This document shows positions 1-64,000 of a stretch of DNA of 64,000 nucleotides, one piece after another. The notes under the pieces are model-generated. The model saw only the letters and a list, made by a program, of their open reading frames with translations, was not told the DNA's origin and searched no databases. This DNA comes from Ornithinimicrobium sediminis (lineage in GTDB: Bacteria > Actinomycetota > Actinomycetes > Actinomycetales > Dermatophilaceae): contig NZ_JAJSDQ010000004.1 of assembly GCF_021272345.1 (NCBI RefSeq), positions 310,001 to 374,000 on the forward strand. The letters run 5' to 3'. The position numbers and the translations under genes were made by a program. Every line of letters begins with the position of its first letter. The first letter of the stretch is position 1.

Positions 1-31
1 CACCCTCCGCCCGTCCGCGCACGTCCGTTGC

Positions 32-1309
32 TCATCCGCGCACCCCGGCCTGGGTGTCGTGCGCGTCGACCATGCTCTGCGAGACCTGCGAGGCGACATA
101 CGCCACGGCCAGCAGACAGGTCACCGTCGCCCCGACGAAGACCGCCGGCAGGCCCCACGTCTCGGCCACCTGGCCGCCCAGGACCGCGCCCAGCGGCATC
201 AGGCCGTAGCCGATGGTGCGTGCCGCACCACCGACCCGGCCCAGCAGCTCACCGGGGACGAGTCGCTGGCGCACGGTCTGGCCGATGACGTTGCCGATCG
301 TGTTGGTGACGCCCAGCACCAGGAAGGTCGCCGCGATGGGCACCGGGCGCGGCCAGAGCAGCGGCACCAGCAGGCCCACTGAGTTGACCCCCCAACAGGC
401 GAACATCAACGGCATCTCGGCCCAGCGCCGCACCAGCCGCTCGGCCAGCAGCGAGCCGACCACGGCACCCACGGCCAGGAGCATGACGAGCAGCGGGTAG
501 TGCTCCGCCGCCAGACCCACCTGGGACCCCGCGCCGACGACCCACAGCACGAAGACGGCGAAGTAGCCGGTGTTGGCCATGTTGAGCACCGAGCCGCTGA
601 CCAGCAGGGGACGCAGCACCGGGTGGCGCAGCAGGAAGCGCGCGCCCTCGGTGACCTCCGCCCACCCCGTCGCGGTCCCCGTGCGCTCGACGCGGTAGCT
701 GCCCCGCATCCCCAGCCCGACGACCAGCAGGAAGGTGACGGCGAGGGCGGCCGGCACGCCGGCGGCCCAGCCCGCACCGAGCACGAGGAGCCCGGCGGCG
801 ATCGGTGCGCCGACGAAGGTCGCGCACACCTGCTGCACGGCCAGGACCCGCCCGTTGGCCGCCGACAGCCGCGAGCGCGGGGCGATGCTGGGGACGATCG
901 AGGAGCCGGCGAGGTCGACCACGACGTCGGTGATGCCGTAGCCGAAGGCGACCGCGATGAGCAGCGGCATCGTCAGCCGGTCGCTCACGAGCAACGTCGT
1001 GAGCGTCACCAGCAGGGTGACGCGCACAGCCATGCCGGCGAGCTGGGTGCGCCTGCGGTCGGTCCGGTCGACCACGACACCGGCGAGGATGCCGAAGAGC
1101 AGCCACGGGAGGAAGAAGGCCACCGAGATCAGGGAGACCAGCAGCGGCGAGCGGGTCAGGGTGACCGCGATGAGCGGCACCGCCGCGGCCATGATGCCGT
1201 CGGCGATGTTGGCCAGGCCGACCCCGGTCAGGTGGACGTGGAAGGTGCGCCCCAGCGGCGCGACGGGCTGGCCGGCGGCGGTGTCGCGTGCTCTGGTGTC
1301 GGCGGTCAT
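32..1309 (-). CDS. MFS efflux transporter (MFS_3/DHA3-like)
   Basis: Integral membrane exporter of 425 residues with about 12 hydrophobic segments, for example LFGILAGVVVDRTDRRRTQL, which carries the conserved basic MFS loop between helices 2 and 3. The sequence resembles the MFS_3 (enterobactin/macrolide exporter-like) branch; the substrate cannot be read from sequence. The reading frame extends upstream, but the ATG at 1309 is preferred because the upstream part lies antisense to the regulator at 1376. It is transcribed divergently from that ArsR-like gene across 66 bases, the usual layout of an efflux pump with its own repressor. Confident of the family, not of the cargo. Confidence 0.85.
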   Translation of the reverse strand: MTADTRARDTAAGQPVAPLGRTFHVHLTGVGLANIADGIMAAAVPLIAVTLTRSPLLVSLISVAFFLPWLLFGILAGVVVDRTDRRRTQLAGMAVRVTLLVTLTTLLVSDRLTMPLLIAVAFGYGITDVVVDLAGSSIVPSIAPRSRLSAANGRVLAVQQVCATFVGAPIAAGLLVLGAGWAAGVPAALAVTFLLVVGLGMRGSYRVERTGTATGWAEVTEGARFLLRHPVLRPLLVSGSVLNMANTGYFAVFVLWVVGAGSQVGLAAEHYPLLVMLLAVGAVVGSLLAERLVRRWAEMPLMFACWGVNSVGLLVPLLWPRPVPIAATFLVLGVTNTIGNVIGQTVRQRLVPGELLGRVGGAARTIGYGLMPLGAVLGGQVAETWGLPAVFVGATVTCLLAVAYVASQVSQSMVDAHDTQAGVRG

Positions 1310-1330
1310 GGTCTCTCCCGTAGGCTTGTC

Positions 1331-1364
1331 CAAAGGAACATCTGCAAAGACTTCTCTGCAAAGG
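1331..1364. promoter_or_regulatory. Direct-repeat candidate operator between MFS pump and ArsR-like regulator
   Basis: The divergent intergenic stretch is AT-richer than its surroundings. It carries TCTGCAAAG twice (1341-1349 and 1355-1363, 14 bases apart) and CAAAGG twice (1331-1336 and 1359-1364). The position between regulator and pump suggests the binding site for the product of 1376-1957 controlling both directions. That role is inference; the repeats are directly visible. Confidence 0.45.
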
Positions 1365-1375
1365 TATCTCTGGAA

Positions 1376-1957
1376 ATGACGGATGACAAGCCCCAGGAGC
1401 GAGTGCTCGACGCGAGCGCGATGAAGGCCTTCGCCCATCCGCTGCGGATGGCGATGTACAACTACCTGACCGACCACGGGTCGGCCACGGCGACGATGCT
1501 GGCCCAGCACCTCGACGAGAGCACCGGCCAGACGAGCTACCACCTGCGCCAGCTCGAGCGGCACGGGTTCGTCGAGGAGGACACGGGGCGCGGGTCCGGC
1601 CGGGAGCGCTGGTGGAAGCCGGTCAGCTACACCCTGCACGGCACCGAGGTGCGCGACGACCCGTCCGCCGAGCTGCCGGTCCGGATGATGCTGCAGGCCA
1701 CCATCGACCACCGGGCGACCACGATGAGCCGCTGGCTGGAGCAGGCACTCGACGAGCCTCAGGAGTGGGTGGAGGCGACCGTCAACTCCTCGGCCACCGC
1801 TCCCATGACGCTGGCGGAGGCCACGTCCATGCGCGACGAGGTCTTCGCCGTGCTCGTCCGGCACCTCGAGGCCGCACGCGAGGCGCACCCCGACCCCGAC
1901 GACCCCACGACGCGCCGGATGCGGGTCTACTTCGACTCGTTCCCGCTCACCCGTTGA
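1376..1957 (+). CDS. ArsR-like winged-helix transcriptional regulator
   Basis: DNA-binding regulator of 193 residues. Residues about 10-85 form a winged helix-turn-helix of the ArsR/HTH_20 kind: AFAHPLRMAMYNYL, then the recognition segment around TGQTSYHLRQLERHGFV and a wing with GRERWWK. The C-terminal half is helical and may hold the effector or dimerisation region. No metal-binding cysteine motif is present, so this is probably not a metal sensor. The ATG at 1376 follows the repeat-containing divergent promoter. Likely represses the neighbouring MFS exporter and itself; the ligand is unknown. Confidence 0.85.
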   Translation: MTDDKPQERVLDASAMKAFAHPLRMAMYNYLTDHGSATATMLAQHLDESTGQTSYHLRQLERHGFVEEDTGRGSGRERWWKPVSYTLHGTEVRDDPSAELPVRMMLQATIDHRATTMSRWLEQALDEPQEWVEATVNSSATAPMTLAEATSMRDEVFAVLVRHLEAAREAHPDPDDPTTRRMRVYFDSFPLTR

Positions 1958-2329
1958 TCAGGGCAGGAGGGGCAGGTATGACGTGAGGTCGGACCGGCTG
2001 CCGCTGGCCCGGACCGCGCCACCGGCCCGCGCCTCCTCCCAGGTCAGCTCCCCGGTGGCCAGGCCGAGCCAGCCGGCGCCGTCGGTCTCGACCACGTTGG
2101 TCGGGGTGCCGCGGGTGTGCCGGGGCCCCTCGACGCACTGCACCGCCCCGTGCGGCGGGACGCGCACCTCGACGGACCGGCCGGGCGCCCGGGCCGCCAG
2201 CTCCTCCAGGGTGTAGCGCACGGCGGTCGCCAGGACCGCGCGTGGCACCTGGGAGCGGTCCGGCGCGGCACGCCATACGGCCAGCGCCTGCTCACCGTCG
2301 GCCACGGGCACCCTGCGACGCGGCGGCAC
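1958..2329 (-). CDS. Sterol carrier family protein
   Basis: Small soluble protein of 123 residues resembling the actinobacterial SCP-2-like family (bacterial SCP orthologue). Conserved-looking segments are [34 protein letters not shown] and the final [13 protein letters not shown] followed by a Ser-rich turn. Its biochemical role in these bacteria is unknown; the fold binds lipids in eukaryotic members. The stop abuts the stop of the convergent regulator (TGA 1957/TCA 1958), and it lies 3 bases downstream of the arginine deiminase gene, so it is probably the second gene of that transcript. Confidence 0.7.
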
Positions 2330-2332
2330 GGC

Positions 2333-3568
2333 TCAGCCGAGCGGGTCGCGCTCGATCGGGCAGGACATGCACCGGGGCCCGCCGCGGCCCCGGCCCAGCT
2401 CGCCGCCGGAGATCTCGAGCACCTCGATGCCCTGCCCCCGCAGGTAGTCGTTCGTCACGGTGTTGCGCTGGTAGGCCACGACGACGCCGGGCTCCAGGGC
2501 GAGCACGTTGCACCCGTCGTCCCACTGCTCGCGCGCGGCGGCACGCGGGTCCTGCTCGGCCGCGAGCACCCTGAGCTTGTCGAGCCCGAGGGCGCCGGCG
2601 ATGACCTGCTCCATCTGAGCCGGCGCGTGCGGCTCGACGACGACCTCGACCTCGCCGTCCTGCTCGTCGCCGGCGGTGAGCGTCCACGACTTGAGGTCGG
2701 GCAGCTGGCTGTAGCGGGTGAAGCTCTCCTCGTCGAGCATGGTCATCACCGTGTCGAGGTGCATCGCCGAGCGCGACTTGGGCATGTCGACGGCGATGAT
2801 GCGCTCCACCTCGCCCCGGCCCAGCATGCGCCGGGCGAGCCGTTCGACCCCCTGTGCGGTCGTGCGCTCGCTGAGGCCGATCAGGACGCTGCCGTTGCCC
2901 AGGACGAGGATGTCGCCTCCCTCGGCCGTGGCCGGGCCCCCTTCCAGGCCCTCGGACCACCACCGGGCCTCGGAGCCGGCGAACATCGGGTGGTAGGTGT
3001 AGATCGCCTCGTAGTGCACGGTCTCGCGGCGCCGGGCCTTCTTGTGCATCGAGTTGACGGCCACCCCGTCGTACACCCAGGCCGAGGTGTCGCGGGTGAA
3101 CAGGTGGTTGGGCAGCGGCGCGAGCAGCGACTCGTGCTCGGCGAGCTGGGCGATGCTGATGGAGCGGGTGCCCGAGATCCGGTCGAGGATCTCGCCCTTG
3201 GTGATGCCGGCGATGAGGTAGGTCGCCAGCTCCGTGTCGCTCATGTCGTCGAACATCTGCCACAGCTGCTCCGCCGCGAGCGGACCGACATGGCGCTCGT
3301 CGAGGGACACCTCCAGCACCCGCCGGCGGGCCTCCGGCACGGCCAGGGTCTCGGTGAGCAGCTGCTCGAAGTGGTGCACGGTCACGCCGCGCTCCTGCAT
3401 CACCCGGGTGAAGCCGTCGTGCTCCTCCTGGGCGCGCTCGACCCACAGGATCTCGTCGAAGAGGTAGCGCTCCTTGTTGTCGGGCGTCAGGCGGGCCATC
3501 TCCAGACCGGGCCGGTGCACGATCACCTGGCGCAGCCGGCCCACCTCTGAGCCCACGTGCAGTGTCAT
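2333..3568 (-). CDS. arcA: Arginine deiminase
   Basis: Hydrolyses L-arginine to citrulline and ammonia in the cytoplasm (first step of the ADI pathway). The 411-residue length is normal. Visible active-site motifs are [10 protein letters not shown], the HLDTVMTML segment carrying the catalytic His/Asp, and the C-terminal [11 protein letters not shown] loop with the nucleophilic cysteine. The start [20 protein letters not shown] matches the usual N terminus; a longer in-frame extension is rejected because it overlaps the divergent dehydrogenase. No arcB, arcC or arcD lies in the window, so the citrulline fate is not local. Lack of partners leaves acid defence or nitrogen supply as equally possible roles. 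Confidence 0.95.
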
Positions 3569-3636
3569 TGGCCTTGTCCCTTCGTCTGCCGAGCGAGGAC
3601 CCCATCCTGTCACTGCCCGGTGGCAGGATGGCAGCC

Positions 3637-4683
3637 ATGAAGGCGACCCTCCTGCACGCGCCCGGCGACATCCGCATCGAGCAGGTGCCCGACCCCGGGA
3701 TCGTGCTGCCGACCGACGCGCTGGTGCGCGTGACCGCCAGCTGTGTCTGCGGCTCGGACCTGTGGCCCTACCGGGGCGTGAGCCCGGTGGGCAGGCCACG
3801 CCGGATCGGCCACGAGTTCGTCGGCGTCGTCGTGGAGGTCGGCTCCGAGGTCCGCACCCTGCGGGCCGGTGACTTCGTCGTCGCGCCGTTCACCTACTCC
3901 GACAACACCTGCCCGCACTGCCGGGCCGGCGTGCACACCGCCTGTGCCCACGGCGGCGGGTGGGGCAGCCCCGACGAGCACGGCCACCTGGTCGACGGCG
4001 GCCAGGGCGAGTGGGTGCGGGTGCCGCAGGCGGACGGCACGCTCGTCGCGGCGCCGGAGGCGCCGGACGAGGCACTGCTTCCGGCGATGCTGGCGCTCAG
4101 CGACGTCATGGGCACGGGCTGGCACGCCGCGGTGTCGGCCCGGGTGAAGCCGGGCGACACCGTGGTGGTGGTGGGCGACGGAGCTGTCGGGCTGTGCGGC
4201 GTGCTCGCCGCCACCCGGATGGGCGCAGAGCGGGTGGTCGCGATGTCGCGCCACGCGCCGCGGCAGGCGGTGGCCCGCGCGTTCGGCGCCGCCGAGGTCG
4301 TCGCCGAGCGCGGCGAGGAGGGAGTGGCCGCGGTCAAGGAGCTCACCGGCGGCGTCGGCGCCGACGCGGTGCTGGAGTGCGTCGGCACCGGGGAGTCCAT
4401 GCAGCAGGCCTTCGACAGCCTCCGGCCCGGGGGCACCGTCGGCTACGTCGGGGTGCCGCACGGGGTGGAGGTGCCGATCCGCCAGATGTTCGGCAGCAAC
4501 CTCAACCTCGCCGGCGGGGTCGCGCCGGTGCGGCACTACCTGGAGCAGCTGCGCGACGACGTGCTGGCCGGAGCGATCGACCCCGGCGCGGTCTTCGACC
4601 TGACCCTGCCGCTGGACGACGTGGCCGAGGCCTACGCCGCGATGGACGAGCGCCGCGCGATCAAGGTGATGCTCCGACCCTGA
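3637..4683 (+). CDS. Zinc-dependent alcohol dehydrogenase family protein
   Basis: NAD(P)-dependent medium-chain dehydrogenase, 348 residues. The catalytic zinc region includes [12 protein letters not shown] and [14 protein letters not shown]. The structural lobe has [13 protein letters not shown] with only three cysteines, typical of the subfamily with the following HGG. The Rossmann motif is [14 protein letters not shown]. The substrate is unknown. ATG 3637 ([13 protein letters not shown]) is preferred; an in-frame ATG nine bases upstream (3628) is possible. It is divergent from arcA with only 68 bases between starts, so the two may share control. Confidence 0.9.
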
Positions 4684-4722
4684 GCCCGGCGCGGGCCCGG
4701 TGGGCACGCAGGGCAGGAAGGA

Positions 4723-4806
4723 CCCCCCGCGTACCTGGAAGAGCTCACCTGCCCTTGCTGCATTCCTGCCCTGGGGGAGTTCAGTGAGGTACCACCACGC
4801 GGGGGG
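4723..4806 (-). ncRNA. ffs: Signal recognition particle RNA (small bacterial type)
   Basis: On the minus strand the ends pair as CCCCCCGCG...CGCGGGGGG. The apical part contains GGCAGGAATGCAGCAAGGG, matching the conserved asymmetric loop/GGAA tetraloop region of SRP RNA that binds the Ffh M domain. Flanking paired segments give one long hairpin of about 84 bases; the mature ends could extend a few bases each way. It guides co-translational membrane targeting with Ffh. It sits in the gap between the alcohol dehydrogenase and tRNA-Ser(GGA). Confidence 0.88.
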
Positions 4807-4924
4807 CCGGTGAGCAGTCTACGCACCGGCCGCGTGAGGGTGAAACCGGCCCGGGAGGCGGCACACGGGCCCTCGGCGGTGCTCGATTTCGGCGGCGACG
4901 CGGCTCTCGGGTAGCCTCTCCGGC

Positions 4925-5011
4925 GGAGGATTCGCATAGTGGCCTAGTGCGCACGATTGGAAATCGTGTTGGGGATGAAACCCCTCGCGGGTTCAAATCC
5001 CGCATCCTCCG
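4925..5011 (+). tRNA. tRNA-Ser (anticodon GGA)
   Basis: Class II tRNA of 87 bases with acceptor stem GGAGGAT/ATCCTCC, anticodon stem CACGA/TCGTG around TTGGAAA (anticodon GGA at 4959-4961), a long variable arm and the GGTTCAAATCC T-arm. CCA is encoded at 5012-5014. A strong hairpin follows at 5016. Confidence 0.97.
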
Positions 5012-5015
5012 CCAC

Positions 5016-5057
5016 ACCACGACGAGGCCCCCGAGCAGTGCTCGGGGGCTTCGTGGT
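5016..5057. terminator. Bidirectional hairpin terminator
   Basis: Long near-perfect inverted repeat ACCACGACGAGGCCCCCGAG / CTCGGGGGCTTCGTGGT between tRNA-Ser(GGA) and the convergent ATPase gene. It lacks a clear T-run, as is common in these genomes. It could serve both strands. Confidence 0.8.
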
Positions 5058-5080
5058 GTCGTCGGCTGCTCCGCCCCGGG

Positions 5081-6685
5081 TCAGCGGCGGCGGCCGGTGC
5101 CGAACAGGCTGCGTGTGATCTCGCGGCCGATGACGGTGCCCGCAGAACGCAGCATCGACCTCACCGCGGGAGACTCCAGCGCCTTCTCGACCATCGACGG
5201 CTCCTGCGGCTCGGGCCGGCGCCGGGGTGCCGCGGGCTCCTCCCCGGCCCAGCGCCCCTGCTCGGCCGCCTGCTCGAGCTCGGCGTCCACCCCGCCGGAA
5301 GCGGGGGCGTCGGCCGCCTCCGCGCCGCGGGCCAGCCGGGCGGCGAGCTTCTCGTAGGCCGACTCGCGGTCGAGCGCCGCGGCATACTTCGGGTGCAGCG
5401 GCGAGGCGGCCACGGCACTCGCCAGCACGGCCTCGTCGGAGGGACCCATGGTGGACTGAGGTGCCCGCAGCCTGGTCCAGGCCACCGGGGTGGGGGCGCC
5501 GCGCTCCGACAGCACGGTGACGACCGCCTCGCCGGTGCCGAGCTGGGTCAGCACCTCGCCGAGCTCGTAGTCGCTCGTCGGGAACGTGGAGACGGTGGCC
5601 TTGAGTGCCGTGGCGTCCTTGGGCGTGAAGGCCCGCAGCGCGTGCTGCACCCGGTTGCCGAGCTGCCCGAGCACACCCTCGGGCACGTCGCTGGGGGTCT
5701 GCGTCACGAAGAAGACACCGACGCCCTTGGAGCGGATGAGGCGCACGGCCTGCTCCACGGAGTCGAGGAAGGCCTTGGACGCGTCGTCGAAGAGCAGGTG
5801 CGCCTCGTCGAAGAAGAAGACCAGCTCGGGCTTGTCGGGGTCGCCGACCTCGGGCAGGTCCTGGAAGAGCTCGGCGAGCAGCCACATCAGGAAGGTGGAG
5901 AAGAGGACGGGTCTGTCGCGCACCCCCGGCAGCTCCAGGCAGGTGATGACCCCGAGGCCGGCCTCGTCGACCCGGAGCAGGTCGGCGGTGTCGAACTCCG
6001 GCTCACCGAAGAACTCGTCGGCACCCTGGGCGATGAGCGTGACCAGCTGACGCAGGATCACGCGGGCGGTGGAGGTGGCCAGGCCGCCGAGGGCCTTGAG
6101 CTCGGCCCTGCCCTCGTCGGAGATCAGGTGCTGCACGACCGCCTGCAGGTCCTTGAGGTCGAGCAGCGGCAGGCCCTGCTGGTCGGCGTAGTAGAAGACC
6201 AGGCCCAGGCTCGACTCCTGGGTGTCGTTCAGGTCGAGCACCTTGCTGAGCAGAAGCGGCCCGAACGAGCTGACCGTGGCCCGCACCGGCACCCCGGTGC
6301 CGGTCGCACCGAGGGTGAGGAGCTCCACGGGGTAGGAGGTGGCGCCCCACTCCTGGCCCAGGGCCTGCATCCGCTCGTCGACCTTGGGGTGCCCCGGGGA
6401 GGCTGTGGCCAGCCCGGTGAGGTCGCCCTTCACGTCGGCCAGGAAGACCGGCACACCCGCGGCGGAGAGCTGCTCGGCGATGAGCTGGAGGGTGACGGTC
6501 TTGCCCGTGCCCGTGGCGCCGGCCACCAGGCCGTGCTTGTTCATCGAGCCCAGCGGCAGCCGCACCACGGCCTCGGGCACCGGGGCGCCCGGGTCGACGG
6601 CCGCGCCCAGCACGATGCTCGGCTCCGCGAACGAGTAGCCGGTGGTGATGGACTCGATCTGAGACATCCGGGCGTCGTCGCTCAC
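5081..6685 (-). CDS. HerA-like ATPase (DUF853 helicase HerA-like C-terminal family)
   Basis: AAA+/FtsK-HerA-superfamily ATPase, 534 residues from the GTG. Walker A is GATGTGKTVT (about residues 55-64) after the LPLGSMNKHGLVAG lead-in. The Walker B/glutamate is LVFFFDEAHLLF, and FVTQTPSDVPEGVLGQLGNR is the sensor/arginine-finger region. The tail (about 420-534) is low-complexity Ala/Pro/Glu followed by a basic C terminus. Related HerA proteins pump or process DNA ends with NurA nuclease, but no nuclease partner is visible here and the DUF853 branch is uncharacterised. GTG 6685 has TACAGT just upstream; ATG 6667 is an alternative start. Confidence 0.85.
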   Translation of the reverse strand: MSDDARMSQIESITTGYSFAEPSIVLGAAVDPGAPVPEAVVRLPLGSMNKHGLVAGATGTGKTVTLQLIAEQLSAAGVPVFLADVKGDLTGLATASPGHPKVDERMQALGQEWGATSYPVELLTLGATGTGVPVRATVSSFGPLLLSKVLDLNDTQESSLGLVFYYADQQGLPLLDLKDLQAVVQHLISDEGRAELKALGGLATSTARVILRQLVTLIAQGADEFFGEPEFDTADLLRVDEAGLGVITCLELPGVRDRPVLFSTFLMWLLAELFQDLPEVGDPDKPELVFFFDEAHLLFDDASKAFLDSVEQAVRLIRSKGVGVFFVTQTPSDVPEGVLGQLGNRVQHALRAFTPKDATALKATVSTFPTSDYELGEVLTQLGTGEAVVTVLSERGAPTPVAWTRLRAPQSTMGPSDEAVLASAVAASPLHPKYAAALDRESAYEKLAARLARGAEAADAPASGGVDAELEQAAEQGRWAGEEPAAPRRRPEPQEPSMVEKALESPAVRSMLRSAGTVIGREITRSLFGTGRRR

Positions 6686-6752
6686 ACGTCCGACTGTAGC
6701 CGCGGGTCCCCGGGCGAGGGCGTGCCCGGACCAGACGACATACACTGCCGCG

Positions 6753-7049
6753 GTGATCTTCAAGGCCGTGGGTGAGGGCCGCCCCTACCCGGACCACGGG
6801 CTGGAGGACCCCAAGGACTGGGCCCACCTGCCGCCCAGGATGATCCGTCTGGAGGAGCTCATCACCGTCCGCTCCGCCCTCGACCTTCGCGCCCTGCTGT
6901 CGGCCGACTCCACCTTCTACGGCGACATCTTCTGCCACGTCGTGCAGTGGCAGGGCGACCTCTACCTGGAGGACGGTCTGCACCGGGCGCTGCGTGCTGC
7001 GCTGCAGGGCCGCCCGGCAGTGCACGGGCGTGTCCTGACGCTGGACTGA
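6753..7049 (+). CDS. Conserved small protein (orphan VapB-like annotation family)
   Basis: Cytoplasmic protein of 98 residues beginning with GTG 6753 (MIFKAVGEGRPYPDHGL). It is rich in aromatic residues (DWAHLPPRMIRLEEL, STFYGDIFCHVVQWQGDLYL). The actinobacterial family is often labelled a VapB-type antitoxin, but no PIN-domain toxin is adjacent and no ribbon-helix-helix or AbrB motif is obvious, so the label should not be trusted. TACACT at 6741-6746 lies 6 bases before the GTG, suggesting a leaderless transcript. It runs 27 bases ahead of the LytR_C gene, probably in one unit. Confidence 0.65.
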   Translation: MIFKAVGEGRPYPDHGLEDPKDWAHLPPRMIRLEELITVRSALDLRALLSADSTFYGDIFCHVVQWQGDLYLEDGLHRALRAALQGRPAVHGRVLTLD

Positions 7050-7076
7050 GGACCCGTCCGGTTACGGTGTTCCATC

Positions 7077-7607
7077 ATGGGATACGTGCGCACGGGCGGG
7101 ATGTCCACCGCCGCGAGGAGGCGACGCCGCCGCACGGCTCTCGTGCTCACGGCGATGGTCCTGGTGCTGGCCGGGGTCTTCGCCTACGCCGGCGCGTACT
7201 ACCAGGGCTGGCTGCCGGGCTCCGAGGAGGCCGCGCAGACGACGAGCTCGCCGACCGAGACCGACGCGGGCCTGCAGCCCGAGGACGTGGTCGTCAACGT
7301 CTACAACGCCAGCGGGGTCCCGGGGCTGGCAGGCCGCACGGCCGAGGCCGTGACCGCCCGCGGCTTCGAGGTCGGCTCCGTCGACAACGACCCGGAGAAC
7401 GAGACGATCGAGCACTCCGCCGACATCCGCCACGGTGAGTCCGGCGAGGAGGCGGCGCTGCTGCTGCAGCAGGAGGTGCCCGGTGCCGAGCTGGTGGCCG
7501 ACGAGCGCGAGGGCCCAGAGATCGACCTCGTGCTCGGCGACGCCTTCGAGGAGCTGCCGGAGCTCCCGTCCGACGACAGCGAGGCGACCGCAGAGCCCGA
7601 GGACTGA
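7077..7607 (+). CDS. LytR C-terminal domain membrane protein
   Basis: Single-pass membrane-anchored protein, 176 residues. A basic cytoplasmic tip (RRRRRR, about residues 13-18) precedes one TM helix (ALVLTAMVLVLAGVFAYAGA, about 21-40). An acidic/Ser-Thr linker follows, then a LytR_C domain starting at VVNVYNASGVPGLAGRTAEA (about 72-145) and an acidic tail. The LytR_C domain is found attached to or encoded near LCP cell-wall ligases; its exact function is unsettled. A TACGGT box 8-14 bases before ATG 7077 suggests leaderless expression. It is followed 5 bases later by the BtuF-like gene. Confidence 0.8.
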   Translation: MGYVRTGGMSTAARRRRRRTALVLTAMVLVLAGVFAYAGAYYQGWLPGSEEAAQTTSSPTETDAGLQPEDVVVNVYNASGVPGLAGRTAEAVTARGFEVGSVDNDPENETIEHSADIRHGESGEEAALLLQQEVPGAELVADEREGPEIDLVLGDAFEELPELPSDDSEATAEPED

Positions 7608-7612
7608 GCGAC

Positions 7613-8524
7613 GTGCGCATCGTCTCGCTGCTGCCCTCGGCCACCGAGATCCTGTATGCCGTCGGCGCCGGACCCGACGTGGTGGGGGTCACCTTCGAGT
7701 GCGACGAGCCGGCCCGGGCCCGCACCGACGCCAGGGTCGTCTCCACCAGCTCGCTGCCGACGGCGCACGGACAGGACGTCCCCACACCCGCCGAGATCGA
7801 CGCCGCCGTGCGGGCCCGTCTCGAGGCCGGCGAGGACCTCTACCACCTCGACCGTGGCGCGCTGGCCGACCTGGACGCGGACCTGGTCGTCACGCAGGAC
7901 CTCTGCGCCGTGTGCGCCGTCGACGTCTCGGAGGTGCGCGACGCCCTGGAGCACCTCGGCTGCTCCGCCCAGGTGCTGACCACCGACCCGCACACGATCG
8001 GCCAGGTCCTCGAGAGCATCGTCGACATCGGCCGGGCCTGCGGCCGGGAGCCGGCGGCGCTCGACCTGGTGGCGGGCCTGCGCCGCCGCCTGGAGGCACT
8101 GCCCGGCGCCCCGGGGCCGGGGGCGCGCCGGGTCGCGGTCCTGGAGTGGACCGACCCGCCCTTCGCCCCCGGGCACTGGGTGCCGGAGATGGTCGAGGTG
8201 GCAGGTGGGCTCAACGTGCTGGGCTCGGCCGGTGCCAGGTCGGTCGCCACGACCTGGGACGCCGTCGCAGCCAGTGCCCCCGACGTCGTGGTGGTCGCGC
8301 CCTGCGGGTTCGACCTCGCGACCTCGGCGCGCCTCACCCGTGAGCTGCTGGACGGGCCGTTGGCCGCGATGCCCGGTGTGCAGCAGGTGTGGGCGGTCGA
8401 CGCCAACGCCTCCTACGCCCGCCCGGGGCCGCGCATCGTCGACGGCATCGAGGCCCTGGCCGCGATCGTCGACCCCGGTCGCTGGGGGCCGCCCGACGCG
8501 GGCCTGGCCGAGCACTGCCGGTGA
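7613..8524 (+). CDS. BtuF-like helical-backbone metal receptor / cobalamin-binding family protein
   Basis: 303-residue protein of the class III periplasmic-binding (BtuF/FepB) fold, starting with GTG (MRIVSLLPSATEILYAVGAG). The early VGVTFECD segment and the Cys-pair motif TQDLCAVCAVDVSEVR (about 94-109) mark the subfamily often called cobalamin-binding protein. A long backbone helix region links two alpha/beta lobes; the second has VAVLEWTDPPFAPGHWVPEM. No signal peptide or lipobox is present, so it is probably cytoplasmic and not a normal import receptor. No BtuCD-type permease or ATPase lies nearby. The stop of the preceding gene is 5 bases away. Confidence 0.75.
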   Translation: MRIVSLLPSATEILYAVGAGPDVVGVTFECDEPARARTDARVVSTSSLPTAHGQDVPTPAEIDAAVRARLEAGEDLYHLDRGALADLDADLVVTQDLCAVCAVDVSEVRDALEHLGCSAQVLTTDPHTIGQVLESIVDIGRACGREPAALDLVAGLRRRLEALPGAPGPGARRVAVLEWTDPPFAPGHWVPEMVEVAGGLNVLGSAGARSVATTWDAVAASAPDVVVVAPCGFDLATSARLTRELLDGPLAAMPGVQQVWAVDANASYARPGPRIVDGIEALAAIVDPGRWGPPDAGLAEHCR

Positions 8525-8568
8525 CATTGCCTACACTCGAAGGCAGTAGGCCAGCCCGAGGAGCACCC

Positions 8569-9039
8569 GTGAGCACTCACAGCCTGACCGTCCGCCGCAC
8601 TGTCCACGCCCCCGTGGAGCAGGTGTGGGCCGTCCTCACCGACCTCGACCATGCCGAGGAGCGGCTGACCAACGTGACCGGGGTGCGGGTCCTCACCGAC
8701 GGCCCGTACGCCGTGGGCACCCGGTGGCGGGAGACGCGCAAGATGCTCGGCGTCGAGACGACCGAGGAGATGTGGGTCGCCGAGAACGACCCCCTGCGCA
8801 GCACCGTGATCGAGGCCTCATCCGGGGGCACCGACTACCGCACCGTGTTCACCCTGAAGCCGCTCGGGGAGCGGTCCACCGAGCTGACCATGCAGTTCTC
8901 CGGCGAGAACGGTGACGCGCCGACCGGCGTGCGCAAGGCCCTCGGCAAGGCGATGGGGTCGCTGGGTCTGCGGCTGACCCGCCGGACGATCGAGCGTGAC
9001 CTCGATGACATCGCGGCCGCAGCCGCCACCCCTGTGTGA
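8569..9039 (+). CDS. SRPBCC family protein (START/Bet v1-like)
   Basis: 156-residue hydrophobic-cavity protein of the polyketide cyclase/START-like superfamily. It opens with TVRRTVHAPVEQVWAVLTDL, the typical first strand and helix, and ends with a long amphipathic C-terminal helix. The ligand and role are unknown. GTG 8569 is chosen for the GAGGAG ribosome site at 8558-8563. TACACT at 8532-8537 is a plausible -10 element. It lies 44 bases after the BtuF-like gene, so independent initiation is likely, and is followed by a strong hairpin. Confidence 0.8.
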   Translation: MSTHSLTVRRTVHAPVEQVWAVLTDLDHAEERLTNVTGVRVLTDGPYAVGTRWRETRKMLGVETTEEMWVAENDPLRSTVIEASSGGTDYRTVFTLKPLGERSTELTMQFSGENGDAPTGVRKALGKAMGSLGLRLTRRTIERDLDDIAAAAATPV

Positions 9040-9092
9040 GCCCCGGGACGCCCGCCCCCGAGGGCACCCGCGTGCCCCCGCGTGCCCGATGC

Positions 9093-9130
9093 GCGCTCCG
9101 GTGTCGGTTTCGAAGGCGACACCGGAGCGC
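9093..9130. terminator. Hairpin terminator between convergent genes
   Basis: Perfect 14-base inverted repeat GCGCTCCGGTGTCG / CGACACCGGAGCGC around a 10-base loop, placed between the SRPBCC gene and the convergent lipoprotein gene. No T-tract; bidirectional use likely. Confidence 0.8.
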
Positions 9131-9163
9131 ACATCGGTCACGGGGACTGCTGGGCCGAGGGCC

Positions 9164-10225
9164 TCAGCGGCCGGCGGGCACCTCGACCCGGTCGAGGCCT
9201 CCGACGCCGACGGAGAGCAGGCTCTCCCCGGTCAGCGGCAGGATGCCCTGCGTCGTGGCGCGCACGTCGGCGAGCTCCCCGCCCTGCTCGGCCGCGAAGC
9301 CGCCGTCGGGCAGCTGCACACCCGTGAGCCAGTCCACCGCAGGCTGCACGTCCTCACCCAGCGCCGCCAGGGCCGACGCCGCCAGGCCGGTGGTGTTGAC
9401 GGCCGAGAAGCCCTGCCACGAGCCGTCCTCGGCCTGCTCGCTCAGCAGGTAGCCGCGAGCGGTCACGACGGCGTCGACCGCACCGTCCTGGTCGAGGACC
9501 CCGCTCAGTGCGGAGACCGCCAGGGCCGTGGAGTCGAGGTCGGGGGTGTACTCCCCCTCGTTGTCGAACCCGAAGGAGCCGGTCTCGGCGTCCTGGAGCG
9601 CGACCAGGTTGTCGACGGCCGCCTGCGGCACCTCGGCCTCCGCCCGGACCAGACCCAGCACGCAGAGCGACTGGGTGTAGGCGCCGGCGAACTCGCCGCA
9701 CTGCCCGGTGTCGTCGATGGACTCCACGACGATCTCGGTGAGGTCGAGGCCCCCGAAGTCGGTGGGGTCCTGACCCGCCGCGGCGACAGCGACCGCCAGG
9801 CTGCCGGCGGCCGGGCCGTTGCCCTCGGTGTAGGCCGGGGCCTGCTCGGCGAGCCAGTCGGCCATGGCCGCCACCTCGCTGTCGTGGCCGCCGGCAGCAG
9901 CGAGGGCGATGAGGCCGTCGACGGTCAGGCTGCCCTCGTCCTCGGGGAAGTGCGAGCCCTCCTCGAGCTGACCAGCCAGGAAGCCTGCCGCCGCGGCCGC
10001 CGACTCCTCGGCGCCGGCCGGGGCGGCGGAGGTCGTGCCGACGTCGTCGGACCCGGCGGTGGCGTCGCCGGTGTCGTCGGCGGTGTCCCCGCCGGGCTCG
10101 GCCGCCGTCTCGGCGGTGGCGTTGCCGGCGCCCGGGTCGGTGGTGGACTCCTCGGCACAGGCCGCGGTGCCGAGGGTGAGCAGGAGCGCCAGCGCGAGAG
10201 CGGGGCGACGGATGGAGCGAGACAT
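9164..10225 (-). CDS. Secreted lipoprotein with prenyltransferase/squalene-cyclase-like repeats, under B12 riboswitch
   Basis: 353 residues. A signal peptide (RRPALALALLLTLGTAAC) ends in a lipobox-like Cys at about residue 23, followed by an acidic Gly/Thr/Ala-rich disordered linker to about residue 80. An all-helical alpha/alpha-barrel-type domain follows with recurrent DGSW/DGGF-type turns: AETGSFGFD, AEDGSWQGF and LPDGGFA. Two cysteines (GQCGEF and QSLCVLG) may form a disulfide. The repeats are those of terpene cyclases, but the DXDD and DDXXD catalytic motifs are not seen. Transcobalamin and intrinsic factor use the same barrel to bind cobalamin. A cobalamin riboswitch sits directly upstream, so a surface cobalamin-binding role is the best inference. 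The DUF4430-like second domain of those proteins is absent. Confidence 0.75.
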   Translation of the reverse strand: MSRSIRRPALALALLLTLGTAACAEESTTDPGAGNATAETAAEPGGDTADDTGDATAGSDDVGTTSAAPAGAEESAAAAAGFLAGQLEEGSHFPEDEGSLTVDGLIALAAAGGHDSEVAAMADWLAEQAPAYTEGNGPAAGSLAVAVAAAGQDPTDFGGLDLTEIVVESIDDTGQCGEFAGAYTQSLCVLGLVRAEAEVPQAAVDNLVALQDAETGSFGFDNEGEYTPDLDSTALAVSALSGVLDQDGAVDAVVTARGYLLSEQAEDGSWQGFSAVNTTGLAASALAALGEDVQPAVDWLTGVQLPDGGFAAEQGGELADVRATTQGILPLTGESLLSVGVGGLDRVEVPAGR

Positions 10226-10251
10226 GAAGGACCTTTCGGCAGAAAGGGTCC
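10226..10251 (-). promoter_or_regulatory. Shine-Dalgarno-sequestering hairpin (riboswitch expression platform)
   Basis: Reading the minus strand, GGACCCTTTC (10251-10242) pairs across TGCC with GAAAGGTCC (10237-10229), with one unpaired base. The right arm contains the AAAGG ribosome site directly before the ATG at 10225. A stem covering the ribosome site suggests translational control by the upstream riboswitch. Confidence 0.6.
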
Positions 10252-10329
10252 AAGGTTCCGGTGACCGGGGGACGGCAGGCAGCGAGGCACGGCGCACCCA
10301 GGGCTCGGACCCGCAGACCACGACGGGAT

Positions 10330-10480
10330 GGTTCGAGCCAAGACCTCCCCCGGGCATTCCGGCTCGGCGCCACCGCGGTGTGCGCGCCGCTGCACGGCAC
10401 GCTCTCGGTGGCACCTCACGGTTGCGGGTCAGCGCCGGGTTCGCACCGGTCTTCCCCCGACGAAAGGCTTGTCCGCGCAT
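10330..10480 (-). ncRNA. Cobalamin riboswitch
   Basis: The minus strand carries the conserved core: GGGGGAAGACCGGTGCGAAC, then CCGGCGCTGACCCGCAACCG, a paired J region, and a B12-box-like AGCCGGAATGCCCGG near 10352-10366. The order and spacing match the adenosylcobalamin-type aptamer (Rfam cobalamin family). The exact outer boundaries are estimated. It is followed by about 100 bases and the SD-masking hairpin before the lipoprotein gene at 10225. Confidence 0.9.
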
Positions 10481-10556
10481 CGTAGCGGAGCCCCGGGGCC
10501 GACCTGTGCCACGTGCCGGGACGTCACCCGCGCTGCGGGCAGGTAGCGTCGGAAGG

Positions 10557-11342
10557 GTGCGGCTGGCCACCTGGAACACCCACCACGGCCTCGTCACCGA
10601 CGACGGTCCGGTGGACAACCACGCCCTGGCCTCGGCTGCCGCCGCGCTGGATGCCGACGTGCTGGCCCTGCAGGAGGTCGACCTGGGGCAGCCACGCTCC
10701 GACCATGCGCACCAGGCCGCGGACCTGGCGGCGGCCACCGGTGCCCATGACTGGCGCTACGCGCCCGCCCTCGTCGGCACACCTCCGTGGCGCTGGCGCC
10801 ACGCACACGGCGACGCGCACCATGCCCACGGCGCGGACGACGCCGCCGACCACCACCCGGCATACGGCGTCGCCCTGCTGTCCCGGCACCCGGTGCGTCA
10901 GTGGCACACGCTGCGTATGGCGCCCGCACCCGTGCGCGTGCCGGCCTCGCTCCCCCGCAGCGGACCGCTGTGGTGGATGGGCGACGAGCCTCGGGCGGCC
11001 GTGGCCGCCGTGGTGGACACCCCGCACGGCACGATGACCGTCGTGACGGCGCACCTCTCCTTCGTGCCGGGGCCCAACCTGCTGCAGCTGCGCCGACTGT
11101 CCCGCTGGGTGCGCACGCTGCCCGGGCCGCGGGTGCTGCTGGGCGACCTCAACCTGCCGCCCTCGGTCGTGGGCCGGGTCTCGGGCTTCGAGGTGCTGGC
11201 ACGCGCTCGCACCCACCCGTCCCACGGACCCCGCATCCAGCTCGACCACGCCCTCGGTCACGGCTCCCCGCCGGAGGTGCGGCACGCGGTCACCCGTCGG
11301 CTGGCGCTGTCCGACCACCTGGCCCTGGTCCTGGACATCTAA
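10557..11342 (+). CDS. Endonuclease/exonuclease/phosphatase family protein
   Basis: 261-residue EEP-fold (DNase I/APE1-like) hydrolase. Metal and catalytic motifs in order are TWNTHHG (N), LALQEVDLGQPRSDH (E), VTAHLSFVPG (H), LLGDLNLPP (D..N) and the final LSDHLALVLD (DH pair). A His-rich insert (HAHGDAHHAHGADDAADHH, about residues 81-99) is unusual and could bind metal. The substrate (DNA, phospholipid or phosphoinositide-like) is not predictable. GTG 10557 (VRLATWNTHHG) is chosen; TAGCGT at 10544-10549 would make it leaderless. Confidence 0.85.
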   Translation: MRLATWNTHHGLVTDDGPVDNHALASAAAALDADVLALQEVDLGQPRSDHAHQAADLAAATGAHDWRYAPALVGTPPWRWRHAHGDAHHAHGADDAADHHPAYGVALLSRHPVRQWHTLRMAPAPVRVPASLPRSGPLWWMGDEPRAAVAAVVDTPHGTMTVVTAHLSFVPGPNLLQLRRLSRWVRTLPGPRVLLGDLNLPPSVVGRVSGFEVLARARTHPSHGPRIQLDHALGHGSPPEVRHAVTRRLALSDHLALVLDI

Positions 11343-11406
11343 CCAGTTCGGACGCGGTGCGCACATTTCAAGATGCGCGATATCACGATCTGGTTACGTT
11401 TATGCA

Positions 11407-11604
11407 TTGTCCACTCCCACCTCGGGGGAGGCCCACGCCCGAACCCCCGTCCTCCTCCTCGTCCAGGACCACCACGTCCGCGTCATCCACGCCACCACCG
11501 GCGAGCTCCTCCGCGAGCTCACCATCGACCCCACCAGGACCTACCAACCCCTGAACCCACAGGAAACCCCCGAGCCGGGGGCTCGGGGGTTTCCTATGTC
11601 CTGA
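11407..11604 (+). pseudogene. 3' remnant of an IS481-family transposase
   Basis: 65 codons open from a TTG. VLLLVQDHHVRVIHATTGEL followed by LRELTIDPTRTYQP matches the extreme C terminus of IS481-type transposases, after the DDE catalytic core. No DDE domain, helix-turn-helix or terminal inverted repeats are found, so the rest has been lost. The 60 bases before it (about 11350-11410) are markedly AT-richer than the surroundings. The end of the frame runs into a terminator hairpin. A functional short peptide is unlikely. Confidence 0.7.
11561..11595. terminator. Hairpin terminator
   Basis: AGGAAACCCCCGAGC / GCTCGGGGGTTTCCT inverted repeat with a short CGGGG loop region. The arm ends in TTTCCT on the plus strand and mirrors on the minus strand, so it may terminate both the remnant's region and transcription through tRNA-Ser(CGA). 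Confidence 0.8.
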
Positions 11605-11617
11605 GACAGGACAATGG

Positions 11618-11704
11618 CGGTGGCGGTGGGATTTGAACCCACGGAGGACTTGCGCCCTCACACGCTTTCGAGGCGTGCTCCTTAGGCCGCTCGGACACGC
11701 CACC
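11618..11704 (-). tRNA. tRNA-Ser (anticodon CGA)
   Basis: 87 bases. Acceptor GGTGGCG/CGCCACC, anticodon stem CACGC/GCGTG around CTCGAAA with CGA complementary to 11668-11670, a long variable arm and GGGTTCAAATCCC T-arm. CCA is encoded (11617-11615). It lies 10 bases downstream of tadA on the same strand, so the two could be co-transcribed. Confidence 0.97.
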
Positions 11705-11714
11705 GCAGAGCAGG

Positions 11715-12227
11715 CTACCCGAGGCGCTGCGCCGCGAAAAATCGCAGGAGCGCCTCCGCGCACTCGGTCTCCAGCACGCCCCCCACCACCTCAGGGCGGT
11801 GCAGCACGCGGCGGTCACGGGCCAGGTCCCACACCGAGCCGCAGGCTCCGGCCTTGGGGTCGAAGGCGCCGAACACGATGCGGTCCACGCGTGCCAGCAC
11901 CGCGGCACCGGCACACATGGCGCACGGCTCCAGGGTCGCCACGAGGGTGCAGCCCTCGAGCCGCCAGCTGCCCCGGGCCCGCCCCGCCGCCCGCAGGGCC
12001 ACCACCTCGGCGTGCCCCGTCGGGTCGCCGTCCTCCTCACGGAGGTTGTGCCCCCGGCCGACCTCGACGCCCTCGGCGTCCAGCACGAGGGCCCCGACCG
12101 GCACGTCGCCGCCGGTCGCGGTGCCGGCGGCGACGTCGAGCGCCGTACGCATCCAGCCGGCATACCGTTCCTGCCCCCAGCCGGGCAGGCTGGGGCCGGG
12201 CGGCGACGGTGTGCGGTCAGGGCTCAC
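11715..12227 (-). CDS. tadA: tRNA adenosine(34) deaminase
   Basis: Zinc cytidine-deaminase-fold enzyme that converts A34 to inosine in tRNA-Arg(ACG), a gene for which lies at 22939-23011. 170 residues. Zinc/catalytic motifs are PTGHAEVVALR (His and proton-shuttle Glu) and LEPCAMCAGA (two Cys), in the usual order and spacing. GTG 12227 gives a 25-residue Pro-rich N-terminal extension; an internal ATG (MRTALDVAAG, codon 26) would give a more typical start. It is divergent from upp with 17 bases between starts, so their promoters overlap. Confidence 0.93.
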   Translation of the reverse strand: MSPDRTPSPPGPSLPGWGQERYAGWMRTALDVAAGTATGGDVPVGALVLDAEGVEVGRGHNLREEDGDPTGHAEVVALRAAGRARGSWRLEGCTLVATLEPCAMCAGAAVLARVDRIVFGAFDPKAGACGSVWDLARDRRVLHRPEVVGGVLETECAEALLRFFAAQRLG

Positions 12228-12244
12228 GTGTGTAAGTTTCCCGT

Positions 12245-12883
12245 ATGCGCGTCCACGTTGCCGACCACCCGCTCATCGCCCACAAGCTGACCTACCTGCG
12301 GGACAGGCGCACGGACACCCCGACGTTCCGCAGGCTGGCCGACGAGCTGGTCACGCTGCTGGCCTACGAGGCCACCCGCGAGGTGCGGGTCGCTCCCTTC
12401 GACATCGACACACCCGTGGCACCGACGACGGGCATCCACCTGGCCAACCCCAAGCCGCTGGTGGTGCCGATCCTGCGCGCCGGCCTCGGGATGCTCGACG
12501 GCATGATGCGCATGCTGCCGACCGCCCAGGTGGGCTTCCTCGGCATGGAGCGCAACGAGCAGACGCTCGAGGCGACGACCTACGCCCACCGGCTGCCCGA
12601 TGACCTGGACCGGCGCCAGTGCTACGTGCTCGACCCGATGCTGGCCACCGGCGGCACGCTGGCCGCGGCCATCCACTACCTGGTCGACCTGGGCGCCGAC
12701 GACATCACCGCGATCACGCTGCTCTCCGCCCCGGAGGGGATCGAGCGGCTCCGCCAGGCGGTCCAGGAGATCGTGCCGCCGATCACCCTCGTCACCGGGG
12801 CCGTCGACGAGCGGCTCAACGAGCAGGGCTACATCGTCCCGGGCCTGGGCGACGCCGGGGACCGTCTCTACGGCGTCGTCTGA
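12245..12883 (+). CDS. upp: Uracil phosphoribosyltransferase
   Basis: Salvages uracil with PRPP to give UMP in the cytoplasm. 212 residues, normal length. The N-terminal [29 protein letters not shown] (uracil-side loop) and PRPP-binding loop [15 protein letters not shown] are intact, and the C terminus is [17 protein letters not shown] at 12232-12237 stands about 7 bases before ATG 12245, so the mRNA is probably leaderless. The aminotransferase gene follows after 10 bases and is likely co-transcribed. Confidence 0.97.
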
Positions 12884-12893
12884 GAGGCAGCCC

Positions 12894-14048
12894 GTGCCCC
12901 CCTCCCAGCGGTCGGACATCGAGCCCTTCCACGTCATGGAGGTGCTCAAGGCCGGCGCCGAGCGTCAGCGCACGCACGGTGACGTCCTCATGCTCTGTGC
13001 CGGGCAGCCCTCGACCCCCGCCCCGGCGGTGGTCCGTGCCGCTGCGGCGCGTGCCCTCGAGGACGAGGTGCTCGGCTACACGGAGTCGACCGGCATCCTG
13101 GCCCTGCGCGAGGCGGTCGCCGCGCACCACCGTGACTGGTACGACGTCGACGTCCACGCCGACGACGTCGTGGTGACCACGGGCTCCTCCGGTGCCTTCT
13201 CCACCCTCTTCCTCGCTGCCTTCGACGTGGGCGACACGGTGGCGATGACCAGGCCCGGCTACCCGGCATACCGCAACACGCTCACGGCACTCGGCTGCCG
13301 CGTGCTCGAGCTCGACTGCGGACCGCAGACCCGCTACCAGCCGACCGTCGCCATGCTCGAGGAGCTGCCCGAGCCGCCGGCCGGTCTCATCCTCGCCAGC
13401 CCGGCCAACCCCACCGGCACCGTCATCGACCCCGGCGAGCTTGCCGCCATCGCACGGTGGTGCGAGGCGAGCGGCTGCCTGCTCATCAGCGACGAGATCT
13501 ACCACGGCCTCACCTACGGCCGCGAGGCCGCCAGCGCCTGGCAGACCTCGCGCTCCGGGGTCGTCGTCGGGTCGGTGAGCAAGTACTTCTCCATGACCGG
13601 ATGGCGCCTCGGCTGGGCGCTGGTGCCGCACGGGCTGCGCCGGCCCATCGAGGTGCTCGCGCAGAACCTCACCATCTGCCCACCCGCGATCGCGCAGTAT
13701 GCCGCGGTGCCGGCCTTCGGGGCGAGCGCCCATGAGGAGCTCGCCGGGCACGTGCGCAGGTATGCGGACAACCGGGAGCTGCTGCTGCGACGGCTGCCCG
13801 CGCTGGGCATCCGCTCCTACGCACCCCCCGACGGCGCCTTCTACGCCTGGTGCGACATCGGGCACCTGACGGACGACTCGGTGACCTGGTGCCGCGAGCT
13901 GCTGGAGCAGACCGGGGTGGCGCTGACCCCGGGCGTGGACTTCGACACGGTGCGCGGCGGGCGGATGATGCGCCTCAGCTTCGCGGGCTCGACGGCCGAG
14001 GTCGACGAGGCGCTGGACCGGATGGCCGGCTCGCCGCTGCTGCACTGA
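12894..14048 (+). CDS. Pyridoxal-phosphate-dependent class I/II aminotransferase
   Basis: Fold-type I aminotransferase of 384 residues. The cofactor site includes GSSGAFSTLFLAAFD, ASPANPTGTVID, LLISDEIYHGL (Asp/Tyr) and the Schiff-base lysine in VGSVSKYFSMTGWRLGW. RLSFAGS carries the conserved substrate-carboxylate Arg. Related enzymes act on aspartate, alanine or aromatic amino acids; specificity is not clear. GTG 12894 is preferred because GAGAGG (12882-12887) overlaps the upp stop, giving a tightly linked pair. Confidence 0.9.
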   Translation: MPPSQRSDIEPFHVMEVLKAGAERQRTHGDVLMLCAGQPSTPAPAVVRAAAARALEDEVLGYTESTGILALREAVAAHHRDWYDVDVHADDVVVTTGSSGAFSTLFLAAFDVGDTVAMTRPGYPAYRNTLTALGCRVLELDCGPQTRYQPTVAMLEELPEPPAGLILASPANPTGTVIDPGELAAIARWCEASGCLLISDEIYHGLTYGREAASAWQTSRSGVVVGSVSKYFSMTGWRLGWALVPHGLRRPIEVLAQNLTICPPAIAQYAAVPAFGASAHEELAGHVRRYADNRELLLRRLPALGIRSYAPPDGAFYAWCDIGHLTDDSVTWCRELLEQTGVALTPGVDFDTVRGGRMMRLSFAGSTAEVDEALDRMAGSPLLH

Positions 14049-14160
14049 CCTGCGTGACGTCGTCTCGACTGGCGCCGTCGGCGTGCCTGCGGTAAGGACG
14101 CGACCCCTGCTGCCATGATGTGCGGGACGTCTGACGCCCGCCCGCACCCAGGAGCCCCGC

Positions 14161-14328
14161 ATGCCCGCCAAGATCAAGCAGATCCTGCTGTGGCTGCTGT
14201 TCGCCTTCCTCATCTACGCGGTCGTCACCAGCCCGGACCGGGCGGCCGACATCGTGGAGGCCGTGTGGGACATCATCGTGCAGGGCTTCTCCAGCATCGG
14301 GCAGTTCTTCCAGGCGCTGATGGACTGA
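14161..14328 (+). CDS. Small single-pass membrane protein
   Basis: 55-residue protein starting MPAKIKQILLWLLFAFLIYA: a basic start, one TM helix (about residues 8-23), then a second amphipathic/hydrophobic stretch (DIVEAVWDIIVQGFSSIGQF). An AGGAG ribosome site (14150-14154) stands 6 bases before the ATG. The stop lies 2 bases before the GTG of the PH-domain gene, so the two are translationally close. I recall this pair as conserved in actinobacteria. Function unknown; it may be an accessory subunit of the PH-domain membrane protein. Confidence 0.75.
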   Translation: MPAKIKQILLWLLFAFLIYAVVTSPDRAADIVEAVWDIIVQGFSSIGQFFQALMD

Positions 14329-14330
14329 CC

Positions 14331-15086
14331 GTGCTCGGGTCGACCAGCACCGTCTCCGGGGTCAAGCTCAGCAGCCGCATCCTGGAGCGCTACCTGCTGC
14401 GTGGCGAGGAGGTCGTGGTCGCGACCCGGCACCACTGGGCCAAGCTGGCCGAGCCCGTGGCCACGGCTGTCGCGGGGTTCCTGGTCGTCGCCTGGGTGGG
14501 CCCGGTCCTGGAGCGCTCCCTCGGTGAGCCGGCGCTGTGGCTGTGGTGGCTGTGGTTCGCCCTGGTCGCACGGATGGGCTGGAAGCTGCTGGAATGGCGC
14601 AACGAGTGGTTCGTCGCCACCGACAAGCGGCTGCTCAAGACCTACGGCCTGATCACCCACAAGGTGGCGATGATGCCGCTGGGCAAGGTCACCGACATGA
14701 ACTACGGCCGGTCGATCTTCGGCCGGTTCCTGGGCTACGGCACCTTCCTCATGGAGTCGGCCGGCCAGGACCAGGCCCTGCGCGAGATCACCTGGGTGCC
14801 CGAGCCCGACACCACCTACCGCTCGATCTGCGACATCATCTTCGGCCCCGGCAAGGGACGCTACGACAGCGACGACAGCCTGGCCCGCGACGAGCCACCG
14901 CACGACGGGGGGAAGCAGCCTGACCGGCACCGCGACACCGGTGCCGACACCGGCACGGACGACGGGCCCGGGTGGGAGGTCTCCCAGGCCGGCGACGCGG
15001 CCTACACCCCCGTGCCGGCCCGCCGGCGCAGCGTGCGGCCGGTGGCGGACGACGACGACATCACCGGTCCCCTGCCGGGCTGGTAG
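14331..15086 (+). CDS. PH-domain (bPH2-like) membrane protein
   Basis: 251 residues. Two TM helices (about 45-62 and 66-84, around VATAVAGFLVVAWVGPVLE and ALWLWWLWFALVAR) precede a bacterial PH domain (WFVATDKRLLKTYGLITHKV, LGKVTDMNYGRSIFGRFLGY, about 92-165). A hydrophilic, Asp/Arg-rich disordered tail completes the protein. Bacterial PH2 proteins are mostly uncharacterised and membrane associated. GTG 14331 begins 2 bases after the stop of the small membrane protein, implying coupling. The tail ends just before the convergent YgjV gene (9-base gap). Confidence 0.82.
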   Translation: MLGSTSTVSGVKLSSRILERYLLRGEEVVVATRHHWAKLAEPVATAVAGFLVVAWVGPVLERSLGEPALWLWWLWFALVARMGWKLLEWRNEWFVATDKRLLKTYGLITHKVAMMPLGKVTDMNYGRSIFGRFLGYGTFLMESAGQDQALREITWVPEPDTTYRSICDIIFGPGKGRYDSDDSLARDEPPHDGGKQPDRHRDTGADTGTDDGPGWEVSQAGDAAYTPVPARRRSVRPVADDDDITGPLPGW

Positions 15087-15095
15087 GACCTCCGG

Positions 15096-15710
15096 TCACA
15101 CCAGGTCGAGGGCCCAGTGCGGGCCCTCCTGACGGAAGCCGATGCGCGCGTAGTAGGGCGCGACCATGCCGGCGGGGGTGAGGACCTTGCGGTAGCCCCG
15201 TGAGGTGAAGACCTCCGAGGTGCGGTAGACGAACTCCCCCGGCGAGAGGTCCCGGTAGCGGGGCGTGACGTAGTCGAGCACGACCTGGGCCACCCCGTCA
15301 CCGGCGTCGCGCACCAGCACCACTCCGACCGTCTCGTCCCCCCGGACGACCAGGAAGGACGCGTGGCCGGCGGCGGGGTCGTGGACGAAGCCGGGGTTGT
15401 GCCGGACGATGTCCTCCCGGTGGACCGCCAGGACGTGCGCCAGGTAGCGGTCGTCCGGGTCGACCTCGATGACGCTGTAGGACCGCTCGTCGTGCCGGGT
15501 GCTCAGCATCCGCCACAGGTAGACGACGTTGATGAGGGCGAGCACGACGTTGAGCCCCACCATCGGCCAGACCCCGACGACCCAGTTGTAGCCGATCAGG
15601 ACCAGGCAGCCGACGAGGTTGATGAGGCGCAGGCGCACCACGCGGGTCTGCAGCAGGGAGACGACCAGCACGGCCGAGCCCGTCCACCCGATGATCTCGA
15701 TCAGCTCCAT
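15096..15710 (-). CDS. YgjV-type inner-membrane protein with GNAT-like C-terminal domain
   Basis: 204 residues. The N-terminal third has about three TM helices of the YgjV family (IIGWTGSAVLVVSLLQTRVV, RLINLVGCLVLIGYNWVVG, MVGLNVVLALINVVYLWRML). The C-terminal part (about 75-204) resembles an acetyltransferase fold: ASFLVVRGDETVGVVLV, then a strand/helix with YRTSEVFTSRGYRKVLTP and a terminal YYARIGFRQEG. A membrane-tethered acyltransferase is a plausible reading, but no activity is known. ATG 15710 starts the membrane part; the longer frame is antisense to def and is rejected. Confidence 0.75.
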   Translation of the reverse strand: MELIEIIGWTGSAVLVVSLLQTRVVRLRLINLVGCLVLIGYNWVVGVWPMVGLNVVLALINVVYLWRMLSTRHDERSYSVIEVDPDDRYLAHVLAVHREDIVRHNPGFVHDPAAGHASFLVVRGDETVGVVLVRDAGDGVAQVVLDYVTPRYRDLSPGEFVYRTSEVFTSRGYRKVLTPAGMVAPYYARIGFRQEGPHWALDLV

Positions 15711-15833
15711 GAGGGGCAGGGTATGCCGCACAGGCCGTCGCCCGTGCACCGTCACCGGCCGTGCCAGGATTCCGTGCCCGCTCGCGCCCGCACCTAGACT
15801 CGTCCGGCACACTTCAGACGACGAGGAGTTGAC

Positions 15834-16403
15834 GTGGCAGTCCGTGAGATCACCGTCATCGGCCACCGGGCCCTGCACCAGCCCACCAAGCGGGTCCGTG
15901 AGGTCACCGACGAGATCCGCACCCTGGTCGCCGACATGTTCGACACGATGGAGGCCGCCGAGGGGGTCGGCCTGGCCGCCAACCAGGTCGGTGTGCGCCT
16001 GCGGATCTTCGTCTACGACTGCCCGATGCCCGACGGGGACAACGTCAGGGGTGTGGTCGTCAACCCGGTGCTGGAGCGCCTGGGCACCCCGCAGCCCCTC
16101 GACGAGGACGAGGACGGTGAGGGGTGCCTGTCCGTGCCCGGCGAGTGGTTCCCGCTGGCCCGCTTCCCCCGGGCACGGGTGACCGGCACCGACCTGGAGG
16201 GCAACGAGGTGGTCGTCGAGGGTGAGGGGCTGCTGGCCCGGTGCCTGCAGCACGAGACCGACCACCTCGACGGCTACCTCTACGTCGACCGGCTCACCGG
16301 CCCCTGGAAGCGTGCCGCCCGCGAGTCCGTGAAGGACCGCGGCTGGGCCGAGGAGGGCACGACCAAGTGGCTGCCCGGAGCGCTCAAGGCCGAGGACGTC
16401 TGA
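15834..16403 (+). CDS. def: Peptide deformylase
   Basis: Removes the N-formyl group from nascent proteins; metalloenzyme of 189 residues. All three motifs are present: GVGLAANQVG, EGCLSVPG (Cys metal ligand) and QHETDHLDGYLY (two His ligands plus catalytic Glu). GTG 15834 is supported by GAGGAG (15821-15826). Map, the next enzyme in N-terminal processing, is encoded separately at 49914. Confidence 0.97.
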   Translation: MAVREITVIGHRALHQPTKRVREVTDEIRTLVADMFDTMEAAEGVGLAANQVGVRLRIFVYDCPMPDGDNVRGVVVNPVLERLGTPQPLDEDEDGEGCLSVPGEWFPLARFPRARVTGTDLEGNEVVVEGEGLLARCLQHETDHLDGYLYVDRLTGPWKRAARESVKDRGWAEEGTTKWLPGALKAEDV

Positions 16404-16420
16404 CCCGACCGCGCCCGCCG

Positions 16421-16786
16421 TCAGGACTCGGCGGGTGACGGGACGACGTATGCCGTGAGGCCCGGCGGGACCGCGACCGCACCCGGGCCGCCGCCCGCGA
16501 CGTAGTCGTCCAGCGCCTCGGTGGCCTCGTCACCGGCCAGCCGGGACAGCCACAGCGGACGGGCACCCGTGCGGCGGCAGACCGGGGAGGGGCGCACCAC
16601 CACCACGTCGGACTCGCAGACGTCGAGGCACTCGACCTCCGTCAGACCGGTCCGGCGCGCCGCCGCCAGCTCACGCACCCTGCCGCCCTGGCCACCGGGA
16701 CGGGGGTCGGCGGGTCCGAGGGTGTCCCCGGCGCAGAGGGCGCACATGGTGAGACCGGGTCGGTCGAGGCCAGCGGGGTCGGACAC
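16421..16786 (-). CDS. (2Fe-2S) ferredoxin-like (thioredoxin-fold) protein
   Basis: 121 residues. Four cysteines fit the thioredoxin-like 2Fe-2S ferredoxin pattern: MCALCAG near the N terminus and VECLDVCESDVVVVRPSPVC in the middle. This family is common as a stand-alone (2Fe-2S) ferredoxin domain in actinobacteria, often linked to cobalamin or nitrite enzymes; its partner here is unknown. It starts with GTG 16786. The gene converges on def with a small hairpin (16414-16435) at its end. Confidence 0.75.
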   Translation of the reverse strand: MSDPAGLDRPGLTMCALCAGDTLGPADPRPGGQGGRVRELAAARRTGLTEVECLDVCESDVVVVRPSPVCRRTGARPLWLSRLAGDEATEALDDYVAGGGPGAVAVPPGLTAYVVPSPAES

Positions 16787-16834
16787 GGGCGTCGATGGTA
16801 CGCATCCGACGTCGCCGAGTCACATGCGCCGGAG

Positions 16835-17100
16835 TCACATGTCCTCGAGCTCCTTCCCCTTCGTCTCCGGCACGAACGTGAGGACGAACAGGAGGGAGAG
16901 GACGGCAGCGGTCGCGTAGAAGCCGTAGGCGAAACCGAGCCCGATGTTGGTCACCGAGGTGATCACGGTCTGGGTCAGTGCGTCCTCCTCGCTGAATGCG
17001 ACGGACTGCCACAGCGTGGAGGAGTAGGAGAAGATCACGTTGATGCCGACGAACTGGGCGCTGGCCAGGAAGAGCGTCGTCGCCGCCCCGTCGGACGCGG
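16835..17100 (-). pseudogene. Sugar porter (MFS) remnant with internal deletion
   Basis: On the minus strand the frame reads FLASAQFVGINVIFSYSSTL then WQSVAFSEEDALTQTVITSV, the central helix-7 region of MFS sugar porters. It then jumps directly to a last-helix segment and the C-terminal signature FVPETKGKELEDM. The intervening helices 8-11 are missing and there is no N-terminal half. It is therefore a decayed, internally deleted copy. No start codon or ribosome site is convincing, and no transposon flanks it. Confidence 0.8.
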
Positions 17101-17197
17101 CGGGCGGCTGCCCGTCCCGGCGGTCGGTGTGGCCCAGATCACACCGACCGGCAGGTCGACACCTACAGTGGTGACGACGACGGACGGGAGGACGCTC

Positions 17198-18172
17198 GTG
17201 GAGTCACCGGACAACGGCACGGTGGTCGTGACGGGACGGCTGCCGCAGCCTGCCCTCGAGGCCCTGCGCGCGGCGCACCAGGTCGACCCGTGGGACTCCG
17301 AGGAGCTCATCCCTCGTGAGGAGCTGCTGCGCCGGGTGCGCGGGGCGCGGGCCCTGGTGACCCTGGTCACCGAGCGGGTGGACACCGCGCTGCTCGACGC
17401 CGCCGGTCCACAGCTGCGCGTGGTGGCCAACGTGGCGGTGGGCCACGACAACGTCGACGTGCCGGCCTGCCGGGAGCGCGGGGTGATGGTCACCAACACC
17501 CCGGGCGTGCTCACCGACGCCACCGCCGACCTGGCGATGGCCCTGGTCCTCATGGCGTCCCGGCGCCTGGGCGAAGGCGAGCGGCTGGTGCGCTCCGGGC
17601 AGCCCTGGCGATGGAGCATGTCGCTGCTCCTGGGCCGGGGCCTGCAGGGCAGGACTCTGGGCGTCGTCGGCCTCGGTGAGATCGGCCGGGCCACCGCACG
17701 CCGGGCACGGGCGTTCGGCATGCGCATCACCTACAGCTCCCGCAGCCCCGCGGACCCCGGGGTGGTCGAGGATCTGGGGGCCCGGCGCCTGCCGCTGGAG
17801 GAGCTGCTCGCCACGGCCGACGTGGTGTCGCTGCACTGTCCGCTCACCCCCGAGACCCGGCACCTGGTCGGGGCCGAGCAGCTGGCGCTCATGCGCTCCA
17901 CGGCATACCTGGTCAACACGGCCCGTGGGCCGGTCGTCGACGAGGAGGCCCTCGTGGACGCCCTCCGGGCGGGGTCGATCGCCGGGGCCGGCCTGGACGT
18001 CTACGAGGACGAGCCGCGGGTGCACCCCGGCCTGCTGGAGCTCGACACCGTGGTGCTGCTGCCCCACCTCGGCTCGGCCACCGAGGAGACACGGTGCGCC
18101 ATGGCCGAGCGGGCCGCCACCAACGTGCTCGCGGTGCTGAGCGGCGGGCAGCCGCCGAACCCGGTGGCCTGA
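17198..18172 (+). CDS. D-2-hydroxyacid dehydrogenase (D-glycerate/glyoxylate-type)
   Basis: NAD(P)-dependent oxidoreductase, 324 residues. The substrate domain includes VANVAVGHDNVDVPACRERG and NTPGVLTDATADLAMAL. The cofactor motif is GVVGLGEIGRATARRARAFG. Catalytic residues lie in NTARGPVVDEEALVDAL (Arg), DVYEDEP (Glu) and LLPHLGSAT (His). Best matched to glyoxylate/hydroxypyruvate reductases, so it may interconvert glycerate and hydroxypyruvate; a glycerate kinase gene starts at 63022 but is not linked. GTG 17198 is chosen for GGGAGG at 17186-17191; TACAGT (17164-17169) is a likely -10. Confidence 0.88.
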   Translation: MESPDNGTVVVTGRLPQPALEALRAAHQVDPWDSEELIPREELLRRVRGARALVTLVTERVDTALLDAAGPQLRVVANVAVGHDNVDVPACRERGVMVTNTPGVLTDATADLAMALVLMASRRLGEGERLVRSGQPWRWSMSLLLGRGLQGRTLGVVGLGEIGRATARRARAFGMRITYSSRSPADPGVVEDLGARRLPLEELLATADVVSLHCPLTPETRHLVGAEQLALMRSTAYLVNTARGPVVDEEALVDALRAGSIAGAGLDVYEDEPRVHPGLLELDTVVLLPHLGSATEETRCAMAERAATNVLAVLSGGQPPNPVA

Positions 18173-18198
18173 GCGCGCACCTGCTCGGGTCAACACCC

Positions 18199-18228
18199 TT
18201 GACCTGCGTTTTTCGGCGGCGCTACTCT
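18199..18228 (+). promoter_or_regulatory. Housekeeping-type promoter for HdeD-like gene
   Basis: TTGACC (18199-18204), 18 bases of spacer and TACTCT (18223-18228), close to the actinobacterial principal-sigma consensus. It lies about 50 bases before the ATG at 18279, leaving a leader with a GGGGAGA ribosome site. Confidence 0.65.
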
Positions 18229-18278
18229 CACACTCGACGCCGGTTCCCCGGCGCCGTTGCTGCGCTGTAGGGGAGACC

Positions 18279-18887
18279 ATGAGCACCACCGACACCACTG
18301 GTACCACCGCCGACCCTCGAGGCGTCGACGACCTGCCCTCCTGGGTCCGCCGCAGCTGGGTCAGCGTCCTCGTGCTCGGCCTGCTCATGCTGGGCCTGGG
18401 GCTGCTGCTCGTGTTCAACCTGGCCGCGAGCGTCAGCACGCTGCGCTGGCTCGTCGTCATCTCCCTGGTGCTCGCCGCCGTCGAGGCCTTCGCCACCGCG
18501 TCACTGCGGGAGCGCCGCTGGGTGGGCTGGCTGGCCGGGCTCCTGTATGCCGCGGGCGCCGTCGTCGCCGTCGCGTGGCCCGGCGTGACGCTCTTCGTGC
18601 TCGTGCTCACCGTCGGCATCTCGCTGCTGACCGGCGGCATCGTGCAGGCCCTCATGTCGTGGCGTGCCAGGGGCCAGGCGAAGGGCTGGGGCTGGAGCTT
18701 CGCCATGGGCCTGCTGTCGGTGCTCGCCGGCCTGGTCTTCCTCTTCGGCAGCCCCCTCATCTCGGTCGCCGTCCTCGCGGTCGTCCTCGCCGTGCACGTG
18801 CTCATGACCGGCGTCACCCTGGTCGCCCTCGCGCTGGCCATCCGCAGGCTGGCGGCGAACGTGGCGGCCGCCCAGCGTCCGGCCTGA
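18279..18887 (+). CDS. HdeD/DUF308-family membrane protein
   Basis: 202 residues with six predicted TM helices (for example WVSVLVLGLLMLGLGLLLVF and the final LAVVLAVHVLMTGVTLVALA) and a short Ser/Thr-rich N terminus. The DUF308 family includes E. coli HdeD, linked to acid resistance; the molecular function is unknown. A good promoter lies at 18199-18228. The DosR-like box at 18916 follows immediately, so the downstream adhP is probably controlled separately. Confidence 0.85.
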   Translation: MSTTDTTGTTADPRGVDDLPSWVRRSWVSVLVLGLLMLGLGLLLVFNLAASVSTLRWLVVISLVLAAVEAFATASLRERRWVGWLAGLLYAAGAVVAVAWPGVTLFVLVLTVGISLLTGGIVQALMSWRARGQAKGWGWSFAMGLLSVLAGLVFLFGSPLISVAVLAVVLAVHVLMTGVTLVALALAIRRLAANVAAAQRPA

Positions 18888-18915
18888 CCCACCCGCTGGC
18901 CCCGCCGGACCCGAA

Positions 18916-18933
18916 CAGGGCCCAAAGTCCCTG
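18916..18933. promoter_or_regulatory. DosR/DevR-like box upstream of adhP
   Basis: The 18-base near-palindrome reads CAGGGCCCAAAGTCCCTG on the plus strand and CAGGGACTTTGGGCCCTG on the minus strand. It closely fits the GGGACTTTNGGCCC form of DosR (hypoxia/NO dormancy) boxes known from mycobacteria. It abuts the expected -35 position of a promoter with TAGCGT at 18955-18960, a typical activator placement. Functional assignment is inference. Confidence 0.6.
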
Positions 18934-18997
18934 GTCAGGGGTGTTGTGCCTCCGTAGCGTGAGGAGCACAACCACCCCCAAGGACCAGGAGATCACC

Positions 18998-20008
18998 ATG
19001 AAGGCTGCCGTCGTCGACACGTTCGGAGGCGCGCTCCGCGTCGGTCAGGTCGACCGCCCCGAGCCGGGCCCCGGCCAGGTGCTCGTGCGCATCGAGTCCA
19101 GCGGGCTCTGCCACACCGACATCCACGCCGCCCACGGTGACTGGCCGGTCAAGCCCACCCTGCCCCTCATCCCCGGCCACGAGGGCGTGGGCCGCGTCGA
19201 GACGCTGGGAGAGGGAGTCACGACCCTCGAGCCCGGCGACCGGGTCGCGCTGCCCTGGCTCGCTCACGCCTGCGGCCACTGCCGCTACTGCGTCGGCGGC
19301 CACGAGACCTACTGCCAGAGCCCGCAGTACATGGGCTACACGATGAACGGCGGCTACGCGGAGTATGCCGTCGGCTACGCCAGCCATGTGGTGCGCGTGC
19401 CCGATGCGGTCAGCTCGCTCGACGCTGCACCCCTGACCTGCGCCGGGGTCACGACCTACGCCGCCCTCAAGTCCGTGGCTCCGCAGCCGACCGAGTCGGT
19501 CATGGTCGTCGGCATCGGCGGCCTGGGTCACCTCGGCCTGCAGTACGGCTCCGTGTTCGGCTGCCGGACCATCGCGGTGGACGTCGACGACGACAAGCTG
19601 GCCCTCGCCGAGGAGCTCGGTGCCGACCACGTCGTCGACGCGCGAGGCGACCTCGCCGCTCAGGTCGCCGAGGCCGGGGGTGCCGACATCGCCCTGGTGA
19701 CCGTGCCCTCCCCCGCCGTCATGGCCTCGGCCCACGCCGCCCTCAACCCGCGGGGCCGTCTGGTGCTGGTGGGGCTGCCCGCCGACAACAGCCTGACCCT
19801 GCCGGTCTTCGAGACGGTGCTGTCCGGCATCTCCGTGCACGGCTCGCTGGTCGGCACCCGCAACGACCTCGCCGAGACCTTCCAGCTGCACGCGATGGGT
19901 CGCACGCGGGTCATCGCGCAGACCCGCCGACTCGAGGACGTCAACGAGTGCTTCGAGGAGGTCCTCTCCGGCAAGGTGCCCGCCCGGCTGGTCTTCGACA
20001 TGACCTGA
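18998..20008 (+). CDS. adhP: Zinc-dependent alcohol dehydrogenase
   Basis: Class of propanol-preferring NAD-dependent alcohol dehydrogenases, 336 residues. The catalytic zinc site is SGLCHTDIHAAHGDWPVKP (Cys), PGHEGVG (His-Glu) and the later Cys in LTCAGVTTY. The structural zinc has four cysteines in HACGHCRYCVGGHETYC. The cofactor motif is VVGIGGLGHLGLQYG. It interconverts ethanol and acetaldehyde or longer alcohols. ATG 18998 follows AGGAGA. The upstream DosR-like box suggests induction under low oxygen, which fits a role in fermentative redox balance. Confidence 0.93.
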   Translation: MKAAVVDTFGGALRVGQVDRPEPGPGQVLVRIESSGLCHTDIHAAHGDWPVKPTLPLIPGHEGVGRVETLGEGVTTLEPGDRVALPWLAHACGHCRYCVGGHETYCQSPQYMGYTMNGGYAEYAVGYASHVVRVPDAVSSLDAAPLTCAGVTTYAALKSVAPQPTESVMVVGIGGLGHLGLQYGSVFGCRTIAVDVDDDKLALAEELGADHVVDARGDLAAQVAEAGGADIALVTVPSPAVMASAHAALNPRGRLVLVGLPADNSLTLPVFETVLSGISVHGSLVGTRNDLAETFQLHAMGRTRVIAQTRRLEDVNECFEEVLSGKVPARLVFDMT

Positions 20009-20053
20009 GCACGCCTCTCGCGGACTCCGACCAGCCTCACGTACCGTAGGACG

Positions 20054-20962
20054 ATGAGGAAGCCGACGAAGGTGCTGCTGACCCTGGCCGTCTCGGCCGC
20101 TCTCGCCACCGCTCCGGCGGCCGGCGCGAGCGGCGCGTTCCCGGACCTCGTCCCCCTGCCGGACGGCTGGCAGGCGGAGGGTGTCGCCGTCGGCTCCGGG
20201 ACCTCCGTGTACGCCGGGTCACTGGCCACCGGAGCGGTCTACAAGGCAGACCTGCGCACCGGCGCGGGCGAGGTGCTCGTGCCCGCCACCGACGGTCGCA
20301 TCGCCGTGGGCCTGAAGGAGTCCCGTGGGCTGCTGTTCGTCGCCGGCGGGCCGACCGGGCAGGCCTACGTCTACGACGCCGCCACGGGCGCGGAGGTCGA
20401 GACCTACCAGCTCGCCGGCCCCGGGGCGTTCGTCAACGACGTCACGCTCACCCGCGAGGCAGCCTGGTTCACCGACTCCTTCCAGCCCACCCTCTACCGC
20501 GTGCCGCTGCGCAACGGCGTGCCGGCCGGCGAGCCCGAGGCCGTGCCGCTCACCGGCGAGTGGGTGCAGGCCGACGGGTTCAACGCCAACGGCATCGCCG
20601 CGACCCCGAACGGCGCGGCGCTGCTCGTCATCAACAGCGGCACCGGCACGCTCTACCGCGTGGACCCCCGGACCGGCGAGGCCACCGAGGTCGCCACCGA
20701 CACCGAGCTCACCGCCGGTGACGGCATCCTGCTCCAGGGTCGCGAGCTGTCCGTGGTGCGCAACCAGCTCAACGAGATCGCCGTGCTGCGGCTGTCACCC
20801 GACCTGTCCTCGGCCACGCTGGTCGAGACGCTCACGGACCCCGACTTCGCGGTGCCGACGACGGTCGCGTCGTTCGGGTCCTCGCTGTATGCGGTGAACG
20901 CCCGCTTCGGCAGCACGGGGCCGGACGTGCCCTACGAGATCGTCCGCGTCGACGGCTCCTGA
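20054..20962 (+). CDS. Secreted SMP-30/gluconolactonase-like beta-propeller protein
   Basis: 302 residues with a Sec signal peptide (KVLLTLAVSAALATAPAAGA, cleavage near residue 27). A repetitive beta-propeller follows: blades around GVAVGSGTSVYAGSLATGAV, KESRGLLFVAGG, AFVNDVTLTREAAWFTDSF and GFNANGIAATPNGAALLVIN. The DVTLT...WFTDS and NGIA segments match the metal-site loops of SMP-30-type lactonases. Substrate unknown; I recall some homologues being mislabelled superoxide dismutase. ATG 20054 has TACCGT 6 bases upstream. The 3' end overlaps the convergent methyltransferase by 31 bases. Confidence 0.75.
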   Translation: MRKPTKVLLTLAVSAALATAPAAGASGAFPDLVPLPDGWQAEGVAVGSGTSVYAGSLATGAVYKADLRTGAGEVLVPATDGRIAVGLKESRGLLFVAGGPTGQAYVYDAATGAEVETYQLAGPGAFVNDVTLTREAAWFTDSFQPTLYRVPLRNGVPAGEPEAVPLTGEWVQADGFNANGIAATPNGAALLVINSGTGTLYRVDPRTGEATEVATDTELTAGDGILLQGRELSVVRNQLNEIAVLRLSPDLSSATLVETLTDPDFAVPTTVASFGSSLYAVNARFGSTGPDVPYEIVRVDGS

Positions 20963-21684
20963 GGCCTGCGGACGACCCAGGTCGCCCGCAGGGTGTCCTC
21001 ACGTGCCGGCTCGGCGGTGTACTCCTCGGTGACCGCGGACACCTCGAGGCCGGCGAGGCCCAGCGCCTCGCGCAGGGTGGCGTCGGAGTGGAAGAACTGC
21101 TGGTGGGTCTCGGTGAAGCCGTCGCCTCCGGACAGCTCGATCCTCGTCCGGCAGCTGCGGGCGAGCACGTCGACGGCGGTGGTGACCACGAAGCGACGCC
21201 CGTGGTCGAGACCGCACACCACGGGGTTGGCCAGCGTGAACCGCATCATCGCGTCGGTGTGCGCGTCGAAGACCAGCCAGCCTCCCGGGCGCAGGCGGCC
21301 CCCGAGTGCCGAGAGCGTGTGACGGAGGTCCTCGGGGCTCAGGTAGTTGAGGCTGTCGAAGGTCGACACGGCCGCGTCGAAGGGCCCGTCGACCGGGAGG
21401 TCGGGCAGCCGAGCCCGCTGGAGGACGACCGAGCCGGGCAGCCGTCGCGCCGCCAGCTCGAGCATCGCCGCGGAGGCGTCGACGCCGGTCACGGCATACC
21501 CCCGGTCCACCAGCTCGACCGCGAGACGACCGGTGCCGCAGCACACGTCGAGCACCGTGCGGACACCCTCCGCGTCGGTGCGCCACAACCGGTCGAGATG
21601 GTCCACCCACGCCGGGTAGCAGGGGTCGACGACCAGCTCGTCGTAGACCTCCGCCAACCGGGTGTAGGGCTCGGGCCGGGTCAC
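20932..21684 (-). CDS. Class I SAM-dependent methyltransferase
   Basis: 250 residues. The SAM-binding glycine loop is VLDVCCGTGRLAVELVDRGY and the acidic motif II is VTGVDASAAML. The fold continues with FDAAVSTFDSLNYLSPEDL and LRPGGWLVFDAHT. The acceptor substrate is unknown. Translation from GTG 21684 lies 10 bases after the SHOCT gene, so it probably ends that operon. Its last 31 bases overlap the convergent beta-propeller gene. Confidence 0.85.
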   Translation of the reverse strand: MTRPEPYTRLAEVYDELVVDPCYPAWVDHLDRLWRTDAEGVRTVLDVCCGTGRLAVELVDRGYAVTGVDASAAMLELAARRLPGSVVLQRARLPDLPVDGPFDAAVSTFDSLNYLSPEDLRHTLSALGGRLRPGGWLVFDAHTDAMMRFTLANPVVCGLDHGRRFVVTTAVDVLARSCRTRIELSGGDGFTETHQQFFHSDATLREALGLAGLEVSAVTEEYTAEPAREDTLRATWVVRRPQEPSTRTIS

Positions 21685-21694
21685 CCGTGCCTGC

Positions 21695-21988
21695 TCAGAT
21701 CCCGAGGATCTTGGCCTTGGCCGCCGCGAACTCCTCGTCGGTCAGCACGCCCTGCGCGTGCAGCCTGCCGAGGTTCTGCAGGTGGACGACGGCCTCGTCC
21801 TCGGCAGGTGCGGCCGCGGGGGCCTGGACGGGTACCTGCTGTGGGGGCTGAGCGTACTGCGGAGCCGGAGCCTGAGGTGCAGCCTCCTGCTGGTAGCGCC
21901 CGGCCTGACGGTGCGCGACCCGCCCCGAGACGGCGGTGGCGGTGCCGGAGATGACGGCGGTGCGTGCCGCCATACGCAGAAGTCCCAT
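21695..21988 (-). CDS. SHOCT-domain small protein
   Basis: 97 residues. A short hydrophobic N terminus (AARTAVISGTATAVSG) is followed by a Gln/Pro/Ala-rich linker (about 30-60). A C-terminal SHOCT domain comprises LQNLGRLHAQGVLTDEEFAA and AKAKILGI. SHOCT modules mediate oligomerisation or membrane association in many bacterial proteins. It lies 20 bases after the DUF6325 gene on the same strand; the two are frequently adjacent in actinobacteria, often among stress genes. Confidence 0.85.
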   Translation of the reverse strand: MGLLRMAARTAVISGTATAVSGRVAHRQAGRYQQEAAPQAPAPQYAQPPQQVPVQAPAAAPAEDEAVVHLQNLGRLHAQGVLTDEEFAAAKAKILGI

Positions 21989-22008
21989 GGGAGTGCCTTT
22001 CGGTGGGT

Positions 22009-22446
22009 TCAGGAGGTGAGGGTCGCCGACCCGGTGTCACCGAGCACGGCCTGGCCGACGTCGGCGGGGATGCGGATCTGGTCGATGACCACGGCGTCGG
22101 CAGCGCGGCAGGCGTCGACGAAGGCCGCCGCCCAGGTGTTCTCGAACGCGACGAGGAGCGCGGAGCTCTCCGGAGACAGGTCGTCGCTGACCTCCTCGGC
22201 GTCCTCCACCCCGAGCGCACCGGGCTTGAGGACCTCGATGGCGTGGTAGCCGGGGGCGTCACCCCCCTCGAGGTCGGTGGCGTCGACGGTCGTGACCACG
22301 CCGTCGCCGTCCTTGCTCACGAAGAGGAGGTCGACGACCCGGATCGTGCCGCTGCCGACCAGGTCGAGGATGGCCGGCGCGATGCGGCCGCTGAACCTGT
22401 TGCCCGGGAACCCGATGATCACCACGTCGATGGGTCCGACTGTCAT
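22009..22446 (-). CDS. DUF6325 family protein
   Basis: 145 residues with the family opening GPIDVVIIGFPGNRFSGRIA, a helix-strand RVVDLLFVSKDGDG and a later helix ALLVAFENTWAAAFVDACRA. No catalytic motif is evident. DUF6325 proteins are widespread, uncharacterised and often encoded beside SHOCT proteins, as here. First gene of the 22446-20932 operon; divergent from the amphi-Trp gene across 214 bases. Confidence 0.85.
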   Translation of the reverse strand: MTVGPIDVVIIGFPGNRFSGRIAPAILDLVGSGTIRVVDLLFVSKDGDGVVTTVDATDLEGGDAPGYHAIEVLKPGALGVEDAEEVSDDLSPESSALLVAFENTWAAAFVDACRAADAVVIDQIRIPADVGQAVLGDTGSATLTS

Positions 22447-22660
22447 GTGTCGCTCCTTGTTGCCAGTGGTCCGACGCAGGAAGTCCCCGACCCCGGAGGC
22501 CTCCAGCCTCGCGCTCGGGCGTCAGCGCCACATCACCTCAACGGGGTGAAGCGTGCCCGCAGACCCTGGCGGCAGGCTGGGGCCAGGGAGAGAATAGGGA
22601 GCGTCCGGCACGCCGTGCCCGACCGCCATCCGCGCACCTGCACCGAAGGAGCCACCCGCC

Positions 22661-22891
22661 ATGTCCGACCTCGAGTTCGAGCGCAGGCAGCACCTCACCC
22701 GGGCCGAGGCCGCCGCGTGGCTGAGGACCCTGGCCGACGCCTTCGCCAAGGGGGGCCACGCCACGCTGCCGATCGGTCCCGGCACCGTCAACGTGGAGCT
22801 GCCGGAGGAGGTCGACGCCGAGATGGAGGTGGAGGTCGACGGCGACGAGCTGCAGATCGAGATCGAGTTCTCCTGGCCGCGGAGACAGTGA
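22661..22891 (+). CDS. amphi-Trp domain-containing protein
   Basis: 76-residue acidic protein. The sequence LEFERRQHLTRAEAAAWLRT followed by alternating strands and the closing IEIEFSWPRR fits the short amphi-Trp domain, named for a C-terminal amphipathic strand ending in Trp. Function unknown. ATG 22661 follows AAGGAG (22645-22650). Its stop merges with a strong hairpin terminator. Confidence 0.85.
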   Translation: MSDLEFERRQHLTRAEAAAWLRTLADAFAKGGHATLPIGPGTVNVELPEEVDAEMEVEVDGDELQIEIEFSWPRRQ

Positions 22892-22915
22892 AGGCCCCCG
22901 ACATCTCGGGGGCCT
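22892..22915. terminator. Hairpin terminator
   Basis: AGGCCCCCGA / TCGGGGGCCT inverted repeat with a CATC loop, starting right at the amphi-Trp stop codon and facing tRNA-Arg(ACG) on the other strand. Confidence 0.82.
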
Positions 22916-22938
22916 CCGTCTACTGTCTCAACACAGTG

Positions 22939-23011
22939 CGCGCCCGAAGGGATTCGAACCCCTAACCTTCTGATCCGTAGTCAGATGCTCTATCCGTTGA
23001 GCTACGGGCGC
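22939..23011 (-). tRNA. tRNA-Arg (anticodon ACG)
   Basis: 73 bases. Acceptor GCGCCCG/CGGGCGC, anticodon stem TCTGA/TCAGA around CTACGGA (anticodon ACG) and the GGGGTTCGAATCCCC-type T-arm. CCA is not encoded. This is the tRNA whose A34 is edited to inosine by TadA (11715-12227). Confidence 0.96.
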
Positions 23012-23081
23012 AGGTGCACGTTGCCTGGGCAACGACGCGTCACTTTACCGGATCGTCGGGAGGCCACGAAATCGGCCCGTC

Positions 23082-24350
23082 TCAGCCTGGCACGCCGTCC
23101 GGCGCCTCGCTGCGCTGTCGGTCGAGCCGGCGCATGACCGGGGTCGCCGCGACGCCGTGCACCACGACCGACAGCACGATGGTGAACGCGACCACCGACC
23201 ACAGCTCCAGCCCCTCCGCGATGTAGTCGCTGCTCAGCGCGTAGGCCAGGTAGTAGATCGAGCCGATGCCGCGCACCCCGAACCCGGCGATCGCCCACCG
23301 CTCCGAGCGTCGCAGCCCCGGGGAGCCGAGCAGGGAGAGCCAGGCGGTCAGCGGGCGGATCACGAAGACCAGGGCGACCCCGAGCAGCGCGCCCTGCCAG
23401 GACAGCCGTTCGAGCAGCCCTGCGGTGAGCGCCGCCCCGAGCATGAGCAGCAGCACCAGGGTGAGGATCGTCTCCACCTGGTGCACGAACCAGTGCATGT
23501 CACGGTGGTAGTCGTGCTTGCGCTCGACGGACCGCATCGCGAGCGCGGCCGCGAACACGGCCAGGAAGCCGTAGCCACCGACCAGCTCGGTGAACCCGTA
23601 GACCGCGAACGTCGCGGCGAGCGCGAAGAGCGGGTTGCCGTAGTCGGCCACACGCAGGTGGGTGGTCCTGCTGCGGAAGGCCATCTGTCCCAGCAGCCAG
23701 CCGCAGCCCCAGCCGAGGAGCGCACCGAGCACGATCTTGCCCACGAGCGTCCACAGGACCCACTCCAGTGCCCACTCCGAGATGTCACCGCGGCCCATCA
23801 GGAACAGCCCGAGGTAGACGAACGGGAAGGCGAGTGCGTCGTTGAGCCCCGCCTCGCTGGTGAGCGAGAAGCGCACCTCGTCGTCCTCGGACTCCTCCAT
23901 CCCGGCCACGACCGGCCCCTCGACCTGGACGTCCGAGGCCAGCACCGGGTCGGTGGGTGCCAGCACCGCGGCCAGGAGCACGGCGGCCGGCAGGGTCAGC
24001 CCGATCACCCCCCAGCCGAACCCGGCGACCGCAGCCATGCACAACGGCATCCCGATCGCGAGCAGCCGCCACGTGGGCCGCCACGTCCGGCGGCTGAGCG
24101 GGCGCTCGAGCGCGAGGCCGACCCCCATCAGCGAGATGATCACGCAGGCCTCGGCCAGGTGGGAGGTGAAGGTGGCGTTGAGGATGACGTCGACCTCGGC
24201 GTCGCCCGGCAGCAGGACCCCCGCCAGCACACCGACGGCCAGCACCACCACGGGAGCGGACAGGGAGCGGCCCTCCAGCACCGACGGCAGCACGGTCGCC
24301 AGGAGCAGCCCGAGGCCGACGAGGAGGTAGACGAACATGGGGTCCACCAC
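23082..24350 (-). CDS. Cation:proton antiporter (CPA1, NhaP-like)
   Basis: Membrane exchanger of Na+ or K+ for H+, 422 residues with about 12 TM helices. The family motifs LAPTDPVLASDVQV and SLTSEAGLNDALAFPFVYLG include the Asp pair of the ion site (ND). A C-terminal GFGVRGIGSIYYLAYALSSD corresponds to the conserved Arg/Gly helix. No cytoplasmic TrkA-C domain is attached. Start GTG 24350 has TAGGTT just upstream (leaderless); ATG 24338 is an alternative. Divergent from the PEPCK gene. Confidence 0.9.
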   Translation of the reverse strand: MVDPMFVYLLVGLGLLLATVLPSVLEGRSLSAPVVVLAVGVLAGVLLPGDAEVDVILNATFTSHLAEACVIISLMGVGLALERPLSRRTWRPTWRLLAIGMPLCMAAVAGFGWGVIGLTLPAAVLLAAVLAPTDPVLASDVQVEGPVVAGMEESEDDEVRFSLTSEAGLNDALAFPFVYLGLFLMGRGDISEWALEWVLWTLVGKIVLGALLGWGCGWLLGQMAFRSRTTHLRVADYGNPLFALAATFAVYGFTELVGGYGFLAVFAAALAMRSVERKHDYHRDMHWFVHQVETILTLVLLLMLGAALTAGLLERLSWQGALLGVALVFVIRPLTAWLSLLGSPGLRRSERWAIAGFGVRGIGSIYYLAYALSSDYIAEGLELWSVVAFTIVLSVVVHGVAATPVMRRLDRQRSEAPDGVPG

Positions 24351-24479
24351 CCCAACCTATGCTCCGCCCGCCTAAGGTGAGCAGGACCACAGTCGTTTCG
24401 ACTGTCCCCGGCAGCGCTTTCAGCAATACGTTGCAAGGACGACAACCACTGGCAATGGCGCCAGAGAGGGGAGACTTCC

Positions 24480-26297
24480 GTGTTGGACCAGATCACAGTC
24501 ACCGGGGGAACGACACACCGAGAGCTCGACGCGTGGGTGCGCCGGACCGCCGAGCACACCCGTCCGGACGCTGTCGTGTGGGTCACCGGCTCGCCCGAGG
24601 AGGGGGCCTGGCTGGAGACCGAGCTGGTCACGGCGGGCACCTTCCACCCGCTCGACCCCGACGTGCTCCCGCACTCCTTCCATGCCGCCTCCGACCCCGA
24701 CGACGTCGCGCGGGTCGAGGACCGCACCTACATCTGCTCGGTCGAGGAGGCCGACGCGGGTCACACCAACAACTGGATGGACCCGGGCGAGATGAAGGGC
24801 ATCCTGGAGCCGCTCTTCGAGGGGTGCATGCGTGGGCGGACGATGTACGTCATCCCCTTCGTCATGGGACACCTGGAGTCGGAGGACCCGAAGTTCGGCG
24901 TCGAGATCACCGACAGCGCGTATGTCGTCGCCTCCATGCGCATCATGGCCCGGGTAGGAGACGCGGTGCGCGAGAAGATGGAGGAGCTCGACGCCGCATA
25001 CGTCAAGGGCCTGCACTCGGTGGGTGCCCCTCTCCAGCCGGGCGAGCAGGACGTGCCGTGGCCCTGCAACGAGACCAAGTACATCGTGCACTTCCCGGAG
25101 GAGCGGGCGATCTGGTCGTTCGGCTCCGGCTACGGCGGCAACGCCCTGCTCGGGAAGAAGTGCTACGCCCTGCGCATCGCCTCCGCCATCGGTCGTGACG
25201 AGGGCTGGATGGCCGAGCACATGCTCATCCTCAAGCTCACCTCACCGGCAGGCGAGGTCCACTACGTCGCGGGGGCCTTCCCCTCCGCGTGCGGCAAGAC
25301 CAACCTGGCCATGCTGTCCCCCAGCCTGGAGGGCTGGACGGCGGAGACCATCGGGGACGACATCTCCTGGATGCGCTTCGGCGAGGACGGCCGGCTGTAT
25401 GCCGTGAACCCGGAGTTCGGCCTCTTCGGCGTCGCACCGGGCACCGGGTGGGACACCAACCCGAACGCCATGCGCACCATCGAGAAGGGTCACTCCGTCT
25501 TCACCAACGTCGCACGCACCGACGAGGGCGGCGTGTGGTGGGAGGGCATGACAGAGGACGTGCCCGAGCACCTCGTCGACTGGCGCGGCAACGACTGGAC
25601 ACCACGGTCCGACACCCCGAGCTCGCACCCCAACAGCCGATTCTGCACACCGATCGAGCAGCTGCCCACCCTGGCGCCGGAGTACCACGACCCTCGGGGC
25701 GTGCCCATCTCCGCGATCCTCTTCGGGGGGCGGCGCAAGACGACCGTGCCGCTCGTGACGCAGTCGCGCGACTGGCAGCACGGCACCTTCATGGGTGCCA
25801 CCCTCTCGTCGGAGACCACCGCGGCCGCGACCGGCGCGGTCGGCGTCGTGCGGCGTGACCCGATGGCCATGCTGCCGTTCATCGGCTACAACGCGGGGCA
25901 CTACCTCGAGCACTGGCTGGCGATGGGCAAGCAGCACGACGAGTCCCGGATGCCCAAGATCTTCCTCGTCAACTGGTTCCGTCGCGGCGAGGACGGCTCC
26001 TTCCTGTGGCCCGGCTTCGGGGAGAACACCCGCGTCCTCAAGTGGGTCGTCGACCGCCTCGAGGACCGCGTCGGCGCCGAGGAGTCGCCCATCGGCCTGC
26101 TGCCCCGCCCGGAGGACATCGACACCACCGGCCTGGACATCACCCAGGACGAGGTGGCGGCGGCCCTGGCCTTCGACGCCGAGGAGTGGCGTGAGGAGCT
26201 GCCGATGATCCAGGAGTGGTTCGAGAAGTTCGGGGACGCTCTCCCCGCGCAGATGGCCACGGAGTTGGAGACACTGGAGCAACGGCTGGGTGAGTGA
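24480..26297 (+). CDS. pckG: Phosphoenolpyruvate carboxykinase (GTP)
   Basis: Converts oxaloacetate plus GTP to PEP and CO2; main gluconeogenic entry point in actinobacteria. 605 residues. PEP/OAA site [17 protein letters not shown], nucleotide P-loop [12 protein letters not shown], metal site [20 protein letters not shown] and the GTP-specific C-terminal [20 protein letters not shown] are all present. GTG 24480 is set by GAGGGGAG (24465-24472). An imperfect palindrome GCAATACGTTGC (24423-24434) lies 46 bases upstream and could bind a carbon-source regulator. Confidence 0.97.
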
Positions 26298-26341
26298 CCG
26301 TGACGCCCGGCGCATCATGACACCGTGAAGGAGAGACGACC

Positions 26342-26605
26342 ATGAGCATCGAGGGTCCGCACAGCAGCCCCGAAGGGGGCGATCCCACCACGCTGTCGGC
26401 CGTGGAGCCCCTGCCGCCGGGTGGCCAGGACATCACCGAGATCGTCGACGCCATCGACCAGCGCATCCGTCAGCAGGGGTCGGAGTCGGTCAGAAGCGCC
26501 GACGAGGCGGCCGACGAGGCCCCGGACGAGGAGTCGTCCGAGGTCGGATCCCCCGAGGACGAGGACGCCGCCCGCGACCCGGAGGACATCGAGCCCTCGG
26601 CCTGA
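26342..26605 (+). CDS. Small acidic hypothetical protein
   Basis: 87 residues, strongly acidic and probably disordered after residue 45 (DEAADEAPDEESSEVGSPED). A short helical segment GGQDITEIVDAIDQRIRQQG lies in the middle. The composition recalls Pup, but the essential C-terminal GGE/GGQ is absent (it ends IEPSA). The AAGGAGAG ribosome site is strong. It follows pckG by 44 bases and may share its transcript. Function unknown. Confidence 0.65.
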   Translation: MSIEGPHSSPEGGDPTTLSAVEPLPPGGQDITEIVDAIDQRIRQQGSESVRSADEAADEAPDEESSEVGSPEDEDAARDPEDIEPSA

Positions 26606-26642
26606 CGACCCCTCCGTGCCGCGCCACTGGGCGGCACGACGA

Positions 26643-26671
26643 AGCCCCCGGACCAGCACGGTCCGGGGGCT
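26643..26671. terminator. Hairpin terminator
   Basis: AGCCCCCGGACC / GGTCCGGGGGCT inverted repeat with an AGCAC loop, between the acidic protein gene and the convergent tRNA-Ser(GCT). Confidence 0.85.
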
Positions 26672-26681
26672 CGTCGGTCGG

Positions 26682-26772
26682 CGGAGGCGGAGGGATTTGA
26701 ACCCTCGATGGGGTTGTAGCCCCAAACCCGCTTAGCAGGCGGGCGCCATAGACCAGACTAGGCGACGCCTCC
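26682..26772 (-). tRNA. tRNA-Ser (anticodon GCT)
   Basis: 91-base class II tRNA. Acceptor GGAGGCG/CGCCTCC, anticodon stem CCCGC/GCGGG around CTGCTAA (anticodon GCT opposite 26734-26736), a long variable arm and the GGGTTCAAATCCC T-arm. CCA is not encoded. Confidence 0.97.
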
Positions 26773-26774
26773 AT

Positions 26775-26813
26775 GCCGTCCCCGAGGTCTCGTCAGAGCG
26801 GCCTCGGGACGGC
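26775..26813. other. Long hairpin between divergent tRNA-Ser(GCT) and LCP gene
   Basis: Near-perfect 14-base arms GCCGTCCCCGAGGTC / GCCTCGGGACGGC around an 11-base loop. It sits upstream of both neighbours rather than at a gene end, so an ordinary terminator role is not obvious; it may be a remnant terminator or lie in the LCP leader. Confidence 0.5.
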
Positions 26814-26926
26814 GATCAGGCTACCCGCGACGTCCAGGGTTCTCCAAACAAGGGGCGTATCCTGACCTGTCGTCCCTCTGCCATGGGGCACAATGCTGTT
26901 GTTCCTGCCCTGAAAGGTCGCGCTGC

Positions 26927-28558
26927 ATGCCCACACCTCCGCGCCGTGGTGATGTCGGCGACCAGTGGGAGTGGGGTGACGGTCACGACTTCCCCCAGAC
27001 CCGTCGCGAGCACCGTGAGCAGCTGCACCACCCGGTCCAGCCGACCGGCCCCACGACGAGAGCAGCCCAGATGCGCCGTGCCTACACGTTGACCGCCCTG
27101 GGGACCGTGATCCCGGGCCTGGGCCTGACCATGACGCCCCGGCGTCGCCTGGGCGTCGTGATGCTGGCGGTGGCGCTCGTCGTCCTGGTCGTCGTCGCCC
27201 TGTGGACCCTGACCAACGGGGTCGAGGAGACCGTCCTCGGGCTCGGCGCGCGCCCTGAGATGCTGCAGACCGTCGGCATCATCGCTGCCGGGCTGGTCCT
27301 GCTCTGGATGGGCTCGGTCGCCATGACCGCCCTGCTCAGCCGTCCCCGACGGATGACGGGCGGACAGCGCCTGGGCCTGACCACGTTCACCCTGCTCATG
27401 TGCGGCCTGCTGGCCGCACCCGCCGCGATGGGCCTGCGCTACATCGACGCGCACTCCGACGCCGTCGACCAGATCTTCGTGGGCCGGGAGGACACCGAGC
27501 GCAACGAGGGACTGGCCGCACCCGACCTGTCCGCCGACGACCCGTGGGAGGACACACCGCGGGTCAACGTCCTGCTGCTCGGCACCGACGCCGCCGACGA
27601 GCGCGAGGGTGTGCGCACCGACTCGATGATGGTGGCCAGCGTCAACACCGACACCGGTGACACGGTGCTCTTCGGCATCCCGCGCAACCTGCAGAACGTC
27701 CCGATCCCGGCCACCCACCCGCTGTCGGCGAAGTGGCCGAACGGCTTCGACTGCGGCTCGGAGTGCCTGATGAACGCCATCTGGACCGAGGCCGAGGCGC
27801 ATGCCGAGGAGAACCCCGAGCTCTACCTGGACGACCCGAACCCGGGGCGCACCGCCACCCAGGCCGTCATCGGTGCGGTCCTGGGGCAGCCGATGGACTA
27901 CCACGTGATCGTCAACCTGGCAGGCTTCCAGGACCTCATCGACGCCATGGGCGGGGTGGACATCAACGTGCAGGAGCGGCTGCCGATGGGCGGTCGCACG
28001 ACGACGGACGCCAACGGCAACCCCATGCTGGTGCCCGGCAGCGAGTCGGGCTGGCTCGAGGTCGGCGAGCAGCACCTCAGCGGCTACCAGGCCATGTGGT
28101 ATGCCCGCTCCCGCATCACCACCGACGACTTCAGCCGCATGCGCCGACAGCGCTGCGTCGTCGCTGCGGTGCTCGACCAGGTCAACCCGCTGACGATGGC
28201 CCAGCGCTACCCCGCGATCGTGGGGGTGGCCGGTGACAACGTCAAGTCCGACGTGTCCCAGGGCGAGCTGCCGGCCTGGGCCGACCTGGTGCTGCGCGTC
28301 CAGGACGGCACGATCACGTCGCTGCCCTTCACGATCAAGAACGTCGACGTCGTCGACCCCGACTACGCCGACATCCGCGACCAGGTCTACCTGGCCATGC
28401 ACCCGGAGCAGGCTCCCGAGCCGACCCAGACCGCGACCCCGACCGACACCACGACCCCGAGCGAGACGGTGGAGGAGACCACCGGCGAGCCGACCGAGGA
28501 CGACGCTCCCGCCACGCCGACCGAGGACAAGCTGGAGGAGGTCGGCGCCGTCTGCTGA
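26927..28558 (+). CDS. LytR-CpsA-Psr (LCP) family cell-wall ligase
   Basis: Transfers glycopolymers (arabinogalactan or teichoic-acid-like) from lipid carriers to peptidoglycan. 543 residues. A cytoplasmic N terminus precedes three TM segments (GVVMLAVALVVLVVVALWTL, GIIAAGLVLLWMGSVAMTAL, LTTFTLLMCGLLAAPAAMGL). An extracellular LCP domain starts at VNVLLLGTDAADEREGVRTD, with RTDSMMVASVN, DTVLFGIPRNLQ, VNLAGFQDLIDAMGGVDIN and WYARSRITTDDFSRMRRQR (catalytic Asp/Arg set). A Thr/Pro/Glu-rich tail of about 45 residues ends the protein. ATG 26927 is used. TATCCT at 26858 could be its -10. Confidence 0.9.
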   Translation: MPTPPRRGDVGDQWEWGDGHDFPQTRREHREQLHHPVQPTGPTTRAAQMRRAYTLTALGTVIPGLGLTMTPRRRLGVVMLAVALVVLVVVALWTLTNGVEETVLGLGARPEMLQTVGIIAAGLVLLWMGSVAMTALLSRPRRMTGGQRLGLTTFTLLMCGLLAAPAAMGLRYIDAHSDAVDQIFVGREDTERNEGLAAPDLSADDPWEDTPRVNVLLLGTDAADEREGVRTDSMMVASVNTDTGDTVLFGIPRNLQNVPIPATHPLSAKWPNGFDCGSECLMNAIWTEAEAHAEENPELYLDDPNPGRTATQAVIGAVLGQPMDYHVIVNLAGFQDLIDAMGGVDINVQERLPMGGRTTTDANGNPMLVPGSESGWLEVGEQHLSGYQAMWYARSRITTDDFSRMRRQRCVVAAVLDQVNPLTMAQRYPAIVGVAGDNVKSDVSQGELPAWADLVLRVQDGTITSLPFTIKNVDVVDPDYADIRDQVYLAMHPEQAPEPTQTATPTDTTTPSETVEETTGEPTEDDAPATPTEDKLEEVGAVC

Positions 28559-28580
28559 CGGCATACCGCCTGGACACGCA

Positions 28581-28614
28581 CAGGCCCCCGGGTTCCGTGG
28601 AACCCGGGGGCCTG
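28581..28614. terminator. Hairpin terminator
   Basis: CAGGCCCCCGGGTTCC / GGAACCCGGGGGCCTG perfect inverted repeat with a GT loop, between the LCP gene and the convergent cold-shock gene. Confidence 0.88.
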
Positions 28615-28645
28615 GTGACTGGGACTCGAGGAGCCGCAGTGCCTC

Positions 28646-28849
28646 TCAGAGGGGACGAACGGCGTCAGCCTGCGGCCCCTTGGGGGACTGCGTGACCTCG
28701 AACTCGACGCGCTGCGCCTCGTCGAGGGACTTGTAGCCGTTGGTCTCGATCGCCGAGTAGTGGACGAACACGTCCGGGCCTCCGCCATCCTGCGCGATGA
28801 AGCCGAAGCCCTTCTCCGCGTTGAACCACTTCACGGTTCCCTGTGCCAT
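28646..28849 (-). CDS. Cold-shock protein (CspA family)
   Basis: 67-residue OB-fold nucleic-acid chaperone. RNP1 is KGFGFIAQ and RNP2 is VFVHYSAI, both intact; it starts [17 protein letters not shown] as most actinobacterial members do. About 245 bases lie upstream before tRNA-Ser(UGA), leaving room for the long structured leader usual for csp mRNAs; I cannot define that structure by eye. A shared hairpin at 28581 lies beyond its stop. Confidence 0.96.
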
Positions 28850-29095
28850 GGGAGATCTCTTTCTGCTGTGCGAATGCTTCCCCCCACAGGGCGTGGGAGG
28901 TGGGCTGAGGTGAAACCCCCCACTCGCCGGGGCATGCCCGGTTGGTGCTGACGTGCCCGGCCGGAGCCGGGACTGTACTTCACTTGCGAGGAACTGCAAC
29001 GACAACCAGGACAACCGTAGCAGGAATGTCCCTTCGCACCAGGGGCGTTCCGGGTGCGATGATGGGCCACGTCCCAGCGCCCAGGGGCCGGGCCA

Positions 29096-29178
29096 GGAGG
29101 GTTCGCATAGTGGCCGAGTGCAGGCGCCTTGAAAGCGCCCGACGGAAACGTCCGTGGGTTCGAATCCCACACCCTCCG
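29096..29178 (+). tRNA. tRNA-Ser (anticodon TGA)
   Basis: 83 bases. Acceptor GGAGGGT/ACCCTCC, anticodon stem GGCGC/GCGCC around CTTGAAA (anticodon TGA at 29130-29132), variable arm around CGACGGAAACGTCCG and T-arm GTGGGTTCGAATCCCAC. CCA is not encoded (CCG follows). Confidence 0.96.
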
Positions 29179-29186
29179 CCGTGTGT

Positions 29187-29236
29187 GATGTCGCAGGACA
29201 TCGGGATGGGCCGGACCTACGTCGTGTGGGTCCGGC
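29187..29236. terminator. Tandem hairpins after tRNA-Ser(UGA)
   Basis: Two adjacent inverted repeats: GATGTC-GCAG-GACATC (29187-29202) and GCCGGACC...GGTCCGGC (29210-29236). They separate the tRNA from the convergent P-type ATPase gene. Confidence 0.65.
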
Positions 29237-29254
29237 TGTGGGGCGTCCCGGGGG

Positions 29255-31888
29255 TCAGGTCTGACCGGGGGACCGCGGCCGGTCCACACCACCGTGCCGG
29301 TGATCCTGAGCCGGTGCAACGGCCTGCCGGGTGCGTAGGCGCCACAGACGGACGGCTTGGGTCAGCAGGAGCGGCAGCGGCGCCAGGAGCGCAGCGGTCC
29401 ACCAGGCGGGCGCGGGCAGCACGGTGAGCTGCAGCACCTCACGCAGGGGGGCGAACCCCAGGGCGAGCGTCTGAAGGGAGACGGTGATGGCCAGGGCGGT
29501 CCACAGGTAGGGGTTGCGGGTGGCGCCGACGAAGCCGGAGCCGGTCTCCGAGCGGGCGTTGAAGACCGCGAGGAGCTGGGCGGCTGTCACCGTCACGAAG
29601 GTGGTGGTCTGCGCCTGCGCGGTGGTCATGGCGAGAGGACCCAGTGCCACGAAGTAGGCGGCCAGCCCGACTGTCGCGATGAGCAGCCCCTGGGTGATGA
29701 TCCTGCGCAGGGTGCCGTGGCCCAGGATCGGCTCGTCCTTGCCGCGCGGCGGCCGTCGCATGGCATCCTCGCGCCCGGGCTCCAGCGCCAGGGCGAACGA
29801 GGGCAGCACGTCGATGATGAGGTTGTTCCACAGGATCATCAGGGCACCCAGCGGAGCGGTGAACCCGGCGGCGAAGGCCGTGGCGACGATCACCACGATG
29901 CCCAGATGCCAGCTGAACAGGAACTGCGCGAAGTGGCGGATGTTGGCCACGATGCGCCGGCCCTCCTCGACCGCGGCCTCGATGGAGGCGAAGTTGTCGT
30001 CGGTCAGCACGATGTCGGCTGCCTCTCGCGCGACATCGGTGCCGGCCCTTCCCATCGCGACGCCCACGTCGGCCTGACGAAGTGCTGGAGCGTCGTTCAC
30101 ACCGTCGCCGGTGACAGCGACGATCTCCCCGCGCGCCTGCAGGGTGCGCACCAGGCGCAGCTTCTGCTCGGGGGCGACGCGGGCGTAGACGTCGATGTCC
30201 TCGACCGCGGCCGTGAACGACGGGTCGTCGAGCCTGGCCAGCTGCTCGCCGGACAGGACGCGGTCACTGCGCAGCCCGACCTGGCCGGCGACCGACTGCG
30301 CGGTGCGCGGCTGGTCCCCGGTGACCATCACCACCCGGATGCCGGCGTCCTGCACCGCCGTGACCGCGCGCACGGCGGACTCCCGCGGCGGGTCCTGGAT
30401 TCCGACGACCCCGAGGACCTGAAGGCCGCGGTAGGCCTGCTCCCCGAGCTCGGTGCCGTGCGTGGGCCCGAGGCCCTCGGCGGCCCGACGGGCGATCGCG
30501 AGCGTGCGCAGTGCGCGGTGGCCCATGTCCTCGGCGGCGTGCTCCAGCGACGGGTCCTCAGCGCCCGGGAGAAGGACCTCCGGGGCTCCCTTGGCATGGA
30601 CCAGGCCACCGGTCAGGACGGCCATGCGCATGCTGGCCGAGTCGAAAGGGTCCTCCGCCAGCCGGGGGGAGGCCGACCGGAGCTCCCGCCAGTCCAGGCC
30701 GTGGCGCTGCGCGGCGTTCAGCAGGGCGACCTCGGTCGGGTCTCCGATGCCGTCACCGTCCTCACCGATGTCCGCGTCGTTGGCCAGGACCGCACTGCGC
30801 CACAGCTCCTCCTCGTCCACGCCGTCGGCCAGGACGAGGTCGACGACCTCCATCACGCTCGTGGTCAGGGTGCCGGTCTTGTCCGAGGCGATGACGGTGG
30901 CCGACCCCAGGGTCTCCACTGTCGCGAGGCGACGCACCAGAGCGTTGCGCTTGGCCATCCTGCGCATCCCCACCGCCAGGGTCAGCGTGGCCACAGCCGG
31001 CAGCCCCTCGGGCACCACCGCCACCGCCAGTGCGATCGAGACCTCGAGCACCTCGCGCAGGTCCAGCCCACGTGCGAGCCCGATGAGGAGCAGCCCCACG
31101 GTCAGGCCCACCACCGCCAAGGACAAGGACCGGCCCAGACGCTGCAGCCCACGCTGGAGGGGCGCCTGCACCAGCTGTGCCTGGTCCACCAGCTGAGCCA
31201 CCCGTCCGACCTCGGTGCCCAGCCCCGTCGCCACGACCACGCCGCGGCCCCGCCCCGAGAGGACCGTCGTGCCCAGGTACAGCATGTTCGTCCGGTCACC
31301 GATGGAGACATCCGCGCCGACCGTCCGCACGGACTTCTCGGCGGGCTCGCTCTCACCGGTGAGGGCGGCCTCCACGGTCGTCAGCTCGAAGGCCTCGATG
31401 AGCCGGATGTCTGCCGGCACACGGTCGCCGGCCTCGACGCTCACGATGTCGCCGGGCACGAGGTGCCGCGCGTCGAGCTCGTCGCGCCGGTCGTCCCGCT
31501 CGACGTCCGCGACCGCGGATGCGAGCTTGCGCAGACTCTCGACGGACCGGACCGCGCGCAGCTCGGTGAGGAAGCCCACGACGGTGTTGACCACCAGCAC
31601 CAGCGCAACCGCGACGGCCTCGACATACTCGCCGATCAACACCCCCGCCACGACCGCCGCGACCAGCAGCAGGACGACCGTGCTGCGGAACTGGTCGACG
31701 AGGATGCTCACGGAGGAGGTCGACTGACGTCTGTGCAGCACGTTCCTGCCGTGCCGTTCCAGCCGCCGCTGCGCCTCGGGTGAGGACAGCCCTGTGCGGG
31801 CATCGACGGACAGTGCGGCCAGGACGTCGTCAGCGACGGTGGCGTGAGGGTCGGGCACCAGGAGGGACCGGCTGTGCGAGGGGTTCAC
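29255..31888 (-). CDS. Cation-transporting P-type ATPase (P2, Ca2+-type)
   Basis: ATP-driven cation pump, 877 residues. N-terminal regulatory segment, then paired TM helices; A-domain ALTGESEPAEKSV; TM4 AVVPEGLPAVATL (P2-type); phosphorylation site VIASDKTGTLTTS; N-domain HAKGAPEVLLPG; hinge VTGDGVNDAPALRQADVGVA; and six C-terminal TM helices with FSWHLGIVVIVATA and LMILWNNLIIDVLPS. The order and PEGLPA motif point to Ca2+ or Mn2+ export. GTG 31888 is selected for AAGGG about 10 bases upstream; GTG 31930 is possible. Two CorC-type proteins lie directly upstream on the same strand, suggesting a divalent-cation unit. Confidence 0.9.
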   Translation of the reverse strand: MNPSHSRSLLVPDPHATVADDVLAALSVDARTGLSSPEAQRRLERHGRNVLHRRQSTSSVSILVDQFRSTVVLLLVAAVVAGVLIGEYVEAVAVALVLVVNTVVGFLTELRAVRSVESLRKLASAVADVERDDRRDELDARHLVPGDIVSVEAGDRVPADIRLIEAFELTTVEAALTGESEPAEKSVRTVGADVSIGDRTNMLYLGTTVLSGRGRGVVVATGLGTEVGRVAQLVDQAQLVQAPLQRGLQRLGRSLSLAVVGLTVGLLLIGLARGLDLREVLEVSIALAVAVVPEGLPAVATLTLAVGMRRMAKRNALVRRLATVETLGSATVIASDKTGTLTTSVMEVVDLVLADGVDEEELWRSAVLANDADIGEDGDGIGDPTEVALLNAAQRHGLDWRELRSASPRLAEDPFDSASMRMAVLTGGLVHAKGAPEVLLPGAEDPSLEHAAEDMGHRALRTLAIARRAAEGLGPTHGTELGEQAYRGLQVLGVVGIQDPPRESAVRAVTAVQDAGIRVVMVTGDQPRTAQSVAGQVGLRSDRVLSGEQLARLDDPSFTAAVEDIDVYARVAPEQKLRLVRTLQARGEIVAVTGDGVNDAPALRQADVGVAMGRAGTDVAREAADIVLTDDNFASIEAAVEEGRRIVANIRHFAQFLFSWHLGIVVIVATAFAAGFTAPLGALMILWNNLIIDVLPSFALALEPGREDAMRRPPRGKDEPILGHGTLRRIITQGLLIATVGLAAYFVALGPLAMTTAQAQTTTFVTVTAAQLLAVFNARSETGSGFVGATRNPYLWTALAITVSLQTLALGFAPLREVLQLTVLPAPAWWTAALLAPLPLLLTQAVRLWRLRTRQAVAPAQDHRHGGVDRPRSPGQT

Positions 31889-32044
31889 ACGCAGGCCCTT
31901 CGAGGACGCGGGTCTCCGGACGCACGACACGGCCCTGGCACTGGTCCTACCAGCGGGCGGCGCATCTCATCCTCACTGCCTGAACGTGCCACCACGCTAC
32001 CGCAGCATCCTCGGCGAAACCGCAGGTGGGGCTGCGCACCCCGC

Positions 32045-33073
32045 TCAGCTCCTGGCCTGGAGCCTCTCGGTGGTGGGCAGGACGCGGCGCAGGATGTCGG
32101 TCACGCTCAGCACGCCCACCACGCGGTCTCCGGTGGTGACGACGGCCAGCTGTTCACCCTCCTCCCGCATCCGGGCCAGCGCCTCGTACACCGGCATGTC
32201 CGAGGCCAGGTCGAACGCGCGCCGAGCCAGCTCACGCACCGGACGGCCCCGGTCCTCGGTGAGGGTGTCCCGGACGTGCACCACCCCGGGCAGGCCTCCG
32301 GTGGAGGTGGACAGCAGGATGCGCAGATGCCCGCTGCGTGCGGCGGCGTCATGGACATCGCCGACCGTGGCGCCCACGTCGACGGCGACAGGGTCGGGAT
32401 CCTCAGGCATCAGGTCGCCCACCGTCAGCCGCTCCAGCTCGATGACCTCGGAGATCTGGGCCTGGGCATGGGTGTCGAGCGCACCCTTGGCAGCGGACTG
32501 TTCGACGAGCTGCCGGATGGTCTCCGCGTCCCGGCCGCCGACGGCGGCCCGGTCCACCGGCGTCACACCGCTGGCGGCGACCAGCCTGTTGGCCACGCCG
32601 TTGACACCCACGAGCAGAGGACGGACCACCGTGACGAAGCCGCGGGCGGGGATGCCCACCAGCTTGGCGGCCGTCTCCGGGTGCGCGATGGCCCACGACT
32701 TCGGAGCCATCTCACCCACCACGAGGTGAAGGAACGTCACGAAGAGGAGCGACAGCGCGAAGGACGTCCCGCCGGCCAGCCATCCGGGCACCCCGACCGT
32801 CTCCAGCACAGGCCCCAGCCAGCGGTCGACAGCAGGCTTGGTCACTGCGCCCAGGGCGAAGGTCGCGGCGGTGATGCCCAGCTGCGCCCCGGCGAGCATG
32901 AGGGTCAGCTCGTTGACCCCACGCAGCGCCGCCCGCGCAGACCGCGACGTGGCCGCGTCGACCTCCAGCCGGTGGCGGCGGGCGCCCAGCAGAGCGAACT
33001 CGATGACGACGAAGAAACCACTCAGGACGATGAGGAGCACCGTCACCAGGACGACGACCAGGGGGTTGCTCAT
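32045..33073 (-). CDS. CNNM/CorC-type hemolysin family protein
   Basis: 342 residues. The DUF21/CNNM membrane domain (about 1-180) has three to four helices, including the NELTLMLAGAQLGITAATFA segment and HLVVGEMAPKSWAIAHPE. A CBS pair (about 205-335) contains TVGDVHDAAARSGHLRIL and MPVYEALARMREEGEQL. The family handles Mg2+/Co2+ resistance or efflux. This shorter paralogue lacks the C-terminal CorC_HlyC domain. Its ATG overlaps the stop of the longer paralogue by 4 bases (ATGA), so the two are coupled and may work together. Confidence 0.9.
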   Translation of the reverse strand: MSNPLVVVLVTVLLIVLSGFFVVIEFALLGARRHRLEVDAATSRSARAALRGVNELTLMLAGAQLGITAATFALGAVTKPAVDRWLGPVLETVGVPGWLAGGTSFALSLLFVTFLHLVVGEMAPKSWAIAHPETAAKLVGIPARGFVTVVRPLLVGVNGVANRLVAASGVTPVDRAAVGGRDAETIRQLVEQSAAKGALDTHAQAQISEVIELERLTVGDLMPEDPDPVAVDVGATVGDVHDAAARSGHLRILLSTSTGGLPGVVHVRDTLTEDRGRPVRELARRAFDLASDMPVYEALARMREEGEQLAVVTTGDRVVGVLSVTDILRRVLPTTERLQARS

Positions 33074-34527
33074 CGGTCCTCCCCTCCATGCTCGGCCTCT
33101 GCTCCGAGACCGTCACCGTCGTCGGAGCCTGCACTGTCGGCGTCCGGTGTGGACCGGTCGTCCGCTGTCTCCTCGCGGTCGTGAGCCACGAGCCGCACCC
33201 TCAGCTCGCTCGGCACGTGCCGGGCCACCTCGAGCACCTCGATCTCCAGCGCGTGGTCGACCGGGGCGTCCGACACGAGCTCGCCCGGGTCCTGCGGCAG
33301 GTCCACCGTGATCACCCGGCCCACCTCCGGCAGCTCACCGAACTCCGCGATCACCAGGCCGGCCACCGTCTCGTAGTCGCCCTCCGGGAGGCGGTGTCCG
33401 ACGGCACGGCCGACCTCGTCGAGGTGGACGTCCCCCTCCATGTGCCACTCGTGATCCGCACGCGCCACGATCCCCTCGGCCGTGCCCTCGTCGTGCTCGT
33501 CGGTGATCTCCCCGACGAGCTCCTCGGCGAGGTCCTCCATCGTGAGGATGCCGGCGAACCCGCCGTACTCGTCGATCACACAGGCCAGCTCCTGGTCCGC
33601 CTGGGCGAGCTCCTCCGCGGCGGCCGGCAGGGACATGAGGGTGGGCACGATCACCGGTGGTTGCATCATCGAGCTGACCGGGGCCTTCGCGTCCACAGGC
33701 TCCCGAAGGATGTCGGCGAGCTGCACGACCCCGACCGGTTCCCCGATCTCGTCCACGACGGGGTAGCGCGTGTGGGCCTGGGCCATCAGGACCCGCACCT
33801 CACCGATCTCCGTGTCCGGCCTCACGGCGTCGACCCGGGCGCGGGGGATCATCGCGTGCTCCACGTCCCGGTCCGGGAAGTCGAGGATGCGGTCCAGCAG
33901 CATCGACAGCTCCTGCGGCAGGTCACCGCTGTCGCGGGAGTCGGCCACGATGCGCTCCAGGTCCTGCGCGGTCGCCGTGGTGTCCAGGTCGTGGATCGGC
34001 TCGATCCCCACCAGCCGCAGCAGGAGGTTGGCCGCCTTGTCGAAGATGCTGATCAGCCAGCCGAAGACGGCCAGGTAGACCAGGGTGGACCGGGCCATCC
34101 ACCGCGCCATCGGCTCGGCGTTGGCGATCGCCAGGTTCTTCGGGTAGAGCTCGCCGAACACCATCTGCACCACGGTGGCGACAGCCAGTGCAGCCACCGT
34201 CCCCACCGAGATGCTCAGCGCCGTCGGCACCCCCACGCCGCCGAGCAGGGTCCCCAGGGCCTCCCCCACCAGGGGCTCGGCCACATAGCCGACCATCAGC
34301 CCGGTGACGGTGATGCCGAGCTGGGCCCCCGAAAGCATGAACGAGGTGCGCCGGGTCACCTTCAGTGCCCGCTCAGCAGCCGCGTCACCGGCAGAGGCCC
34401 GCGCCTCCAGCCGGTTGCGGTCCACCGACATGTAGGCGAACTCCTGCGCCACGAAGTACCCGTTCGCGGCGATGATCACCAGGATCACCAGGATCCCGGC
34501 CAGCAGCAGCAGGACCGCGCCGATCAT
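33070..34527 (-). CDS. CNNM/CorC-type hemolysin family protein with C-terminal CorC_HlyC domain
   Basis: 485 residues. Four TM segments open the protein (LAGILVILVIIAANGYFVAQ first), followed by SGAQLGITVTGLMVGYVAEP and MVFGELYPKNLAIANAEP of the CNNM domain. Two CBS motifs follow (VDAVRPDTEIGEVRVLMAQA and DQELACVIDEYGGFAGILT), then a CorC_HlyC domain (VAGLVIAEFGELPEVGRVIT) and an acidic tail. Likely magnesium/cobalt homeostasis. ATG 34527 starts at the first TM helix; the longer frame is less likely. First gene of the coupled pair. Confidence 0.9.
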   Translation of the reverse strand: MIGAVLLLLAGILVILVIIAANGYFVAQEFAYMSVDRNRLEARASAGDAAAERALKVTRRTSFMLSGAQLGITVTGLMVGYVAEPLVGEALGTLLGGVGVPTALSISVGTVAALAVATVVQMVFGELYPKNLAIANAEPMARWMARSTLVYLAVFGWLISIFDKAANLLLRLVGIEPIHDLDTTATAQDLERIVADSRDSGDLPQELSMLLDRILDFPDRDVEHAMIPRARVDAVRPDTEIGEVRVLMAQAHTRYPVVDEIGEPVGVVQLADILREPVDAKAPVSSMMQPPVIVPTLMSLPAAAEELAQADQELACVIDEYGGFAGILTMEDLAEELVGEITDEHDEGTAEGIVARADHEWHMEGDVHLDEVGRAVGHRLPEGDYETVAGLVIAEFGELPEVGRVITVDLPQDPGELVSDAPVDHALEIEVLEVARHVPSELRVRLVAHDREETADDRSTPDADSAGSDDGDGLGAEAEHGGEDR

Positions 34528-34742
34528 CGCCACCCACCTGTTGTGCGGGCACCGCACCGGAGCCGTGGCGCACCGACAGGGCACCGCAAGGACTGGGACA
34601 TGCCACCCACACTAGCCAGCAGGGTCGTGAGGAGCAGACTGCTGCACGCCGGCTGCCCACCCGCCGGACGTCTCGGTGTGCCCATACCCGCTGGTCTGGT
34701 TAGGCTGCCTGTGAATACCGATGGACGACGGAAGGAGTCACC

Positions 34743-35087
34743 ATGCGCAAGCTGACATTGCTGATCGGGGTCGGCATCGGCTACATCCTCGGCGCCAAGG
34801 CAGGCCGCGAGCGGTACGAGCAGCTCGCCGACCAGGCCGGGAAGGTCTGGTCCGACCCGCGGGTGCAGAGCAAGGTCGAGGAGGTCAAGGAGCAGGCCCC
34901 CGTCCTGGCCGGCAAGGCCAAGGAGCAGGCGAGCCACGCCGCCGACACCGCCCGCTCGAAGGTCTCGGGCCACGAGATCACGGACCAGGACGGCAGCTAC
35001 GAGAACGCGACGGGCTCGGTCGACCCTGAGGGCCAGGTCACGGTCGACGAGACCGGCTTCGGCCCGGGCGGCGAGAAGCTGCCCTGA
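34743..35087 (+). CDS. YtxH-like small protein
   Basis: 114 residues. The N-terminal hydrophobic helix LLIGVGIGYILGAKAGRERY (residues 6-25) is the YtxH signature, followed by a helical, Lys/Glu-rich coiled region and an acidic C terminus. YtxH proteins are linked to general stress in Firmicutes; the function is unknown here. Ribosome site GGAAGGAG at 34731-34738. A strong shared terminator follows. Confidence 0.8.
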   Translation: MRKLTLLIGVGIGYILGAKAGRERYEQLADQAGKVWSDPRVQSKVEEVKEQAPVLAGKAKEQASHAADTARSKVSGHEITDQDGSYENATGSVDPEGQVTVDETGFGPGGEKLP

Positions 35088-35101
35088 CCCGCTGCACCAC
35101 G

Positions 35102-35139
35102 AGCGGCCCGCACCTCCTGTGACGGAGGTGCGGGCCGCT
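35102..35139. terminator. Bidirectional hairpin terminator
   Basis: AGCGGCCCGCACCTCC / GGAGGTGCGGGCCGCT perfect 16-base inverted repeat with a TGTGAC loop, between the convergent ytxH-like and cysE genes. Confidence 0.9.
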
Positions 35140-35157
35140 GCTCGTCCGCCGTACGGC

Positions 35158-35745
35158 TCAGATCCAGAGCGCCGGCTCGGCGTAGAGCGCCTCGAGGGGG
35201 TCCTCCTGCCGCTGGGGCAGCCGGATGCGGGCGGGCACCCCCGTGGCGATAGCGTGGGCAGGCACGTCCTTGACCACCACCGCGTTGGCACCCACCTGGG
35301 CGCCGTTCCCGACGACCACGGGGCCCAGCACCCGGGCGCCGGCTCCCATCGTCACGCCGTCACCCACTGTGGGGTGACGCTTGACCCGCGCCATCGAGCG
35401 GCCGCCGAGCGTGACGCCGTGGTAGAGCATGACGTCGTCGCCGACCTCGGCGGTCTCACCGATCACCACGCCCATGCCGTGGTCGATGAAGAAGCGGCGT
35501 CCGATCCGCGCACCAGGGTGGATCTCGATGCCGGTGACCGAGCGGGTCACCTGCGAGAGCACTCGCGCGGGCAGCCTGGCTCCACGACGCCACAGGGCGT
35601 GCGAGACCCGGTGCGCCCACACGGCGTGCAGACCGGGCGAGGCGAGCACCATCTCCAGACGGCTCGTCGTCGCGGGGTCGCGGTCCAGGGCTGCGTCGAC
35701 GTCCTCACGGACCCCGGCCCAGCCCCGGCGGAAGGAGTCGAGCAT
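35158..35745 (-). CDS. cysE: Serine O-acetyltransferase
   Basis: Acetylates L-serine with acetyl-CoA to O-acetylserine, the first step of cysteine synthesis. 195 residues. A helical N-terminal part ([16 protein letters not shown]) is followed by the left-handed beta-helix of hexapeptide repeats: [20 protein letters not shown] with catalytic His/Asp, [21 protein letters not shown] and ATGVPARI. Start ATG 35745 overlaps the cysK stop (TGATG), giving tight coupling. The short actinobacterial type lacks the long N-terminal domain of E. coli CysE. Confidence 0.95.
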
Positions 35746-36674
35746 CAGTCGGTCAGGCCCTGGAACAGCACCGTCGACAGGTAGCGCTCGCCGAAGTCGC
35801 ACACGATGACGACGATCTTCTTGCCGGCGTTCTCCGGGCGCCGGGCCACCTGGAGAGCGGCCCAGACGTTGGCGCCGGTGGAGATGCCCGACAGGATGCC
35901 CTCCTGGGTCGCCAGGTCCTTCGCGGTGCGCAGGGCGTCCTCCAGCTCGACGTCGACGACCTCGTCGTAGAGCTCGGTGTCGAGGATGTCGGGCACGAAG
36001 TTGGCGCCCAGGCCCTGGATCTTGTGCGGGCCTGGCTGCCCACCGCTGAGGATGGGGCTGTCCGCGGGCTCCACGACGACCAGGCGGATGTCGGGGTTCT
36101 GCTCCTTGAGGAAGCCGCCGGCCCCCGTGATGGTGCCGCCGGTGCCCACGCCGGCGACGAAGATGTCGACCGTGCCGTCGGTGTCCTCCCAGATCTCGGG
36201 GCCCGTGGTGGCCCGGTGCACCGCGACGTTGGCCGGGTTGGCGAACTGGCGGGCCCGCACGGCCCCGGTCTGCTCGGCGATCTCCTCGGCCCTGGCCACG
36301 GCGCCCTTCATGCCCTCGGGGCCGGGTGTGAGCACCAGCTCCGCACCGTAGGCCCGCAGCAGGGCTCGACGCTCGAGGCTCATCGTCTCGGGCATGGCCA
36401 GCACGACCTTGAAGCCGCGGGCGGCCCCGACCATGGCCAGCGCGATGCCGGTGTTGCCCGAGGTGCCCTCGACGATCGTGCCGCCGGGCTGGAGCGCCCC
36501 GGAGTCGACGGCCGCGTCGATGATCGCGTTGCCGATGCGGTCCTTCACCGAGGCGGCCGGGTTCTGCGACTCCAGCTTGACGATGACCTCGGCGTCGATG
36601 CCCTCCGTGAGGCGGTTGAGCCGGACGAGCGGGGTCTTGCCGATCACCTGGGTGATGTCGTCGAGGACGGGCAC
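35745..36674 (-). CDS. cysK: Cysteine synthase A (O-acetylserine sulfhydrylase)
   Basis: PLP enzyme joining O-acetylserine and sulfide to L-cysteine. 309 residues. PLP lysine in [14 protein letters not shown], substrate loop [13 protein letters not shown], phosphate loop [12 protein letters not shown] and [12 protein letters not shown] are all intact. GTG 36674 is preceded by AAGGAGCACCC. Upstream on the minus strand, TGTATTAG (36719-36712) is an extended -10 candidate in an AT-rich patch, the most likely promoter for cysK-cysE. Confidence 0.97.
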
Positions 36675-36824
36675 GGGTGCTCCTTCGTTTGGGGGTCAGG
36701 GACGCTAGGCACTAATACATCACCCAACGCCTGGTTATTCCACACGCGACCGCGACGCCGCTCCGCCCACCACCCGGCATACGCCTCTCATGACGGGAGC
36801 GGAGGGGGTCCGTAGGATTCGAGC

Positions 36825-39056
36825 ATGTCACCCCTGAACGTCGCCGCCATCGTCGTCGGCCTGGGCGTCACGCTCGTGGCGGTCGCCCTGTTCGTGCGGA
36901 CCGTCGCCGCGTTCCTCGCGCGCTTCCGTGCCGGCCAGCCCGCTCCCGGGCGCACCGGCGACCCGGGGCCGCGCACCCTGACGCTGGTGCGTGAGGTGCT
37001 GGGCCACAACCGGATGGCGCGCAAGCCCGGGGTGGCCGTCGCCCACTGGGTCGTCATGGTGTCCTTCGCCGTCCTCTTCCTGACGCTCGTCAACGCCTAC
37101 GGCCAGCTCTTCGACCCGCGCTTCGACCTCTGGGGTCTGGCGCACTTCGCGCCCCTGGCCTGGTCGTTCGAGATCCTCGGCTGGGGCGCGGTCATCGGCA
37201 TCATCGTGCTCATCGTGGTGCGCCAGCGGGAGCACCCCCGCGGGCAGGGCCGGCGCAGCCGCTTCTGGGGGTCCACCTTCTGGCAGGCGTATGTCGTGGA
37301 GGCGGTCATCCTCGGCGTCGGCCTGTGCATCGTGGCGCTGCGAGCGCTGGAGTACGCGCTGGGGGTCCTCGAGGGTGCGTCCTGGGCGACGCCGGGCAGC
37401 TTCCCGCTCACCGCCTGGCTCGGCGGCATGCTCGACGGGCTCTCGGTCGGCGCCCTGGAGACGGCGATCGTCCTCGTCGCCCTGCTGAAGATCCTCATCT
37501 CGATGGCCTGGCTGGTGACGATCGCGGTCACGCCGACGATGGGCGTCGCCTGGCACCGTTTCCTGGCCTTCCCCAACATCTGGCTCAAGCGCCACCCGGA
37601 CGGTCGGACCTCCCTGGGCGAGGCCCAGCCGATCATGGTCGGTGGTGCGCCGATCGACTTCGAGGAGATCGAGGAGCTCGACGAGGACGCCGCCCTGGGC
37701 GTCGGCAAGGTGGAGGACTTCACCTGGAAGGGCCTGCTCGACTTCTCCACCTGCACCGAGTGCGGGCGCTGCCAGGAGCAGTGCCCCGCCTGGCACACCG
37801 ACAAGCCGCTGTCGCCCAAGATGCTGGTCGTCAACCTGCGCAACCACCACCACGCCAAGGCCCCGTGGCTGCTGGCGAGCGAGGACGCACGGGCCGGCGA
37901 CGGCATACCCGCAGAGGCGGTGGCCGAGGCACAGCGGGCCCTGGTCGGCGCCACCGAGGGCGACCCCACGGTGCCCACCGGCGGCGCCGTCATCGACCCC
38001 GAGGTGCTGTGGTCCTGCACGACCTGCGGCGCCTGTGTCGAGCAGTGCCCGGTCGACATCGAGCACGTCGACGCGATCGTGGACATGAGGCGCTACCAGA
38101 CGCTCATCGAGTCGGCCTTCCCCAGCGAGCTGGGCGGGCTGTTCAAGAACCTGGAGAACAAGCAGAACCCGTGGGGCATGTCGGCCCGGGCGCGCATGGA
38201 CTGGGCCAAGGACCTCGACTTCGAGGTGCCCCTGGCCGGTGCCGACGTCGAGGACCTGGACGAGATGGACTACCTCTTCTGGGTCGGCTGTGCGGGGGCC
38301 TTCGAGGACCGCGCGAAGAAGACCACCCGCGCGGTGGCCGAGCTGCTGCACATGGCCGACGTGAAGTTCGCGGTGCTCGGTGACGGTGAGACCTGCACGG
38401 GCGACCCGGCACGGCGAGCCGGCAACGAGTTCCTCTTCCAGATGCTGGCTCAGCAGAACGTCGAGGTGCTCAACGAGCTGAAGGCCACCAAGATCGTGGT
38501 CACCTGCGCCCACTGCTTCAACACCATCAAGAACGAGTACCCCCAGCTCGGCGGCCGCTACGAGGTCGTCCACCACACCCAGCTGCTCAACCGGCTGGTG
38601 CGCGAGAAGCGGCTCACCCCGGTGGCCCGTCCCGACGAGGCGCAGACCACCGGCGCTGCCTCCACGGCGGAGTCGGTGACCTACCACGACCCGTGCTACC
38701 TCGGCCGGCACAACGGCGTCTACGCCCCGCCGCGGGAGCTGCTCGGCGCACTGCCGGGGGTCGAGATGCGCGAGATGCCGCGGCACGGGCAGACGTCGTT
38801 CTGCTGCGGCGCCGGTGGCGCACGCATGTGGATGGAGGAGAAGCTCGGCACGCGGATCAACCTGAACCGCACCGAGGAGGCCCTGGCCACCGGCGCCGAC
38901 CGGATCGCCATCGGCTGTCCGTTCTGCCGTGTCATGCTCTCCGACGGTCTGGCGCAGAAGCAGGGTGAGGGTGACGGCACCGACGGCGCCGGGGCCCGCG
39001 AGGAGGTCGAGGTGGTCGACGTCGCTCAGATGCTGCTCGCCGCCGTGCGTCGCTGA
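36825..39056 (+). CDS. Membrane (Fe-S) heterodisulfide-reductase-like protein (EtfD-type)
   Basis: 743 residues. Five to six TM helices form an NarI-like heme-binding membrane domain (about 1-245; for example VAHWVVMVSFAVLFLTLVNA). Two 4Fe-4S motifs follow, CTECGRCQEQCPAWHTDKP and CTTCGACVEQCPVDIEH. Two CCG (HdrD-like) domains complete the protein: WVGCAGAFEDR with CAHCFN, and DPCYLGRHN with FCCGAGGARMW and CPFC. The architecture matches mycobacterial EtfD (Rv0338c), which passes electrons from fatty-acid oxidation through ETF to menaquinone. No etfAB lies in the window. Followed at once by the repeat region. Confidence 0.88.
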   Translation: MSPLNVAAIVVGLGVTLVAVALFVRTVAAFLARFRAGQPAPGRTGDPGPRTLTLVREVLGHNRMARKPGVAVAHWVVMVSFAVLFLTLVNAYGQLFDPRFDLWGLAHFAPLAWSFEILGWGAVIGIIVLIVVRQREHPRGQGRRSRFWGSTFWQAYVVEAVILGVGLCIVALRALEYALGVLEGASWATPGSFPLTAWLGGMLDGLSVGALETAIVLVALLKILISMAWLVTIAVTPTMGVAWHRFLAFPNIWLKRHPDGRTSLGEAQPIMVGGAPIDFEEIEELDEDAALGVGKVEDFTWKGLLDFSTCTECGRCQEQCPAWHTDKPLSPKMLVVNLRNHHHAKAPWLLASEDARAGDGIPAEAVAEAQRALVGATEGDPTVPTGGAVIDPEVLWSCTTCGACVEQCPVDIEHVDAIVDMRRYQTLIESAFPSELGGLFKNLENKQNPWGMSARARMDWAKDLDFEVPLAGADVEDLDEMDYLFWVGCAGAFEDRAKKTTRAVAELLHMADVKFAVLGDGETCTGDPARRAGNEFLFQMLAQQNVEVLNELKATKIVVTCAHCFNTIKNEYPQLGGRYEVVHHTQLLNRLVREKRLTPVARPDEAQTTGAASTAESVTYHDPCYLGRHNGVYAPPRELLGALPGVEMREMPRHGQTSFCCGAGGARMWMEEKLGTRINLNRTEEALATGADRIAIGCPFCRVMLSDGLAQKQGEGDGTDGAGAREEVEVVDVAQMLLAAVRR

Positions 39057-39058
39057 CC

Positions 39059-39200
39059 GTTGCCAGGGAGATCCCACCCTCCCACTCGCGTTGCGAGGGA
39101 GATTCCGCCCCACCACGCCAGTTGCTAGGGGTGTTCCGTCCTCGCGCTCGCGTTGCCAGGGATATTCCGCTCTCGCAGTCACCTTGCCAGGGGTCCTGCA
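39059..39200 (+). repeat. 31-bp direct tandem repeat array (block A)
   Basis: Four consecutive units of exactly 31 bases (39059, 39090, 39121, 39152) and a partial fifth (39183), beginning 3 bases after the etfD-like stop. Each opens GTTGC(C/G/T)AGGG and most carry a following ATTCCG or similar; the rest varies. Examples: GTTGCCAGGGAGATCCCACC and GTTGCTAGGGGTGTTCCGTC. The 31-base spacing without longer spacers and the variable second half do not fit CRISPR. Opposite-strand relatives follow at 39280-39362. Confidence 0.85.
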
Positions 39201-39244
39201 TCCCTGGCGCCCGTGCGGGCCACACCCGACCGCACGGACCGAAC

Positions 39245-39279
39245 GGCGCCCCCTACCTCTGGATCAGGCAGGGGGCGCC
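39245..39279. terminator. Hairpin between the two repeat blocks
   Basis: GGCGCCCCCT / AGGGGGCGCC perfect 10-base arms around a 15-base loop. It is the only candidate terminator in the gap between the convergent etfD-like and osmoprotectant genes. Confidence 0.6.
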
Positions 39280-39362
39280 GGGGTGGAACCCCTGGCACGC
39301 AGGTCGCCGGGGTGCACAACCCCCTAGCAACCGGCGTCGCGGGGGTGCAAAACCCCTCGCAC
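39280..39362 (-). repeat. Inverted block of related ~31-33 bp repeats (block B)
   Basis: Read on the minus strand, the units start GTGCGAGGGGTTTTGCACCC (39362-39332, 31 bases), GTTGCTAGGGGGTTGTGCAC (39331-39299, 33 bases) and GTGCCAGGGGTTCCACCCCG (from 39298). They share the G(T)TGC(N)AGGGG opening with block A but in opposite orientation. Each contains a small palindrome of the form AGGGGT...ACCCC. Blocks A and B thus form a large imperfect inverted structure. Confidence 0.75.
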
Positions 39363-39365
39363 CGC

Positions 39366-39402
39366 GGGGTCGGGTGGGGTCGGGTCGGGTCGGGTCGGGT
39401 CA
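39366..39402. repeat. GGGTC pentanucleotide microsatellite
   Basis: GGGGTCGGGTGGGGTCGGGT followed by further GGGTC units, ending in the TCA that is the reverse-strand stop codon of the osmoprotectant binding protein. Four or more G-triplet runs spaced by two bases could form a G-quadruplex on the plus strand. Pentamer steps beside a stop codon allow slippage that could move the stop. Confidence 0.85.
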
Positions 39403-40320
39403 GAGGTTGTCGACGAACTCCCGGGCCACGTCCGCCGGCGACTCTCCGTCGACGACGACCCGCGAGAGCGCGTCGGTCATCTCCTCGGTCGTGAGCTGCG
39501 AGGAGAACTCGTTGAGCGCCTCGGCGATCGTGTCGTTGAGAGCGTCCTCGTTGACCAGAGGCACGATGTTCTGGGCCACGAAGAGGCTCTCGGGGTCCTC
39601 CAGGACGACGAAGTCGTTCTCCGGGATGGCCGGGTCGGTCGTGAAGATGTTGGCGGCGTCGATCTGGCCGTTGACCAGCGACTGCGCGGTGAGGTTGGAG
39701 CCTGCCGCCAGCGGCCGGAACGCCGAGAACTCCAGGCCGTAGACCTCACGCAGCCCGGGGACCCCGGTGTAGCGCTCCTCCCACTCGGGGGGCCCGCCGA
39801 GGACCAGGTCGCCGGCGACCGGCTCGAGGTCGGCGATCGAGGTCAGGTCGTACTCGTCCGCGGTCTCCCGGGTGACGACCACGGCGTCCTTGTCCTCCGC
39901 GTCGGAGGGCTCCAGGACGGTCAGGCCCTCCGGCAGCGCCTCCTGGAGCTCGGAGTAGACCCCCTCGGGGTCGGTGGACTCGGCCTCGGGGTTGAAGTAC
40001 AGCGTGAGAGCGCCGGTGTACTCCGGGATGAGGTCGATCGAGCCGTCCTCGATGCCGGCGATGTAGGTCTCCCGGTTGCCGATGTTGAGCCGGGTGCTGA
40101 CGTCGACGCCCGCGTCGTCGAGCACGGCGGCGTACATCTCCGCAAGCAGCGCGTTGCCCGGGAAGTTGGCCGAGCCGACGGTGACGGCGCCGGCCTCCCC
40201 ACCCGTGGCAGCGGTGTCCTCGGACCCTGCGTCGGTGGTGTCCAGCGGGTCGTCACTGCCGCAGGCGGACAGTGTGAGGCCGGTGACGAGGGCGAGTGCC
40301 AGGACGGTCGAACGGGTCAT
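39400..40320 (-). CDS. Glycine betaine/osmoprotectant ABC transporter, substrate-binding lipoprotein
   Basis: 306-residue lipoprotein receptor of the OpuCC/ProX/OsmF type. The signal peptide ends LTGLTLSACGS with lipid-anchor Cys at about residue 20, followed by an acidic linker. The OpuAC domain begins VTVGSANFPGNALLAEMY and includes LIPEYTGALTLYF and QIDAANIFTTDPAI. Betaine-cage residues (Tyr/Thr of PEYTGA) are present. Last gene of the four-gene operon 42780-39400. Its stop codon lies in the GGGTC repeat. Confidence 0.92.
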   Translation of the reverse strand: MTRSTVLALALVTGLTLSACGSDDPLDTTDAGSEDTAATGGEAGAVTVGSANFPGNALLAEMYAAVLDDAGVDVSTRLNIGNRETYIAGIEDGSIDLIPEYTGALTLYFNPEAESTDPEGVYSELQEALPEGLTVLEPSDAEDKDAVVVTRETADEYDLTSIADLEPVAGDLVLGGPPEWEERYTGVPGLREVYGLEFSAFRPLAAGSNLTAQSLVNGQIDAANIFTTDPAIPENDFVVLEDPESLFVAQNIVPLVNEDALNDTIAEALNEFSSQLTTEEMTDALSRVVVDGESPADVAREFVDNL

Positions 40321-40352
40321 GGGAGTCCTCCGAAGGGAGATGGGATGAGGTC

Positions 40353-41036
40353 CTATTCTGCACGTGCCAGGCCTGGCGACACGACGAGTCGCTGGGCCAA
40401 GCCAAACACGAAGTCGACAGTCAGTGCGAGCCCAGCGACCAACAGCGCACCGCCGGCCATCTCGGCGTAGTCACGGGTCGCCTGCCCGTCGATGAGGAAG
40501 CGACCCAGCCCGCCCAGGCCGACCACGGCCGCAATGGTGGCGGTGGCGATGATCTGCAGCATCGCCGAGCGCAGGCCGGAGAAGATCAGCGGCAGCGCGC
40601 ACGGGATCTCCACCTGGGTCAGCACCTGCCCGCCCGTCATCCCCATCCCCCGCGCAGCGTCCCGTGCGGCGGGGTCCACCTGCTGCACCCCGGCATACAC
40701 CCCCGACAGGACGGGCGGGATCGCCAGGACGACGAGCACGATGACGCTGGGGACGACGAACGCCGCCTCTCCGGAGAGCCGCGGCAGCAGGAGCAGCACC
40801 GCGATGAAGAGCACCCCCAGCGAGGGGACCGCCCGGAAGCCACCGGCCAGGTTGACCACGACCACGCGGCCGCGGCCGGTGTGGCCGATGTAGAGCCCGA
40901 GGGGCACGGCGATCAGCGCTGCCAGGAACAGCGCGAGGAAGGACAGCTGCAGGTGCGTGACCAGCTGCGCCCAGATGCCGCGGGCGCCCGACCAGTTGGC
41001 AGGGTCGGTGAGCCACTCGCCGACAAGGGAGATCAT
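40353..41036 (-). CDS. Osmoprotectant ABC transporter permease
   Basis: 227 residues, five to six TM helices, OpuCB/OpuCD family. The EAA-type cytoplasmic loop is AARDAARGMGMTGGQVLTQV. The opening helix LSFLALFLAALIAVPLGLYI and ATIAAVVGLGGLGRFLIDGQ are characteristic. ATG 41036 (MISLVGEW) overlaps the preceding permease stop by 4 bases (ATGA). It pairs with the next permease as a heterodimeric channel. Confidence 0.92.
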   Translation of the reverse strand: MISLVGEWLTDPANWSGARGIWAQLVTHLQLSFLALFLAALIAVPLGLYIGHTGRGRVVVVNLAGGFRAVPSLGVLFIAVLLLLPRLSGEAAFVVPSVIVLVVLAIPPVLSGVYAGVQQVDPAARDAARGMGMTGGQVLTQVEIPCALPLIFSGLRSAMLQIIATATIAAVVGLGGLGRFLIDGQATRDYAEMAGGALLVAGLALTVDFVFGLAQRLVVSPGLARAE

Positions 41037-41677
41037 GCGCTCCTCCCTGCCGTCTGCCACGGGGTGAGCACCTTGGTCACGCCCAGGATGAGCACGTCGA
41101 AGAGGACTGCCAGCGTCACGCTCGCGATGACGCCCAGCACGATCGGCCCCATCGCGTTGCGGTTGAACCCGTCGGTGAACAGCGTGCCCAGCTGGGACAC
41201 GCCCACCAGGGCCGCGACCGAGACGATGGACACGTTGCTCACGGCCGCGACGCGGAGCCCGGCCGAGATCACCGGCACCGCCAGTGGCAGCTCCACGGCG
41301 ACCAGCCTGCGCAGCGGGGAGTAGCCCATGGCCGTGGCGGCCTGGCGCACGTGGTTGGGCACCGAGGACAGCCCGTCGGCGACCGTGCGGGTGAGCAGCG
41401 CGACCGTGTAGAGGGTCATCGCGACCAGCACGTTGACGGGGTCGAGGATCTGGGTGCCCAGGATGCCCGGCAGGAGGATGAACAGGGCGAGCGAGGGGAT
41501 CGTGTAGAGCAGACCCGTCCCGGCGATCAGCGGGCCGTAGAGCCAGCGCCGCGTCAGCGCCGCCCAGCCCAGCGGGATGGCCAGGAGGAGACCGATCAGG
41601 AGGGGCAGCCCGGCCAGGTAGATGTGGTCGAGCGTCAGGCTCCAGACCTCACCCAACGGCACACCCCACACACTCAT
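41033..41677 (-). CDS. Osmoprotectant ABC transporter permease
   Basis: 214 residues with about six TM helices (first DHIYLAGLPLLIGLLLAIPL). The EAA loop is VRQAATAMGYSPLRRLVAVE and NVSIVSVAALVGVSQLGTLF follows. Paralogue of the permease at 40353. ATG 41677 overlaps the ATPase stop (ATGA), so ATPase, both permeases and probably the lipoprotein are translated in a chain. Confidence 0.92.
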   Translation of the reverse strand: MSVWGVPLGEVWSLTLDHIYLAGLPLLIGLLLAIPLGWAALTRRWLYGPLIAGTGLLYTIPSLALFILLPGILGTQILDPVNVLVAMTLYTVALLTRTVADGLSSVPNHVRQAATAMGYSPLRRLVAVELPLAVPVISAGLRVAAVSNVSIVSVAALVGVSQLGTLFTDGFNRNAMGPIVLGVIASVTLAVLFDVLILGVTKVLTPWQTAGRSA

Positions 41678-42780
41678 GCAGGCTCCTCGGGCGACAGGAT
41701 CGTCTCGCCGGTGGCCCGAGGAGCAGCCTGTATGACGTGCAGCACCTCGTCGGGCCGCACCGTGCCGGCCAGCTCCGCGCCCTCGACGACGACCCCGCGA
41801 CCGCTGGGGGACGACAGCGCCGCGTCCAGGTAGCCCCGCAGCGACCCGCCCAGCGTGGCGAGGGTGCCGCCCAGCTGGAGGTCCGTCGCGGACAGGGGGC
41901 CGGTGACCTCGTCGGCGTGCACCCAGCCCAAGGGTGCTCCGGCGTCGTCCACGACCAGCCGCCACTCCTCCCCCGGGCCGAGGCGGTCGCCGAGCCGCAC
42001 CGGCGCCTCGTGGTGGATCGGCACCTCGGCCGTCTTGAAGCTCAGCGCGCGGTAGCCACGGTCACGGCCCACGAACGAGGCCACGAAGTCGTCCGCCGGA
42101 TGCGCGAGGAGGTCGTCCGGCGAGGAGAACTGCGCGAGCCGGCCACCCTGGCGCAGAACCGCGATGCGGTCTCCCAGCTTGATGGCCTCGTCGATGTCGT
42201 GCGTCACCATGACGATGGTCGTGCCCAGGGCCTCCTGAAGCTTCAGGAACTCGTCCTGCAGGCCCTCGCGCACCACCGGGTCGATCGCGCTGAAGGGCTC
42301 GTCCATGAGCATCACCGAGGGGTCGCCGGCCAGCGCCCGGGCCACCCCGACCCGCTGCTGCTGGCCGCCGGAGAGCTGCCCGGGGTAGCGCTTCGCGTAG
42401 TCACCTCCGAGGCCGACGAGCTCGAGCACCTCCAGCGCGCGGTCGCGGGCGCGCTTCTTGTCCCACTTCAGCAGGGAGGGCACCGTCATGACGTTGGACA
42501 GGACCGTGCGGTGCGGGAAGAGCCCGGCGTGCTGGATGACGTAGCCGATGCCGCGGCGCAGCTCGGCCGGGGCCAGCGACCCGGTGTCCGTGCCGTCGAT
42601 GAGGATGCTCCCCTCCGACGGCTCGATCATCCGGTTGATCATCCGCAGGGAGGTGGTCTTGCCACAGCCCGACGGACCCACCAGCACGGTGATCTTGCCC
42701 GCGGGCGCCTCGAAGGACAGGTCGTCGACCGCGACCGTGCCGTCCTCGAAGCGCTTGGTCACGCCGTCGAACCGGATCAT
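41674..42780 (-). CDS. Osmoprotectant ABC transporter ATP-binding protein
   Basis: 368 residues. Walker A GPSGCGKTTSLRMI, Q-loop HAGLFPH, signature LSGGQQQRVGVARAL, Walker B VMLMDEPFSAID and the switch His in MVTHDIDEA are intact. A C-terminal CBS-like regulatory part (about 265-368) follows, which in OpuA/OpuC senses ionic strength or c-di-AMP. ATG 42780 has TAGGGT about 10 bases upstream, so the operon mRNA may have a very short leader. First gene of the operon. Confidence 0.93.
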   Translation of the reverse strand: MIRFDGVTKRFEDGTVAVDDLSFEAPAGKITVLVGPSGCGKTTSLRMINRMIEPSEGSILIDGTDTGSLAPAELRRGIGYVIQHAGLFPHRTVLSNVMTVPSLLKWDKKRARDRALEVLELVGLGGDYAKRYPGQLSGGQQQRVGVARALAGDPSVMLMDEPFSAIDPVVREGLQDEFLKLQEALGTTIVMVTHDIDEAIKLGDRIAVLRQGGRLAQFSSPDDLLAHPADDFVASFVGRDRGYRALSFKTAEVPIHHEAPVRLGDRLGPGEEWRLVVDDAGAPLGWVHADEVTGPLSATDLQLGGTLATLGGSLRGYLDAALSSPSGRGVVVEGAELAGTVRPDEVLHVIQAAPRATGETILSPEEPA

Positions 42781-42855
42781 GCAGCAAGACCCTAGCCTGC
42801 ACCCCCGACGACGCGCCTGGTCAGGTGCACACCGGGCGGACCAGCACGGATGCCC

Positions 42856-43431
42856 TCAGATGCGGGTGCGGTGGAAGTTGGACCAGGAGCGGCTCGCCGT
42901 CGGGCCGCGCTGGCCCTGGTAGTGCGAGCCCTTCGCCTGGGAGCCGTAGGGGTGCTCGCTGGCCGAGGAGAGCTGGAAGAAGCACAGCTGGCCGATCTTC
43001 ATCCCCGGGTGCAGCACGATCGGCAGGGTGGCGACGTTGCTCAGCTCCAGCGTGACGTGACCGGTGAAGCCGGGGTCCACGAAGCCGGCGGTCGCATGGG
43101 TGAGCAGACCCAGCCGGCCGAGGGAGGACTTGCCCTCCACCCGCGCCGCCACGTCGTCGGGCAGGGTGACCTGCTCGTAGGTCGACCCCAGCACGAACTC
43201 ACCCGGGTGCAGGACGAAGCTCTCGGCCGGGTCCACCTCGACGAGGCGGGTCAGGTCGGGCTGGTCCTGTGCCGGGTCGATCACCGGGTACTTGTGGTTG
43301 TCGAAGAGGCGGAAGTAGCGGTCGAGCCGCACGTCGACGCTGGAAGGCTGGACCATCTCGGCGTCCCAGGGCTCCAGGCGCACGCGCCCGCTGGTGATCT
43401 GGGCCCGGATGTCACGGTCGGAGAGCAGCAC
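42856..43431 (-). CDS. dcd: dCTP deaminase (dUMP-forming type)
   Basis: 191 residues. Converts dCTP to dUTP or, in the bifunctional actinobacterial type, straight to dUMP. Trimeric dUTPase-like fold: [37 protein letters not shown] with catalytic Glu, [13 protein letters not shown] and the flexible C-terminal lid ([11 protein letters not shown]) with the YQGQ motif. The N-terminal [12 protein letters not shown] is normal. GTG 43431 starts 66 bases from tRNA-Gly on the other strand. Confidence 0.95.
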
Positions 43432-43497
43432 CGGGACAGACTAACGGTCGACTTCAGGACGGCGCAGCGCGTCGGTTACACTGCCGTGGCACGCTTC

Positions 43498-43568
43498 GCG
43501 GGCGTAGTTCAATGGTAGAACATCAGCTTCCCAAGCTGAATACGCGAGTTCGATTCTCGTCGCCCGCT
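43498..43568 (+). tRNA. tRNA-Gly (anticodon CCC)
   Basis: 71 bases. Acceptor GCGGGCG/CGCCCGC, anticodon stem TCAGC/GCTGA around TTCCCAA (anticodon CCC at 43530-43532) and T-arm CGAGTTCGATTCTCG. CCA is encoded at 43569-43571. Confidence 0.97.
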
Positions 43569-43589
43569 CCACCGGCCCTGCGGCCCGCA

Positions 43590-43916
43590 TCATCCCAGGT
43601 CAGAGACCTGGTCCCGCACCCACTCCGCATACGCGTCGAGTGCCTGCGCCACCGGCACGGCCAGCAGCTCCGGCACGTCGTAGGGATGCTCGCGCAGCAC
43701 GAGCTCATGGAGCCGGGGCAGGGCGTCTGTCGTGGTCTTGGCCAGCAGCAGCCACTCCTGCTCCGCCTGCACCTCCCCGGCCCAGGTGAAGACCGAGGTC
43801 ATCGGTCCCAGGCACTGCACACAGGCAGCGGCCCGGGCTGCGACCGCGGCCCTGGCCAGGCGCAGCCCGGTCTCCTCGTCGGGGACGCTGACCCGCACCT
43901 CCAGCAGGGTGTCCAT
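43590..43916 (-). CDS. cutA: Divalent-cation tolerance protein CutA
   Basis: 108-residue trimeric ferredoxin-like-fold protein. Family segments are VSVPDEETGLRLARAAVAAR, AACVQCLGPMTSVFTWAGEV, EWLLLAKTT and HPYDVPELLAVPV (the conserved HPYxxPE). Its cellular role remains unclear despite the copper-tolerance name. Its ATG overlaps the stop of the class III aminotransferase (TGATG), so it is the last gene of that transcript. Confidence 0.92.
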   Translation of the reverse strand: MDTLLEVRVSVPDEETGLRLARAAVAARAAACVQCLGPMTSVFTWAGEVQAEQEWLLLAKTTTDALPRLHELVLREHPYDVPELLAVPVAQALDAYAEWVRDQVSDLG

Positions 43917-45244
43917 CACGCCCCCACCGCCGTGAGCGCCCGGTCCAGCGCCTCCGCACCCTGCCGTGCCTCGGCGGCGGTGATGACGCACGGAGGCACC
44001 ATGTGGATCCGGTTGCCCATGGCCAGCGGCCAGATGCCCTCGGTCCGGCAGGCGGCGTGCAGGGCCCTGATCCGGTCGGCCGGCCACGGCTGCCGTGTCT
44101 GCGGGTCGGTCACCATCTCCACGGCCCACATCACGCCCAGCCCGCGCACCTCACCCACGTCGGTATGCCGTGCACCGACCTCCCGCAGCGCCGGGCCGAG
44201 CACCGTCTCCCCCAGCTCACGCGCGTGGTCGACGATGCCCTCGGACTGCATGATGTCGATGGCCGCGACCGCCGACGCGCAGGCCAGTGGGTGACCGGAG
44301 TAGGTCAGCCCACCGGTGAAGGATGTGTCGTCGAAGCTCGCGGCGACCGCGTTGCTCATGACGACGCCTCCCAGCGGCAGGTAGCCGGAGTTGACCCCCT
44401 TGGCGAAGACGACCAGGTCGGGGGTGACGCCCCAACGCTGGAAGGCGAACCACTCCCCGCAGCGGCCGAAGCCGGCCATGACCTCGTCGCAGACCATGAC
44501 GATGCCGTGCTCGTCACAGATCTCGCGCACCCCGGCGAGGTAGCCCTCCGGCGGCACCAGCACCCCGTTGGACCCGACGACCGACTCGAGGACGACGGCA
44601 GCCACGTGCTGCGGCCCCTCGGCGGTGATGGTGTGCCGCAGGTGCTCGAGAGCCCGCTCGCACTCCTGCTCAGGTGTCTCGGCCCAGAACTCGGTGCGGT
44701 AGAGGTAGGGGCCCCAGAAGTGCACGACGCCGGGTATGCCGGGCTCGCTGCCCCATCGGCGCTGCTCACCGGTCACGGTGATCGCCCCGGCCGTCCCGCC
44801 GTGGTAGCTGCGGTAGGCGGCCAGGACCTTGTGCCGACCGGTGTGCCCGCGTGCCAGCCGGACGGCGTTCTCGATGCCCTCGGCGCCGCCGTTGGTGAAG
44901 AAGACCTTGTCCATGCCCTCCGGTGCCAACGCGGCGATGCGCTGGGCAGCCTCCGCCCGTGCCTCGTGGGCGAAGGAGGGCGCGACCATCACCAGTCCCT
45001 GCGCCGCCTCGACCACGGCGGCGGTCAGCTCCGGGTGCTGGTAGCCGATGTTGACGTTGACCAGCTGCGAGCAGAAGTCGAGGTAGCGGGTGCCGTGGTG
45101 GTCCCAGAACCAGGCCCCCTCGCCCCCGGCCAGGGGGAGCGGGTCGAGACCTCGCTGGGCCGACCACGAGGTGAACACGTGCTCGCGCGTGAGGCGACGG
45201 ATCCGGGCGTCCCGGTCCTCCGGGGCTGCGGAACGATGGGTCAT
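43916..45244 (-). CDS. Class III PLP-dependent aminotransferase
   Basis: 442 residues. Fold-type I omega-aminotransferase family: HHGTRYLDFCSQLVNVNIGY, cofactor loop FFTNGGAEGIENAVRLARG, ring-stacking YRSYHGGTAGA, VMVCDEVMAGFGRCGEWFAF (Asp) and Schiff-base lysine in VVFAKGVNSGYLPLGG. Related enzymes act on taurine, GABA, beta-alanine or ornithine; the substrate is not clear. ATG 45244 is chosen; earlier codons in frame are antisense to the next promoter area. It follows an SDR gene on the same strand by 31 bases, so the two may form a catabolic pair. Confidence 0.88.
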   Translation of the reverse strand: MTHRSAAPEDRDARIRRLTREHVFTSWSAQRGLDPLPLAGGEGAWFWDHHGTRYLDFCSQLVNVNIGYQHPELTAAVVEAAQGLVMVAPSFAHEARAEAAQRIAALAPEGMDKVFFTNGGAEGIENAVRLARGHTGRHKVLAAYRSYHGGTAGAITVTGEQRRWGSEPGIPGVVHFWGPYLYRTEFWAETPEQECERALEHLRHTITAEGPQHVAAVVLESVVGSNGVLVPPEGYLAGVREICDEHGIVMVCDEVMAGFGRCGEWFAFQRWGVTPDLVVFAKGVNSGYLPLGGVVMSNAVAASFDDTSFTGGLTYSGHPLACASAVAAIDIMQSEGIVDHARELGETVLGPALREVGARHTDVGEVRGLGVMWAVEMVTDPQTRQPWPADRIRALHAACRTEGIWPLAMGNRIHMVPPCVITAAEARQGAEALDRALTAVGA

Positions 45245-45275
45245 GGTGCAGAGCGTATGCCGGTCTCGTCGCTCG

Positions 45276-46064
45276 TCACGACGTGGGAGTCGGCGGGGTG
45301 AACCGCCCGTCGACGGCCGTCCAGCCACCGTCGACCACGACCTGGGACCCGGTGACGAAGCTCGCGGCGTCGGAGGCCAGGTAGAGGACCGCCCCGACCA
45401 TCTCCGACGGTTGCGCCCACCGACCCAGGGCGCTCTTGCTCGCGTAGGCCTCGGCCCAGGCCGCGTCCTGCTTGATCTGCGCGGTGAGCGGTGTCTCGAC
45501 GACTCCCGGTGCCACCGTGTTGACCCGCACGCCCTGAGGGCCCAGCTCGGCAGCCAGGGTGCGTACCATCTGCAGCATCCCGGCCTTCGTGGCGGCATAC
45601 ACACCCTGGCCGGGCTCGACCGTGACCGACCGGATGGAGCCGAGCGCGATGACCGACCCCTGCCCACGCTCTGCCATGCGCGGCGCGAACGCCTGCATCG
45701 CGTTGAACGTGCCGCCCAGGTTGAGACCGGTCACGGCCGCGAACTCCTCCAGGGAGTAGTCGAGCAGCCTCTTGCGCACGTTGCGCCCGACGGTGACCAC
45801 GAGGACGTCGACGTCGCCGAGCTCCTTCGCCCGGTCCGCGAGGGCCACGGCGTCCAGCACGTCCGCCTCGTGGGCCGTGTGCGCGCCGGGCCGCACGGCC
45901 TGCGCGTGGTCGGCGGCGCCTCGGGCGACCGCAGGGTCCTTGTCCAGGCAGGACACGCGGGCGCCCTGGGCGGCCAGCCCGGCGACGATCTCGTGGCCGA
46001 TGCCCCCACACCCCAGGACGACGGCATGCCTGCCGTCGAGACGGAACAGCTGCGCGTAGTCCAT
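45276..46064 (-). CDS. SDR family oxidoreductase
   Basis: 262-residue classical short-chain dehydrogenase. The cofactor Gly-rich loop is VVLGCGGIGHEIVAGLAAQG (slightly degenerate). VVTVGRNVRKRL replaces the usual NNAG. Catalytic Ser (ALGSIRSVTV) and YxxxK (YAATKAG) are present, followed by RVNTVAPGVVETPLT and VVDGGW. Substrate unknown. GAGGAGG before ATG 46064 is an excellent ribosome site. Probably co-transcribed with the class III aminotransferase and cutA. Confidence 0.88.
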   Translation of the reverse strand: MDYAQLFRLDGRHAVVLGCGGIGHEIVAGLAAQGARVSCLDKDPAVARGAADHAQAVRPGAHTAHEADVLDAVALADRAKELGDVDVLVVTVGRNVRKRLLDYSLEEFAAVTGLNLGGTFNAMQAFAPRMAERGQGSVIALGSIRSVTVEPGQGVYAATKAGMLQMVRTLAAELGPQGVRVNTVAPGVVETPLTAQIKQDAAWAEAYASKSALGRWAQPSEMVGAVLYLASDAASFVTGSQVVVDGGWTAVDGRFTPPTPTS

Positions 46065-46264
46065 AGGGACCTCCTCGTCGTCGACCGTGCCGGGCTCAGC
46101 GCCGTGACCCCGGTCCTGCTGGACCCACTGTCGCACCGACGGTGCCTCCACGGTCACTGCGGGCCCTGTTGTGGACCGCCGGAGGCTGCCACACTCGGAT
46201 GTGGACGACCCGAGGCCGGCGGCGGACGGCGCCGGGGGCTGTCGGGCCCGAGAGGAGACCCACC

Positions 46265-46786
46265 ATGTCCGTTTCCCTGGCCCGTCCTGGTGCCGTGGCC
46301 GCGCTGGTGCTGGCCGGTGTGCTCGGCGGCGGCGGTGCGGTCGCCCACGCCGACCCGGCCCCGCCCGGCCCCGCACAGAGGGCCGCCGGCTCCTTCGACG
46401 CCACGGTCGACTTCACCTCGCTCGTGGCGCAGGAGGTCCGGGGCAACAAGTGCGAGCTCACGGTCGCGGGCGTCCTGACCTTCACCGGCACGGTCGAGGG
46501 CACGGCCACCGGCACGACCACGGCGGTGGTCTTCGCCCCCTGCGCCGAGGCACTGAGCCTTCCCCCAGGGGCCTTCTTCGACGTCTTCGGCTTCGAGGGC
46601 ACCTTCGTCGGTGCGGTCGACGGCACCCCCGCCGCCGGCGAGCTGAGCTACGCGGGCGTCACCCGGGTCGGTGGCGGCATCGACGCCACCGTCCTCCTCG
46701 ACGCCGACGCGGCCCGCGCGGTGCTCAGAGCCGATGCCCAGGTCGCGGTGGGCGGCACCTACTCCGGGGTCGCCCAGTCCGGCTGA
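46265..46786 (+). CDS. Secreted protein of unknown function
   Basis: 173 residues with a Sec signal peptide (RPGAVAALVLAGVLGGGGAV, cleavage after AHA near residue 29). The mature domain looks like a single beta-rich module: SFDATVDFTSLVAQEVRGNK, KCELTVAGVLTFTGTVEGTA, VVFAPCAEAL and GTYSGVAQSG. It has two cysteines. I do not recognise a named family. Ribosome site GAGGAG precedes ATG 46265. It is isolated between two minus-strand units. Confidence 0.7.
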   Translation: MSVSLARPGAVAALVLAGVLGGGGAVAHADPAPPGPAQRAAGSFDATVDFTSLVAQEVRGNKCELTVAGVLTFTGTVEGTATGTTTAVVFAPCAEALSLPPGAFFDVFGFEGTFVGAVDGTPAAGELSYAGVTRVGGGIDATVLLDADAARAVLRADAQVAVGGTYSGVAQSG

Positions 46787-46806
46787 GCACCGGCACGCAC
46801 GCGCTG

Positions 46807-47694
46807 CTAGTCGAAGACGACGGTCCGCGACCCGCGCAGGATGATGCGGTGCTCGGCATGCCATCGCACAGCACGCGACAGGGCCATCGCCTCGAGCTCC
46901 TGGCCCACCCTGGCCAGCTCCCCCGGCGCCATCCGGTGGTTCACACGACGGAAGTCCTGCTCGATGATCGGCCCCTCGTCCAGGTCCGCCGTCACGTAGT
47001 GCGCGGTCGCGCCGATGACCTTGACCCCCCGGTCGTGCGCCTGGGTGTAGGGCTTGGCGCCCTTGAAGCTCGGCAGCAGGGAGTGGTGGATGTTGATGAT
47101 GCGCCCCGGCATCTCCGCGCACATCCGCTCGGAGAGCACCTGCATGTAGCGGGCCAGGACCACCGTGTCGATGGCACACTCGGCGAGGAGCGCGCTGAGG
47201 CGTGCCTCGGCCTCGGGCTTGGTCCCAGCAGTGACGGGGATGTGGTGGAACTCCACACCGTGCCACTCCGCGAGGGCGCGGAAGTCGTCGTGGTTGGACA
47301 CGATGACCGGGATCTGGATCGGCAGCTGTCCGGTCCGCACCCGGAACAGCAGGTCGTTGAGGCAGTGCCCCATCCGGCTGACCATGACCAGCACGCGGTG
47401 CGGCCGGGCCATGTCGTGCACCTGCCACTGCATCGAGAACGCCTCGGCCACGGGAGCAAAGGCCGCGCGCAGCGCCTCGACGTCCAGGGCCGTGTCCCCT
47501 TCGCGCAACAGGTGCATCCGCAGATGGAACTCGCCGGAGACGGGGTCTCCGAACTGCTGGCTGTCCAGGATGGTCAGGTGCTGCTGCAGCATCGCCCCGG
47601 ACACCGCGTGCACGATGCCGACCCGGTCGGGACACGAGACCGTGAGGACGAAGTCGCGACCGGCAGGGCGGTTGCTGGGCATGTGCTCGCTCAT
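46807..47694 (-). CDS. purU: Formyltetrahydrofolate deformylase
   Basis: Hydrolyses 10-formyl-THF to THF and formate, balancing one-carbon pools. 295 residues. The N-terminal ACT-like regulatory domain begins FVLTVSCPDRVGIVHAVSGA. The catalytic formyltransferase domain has the VIVSNHDDFRALAEWHGVEF loop and the active-site NIHHSLLPSFKGAKPYTQAH (Asn-His). GATAHYVTADLDEGPIIEQ carries the catalytic Asp. Length and all key residues are normal. Confidence 0.95.
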   Translation of the reverse strand: MSEHMPSNRPAGRDFVLTVSCPDRVGIVHAVSGAMLQQHLTILDSQQFGDPVSGEFHLRMHLLREGDTALDVEALRAAFAPVAEAFSMQWQVHDMARPHRVLVMVSRMGHCLNDLLFRVRTGQLPIQIPVIVSNHDDFRALAEWHGVEFHHIPVTAGTKPEAEARLSALLAECAIDTVVLARYMQVLSERMCAEMPGRIINIHHSLLPSFKGAKPYTQAHDRGVKVIGATAHYVTADLDEGPIIEQDFRRVNHRMAPGELARVGQELEAMALSRAVRWHAEHRIILRGSRTVVFD

Positions 47695-47743
47695 AGCCGC
47701 GACAGCATAGCCCGGCGCAGAACCCGTGCTCCCCGTCGTCAGC

Positions 47744-48460
47744 TCATCGCCCGAGGCCTGCCTCGTCCACCTTCCGGTGGTACCGCATACCGGTCACACC
47801 GCCGAGGACAGCACCGAGCAGGCTCACGACCGCCACCGCGACTGCGACGACGATGCCCGCCGTGCTCAGGTCTCCCTCGTTGACGGGGATCCTCGGGAAG
47901 GCGTTGAGGTCGACGAGCACGTTGTAGCTGTCTCCGGCCACGGCGCCGAGCACAACGACGAGCACCGCGACAAGGACGGCCCAGACCCAGACCGCCACGC
48001 CTTGCAGAGCCCCGTTGAACCGCGCCATCCGCCCGGCGACATAGCCCCCGCTGAAGTAGGCCACGAAGACGATCACCAGCAGCACGGCCCCACCGACCAG
48101 GCCCACGGTCTCCGGGTCAGCCGTGGCCTCCTCGACGGTGGTGTCGGTGGCCAGGCTCACGGCCGTGCCTGCCGCGGTCAGCACTGCCGTCAGCAGCACT
48201 GCCATCCCGGTCGCGGTGAGCCAGCCGAAGAAGGCCGAGCCGAGCTTGATGCCGCCGTAGGCCTCCTTCTCGCGAGCGACCACCGCATCTCGGTCGACCG
48301 CCGTCTCGTACCGGCGGTCCGCGGGCTCGTCGACGCCACGACGACCGGGACGAGGCTCGTCCCGGTCGTCGTGGCGTGCCGGTGGCACCGGCCGGTCCGC
48401 AGGGCCGTCGTGCGGGCTACCGCCTCGCACGCCCTCGTCCCGTCCGGCGCCGGTGCTCAT
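47744..48460 (-). CDS. Four-TM membrane protein coupled to PRC-barrel/DUF2382 gene
   Basis: 238 residues. A charged, Arg/Asp-rich cytoplasmic N terminus of about 70 residues includes REKEAYGGIKLGSAFFGWLT. Four hydrophobic helices follow (TGMAVLLTAVLTAAGTAVSL, VGLVGGAVLLVIVFVAYFSG, VAVWVWAVLVAVLVVVLGAV and IVVAVAVAVVSLLGAVLGGV). No catalytic motif. Its ATG overlaps the stop of the PRC-barrel gene by 4 bases. The TM topology with GGYVAGRMARFNGALQG resembles actinobacterial YrzE/TIGR04086-like proteins. Probably a stress-related membrane partner; function unknown. Confidence 0.75.
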   Translation of the reverse strand: MSTGAGRDEGVRGGSPHDGPADRPVPPARHDDRDEPRPGRRGVDEPADRRYETAVDRDAVVAREKEAYGGIKLGSAFFGWLTATGMAVLLTAVLTAAGTAVSLATDTTVEEATADPETVGLVGGAVLLVIVFVAYFSGGYVAGRMARFNGALQGVAVWVWAVLVAVLVVVLGAVAGDSYNVLVDLNAFPRIPVNEGDLSTAGIVVAVAVAVVSLLGAVLGGVTGMRYHRKVDEAGLGR

Positions 48461-49314
48461 CGCCGGCGGTCGCTGTCCGGCACGTCCGCCTCGATCTCCT
48501 CCTTGCGGACGTCCTCGCTGACCTCCTGCTGCTCGGTCACGGTGTCCTTGTCCATGCGGACACGCTCGACCGGCACGGTCTCCTTGTCGACGACCACGCG
48601 CTCCTCGCTGAGGGTCACCTCGTGGTCCTCGTCGGTGAGGTCGCCACCCCTCGTGGCCTGGTCACGGTTGGCGTCCGTGATCGGCTCGCGCTCGACGTGG
48701 ACCTCCTCGCGCTGCACCGGCACCGTCTTGGTGACGTGGTCGGTGACCACGTGCTTGCGCAGACGGGCCTTGCCGGTGTCGACCTTCTCGGTGCCGACGT
48801 GCAGCTGCTCCTCGGAGCGGGTCATCGCGTCGTCGGTCTCCGGGCCGGAGGTGTCGTGCCCGACGGTGCCACGGGAGCGGTCGCGCCCGAGGTCGTCGTC
48901 GTCGGTCTCCGGGTAGGGGTGGATCACGTCGTCGTGCACCGGGGAACCGGCCGTCGTCTCGTGGTCGGAGTCCACGTTGCCATGACCCCGGGTGCCGCCG
49001 TAGGAGACGCCGTAGTAGCGGTAGAGCTCCTGCTCCTGCTGCGGCGAGATGTGCTCGTCGGCGTCCAGCCGGGGCGCATCCTTGACCTTGTCCTTGCTGA
49101 ACGGCACGCGGACCTCGCTGCCCTGCACGGACGCCTGCTGCAGCGGCACGAAGGACTCGGACGTGCCGAACCAGCCGGTGTTCACGGTGACCCACTCGGG
49201 CTCACCGCTGTTGTCGTCGAGGTAGACCTGGCCCACCTTGCCGATCTTGTCGCCGGACTCGTCCAGGACGACGCCGTCGTCCATCAGGGTCGCGATGTTC
49301 TCCTTGGTGATCAT
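48457..49314 (-). CDS. PRC-barrel and DUF2382 (YsnF/AvaK) domain stress protein
   Basis: 285 residues. The N-terminal PRC barrel (about 1-75) is VVLDESGDKIGKVGQVYLDD and EWVTVNTGWFGTSESFVPLQ. A short DUF2382 domain (about 165-270) follows a spacer of charged sequence: EEQLHVGTEKVDTGKARLRK and DHVTKTVPVQREEVHVEREP, then EERVVVDKETVPVERVRMDK. The highly charged repeated (V)xxE/R pattern is typical. This architecture is found in actinobacterial and cyanobacterial stress genes; mechanism unknown. GAGGAGCACC precedes the ATG. Coupled to the four-TM protein. Confidence 0.85.
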   Translation of the reverse strand: MITKENIATLMDDGVVLDESGDKIGKVGQVYLDDNSGEPEWVTVNTGWFGTSESFVPLQQASVQGSEVRVPFSKDKVKDAPRLDADEHISPQQEQELYRYYGVSYGGTRGHGNVDSDHETTAGSPVHDDVIHPYPETDDDDLGRDRSRGTVGHDTSGPETDDAMTRSEEQLHVGTEKVDTGKARLRKHVVTDHVTKTVPVQREEVHVEREPITDANRDQATRGGDLTDEDHEVTLSEERVVVDKETVPVERVRMDKDTVTEQQEVSEDVRKEEIEADVPDSDRRR

Positions 49315-49443
49315 GGTGCTCCTCACGTCGTAGGTGCATGGGTCGGCACGGCCTCCAGACAGGGTGTCCGCCGTGCCTCCCTCGTTCTTCTCCACGGCAC
49401 CACGCGGCATACCGGCCTGCAAGCCGAATGACCTCTGCGCAGG

Positions 49444-49866
49444 TCAGGGCCCCGCGTCGGCCTGCTCGTGCCACCGTCGCAGGTCCTGCTCGGCGCCACG
49501 GAAGGCCACCAGCTCGAGCAGCTCGCCGTCGGTGAGTGCCACCACCAGACGAGGCGCCGAGCGCCCCGGCGTGCCCGGCTCGATCCACGCGACGCGGCTC
49601 CAGGGCACGCGTCGCGGCCGCCCCGGCAGCGTGCTCAGCAGGACCAGACCCTCGGGGCCAGCGATGTAGCGCTGGCGCCCGGTGACGACGAACACGACCA
49701 GGAAGAGGCCGGCGACCACGAGACCCAGGAGCCCCCACAGCCAGGTGCCCGTCGTCAGGGCGACGCCGACCGACACCACGCCCCAGGTCACGCCCAGGAC
49801 GGCGTTGGCGATCCAGGTCAGGTGGCGCCCCGGGAACCACTGGGCTCTGCGCTGCCGTTGATCCAC
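49444..49866 (-). CDS. PH-domain-like two-TM membrane protein
   Basis: 140 residues. Two helices (WIANAVLGVTWGVVSVGVAL and LWGLLGLVVAGLFLVVFVVT) are followed by a short C-terminal domain: RYIAGPEGLVLLSTLPGRPR, RVPWSRVAWIEPGTPG and RLVVALTDGELLELVAF. This resembles the membrane-plus-PH-like (DUF) proteins common in actinobacteria. GTG 49866 is 47 bases from the map ATG, so the two genes are divergent. Function unknown. Confidence 0.72.
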   Translation of the reverse strand: MDQRQRRAQWFPGRHLTWIANAVLGVTWGVVSVGVALTTGTWLWGLLGLVVAGLFLVVFVVTGRQRYIAGPEGLVLLSTLPGRPRRVPWSRVAWIEPGTPGRSAPRLVVALTDGELLELVAFRGAEQDLRRWHEQADAGP

Positions 49867-49913
49867 GTCTCCAGTGTGCGCGTCGCCGCTGCTCGCGGGC
49901 CTAGCATGGCGGC

Positions 49914-50681
49914 ATGACCGAGCTGCGGACCCCGGCCGAGATCGAGCAGATGCGGCCGGCGGGCCGGTTCGTGGCCGACGTGCTGCGCACCCTTGAGGAT
50001 GAGGTGGCACCCGGCACCAACCTGCTCGACATCGACGCCCGCGCCCGGCAGATGATCCGGGACGCAGGGGCGACCAGCTGCTACGTCGACTACGCGCCCG
50101 CCTTCGGGCGCGGTCCCTTCGGCCGGGTCATCTGCACCTCCGTGAACGACGCCGTCCTGCACGGGCTGCCGCACGACTACCCGCTCGCCGCGGGCGACCT
50201 CCTCACGCTTGACTTCGCCGTGAGTGTCCAGGGCTGGGTCGCCGACTCGGCCGTGACCTTCGTCGTCGGCGGGGACGGGACCGAAGAGGACCAGCACCTC
50301 ATCGCCACCACGACACGTGCCCTGGACGCCGCCATCGAGGTGGCCGTCGTCGGCAACCGTCTCGGTGACGTCTCCGCCACCATCGGCGCGGTGGTCCGGG
50401 AGGCGGGCTTCGAGGCCAACACCGACTTCGGTGGACACGGGGTAGGGCGCACGATGCACGAGGAGCCGCACGTGCCCAACGACGGCAGTCCGCACCGTGG
50501 CCTGCCGCTGCGACCCGGTCTGGTGATCGCGATCGAGCCGTGGGTGATGGCGGGCACCGCGCGGCTGGTCGTCGACCCCGACGGGTGGACGTTGCGCAGT
50601 GCCAACGGCCGTCGGACGGCCCACAGCGAGCACACCGTGGCGGTGACCGCGGACGGGCCGCTCGTCCTCACGGCTCGCTGA
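49914..50681 (+). CDS. map: Methionine aminopeptidase (type I)
   Basis: 255 residues. Removes the initiator Met after deformylation. The five metal ligands are visible: LLTLDFAVSVQGWVADSAVT (two Asp), GGHGVGRTMHEEPHVPN (His and substrate His), IAIEPWVMAG (Glu) and SEHTVAVT (Glu). The N terminus is short, so this is a type Ia-like enzyme without an SH3-binding extension. TAGCAT at 49902-49907 lies 6 bases before ATG 49914, indicating a leaderless mRNA. Confidence 0.95.
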   Translation: MTELRTPAEIEQMRPAGRFVADVLRTLEDEVAPGTNLLDIDARARQMIRDAGATSCYVDYAPAFGRGPFGRVICTSVNDAVLHGLPHDYPLAAGDLLTLDFAVSVQGWVADSAVTFVVGGDGTEEDQHLIATTTRALDAAIEVAVVGNRLGDVSATIGAVVREAGFEANTDFGGHGVGRTMHEEPHVPNDGSPHRGLPLRPGLVIAIEPWVMAGTARLVVDPDGWTLRSANGRRTAHSEHTVAVTADGPLVLTAR

Positions 50682-50716
50682 CGCTGTCGCCACTCGGGTC
50701 GCGCCCACAGACCCGC

Positions 50717-50734
50717 GACAGGTCGGGACCTGTC
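50717..50734. promoter_or_regulatory. Perfect palindrome upstream of M14 carboxypeptidase
   Basis: GACAGGTC-GG-GACCTGTC, 8-base arms with a 2-base centre. It lies 35 bases after map and 113 bases before the carboxypeptidase ATG, whose likely -10 (TAACGT) is near 50810. It may be a repressor operator or a short terminator stem for map; the T-less flank makes an operator the better reading, but the assignment is inferred. Confidence 0.4.
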
Positions 50735-50846
50735 ACAGCACCGGTCAAGACTCGGTCAAGGGTTGCCCATTTCTGTGTCTCGCCCCTGGCCCTGCCCGCG
50801 CTCGGTTCGTAACGTCGCCGACACCACCACGACACGAGGAGACGCG

Positions 50847-52016
50847 ATGACGGCACGACAGCGATGGATGGCAGCGGCATCAGGAGCCGCTCTGGTGATC
50901 GGCTCAGGAGCCGCGATGACCGTGAGCGCCCAGGCGGTGCCGGTCAACTCCCACTGCGGCACGGAGACGGGTGGCACCTCCACGTCCGCCTTCGTCAGCC
51001 ACGACCAGCTGACCAGCCAGCTGCAGCGCATCGAGCGCACGAGCAAGGGCGAGGTCGACGTGGAGGTCGCCGGCTACAGCAACCAGGGCCGTGAGATCTA
51101 CACGGCCCGGGTGGGCACCGGAGACACGGTGATGCTGGTCCAGTCGCAGATCCACGGCAACGAGAACCACGGCACCGAGGCACTGCTCAACCTCCTGCAC
51201 CAGTTCGGCGGCACCTCTCCGGAGGCGCAGGCGATCCGCGACAACATCACGATCGTCGCCGTGCCCCGGCTCAACGTGGACGGCGCGGAGAACGACACCC
51301 GGCAGAACGACATGACCTGGGATGACACCGTCGAGGCCTTCCCGCAGCTGGCAGGCGTCGACCCCGCGTGGAACTACAACTCCCGGGTCGGCGGCTACGA
51401 CGTCAACCGGGACTTCAACCCCGACCTCGGCTACGTGCCGCAGCCGGAGGACTTCCCCGGCAACAGCGCCGACACCGGGTGGTACCTCACGCCGGAGGCA
51501 CAGACCCTGCGCAACGTCTACGCCGGCCTCGAGGACGAGTTCGGCACCGTCGACTACTTCGTCGACCTGCACAACCAGTGGCCCTGCTATGCCGACGAGG
51601 ACCTGGAGGCCATGTCGCCGCTGTCGATCTCGGCGCGCTTCATCGCCGACCCGACGGAGTTCGGCGACTGGCCGAAGTTCGACTACGACGCCTCGCGGCG
51701 CGCCAACGTCGCGGTGTACGACGCGCTGCAGGGCCAGGGCAGCTCCGGCTTCGGTGACGTCACGCTCTACCCGCAGAGCATCAACCTGCCCGGCACGGCC
51801 CTGGGCTCGTTCGCCCTGCGCGGCAGCGCCACCGTGCTCTTCGAGACCTCGAGCAACACCCAGTCCGACGGGCAGAAGCGCAACGGCATGCTGACCAAGC
51901 AGGTCGAGACCGGCCTGGAGGGTCTCGTCACCGCGATCGCCGACGGCACGGTCGACGGCCTGGACCCGGAGGCCTACGAGGAGATCCCGAACCGGGTGTT
52001 CCTGCCCGCCGACTGA
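50847..52016 (+). CDS. Secreted M14 family zinc carboxypeptidase
   Basis: 389 residues with a signal peptide (RWMAAASGAALVIGSGAAMT, cleavage near residue 31). M14 catalytic features: HGNENHGTEALLN (His-x-x-Glu zinc ligands), NVDGAENDTRQND, a substrate Arg/Asn patch DVNRDFNPDLGYVP, FVDLHNQWPC (third zinc His) and catalytic Glu in LFETSSNTQ. Removes C-terminal residues from peptides outside the cell, or trims cell-wall peptides. Ribosome site GAGGAG precedes ATG 50847. Earlier in-frame codons are less likely. Confidence 0.9.
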   Translation: MTARQRWMAAASGAALVIGSGAAMTVSAQAVPVNSHCGTETGGTSTSAFVSHDQLTSQLQRIERTSKGEVDVEVAGYSNQGREIYTARVGTGDTVMLVQSQIHGNENHGTEALLNLLHQFGGTSPEAQAIRDNITIVAVPRLNVDGAENDTRQNDMTWDDTVEAFPQLAGVDPAWNYNSRVGGYDVNRDFNPDLGYVPQPEDFPGNSADTGWYLTPEAQTLRNVYAGLEDEFGTVDYFVDLHNQWPCYADEDLEAMSPLSISARFIADPTEFGDWPKFDYDASRRANVAVYDALQGQGSSGFGDVTLYPQSINLPGTALGSFALRGSATVLFETSSNTQSDGQKRNGMLTKQVETGLEGLVTAIADGTVDGLDPEAYEEIPNRVFLPAD

Positions 52017-52031
52017 CCACGGCTTCAGCCC

Positions 52032-52067
52032 CCGGCCCGCGTCCGGCACCTGCCGGGCGCGGGCCGG
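52032..52067. terminator. Bidirectional hairpin terminator
   Basis: CCGGCCCGCGTCCGGC / GCCGGGCGCGGGCCGG (16-base arms, one mismatch) with an ACCT loop, between the carboxypeptidase and the convergent kinase gene. Confidence 0.8.
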
Positions 52068-52076
52068 TGCGTCCGG

Positions 52077-52535
52077 TCACCGGGCCGCGACGCGCAGGAC
52101 CTCCTCGACCACGTCCGGCAGGGGCGCCGAGGTGTCGACCTCGTGGTCGGCGACCCGCCGCAGCAGAGGCTCGACGGACTCCAGGTCGGCCAGGACCCGG
52201 GCCAGCTCCTGGGGGGACCTCCCGAAGCGGTTGGTGCTGCGGGTCGCCAGGCGCCGGGTCAGCACCTCACGCGGTGCGCTGAGCAGGACGATGCGGTCGA
52301 AGCGCGGGTGGAAGCGCACCTGGTTCTCCTCGCACCCGGCCACGAAGAGGACGTCGGCGTCCTCGGTGGCGAGCAGCTCCTCGACCGCGTCCTCCCGCCA
52401 CCTCTGCCGTCCGTCGGCGGTGGGCTCGCACCAGCCGTCGTCGGTGTCGACCGCCTTGTGCCCCCGTGCGGTGAGCTCGCGGACCACGGTCGACTTCCCG
52501 GTTGCCGACATCCCGGTGAGCAGGACCCTCCTCAC
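52077..52535 (-). CDS. P-loop small-molecule kinase (shikimate/adenylate-kinase-like)
   Basis: 152 residues. Walker A VLLTGMSATGKSTVV, then AVDTDDGWCEP, a substrate-side Asp/Arg region and a lid with RLATRSTNRFGRSP. Resembles the AAA_18/shikimate-kinase-like family of stand-alone P-loop kinases. The actual substrate is unknown. GTG 52535 overlaps the stop of the ACT-domain gene by 4 bases (GTGA), so the two are coupled. Confidence 0.82.
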   Translation of the reverse strand: MRRVLLTGMSATGKSTVVRELTARGHKAVDTDDGWCEPTADGRQRWREDAVEELLATEDADVLFVAGCEENQVRFHPRFDRIVLLSAPREVLTRRLATRSTNRFGRSPQELARVLADLESVEPLLRRVADHEVDTSAPLPDVVEEVLRVAAR

Positions 52536-52927
52536 GCCTGGGCTCCCGCCAGGTCCCGCAGCACGCGCACGGCGTGCTCGCCCGCGCCGGCAGGCACGAA
52601 GAGGTGGTCGTGGAAGTAGCCGGCCACGACGTTGCAGCTGATGCCTGCACGGGTGAGCGCGGTCGAGACCGCCGCGGTGAGCCCGACGGCCTCGAGCGCG
52701 GAGTGCACCCGCAGGGTGACCATGGCGGCGACGAAGTCGTATGCCAGGCCCCAGCGGTCGGCCTCGGCCTGCTCGAGCACGAGCGTCAGGCCCTCCTCCT
52801 CACGCACCAGAACCACGGGACGGATCCCGTCGGGCAGGTGCTGGGTCGTGCAGTAGACGTAGCGGCCCGGCCTCAGCTGCGGCTCCAGGCCTGCGACCAG
52901 GGCGCTCAGGTCGGTCTCACCGCTCAT
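52532..52927 (-). CDS. ACT-domain-containing protein
   Basis: 131 residues. The sequence divides into two ACT-like beta-alpha-beta halves: PGRYVYCTTQHLPDGIRPVV and VLEQAEADRWGLAYDFVAAM, then VTLRVHSALEAVGLTAAVST, GISCNVVAGYFHDHLFVPAG and a final helix. The second half matches the ACT family (double-ACT, DUF-type) in which the ligand is unknown. It could be an amino-acid sensor. First gene of the coupled pair with the kinase. Confidence 0.75.
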   Translation of the reverse strand: MSGETDLSALVAGLEPQLRPGRYVYCTTQHLPDGIRPVVLVREEEGLTLVLEQAEADRWGLAYDFVAAMVTLRVHSALEAVGLTAAVSTALTRAGISCNVVAGYFHDHLFVPAGAGEHAVRVLRDLAGAQA

Positions 52928-52989
52928 CCCTTCAGGGTATGCGGAGTGGCCGCGCCCTGGCGCCGGCGCGCGTGCGCCATGCTGGAGCC

Positions 52990-53382
52990 ATGACTGAGCG
53001 CAACGTCCTCGGCGGCGAGCTGGAGCTGTGCGGCACGGACCCGATGACCGGCTTCTTCCGTGACGGCTGCTGCAGCACCGGCCCGGAGGACCTCGGCAGC
53101 CACACGATCTGTGCCGTCGTCACGGCGGAGTTCCTGGAGCACCAGCGCAGCATCGGCAACGACCTGTCGACGCCGATGCCGCAGTTCCACTTCCCCGGCC
53201 TGGTCCCTGGGGACCGCTGGTGCGTGACGGCACCGAACTGGGCGCGGGCCTACAACGACGGGGCGGCGGCGCCGGTGGTGCTGGCCTCCACCCACGAGTC
53301 CGTGCTCGCCATCGTGCCGCTGCAGGCGCTGCAGCAGCACGCCGTCGACGTCCCTGCCGACCCGGGCTCGCTCGAGGACTGA
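52990..53382 (+). CDS. DUF2237 family protein
   Basis: 130 residues. The family pattern is clear: NVLGGELELCGTDPMTGFFR, DGCCSTGPEDLGSHTICAVV, FLEHQRSIGNDLSTPMPQF, FPGLVPGDRWCVTAPNW and APVVLASTHESVLA, with five cysteines, including the conserved CC pair. Uncharacterised soluble family found across bacteria; some have been linked with phosphate or metal metabolism, but no function is established. Divergent from the ACT-domain gene with 62 bases between starts. Confidence 0.88.
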   Translation: MTERNVLGGELELCGTDPMTGFFRDGCCSTGPEDLGSHTICAVVTAEFLEHQRSIGNDLSTPMPQFHFPGLVPGDRWCVTAPNWARAYNDGAAAPVVLASTHESVLAIVPLQALQQHAVDVPADPGSLED

Positions 53383-53414
53383 CGAGGCGCTCACCGGCTC
53401 GGTCGACCCGCCCC

Positions 53415-54494
53415 TCACCGGTCCGGCTGCAGCACCGAGCCGAAGGCGTCGACATACCCCCGCCAGGTGCCGGACGGCGTGCTGACCGTGCGCGCCGCGA
53501 GCATGGCACGCCCGATCGCGCGGGTCACCACCTCGGCGGCTGCCGTCAGGGTCAGGTGGAAGGTCTCGGGCGAGGGGCGCCCGCGGGTGCCCGTGGCCAG
53601 GGCGAAGAGCGTGTCCCCGTCATACATGGTGTGGATCGGGTGGATCGCGCGGGCCATGCCGTCGTGACCGCTGCCGGCGACGCGGGCGCACTCGGCCTTG
53701 GTGAGCCCGGCGTCGGTGGCCACCACCCCGACCGTCGTGGCCAGGGTCCTCGGCATCCCGCCCGTGGCCCCGGAGCGCTGCGCCTCCTCCTGCGCCCGGC
53801 GCAGCTCCGCCCTCGACGGGGCCGGCAGCGGCAGCTCGAGGGCGGCGGGCAGGCCGAGCCCTCTCAGGTCCTCCGCCACGAGGTGAGGCCCCGCCCAGAG
53901 CTCGCCGGTCACCGGGTCCACGGTGGACCCGACGGCGTTGACGACGACGAGAGCCGCCACCGTGCTGCCGTCCGGCAGCACGGTGCTGGCCGACCCGACG
54001 CCCCCCTTGAGCCCGCCCGCCTGGGCACCGGTCCCGGCCCCCACGACACCCAGAGCCGGGGGGTCGGACGTGGCGGCCGCGAGCGCACGGGCACCGAAGC
54101 TCGCGTCGGGGGTCGCCGAGAAGTCACCACCCCGCCCGAGGTCGAAGACCACCGCGCCGGGCACGATCGGCACCACCTCACCGGGTGCCCCCATCGGGAA
54201 GCCGACGCCCCGGCGGTAGAGGTCACGCAGGACACCGTCGGCCGCAGCGAGCCCGAAGGCGCTGCCCCCGGACAGGGTGACCGCGTGCACACGCTCGACG
54301 AGGTTGCGAGGGTCGAGCAGGTCGGTCTCCCGGGTGCCCGGCCCACCGCCGCGGACGTCGACGCCGCCAACCGCCCCCTCGTCGGGTGCCTGCACGACCG
54401 TCGTGCCGGTCAGCCAGCCCTCGCCCACGCGCTGGTGGTGCCCGACCCGCAGGCCGGGGACGTCGACGATGCTGTTGGTCGGTCCGGTGGGCAT
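53415..54494 (-). CDS. P1 family peptidase (DmpA/NylC-type N-terminal nucleophile hydrolase)
   Basis: 359 residues. Self-processing aminopeptidase family. VDVPGLRVGHHQRVGEGWLT, VHAVTLSGGSAFGLAAADGV and GGLKGGVGSAST are family blocks. The processing site lies before a Thr in RTLATTVGVVATDAGLTKAE, which becomes the N-terminal nucleophile. DmpA-like enzymes hydrolyse D-aminopeptides or oligoamides; substrate here unknown. ATG 54494 overlaps the stop of the M20 peptidase (TGATG), so both peptidases are made together. Confidence 0.88.
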   Translation of the reverse strand: MPTGPTNSIVDVPGLRVGHHQRVGEGWLTGTTVVQAPDEGAVGGVDVRGGGPGTRETDLLDPRNLVERVHAVTLSGGSAFGLAAADGVLRDLYRRGVGFPMGAPGEVVPIVPGAVVFDLGRGGDFSATPDASFGARALAAATSDPPALGVVGAGTGAQAGGLKGGVGSASTVLPDGSTVAALVVVNAVGSTVDPVTGELWAGPHLVAEDLRGLGLPAALELPLPAPSRAELRRAQEEAQRSGATGGMPRTLATTVGVVATDAGLTKAECARVAGSGHDGMARAIHPIHTMYDGDTLFALATGTRGRPSPETFHLTLTAAAEVVTRAIGRAMLAARTVSTPSGTWRGYVDAFGSVLQPDR

Positions 54495-55711
54495 CAGCAC
54501 TCCCCGTGCAGGTAGCGGTACGCGGCACGCGCGTAGACCCGCGCAGCCCGTGCGATCTCGGCGACCTCGACGCGCTCGTCGGCCTGGTGGGCGATCCACT
54601 TGCCACCGGGGCCGTACACGACGGTCGGGATGCCGGCCCGCGCGGTCAGGATCGTGCCGTCGGTGGCGCCGGGGACTCCGCCGTAGGCGGGACGCGCGCC
54701 GGTGACGTCCTCGTGCGCCGCGACCAGGGCCCGGACCATCGGATGGTCGACAGAGGTGTCGACCGGTGGCCGGTCGTCGAGCACCTCGACCGCTGCGGAG
54801 ACGCCCGCGTCGGCTCCCGTCGTGACAGCCAGGTCGGTGAGCCGCTGGAGCAGCAGAGCGTGGTCGAGGCCCGGCACCGTCCGGATGTCGAGGCACACGA
54901 CGGCCCGGGCGGGGATGACGTTGACCTGGTCGGGGTCGCCGCCGGTGACCACGGTCGGCGTCACGTAGGGCTCGCCCAGATGTGCGTGCACCCCGTGCCG
55001 CGCCAGCAGGTCGGCCTCCACCGCCTCCACGGCGAGCAGGTAGCGCGCCGCCACGGGCAGCGGGTTGCGGGCATGCTGCGGCATGGCGCCGTGGGCCATG
55101 GCGCCGGTGAACGTGACAGCGAGCCGGACGGCACCCTTGGAGACCGCGCAGACCTCGCCGGCCTCCGGCTCGCAGCAGATGGCGCCGTCGACCTCCCGGG
55201 CGAGCGCGGAGGCGGAGAAGTGCTTGGCGCCCAGCATCAGTCCCTCCTCGTCGACCAGGGCGGCCACCACCAGCCGTCCCGGGAACGGACCGTCGTCGAC
55301 GACGGCCTTGGCGGCATACAGCATCGCGGCGACGCCCGACTTCATGTCGGCACTGCCCCGGCCGCGCAGCCACCCGTCGACGACGTCCCCGGCGTAGGGG
55401 TCGAACGACCACGCGTCGAGGTCCCCCTCGGTGACCACGTCGGTGTGGCCCTCCAGCATCAGGGTGGGGCCCGGTCCTCCACCGCCGTCGACCACGGCGA
55501 CGACGTTCGGCCGGCCGGGTGCGACCTCCTCGACGCGCGGGTCCCAGCCGAACTCGCGCATCCGCTGCTCGACGAGGGCCGCGGCCTCGGCCTCGGTGCC
55601 GCCCGTCCCGGGCTCGTGCACCGACCGGATGCGCACCAGCTCCTGGGTGAAGGCCACCGCGGCGGCGGTGTCGACCTGCGGCTCACTCGTCTCGGGGTTG
55701 TGACCGTGCAC
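54494..55711 (-). CDS. M20 family metallopeptidase (ArgE/DapE-like)
   Basis: 405 residues. Zinc ligands and catalytic residues: MLEGHTDVVTEG (His, with Asp), RGRGSADMKSGVAAM (Asp), LVDEEGLMLGAKHF (catalytic Glu pair) and the C-terminal Gly-rich lid. A dimerisation domain intervenes (AMAHGAMPQHARNPLPVAAR). Likely deacylates an N-acyl amino acid or small dipeptide. GTG 55711 is the favoured start; upstream codons are in frame. Functional coupling with the P1 peptidase suggests stepwise breakdown of modified peptides. Confidence 0.88.
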   Translation of the reverse strand: MHGHNPETSEPQVDTAAAVAFTQELVRIRSVHEPGTGGTEAEAAALVEQRMREFGWDPRVEEVAPGRPNVVAVVDGGGGPGPTLMLEGHTDVVTEGDLDAWSFDPYAGDVVDGWLRGRGSADMKSGVAAMLYAAKAVVDDGPFPGRLVVAALVDEEGLMLGAKHFSASALAREVDGAICCEPEAGEVCAVSKGAVRLAVTFTGAMAHGAMPQHARNPLPVAARYLLAVEAVEADLLARHGVHAHLGEPYVTPTVVTGGDPDQVNVIPARAVVCLDIRTVPGLDHALLLQRLTDLAVTTGADAGVSAAVEVLDDRPPVDTSVDHPMVRALVAAHEDVTGARPAYGGVPGATDGTILTARAGIPTVVYGPGGKWIAHQADERVEVAEIARAARVYARAAYRYLHGEC

Positions 55712-55860
55712 CGGCCGATCGTCGCAGATGCGGCCGCGCGGGGCCCGCCGGGTCCCGGTGACGGTGGACCACGGCACGGACGTCTCCTACGCTCGAAGCC
55801 TGGGCTGACCGTCGCGGCCATGACGGCCGGTGCTTGTCCGGACGACGACGGAGGAGACAC

Positions 55861-56193
55861 ATGCCGGGCCACCGGATCTTCACCACCAGCTTCGCCAGCA
55901 TCTATCCCCACTACGTGCGCAAGGCGGAGCGGAAGGGCCGCAGCAGGGACGAGGTGGACCAGGTGGTCTGCTGGCTGACGGGCTACGACACCGCGGGCCT
56001 CGAGGAGGCCATCACCAGCGAGGTCGACCTGGAGACCTTCTTCGCCGAGGCTCCTGAGATGAACCCGGACGCCGCCCTCATCACCGGTGTGGTCTGCGGC
56101 CACCGGGTGGAGGAGACCGAGGACCCCGACGCACGTGGGTGGTCGCCGTCCTGGTCGTCATGGCGGCGGTCACGGGCGCCGCGACGATCCTGA
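55861..56193 (+). CDS. DUF2200 family protein with replaced C terminus
   Basis: 110 residues. The first about 88 follow DUF2200 closely: [60 protein letters not shown] and [17 protein letters not shown]. The expected family ending (EIRYLDKLVDELAKGK-like) is absent; instead the frame reads Ser/Trp/Arg-rich sequence from shifted downstream DNA. This suggests a deletion or frameshift in the last 25 codons. Ribosome site GAGGAG precedes ATG 55861. Possibly non-functional. Confidence 0.72.
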
Positions 56194-56324
56194 CGGTCCC
56201 CGCGCTCTTCGGGCCGCAGGACGGGTCCCAGGTCCGGACCACCGCGGCGCTGGGGGCTGCGTTCGTCGCCCTGGCGCTGGCCGCGGGACACCAGCGACGA
56301 CGGCTGCTCTCCGCGGACGAGTAG
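56139..56324 (+). pseudogene. Membrane-protein fragment overlapping DUF2200 end
   Basis: 61 codons in another frame from GTG 56139: [20 protein letters not shown], then a second hydrophobic helix (TTAALGAAFVALALAAGHQR) and stop. It reads like the tail of a two-TM membrane protein with no ribosome site. Its start lies inside the abnormal part of the DUF2200 gene, consistent with a fusion left by deletion. It could instead be a real small protein. Confidence 0.4.
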
Positions 56325-56436
56325 CCGCCGTGCGCACAGGCCGTCCTCGAGGAGCCGGAGAAGGCCTCGAGGACCCTGCGCGAGGAGGTGCTCCAGGCGG
56401 TGACGCGCTCTGCGGACGGCTGCGCACCGTCGAGCG

Positions 56437-57420
56437 TCAGCTCGGGTCGTCGGGGTGTGGCGGGATGTCGTCCGCGACGACGGCGCCGCGCCCGCCCGGG
56501 GGACGTTCCACCCCGACGGTCGAGTCCCGGACCGTCTGCCGCTCGGCCTCGGCGTTGGCCGCCGCGCCGAGGATGACGAGGAGGACGGTGAGCCAGAGCC
56601 AGAACATGCTGATCGCCACCCCGGCGAGGGAGCCGTAGGTGCGCTCGTACGTGCCCAGGTTCTGCACGTAGACGAAGAGCCCCGCGGAGGCGGCCAGCCA
56701 CAGGACGGTCGACGCGACGGACCCACCACTGATCCAGCGCCATCTCGCCTTGCCCCGTCGGTCGGGGGCGAACCGGTAGAGGACGGCCAGGCCCAGTGCC
56801 ATCAGCGCGGCCAGGCCGACCCAGACCGCGGTGAGCACCGGGAGCCGGACCCACCCGGGCGCCTCGGCGAGGGTGCGGGAGACCAGGGCGCTGCCGGCGA
56901 TCACCGCACCGAGCGCCACCGCACCGCCCAGCACGAACATGAGGGCCAGGAGGGTGCGGCGCAGCATCCCCCGGGTCTCCTCCTCGCGGTAGGCGACGGT
57001 GAGCGCGTCGATGAGGAAGGTCATCGCCGCCATCGCGGTGCCGAGGGCCACGGCCAGGGAGAACAGGCCTCTGAAGGTCAGCAGCTGCGTGGATGCTGCC
57101 GTGATCGAGACCAGCTGGTCGGCCAGGACGTCCCCGAGCGCCGGCGGCAGGACCGTCACGACCCCGGAGAGGTGCTCCAGCGCCTGCGTCGGGGTGTTGA
57201 CCGCGCCGTACACGGACAGGGCGGTGAGCAGCACCGGCGCCACGGAGAGCACCGCGAAGAAGGCCACGGCTGCGCTGTAGAGCGTGAACCTGTCGGCCAT
57301 CACCCGACCGGCCACGCGGCGCAGGATGTGGACCCACCCCCGCAGCGGGATCTGGCGTGGACCGACTGCGCCGTCACCCTGCGGTGCAGGCGTCGGCTCG
57401 CGCTGGGGGACGGTCGCCAT
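56437..57420 (-). CDS. YihY/BrkB-family inner-membrane protein
   Basis: 327 residues, six TM helices in the family arrangement: LYSAAVAFFAVLSVAPVLLT (TM1), FRGLFSLAVALGTAMAAMTF, LLALMFVLGGAVALGAVIAG, LPVLTAVWVGLAALMALGLA, STVLWLAASAGLFVYVQNLG and AISMFWLWLTVLLVILGAAA. The conserved YGSLAGVAISMFWLW motif lies before the last helix. Early claims of RNase BN identity were wrong; the function is unknown. ATG 57420 is favoured; the longer frame is less likely. Disordered tails lie at both ends. Confidence 0.88.
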   Translation of the reverse strand: MATVPQREPTPAPQGDGAVGPRQIPLRGWVHILRRVAGRVMADRFTLYSAAVAFFAVLSVAPVLLTALSVYGAVNTPTQALEHLSGVVTVLPPALGDVLADQLVSITAASTQLLTFRGLFSLAVALGTAMAAMTFLIDALTVAYREEETRGMLRRTLLALMFVLGGAVALGAVIAGSALVSRTLAEAPGWVRLPVLTAVWVGLAALMALGLAVLYRFAPDRRGKARWRWISGGSVASTVLWLAASAGLFVYVQNLGTYERTYGSLAGVAISMFWLWLTVLLVILGAAANAEAERQTVRDSTVGVERPPGGRGAVVADDIPPHPDDPS

Positions 57421-57515
57421 GCGCCCAGTGTCACCGGACCCCGGGCACGCCGCACTCCCAGGACCGGGCGGCGACCCGTCGTCCACGGGCCCGGCACGGC
57501 CCGAGGGGTATGCCG

Positions 57516-58421
57516 TCAGGCGTCCGGTGAGCGCTCCCGCACGGCCCGCGCCAGGTCGGCGGCGGCCCGGCCGTCCAGCGCTGCGTGCAGGTCGGGGATG
57601 GCCGAGACGAGCTGCTGGGTGTAGGGATGCCGCGGGTCGGCGTAGAGCTGCTCGGTCGGCGCGACCTCGACGAACTCACCCTGTCGCATGACCGCCACGC
57701 GGTCGCAGACATGGCGCACGACCGACAGGTCGTGGCTCACGAAGACCAGGGTCAGGTCGAAGCCGTCGACCACGTCGTCGATGAGGTTGAGCACCTGGGC
57801 ACGCACCGACACGTCGAGCGCGCTGACCGGCTCGTCGGCGACCAGGATGTCCGGTCCGGGCGCCAGGGCCCGCGCGACGGAGATCCGCTGACGCTGCCCG
57901 CCCGAGAACTGGTGCGGGTAGCGGTCGGCCGAATCCGCCGACAGCCCGACCGCCTCGAGCAGCTCGACCACCCGCGCTCGCCGGGCGGCACCGGACCCCT
58001 GCCCCTGGGCCACCAACGGCTCGGCCACGATGTCGCGCACGCGCATGCGCGGGTCCAAGGAGCTCATCGGGTCCTGGAACACCAGCTGCAGGGTGTGCCG
58101 CAGCCACCCCAGCCGCGCTGCCGGCTGGTTGTGGATCGGACGGCCCTCGACCTCGATGCTGCCGCTGGTGGGCCGGTCGAGCCCGCAGATCATCCGCAGC
58201 AGGGTCGACTTGCCGGACCCCGACTCCCCCACGATGCCGAAGCGCTCGCCCCGCTCGATGTCGAGGGTCACCCCGCGCACCGCGTGCACCACCGGGGGCG
58301 CCTGGGTCAGGGAGCGACGCGGCCGCCGGAAGTCACGGCCCACATCCTGGAGCCGGATCGCCGGGACCTCACTGCTCACGGCCTCACTCCTCACGACCTC
58401 ACCCGATGCGACCTCACTCAT
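57516..58421 (-). CDS. Peptide ABC transporter ATP-binding protein (OppF-type)
   Basis: 301 residues. Walker A GIVGESGSGKSTLLRMICGL, signature FSGGQRQRISVARAL, Walker B ILVADEPVSALD and LVFVSHDLSVVRHVC are intact. The C-terminal oligopeptide/dipeptide transporter motif VAPTEQLYADPRHPYTQQLV is typical of OppF. The first 18 residues (EVASGEVVRSEAVSSEV) come from a 15-base tandem repeat; GTG codons inside it could also serve as starts. ATG 58421 overlaps the oppD stop (ATGA). Powers peptide uptake with OppD. Confidence 0.93.
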   Translation of the reverse strand: MSEVASGEVVRSEAVSSEVPAIRLQDVGRDFRRPRRSLTQAPPVVHAVRGVTLDIERGERFGIVGESGSGKSTLLRMICGLDRPTSGSIEVEGRPIHNQPAARLGWLRHTLQLVFQDPMSSLDPRMRVRDIVAEPLVAQGQGSGAARRARVVELLEAVGLSADSADRYPHQFSGGQRQRISVARALAPGPDILVADEPVSALDVSVRAQVLNLIDDVVDGFDLTLVFVSHDLSVVRHVCDRVAVMRQGEFVEVAPTEQLYADPRHPYTQQLVSAIPDLHAALDGRAAADLARAVRERSPDA

Positions 58422-58424
58422 CGC
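58365..58424. repeat. Four 15-bp tandem repeats at the OppF start
   Basis: Consecutive 15-base units at 58365, 58380, 58395 and 58410: GACCTCACTGCTCAC, GGCCTCACTCCTCAC, GACCTCACCCGATGC and GACCTCACTCATCGC. They encode a pentapeptide repeat near SEVxS/SGEVV at the OppF N terminus and supply several GTG codons with GAGG runs nearby. A unit gain or loss would keep frame. Confidence 0.85.
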
Positions 58425-59461
58425 AGCTCACCCCCGGCGGGGTAGAAGCACGCGTAGCCGGAGGCGGTCTCGCCGGCGCCGTGGTCGCCCCGTGGCGTCC
58501 ACGGCGGCCGCGTGGCGCACTGCCCGGTGGCCGCGGGACATCTGTTGCGGAAGACGCAGCCGTCCGGGAAGCGTCCGGCGGGAGGCACCGTGCCGGGGAT
58601 CGTGGGCAGCGCGCTGCGCTCCCGGCGAGCACCCGCCGCGGTCAGGTCGGAGGCGGCGAGGAGCCCCGCGGTGTACTGGTGCCGGGGGTCGGTGAACACC
58701 TGCCCGACCGGGCCGGCCTCCACGATCCGGCCGCCGTACATGACCAGCACCCGCTCGCACACCGTCGCCACCACGGCGAGGTCGTGGGTGATGAAGAGCA
58801 GCGCGGCGTCGCGCGACTGCACCCCGGTGACGATGAGGTCGAGCACGAGCGCCTGCACCGTGACGTCGAGCGCCGTCGTCGGCTCGTCGCACACCAGCAG
58901 CACCGGGTCGTTGGCCAGCGCGATGGCGGCGACGACCCGTTGCCGCTGGCCGCCGGAGAGCTGGTGCGGGTAGGCCCGGGCGGCGTGCTCGGGGTCGGGC
59001 AGCCCCACCTGGTCCAGCAGGTCGACCGCCCGTCGCCGGGCCTGCGAGCGCGAGGCGCTGCCGTGCACCGTCATCGCCTCGGCCACCTGGGCGCCGACCC
59101 GCATGGTCGGGTTGAGGGCGGTCATCGGCTCCTGGAAGACCATGGCCATGTCGTCGCCACGGATGCGCGCCAGCCCGCCCTCTGAGCGCTCCAGCAGGTT
59201 GCCCTCGTGCCCGGCCAGGTGCACCCCACCGGTGGCGGTCAGCCCCTCTCCCAGCAGGCCGAGCACCGCCAGGGCCGTCAGCGACTTGCCCGAGCCCGAC
59301 TCGCCGATCAGGCCGACCCGCTCGCCGCGCCGGATGGTCAGGTCGACGTCCGACAGCAGCTCGGTGTGCCGGGTGCGCACGTGCAGCCCTCGCACGTCGA
59401 GCACGGGCTCGTCGCCGGCACGCCGGCCGGCTCCGGCTGCGCCCGTCGCGGCCGTGCTCAC
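58418..59461 (-). CDS. Peptide ABC transporter ATP-binding protein (OppD-type)
   Basis: 347 residues. Walker A LIGESGSGKSLTALAVLGLL, signature LSGGQRQRVVAAIAL, Walker B LLVCDEPTTALD and LLFITHDLAVVATVC are intact. The C-terminal OppD extension has GPVGQVFTDPRHQYTAGLLA and a Cys cluster FRNRCPAATGQCATRPPW, which may bind an Fe-S cluster as in other Opp/Dpp ATPases. GTG 59461 overlaps the OppC stop by 4 bases (GTGA). Confidence 0.93.
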   Translation of the reverse strand: MSTAATGAAGAGRRAGDEPVLDVRGLHVRTRHTELLSDVDLTIRRGERVGLIGESGSGKSLTALAVLGLLGEGLTATGGVHLAGHEGNLLERSEGGLARIRGDDMAMVFQEPMTALNPTMRVGAQVAEAMTVHGSASRSQARRRAVDLLDQVGLPDPEHAARAYPHQLSGGQRQRVVAAIALANDPVLLVCDEPTTALDVTVQALVLDLIVTGVQSRDAALLFITHDLAVVATVCERVLVMYGGRIVEAGPVGQVFTDPRHQYTAGLLAASDLTAAGARRERSALPTIPGTVPPAGRFPDGCVFRNRCPAATGQCATRPPWTPRGDHGAGETASGYACFYPAGGELR

Positions 59462-60333
59462 CGGCGCTCCAGCTTGGGGTCGAGGTAGTCGCGCAGGCCG
59501 TCCCCGAAGAGGTTGAAGCCGAGCACCGCCAGCGCGATCGCCGCGCCGGGGACCAGCACCAGATGCGGGGCGCTGCGCAGCGTCGACTGCGCCTCGTAGA
59601 GCATCCGACCCCAGGACGCCTGGCCCGTCGGTGTGCCCAGCCCGAGGTAGGCCAGGGCCGCCTCGGCGAGGATCGCGATCGCGAAGGCCACCGAGGCCTG
59701 CACGATGACCAGGCCGGCCACGTTGGGCAGCACGTGCCGCAGGGCGATCGCGAAGGGACCGTGCCCTGCCGCCCTCGCGGCGGTGACGTAGTCGGTGCTC
59801 ATCACCCCGAGGGCGCCCGACCTGGTGATGCGCGCGAAGGAGGGGATGGTGGCGATGCCGATGGCGATCATCGCCACCTGGGTGGAGCCGCCGTAGAGCG
59901 CCGCGAACATGATGGCCAGCAGCAGCGCGGGGAAGGCGAGCAGGATGTCGTTGGCGCGCATCACCGTCTGTCCCAGCCACCCCCCGGACATCGCGGCGAG
60001 GATGCCCAGTGGCACGCCGACGAGGGCAGCGACCCCGACCGCCACGACCCCGACATACAGGGTGGTGCGTGCGCCGACGAGGATCTGGCTGAGCACGTCC
60101 CGGCGGAAGCGGTCGGTGCCGAGCCAGAAGTCGGCGTTGGGCGTCTGGTAGGCCTCGGTCCCGAGCACGCGCATCGGCGGGTAGGGCGTCCACACGTAGG
60201 ACACCAGCGCCATCGCGACGACGAGCAGCACGAGGCCGCCGCCGACGAACAGCGAGGGGTTGAGGTGCCGCCGCCCGGTGCCGACCACCGGAGTGGACGG
60301 CATCATGCCGGCGGGGCTGCCTGCCTCGCTCAT
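59458..60333 (-). CDS. Peptide ABC transporter permease (OppC-type)
   Basis: 291 residues, about six TM helices with the OppC N-terminal extension (MPSTPVVGTGRRHLNPSLFV) leading into VGGGLVLLVVAMALVSYVWT. The periplasmic TDRFRRDVLSQILVGARTTL motif and EAA loop DYVTAARAAGHGPFAIALRH are diagnostic. ATG 60333 overlaps the OppB stop (ATGA). Confidence 0.93.
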   Translation of the reverse strand: MSEAGSPAGMMPSTPVVGTGRRHLNPSLFVGGGLVLLVVAMALVSYVWTPYPPMRVLGTEAYQTPNADFWLGTDRFRRDVLSQILVGARTTLYVGVVAVGVAALVGVPLGILAAMSGGWLGQTVMRANDILLAFPALLLAIMFAALYGGSTQVAMIAIGIATIPSFARITRSGALGVMSTDYVTAARAAGHGPFAIALRHVLPNVAGLVIVQASVAFAIAILAEAALAYLGLGTPTGQASWGRMLYEAQSTLRSAPHLVLVPGAAIALAVLGFNLFGDGLRDYLDPKLERR

Positions 60334-61277
60334 CGGGCGGTCCGCAGCCGCGGGTCGATCGCGAGGTAGAGCGCGTCGACGACGAAGTTGATCACGAGCA
60401 CGGCCACCACCAGCACCATGACGACGGTCTGCACAGTGAGCAGCTCACGGCCGGCCACCGAGTCGATCAGCAGCGACCCGAGGCCGGGGATGACGAAGAC
60501 CCGCTCCACCACGACGGCGCCCACCAGCAGGGTGGCCAGCTGCAGGCCGAGCACCGTGACGACGGGCACGGCGGCGTTGCGCAGCCCGTGCTTCCACAGC
60601 GCCTCCATCGGCCGCAGCCCCTTGGCCCGCGCCGTGCGCAGGTAGTCCTCCCGCAGCACGTCGAGCACTGCGGAGCGGACGTAGCGGGCCAGCACCGAGC
60701 CCTGCACGAGCGCAAGCGAGACCGCGGGCAGCACGAGGCGCCGCAGGAACTCCACGGGGTCCTGCGCGGGGGGCACCCAGCCGCCGGAGGGCACCCAGCC
60801 GAGGCGCACCGCGAAGACGGAGATGAGCAGGATGCCGGCGAGGAAGGCCGGGACCGCGACCCCGACCTGCGAGACACCGGAGAGCACGACGCCGTCGGCG
60901 TGCCGGTGCCGCACGGCCATCCAGACACCCACCGGCACCGCGACCACGAAGGCCAGCAGCATGGCGGCGACCACCAGCCAGAGCGTCACCCCGAGACGGT
61001 CGGCGACCTGAGGGCCGATGGGCGCCTTGGAGACGTACTCGATGCCGGGGTCCAGGGTCAGCATCCCGCCGACCCAGTCGAGGTACTGCACCACCAGGGG
61101 ACGGTCCAGGCCGTACTCGGCCGTCATCTGCGCGACCGCCGCCTCGGAGGCGTTGACGCCGAGCGCGACCCGGGCCGGGTTGCCCGGGAGCACCTGCATG
61201 AAGCCGAAGACCACCAGCGAGCTGGCGACCAGACTGGCCACGAGGACGCCGAAGCGGTGCGCCAGGCGCAGCAGCAC
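60330..61277 (-). CDS. Peptide ABC transporter permease (OppB-type)
   Basis: 315 residues, six TM helices. N-terminal SLVVFGFMQVLPGNPARVAL and YGLDRPLVVQYLDWVGGML are the OppB/DppB opening. The EAA loop is EDYLRTARAKGLRPMEALWK. VERVFVIPGLGSLLIDSVAG and DALYLAIDPRLR close the protein. GTG 61277 begins 36 bases after the binding-protein stop. Confidence 0.93.
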   Translation of the reverse strand: MLLRLAHRFGVLVASLVASSLVVFGFMQVLPGNPARVALGVNASEAAVAQMTAEYGLDRPLVVQYLDWVGGMLTLDPGIEYVSKAPIGPQVADRLGVTLWLVVAAMLLAFVVAVPVGVWMAVRHRHADGVVLSGVSQVGVAVPAFLAGILLISVFAVRLGWVPSGGWVPPAQDPVEFLRRLVLPAVSLALVQGSVLARYVRSAVLDVLREDYLRTARAKGLRPMEALWKHGLRNAAVPVVTVLGLQLATLLVGAVVVERVFVIPGLGSLLIDSVAGRELLTVQTVVMVLVVAVLVINFVVDALYLAIDPRLRTAR

Positions 61278-61313
61278 GACGTCCTCCCGATCCTCGAGCT
61301 CAGCCGGGCCGGG

Positions 61314-62834
61314 TCACTCGCGCGCGAGCCGGGCCAGCTCGAAGGACTCGCTGATGGCGTTCTCCGGCAGGCCGGTGATGCCCTCCTCGGCCACGATGAG
61401 GTTGGGCAGCAGGAAGAGGAAGTCGGCCGCGGCGTCCTCGGAGACGAGGGCGGCCGCCGCCTGCATGTTGCTGACCTGCTCGTCCGCGCTGCCCGTGTCG
61501 GCCGCCTCGAGCAGGTCCATCAGCTCGGAGGTGCCGTAGCTCGTGTAGTAGTCGGGGTTGCCGAAGACGTTGCCGAGGTCGCGCGGCTCGACGTGCGCCA
61601 CGATGGACATGTCGTAGTCCTTGGCGGTGAACACGTCCTCCAGCCAGGTCGCGGGGAACTCCAGCTCGTCGACCGTCACCTCGAAGCCGGCGTCCTCGAG
61701 CATCGACTCCACCACCGTCCCGCAGGCCACGGCATACGGCAGGGTCGGGATGCGCAGCGCCACCTCGACGCCCTCCGCGTCCGCCTCGGCGAGCAGCTCC
61801 TGTGCGCGCTCGACGTCGAACTCGTAGTCGCCGGTGCGGTCCTCGAACCACGGGTCGGTCGGCGGCACCATGGAGCCGATGAGGGTGCCGCGGCCCGCCC
61901 AGCAGGTGTCCAGGAGGGTCTCGTGGTCGATCGCGTGGCGTGCGGCCTGGCGCACCTGCAGGTCGTCGAACGGCGGCCGGCCGTTGTTGAACGACAGCAC
62001 GACCTCGCCGTTGGTGGTGCCCTCGATGATCTCGTAGTCACCGTCCTCGAACTCGCCCAGCGACTCCGGGGCCTGCACCGTGCCGATGACGTCGATGGCC
62101 TCGGTGAGCAGCGCGTTGTTGAGCGCGTTGGGGTCGGTGAAGTACTGCAGGGTCACCTCCTCGAAGAACGGCTCGTCCCCGTGGTAGTCCGGGTTGGCCT
62201 CCAGCGTGAGGGAGGTGCCGCGCTGCCAGTCGGCGAACGCGTAGGGACCGGTGCCGACCGGGTCGTTGGCGAGGTCGTCGACGCCGTCCTCGTCGAACAT
62301 CGCGCCGATGCGGCTGGTCATGGAGTAGAGCCAGGAGTTGCTGGGCTGCGACAGGGTCACCGTGACCTCGTGCTCGCCGGTGGCCTCGACCGACTCCACG
62401 ATGTCCATCTGCGCGGCGAGCGAGGTGGTCCACGCGTCGGACTGCACCCGCTCGATGGAGAAGACCACGTCGTCGGCGGTGAACGGGTCGCCGTTGGTGA
62501 AGGTGGCGTCCTCGACCAGGGTGAAGGTGTAGGTCGTGTTGTCCTCGCTGACCTCCCACTCCGAGGCCAGGGCCGGCACGATCTCACCGTCCTGGTCCAG
62601 CTTCACCAGCGTCTCGTAGACGTTGTAGAGCATGGCCTGCGGGATCGCGGCGCCGTCGGCCGTGGTGAAGTCGAGGCTCGAGGGCTCGGCCACCAGGCCG
62701 ATGGTGACCGCCTCGGTGGTCTCCCCGCCCTCGCCCGTCGACTCCCCGTCGTCGGTCCCCGATCCGGCGTTGCAGGCCGTCAGCACGAGCGTGCCGCCCA
62801 GCGCCAGGGCCAGGGTGCTGCGTGTGGTCACCAT
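61314..62834 (-). CDS. Peptide ABC transporter substrate-binding lipoprotein (SBP_bac_5)
   Basis: 506 residues. Signal peptide STLALALGGTLVLTAC ends in a lipobox (LTAC; Cys about residue 21). Mature family-5 receptor: GLVAEPSSLDFTTADGAAIP, TFTNGDPFTADDVVFSIERV, NDPVGTGPYAFADWQRGTSL, VRQAARHAIDHETLLDTCWA and the final LLPNLIVAEEGITG are canonical. Binds oligopeptides or nickel-like complexes outside the membrane. GGAGG precedes ATG 62834; TACGCT at about 62875 may be the operon's -10. First gene of the SBP-oppBCDF operon. Confidence 0.93.
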   Translation of the reverse strand: MVTTRSTLALALGGTLVLTACNAGSGTDDGESTGEGGETTEAVTIGLVAEPSSLDFTTADGAAIPQAMLYNVYETLVKLDQDGEIVPALASEWEVSEDNTTYTFTLVEDATFTNGDPFTADDVVFSIERVQSDAWTTSLAAQMDIVESVEATGEHEVTVTLSQPSNSWLYSMTSRIGAMFDEDGVDDLANDPVGTGPYAFADWQRGTSLTLEANPDYHGDEPFFEEVTLQYFTDPNALNNALLTEAIDVIGTVQAPESLGEFEDGDYEIIEGTTNGEVVLSFNNGRPPFDDLQVRQAARHAIDHETLLDTCWAGRGTLIGSMVPPTDPWFEDRTGDYEFDVERAQELLAEADAEGVEVALRIPTLPYAVACGTVVESMLEDAGFEVTVDELEFPATWLEDVFTAKDYDMSIVAHVEPRDLGNVFGNPDYYTSYGTSELMDLLEAADTGSADEQVSNMQAAAALVSEDAAADFLFLLPNLIVAEEGITGLPENAISESFELARLARE

Positions 62835-63021
62835 CGTCGTGTGCCTCCGTTGTGGTCCGGTCGTGCTCGCCACAGCGTATGCCGTGCGTCCACGCCGGAG
62901 CACGCCCCCACACGCGCCCCGGCCCTTCCCGTGCCGCGCGGTGGTGACGACGGGCTGCCATGCTGGGCCTCTCGACCTTGCGGAAGGCCCCGGACAAGGA
63001 CACGGACATGGACATGCACGC

Positions 63022-64000
63022 ATGAGCCGGCCGCTCGTCGTCGCCTGCCCGGACAAGTTCCGCGGGAGCCTGTCGGCGCCACAGGTCGCGGAGGCGGTGC
63101 GCGTCGCAGCGGAGCGGCACGGCTGGAGGTGCCGGACGGTGCCCCTGGCGGACGGTGGGGAGGGCATGCTCGACGCCTTCGGCGGCGCGAACCGCAGCAC
63201 CCTCGTGACCGGACCCCTCGGGCGCCCCGTCGAGGCGGCCTGGCGGCTGGACGACACCGGCACGGCGGTCATCGAGAGCGCCGCGGCCTCGGGCCTGGCA
63301 CTGGCCGGCGGCGCCGAGCGCAACGACCCCATGGCCGCCACGAGCGCAGGCACCGGCGAGCTCGTGGTGCAGGCCGTCCAGGGCGGTGCACGGCGGGTGC
63401 TGGTGGGTCTGGGCGGGTCGGCGATGTCCGACGGCGGGGCCGGGGCCGTCGAGGCGGTGCTCGGGGCACTGGGGACCCGCCCGGCCGAGCTCGGGGTCGA
63501 CCTCATGGGGGCCTGTGACGTGGAGACGCAGTTCACCGACGCCGCCCGGGTCTTCGCGCCGCAGAAGGGCGCCGACCCGCAGCAGGTCGCCGAGCTCAGC
63601 ACCCGGCTGGAGCTGCTGCGCGACCACTACCGCGAGCGCTGGGGCGTCGACCTCGACGGTGTCGCCGGCGCCGGGGCGGCGGGTGGTCTGGGCGGGGGGC
63701 TGGTGGTGCTCGGTGGCCGGCTGCTGCCGGGCTTCGACCTGGTCGCCGACCAGGCGGGTGTCGACGGCGCGCTGGTGGGGGCCCGGCTGGCCGTGACCGG
63801 CGAGGGCGCCCTGGACGGCCAGAGCTTCCGCGGCAAGGTCGTCGGTGGTGTCGTCGAGCGGGCCCGCCGCCACGGCACGCCCGTCCTGGTGCTGGCCGGC
63901 ACCGTGCGCGACGACGTGCCGCCGGACCGGGTGAGAGGGCTCACCGTCGTCGACCTCAGCCGCGCCTACGGCGCCGGCGCGTCCTGGCGGCATACGGCCG
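63022..64000 (+). CDS. Glycerate kinase (partial, runs off window end)
   Basis: At least 326 codons without a stop; the C terminus lies beyond position 64000. Type I glycerate kinase (GarK/GlxK family), phosphorylating D-glycerate to 2- or 3-phosphoglycerate with ATP. Family blocks: ACPDKFRGSLSAPQVAEAVR, VPLADGGEGMLDAFGG, SAGTGELVVQAVQGGARRVL, GLGGSAMSDGGAGAVEAVLG and RLAVTGEGALDGQSFRGKVV. ATG 63022 is used; a five-codon ORF (MDMHA) overlaps its start by 4 bases (ATGA). It may act after the hydroxyacid dehydrogenase at 17198. Confidence 0.93.
   Translation, partial: MSRPLVVACPDKFRGSLSAPQVAEAVRVAAERHGWRCRTVPLADGGEGMLDAFGGANRSTLVTGPLGRPVEAAWRLDDTGTAVIESAAASGLALAGGAERNDPMAATSAGTGELVVQAVQGGARRVLVGLGGSAMSDGGAGAVEAVLGALGTRPAELGVDLMGACDVETQFTDAARVFAPQKGADPQQVAELSTRLELLRDHYRERWGVDLDGVAGAGAAGGLGGGLVVLGGRLLPGFDLVADQAGVDGALVGARLAVTGEGALDGQSFRGKVVGGVVERARRHGTPVLVLAGTVRDDVPPDRVRGLTVVDLSRAYGAGASWRHTA

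Follow-up and report, generated by a model that had tools for sequence, protein, structure and literature searches.

BtuG is an accessory protein of Bacteroidetes that binds B12 at the cell surface; it and BtuH have a fold unrelated to the toroid considered here and operate in a Gram-negative outer-membrane setting. For Gram-positive bacteria, we know of no proven extracellular receptor for ECF-type import of the vitamin. BtuG and BtuH, the surface B12-binding proteins of Bacteroidetes (for BtuH, PMC8941943), are, like the protein proposed below, accessory corrinoid-binding proteins of B12 uptake. ECF-CbrT (PMC5997447) shares with the present system the ECF-type import of B12; unlike the present system, it has no extracellular capture protein mentioned in the accessible text of that report. 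The general idea of a toroid that scavenges B12 with the help of a transcobalamin-C-like domain has been known since 2007. Burroughs et al. (PMC1796856) described bacterial toroids with SLBB (DUF4430-like) domains in operons with CbiO/CbiQ and predicted them to be B12 scavengers; in the accessible text, their hosts usually lack key genes of B12 synthesis, the proteins described are fusions, the organisms are mainly low-GC Gram-positives and archaea, and the word “riboswitch” is absent from the main text. Those scavengers, as presented there, have in common with our system a secreted toroid, a transcobalamin-C-like domain and CbiO/CbiQ-type transporter genes. Unlike them, our system is actinobacterial, is encoded by separate genes, is linked to riboswitches and, in the genome studied here, is split over two loci. 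Within the literature searched (titles and abstract openings, with few subscription papers covered), we found no description of this actinobacterial system; what is new, within those bounds, is its occurrence in actinobacteria as separate genes linked to riboswitches, with the lipoprotein barrel detached from the rest.

The other natural comparison is with intrinsic factor, transcobalamin and haptocorrin (2pmv, 3kq4, 2bb5, 8ixt, 4kki), which have the same toroid fold and match our barrel profile collinearly. As in that family, relatives of the barrel pair a toroid with a beta domain. Unlike in intrinsic factor, however, the toroid here is a single, probably lipid-anchored protein and the beta domain is the product of another gene; in fused relatives the beta domain comes first, the reverse of the intrinsic factor order. 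Unlike the members of that family, the barrel is also not matched by Pfam PF01122.

The barrel gene lies in a 64,000-nucleotide stretch of Ornithinimicrobium sediminis DNA, which we call the window; its features are collected in the table. With a probability of roughly 0.8, we read its product as the toroid half of a two-piece cell-surface receptor for B12 (corrinoid) that would feed a distant ECF importer.

Features of the barrel locus (window positions) and fused relatives (positions within their own loci)
Feature	Place	Coordinates	Strand	Basis or remark
Barrel lipoprotein gene (P0001)	window	9164..10225	-	ATG 10225, TGA 9164, 353 aa
Signal-peptide-like start to putative lipobox Cys23 (TAAC)	window	10157..10225	-	by eye, from sequence
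Low-complexity linker, about residues 24-72	window	10010..10156	-	composition, by eye
Alpha/alpha toroid, residues 64-353 (part modelled)	window	9167..10036	-	AlphaFold2, Foldseek
Cobalamin riboswitch, full length including P13	window	10304..10460	-	R1, 74.8 bits, E 2.3e-13
RF00174 core	window	10377-10456	-	Rfam local search, 22.5 bits
B12 box AGCCGGAATGCC	window	10353..10364	-	sequence
L5 loop stretch GACCCGCA	window	10423..10430	-	sequence and relatives
P13-like hairpin CCCGT-CGTGGTCT-GCGGG, carries GGTC (10316-10319)	window	10310..10327	-	
Hairpin GGACCCTTTCTGCCGAAAGGTCC covering GAAAGG ribosome-binding stretch (10232-10237)	window	10229..10251	-	
Beta+barrel fusion	L050	868-2766		beta first; beta recognized by eye
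Beta+barrel fusion	L077	1914-3785		beta first
Beta+barrel fusion	L078	7185-9215		beta first; plus separate beta and T-A-S downstream
Beta+barrel fusion	L145	1861-3105		beta first

The initial annotation had proposed a lipoprotein signal, a disordered linker and a helical toroid with cyclase-type repeats. By eye, the chain does begin with a putative signal ending in the lipobox and continues into a low-complexity linker rich in Ala, Asp, Gly and Thr; a Cys after a signal-like stretch is also present in the relatives from L008, L009 and L013. Both QW-like repeats are there (QAEDGSW, residues 264–270; QLPDGGF, residues 304–310), and the AlphaFold2 model, computed with 57 relatives, is a confident alpha/alpha toroid (pLDDT 91.3, pTM 0.90), a fold common to the terpene cyclases. 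The best NCBIfam match is SCO2321_fam (NF053823), at 73.2 bits far below the curated cut-off of 300, and the best Pfam match is SQHop_cyclase_C (39 bits, cut-off 26.1). No second beta-grasp (SLBB/DUF4430-like) domain was found in the chain by sequence or by Pfam.

The cobalamin riboswitch that had been proposed ahead of the gene, with conserved core and B12 box, is borne out, by one covariance model more clearly than by the other. A window scan at the Rfam gathering score did not list an RF00174 element, and the local search (E 9e-4) stayed below the gathering cut-off of 31.5 bits. The clade model R1 was trained on 20 riboswitches out of 24 collected ahead of related barrels; the window element and that of the second locus described below (L006) were left out deliberately, L032 and L036 were omitted as near-duplicates, and L038 had been dropped earlier. 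R1 matched the window element over all 125 positions, and the next best place in the window reached 13.3 bits. The core GGGAA..CCGGTGCGAA..CCCGCAAC, the B12 box and the conserved pairing are all present. Pairing holds for 96.3% of cells in the R1 alignment. Cells with a change on both sides number 51, whereas shuffles average 13.3 (0 of 500 reach 51) and slid controls give at most 13.

The P13 helix is paired in 98.8% of cells in the 20 relatives, and GACC in L5 (10427–10430) would pair with the L13 GGTC as a kissing pair. Three riboswitches (L010, L041 and L043) read TCC in L5 and GGA in the P13 loop, while the others of the 24 read ACC; judged from the sequences, this change could be a covarying kissing pair, to which L033 and L045, combining ACC with GGA, are a counter-case. 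A hairpin over the ribosome-binding stretch is a possible expression platform. By energy alone it is weak, since the 61-nt stretch that holds it folds at -15.8 kcal/mol with a z of -1.52, and 17 of 200 shuffles were as good.

Does the toroid belong with the B12 carriers or with the cyclases? In Foldseek, the top match of the window barrel is rat transcobalamin (8ixt, E 6e-6, TM 0.64); squalene-hopene cyclase 8pak and AprG follow directly, with haptocorrin 36th and intrinsic factor 41st. The fold alone does not decide, because squalene cyclases and AprG score like transcobalamin. We accordingly do not use fold matches as evidence that the protein handles B12: enzymes with a toroid reach similar scores, and no transcobalamin appears among the 50 matches listed for a beta+barrel fusion. 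Profile A5, an eye-made selection of 57 of the 79 relatives introduced below, mainly without near-duplicates and short pieces, aligned by hhalign with the barrel of intrinsic factor, haptocorrin and transcobalamin with a score of 44.1 over 228 columns (E 2.3e-5), collinearly across most of both; VDT/LDST, YSTGLA/NTTGLA and SIAQILPSLKGKTYLDV/RATTQGILPLTGESLLSV fall in register. The reversed control scored 13.7 and the best of 30 column shuffles 15.5; when squalene-hopene cyclases took the place of the barrels, the score with intrinsic factor was 19.2 over 43 columns. The relatives’ loci were chosen by motif, which favors the motif conservation in A5 and part of the YSTGLA likeness; profile A3, made without motif selection, scored 28.5 over 193 columns against intrinsic factor. 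The comparison thus supports, at the level of sequence profiles, the kinship of the barrel with the intrinsic factor/transcobalamin barrel over most of its length.

That the barrel is instead a toroid enzyme (a terpene cyclase or some other) whose synthesis is turned on by B12 scarcity is very improbable in our estimate. It has in its favor the best Pfam match, the ranking of toroid enzymes among the fold matches, and squalene-hopene cyclases as the strongest PDB sequence matches of the barrel. Against the carrier reading, squalene cyclases lead the 55 PDB sequences listed for A3, among which intrinsic factor and transcobalamin are absent, and A5 reaches 72.5 over 125 columns with squalene-hopene cyclase, above its score with intrinsic factor. 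Pfam PF01122 (Cobalamin_bind) likewise found nothing in 12 genomes, that of O. sediminis included. Against an enzyme stand the putative export signal seen by eye, the usual company of the relatives (a beta protein and ECF transport genes, with fusions to the beta protein) and the lack of DXDD, the class II terpene cyclase motif, which is absent from the window barrel sequence just as the initial annotation had observed. A terpene cyclase in particular was rejected on the missing DXDD and the transport context of the relatives.

That context emerged from two sets of relatives. A search with the single protein matched 9 of 297 genomes of the order at E <=1e-10, its own included, and a nine-row profile matched 42 of 396 at E <=1e-6. 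The barrel loci checked with Rfam, 29 in number, come from 29 of the 41 matching genomes other than its own, and at 23 of them a cobalamin-type riboswitch lies upstream on the same strand, some below the cut-off. In the 28 loci that were extended, a beta gene is near the barrel in 21, and T, A and S genes are near it in 21. Two loci reach contig ends after the beta or T gene (L021, L070), one misses the beta match alone (L058), and one has the full cluster with no riboswitch detected (L071). The S component occurs in 36 of the 42 barrel genomes and in 60 of the 354 others (Fisher p 3e-19, with kinship ignored).

A wider scan of a contig collection found 126 relatives, of which 79 loci, found by the patterns CxSDPDATS and N[AS]NSTGLAA, were kept; they come from Dermacoccus, Janibacter, Amycolatopsis, Saccharothrix, Lentzea, Micromonospora, Embleya and others. 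Some of these loci are cut by contig ends, and the training rows of R1 lie partly inside the set because some organisms are in both (L012 and L076, for example, are from one organism). With those limits, an R1 riboswitch lies at most 900 nt upstream of 69 of the 79 barrel matches; at a score of at least 55 bits there are 107 R1 matches in 75 loci, and 30 loci have more than one. Counting both strands of the stretches fetched, 66 of 79 loci have a beta gene, 58 have T, A and S, and 13 have neither beta nor T. In four loci beta protein and barrel are fused (see table). Among relatives, then, beta genes, ECF genes and riboswitches are the usual neighbors of barrels; DUF4430 has no match in the genome of O. 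sediminis.

The arrangement of the parts varies. In several Amycolatopsis loci (L083, L085, L087, L105, L116, L119, L121 and L130), barrel and beta-beta-T-A-S cluster are divergent and each has a riboswitch: the first precedes the barrel, and the second, on the strand of the cluster, lies about 2.5–3 kb ahead of the first beta gene. Loci from Micromonospora and Verrucosispora (L127, L132, L134, L139, L140, L147, L151 and L152) have a riboswitch before a barrel-beta pair and a second about 1.6–1.7 kb ahead of another beta gene and T-A-S. In L019 and L065, two barrel genes surround one beta-T-A-S set; these paired barrels are perhaps receptors with different corrinoid preference.

In five of the 28 extended loci (L013, L017, L059, L063 and L067), neither beta nor T nor S is matched near the barrel, and neither Rfam nor R1 gives a riboswitch. 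All come from one family of the sample (f20), and four of their five genomes (G070, G126, G206 and G228, 73–92% complete) are without S. Stand-alone barrels therefore need not belong to the system, and these five are perhaps a branch with another role or other control. The window barrel differs from them in its complete riboswitch.

The beta protein is the likely equivalent of the domain that follows the toroid in intrinsic factor and transcobalamin. Its profile scored 18.2 against the intrinsic factor beta domain and 13.2 when trimmed, with shuffles reaching 14.8, which is not significant. Sequence does not show it to be DUF4430: Pfam has no match for the beta protein, hhalign is not significant, and the own genome has no DUF4430, a family found in 4 of 296 genomes of the class. 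In the model of a fusion (pLDDT 92.6), it is uncertain how the domains sit relative to each other, as pTM is 0.71; the order of its predicted elements (strands, a helix, two strands directly after the helix, more strands) agrees with the described SLBB/DUF4430 topology, an agreement in element order alone. Transcobalamin is not among the 50 fold matches listed for the fusion.

The window barrel, the one place in its genome matched by the barrel profile, has no membrane transporter among the seven proteins scanned with Pfam between 7077 and 12883, which agrees with the initial annotation and with its suggestion that the protein feeds a distant uptake system. A candidate for that system exists. 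The Rfam search of the genome gave two matches at E <=10, both below the cut-off, one in the window and one on contig C10. R1 found the same two places (74.8 bits in the window and 87.5 bits on C10, the next at 16.3 bits, E 5), with 150 of 250 first-look candidates scored for Rfam and 150 of 6913 for R1. The C10 element (locus L006) precedes genes for a secreted beta protein, a T component, an A component in the form of a double ECF ATPase, and an S component. T, A and S thus stand in one operon, with A and S below family cut-offs: for T, CbiQ (“Cobalt transport protein”) is matched above the cut-off at 44 bits, the A component matches ECF ATPase at 276.4 bits (cut-off 315), and the S component has riboflavin/folate-type matches of 25.3 and 30.5 bits, both below cut-off. 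The beta protein matches SCO2322_fam (NF040672) best, at 26.2 bits against a cut-off of 85, so that barrel and beta protein point, each from far below its cut-off, to the SCO2321 and SCO2322 families. The earlier picture of a barrel acting alone holds for the chain itself, which has no second domain; it does not hold for the system, in which a likely second domain comes as a protein of its own; its gene lies with the ECF genes on another contig, and in many relatives it adjoins or is fused to the barrel.

An importer of this kind might carry cobalt, not corrinoids, as B12 riboswitches also control cobalt ECF transporters. The CbiQ match of the T component fits that reading, and Cbi/Nik-type transporters behind B12 riboswitches have been described (PMC2667541). 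We nevertheless regard cobalt import as highly unlikely. The S component resembles riboflavin/folate-type S proteins, albeit below cut-off, and the scans that showed this gave it no match to CbiM; uptake of a metal ion leaves a large toroid and a beta protein with no evident task; and CbiC, the sole marker of corrin ring synthesis that was searched, has no match in the genome, so there is no sign, by that one marker, of corrin synthesis needing cobalt. The genome does have three B12-binding domains, one carrier of which we take from its sequence to be MetH. Since CbiC was not found and B12-binding domains were, the organism probably needs outside B12.

The divergence of the window barrel speaks against the two-piece receptor. 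Among 61 columns with conservation of 90% or more across 57 relatives, it retains 36 and changes 25. Conserved cysteines (57, 57 and 54 of the 57 relatives) are replaced at 212, 226 and 307, a fourth (55 of 57) falls past the end of the window protein, and parts of the GRFxDxSxxGDYSN loop are lost. Its own Cys176 and Cys188, which had been suggested to form a disulfide, occur at those columns in none of the 57 relatives, and the suggestion loses its footing. These losses and the detachment from the operon would also suit a decaying or repurposed orphan, in a cell whose beta/ECF operon imports B12 without the barrel. The five stand-alone barrels without riboswitch and ECF neighbors lend that reading some color, as does the sole other sampled genome of the genus (G257), in which neither barrel nor S was found at the thresholds used, so that even a single genus may have the system in some members and lack it in others. 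The orphan reading is nonetheless unlikely in our view: the reading frame is intact, the riboswitch is complete over 125 positions, the signal-like start and linker are retained, the fold is confident, and D231, T233, N277, T279 and Q326 are kept, as are D103, Y132 and Q185 among the conserved positions. The divergence may mean another corrinoid preference, less dependence on a partner, or drift.

In the two-piece receptor, which we continue to prefer, low B12 would leave the riboswitch open, and the barrel would be synthesized, exported and anchored by lipid. The toroid would then cup a corrinoid together with the separate, secreted beta protein from the ECF locus; B12 would sit between the two and be handed on to the S component of the ECF transporter, which would import it. 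At high B12, the riboswitch would favor the hairpin that hides the ribosome-binding site, and synthesis would fall. A more specific version, which we offer tentatively and rate slightly nearer to wrong than to right, is an intrinsic factor in two pieces that assembles in trans. Its halves would be encoded at two distant loci, each with its own cobalamin riboswitch, and the lipid-tethered toroid would close over B12 only when joined by the beta protein next to the ECF importer. On that view, bacteria alive today would show, in the fused and the separate forms, intermediates of the B12 carriers of animals, and the strongly diverged window barrel may favor another corrinoid.

If the receptor reading is true, it names a widespread actinobacterial system for B12 capture, ties the SCO2321 and SCO2322 families to B12 and gives ECF-type B12 import an extracellular receptor. 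Small soluble proteins would then also allow a direct test of the proposal that human intrinsic factor and transcobalamin came from bacteria.

Some features of the surroundings deserve mention. A scan of 9000–10700 found no sigma-70 promoters or terminators. Between the barrel gene and its convergent neighbor lies a near-perfect inverted repeat, CTCCGGTGTCG...CGACACCGGAG (9096–9127), with no terminator score. That neighbor (8569–9039, plus strand) encodes an SRPBCC/polyketide cyclase-like protein with weak likeness to the Rv0910 family (34.3 bits against a cut-off of 100). On the strand opposite the barrel and two genes away, 7613–8524 (plus) encodes a BtuF-like Peripla_BP_2 protein (34.4 bits) without an evident signal peptide; its NCBIfam matches, BtuF included, are all below cut-off, and it is possibly corrinoid-related.
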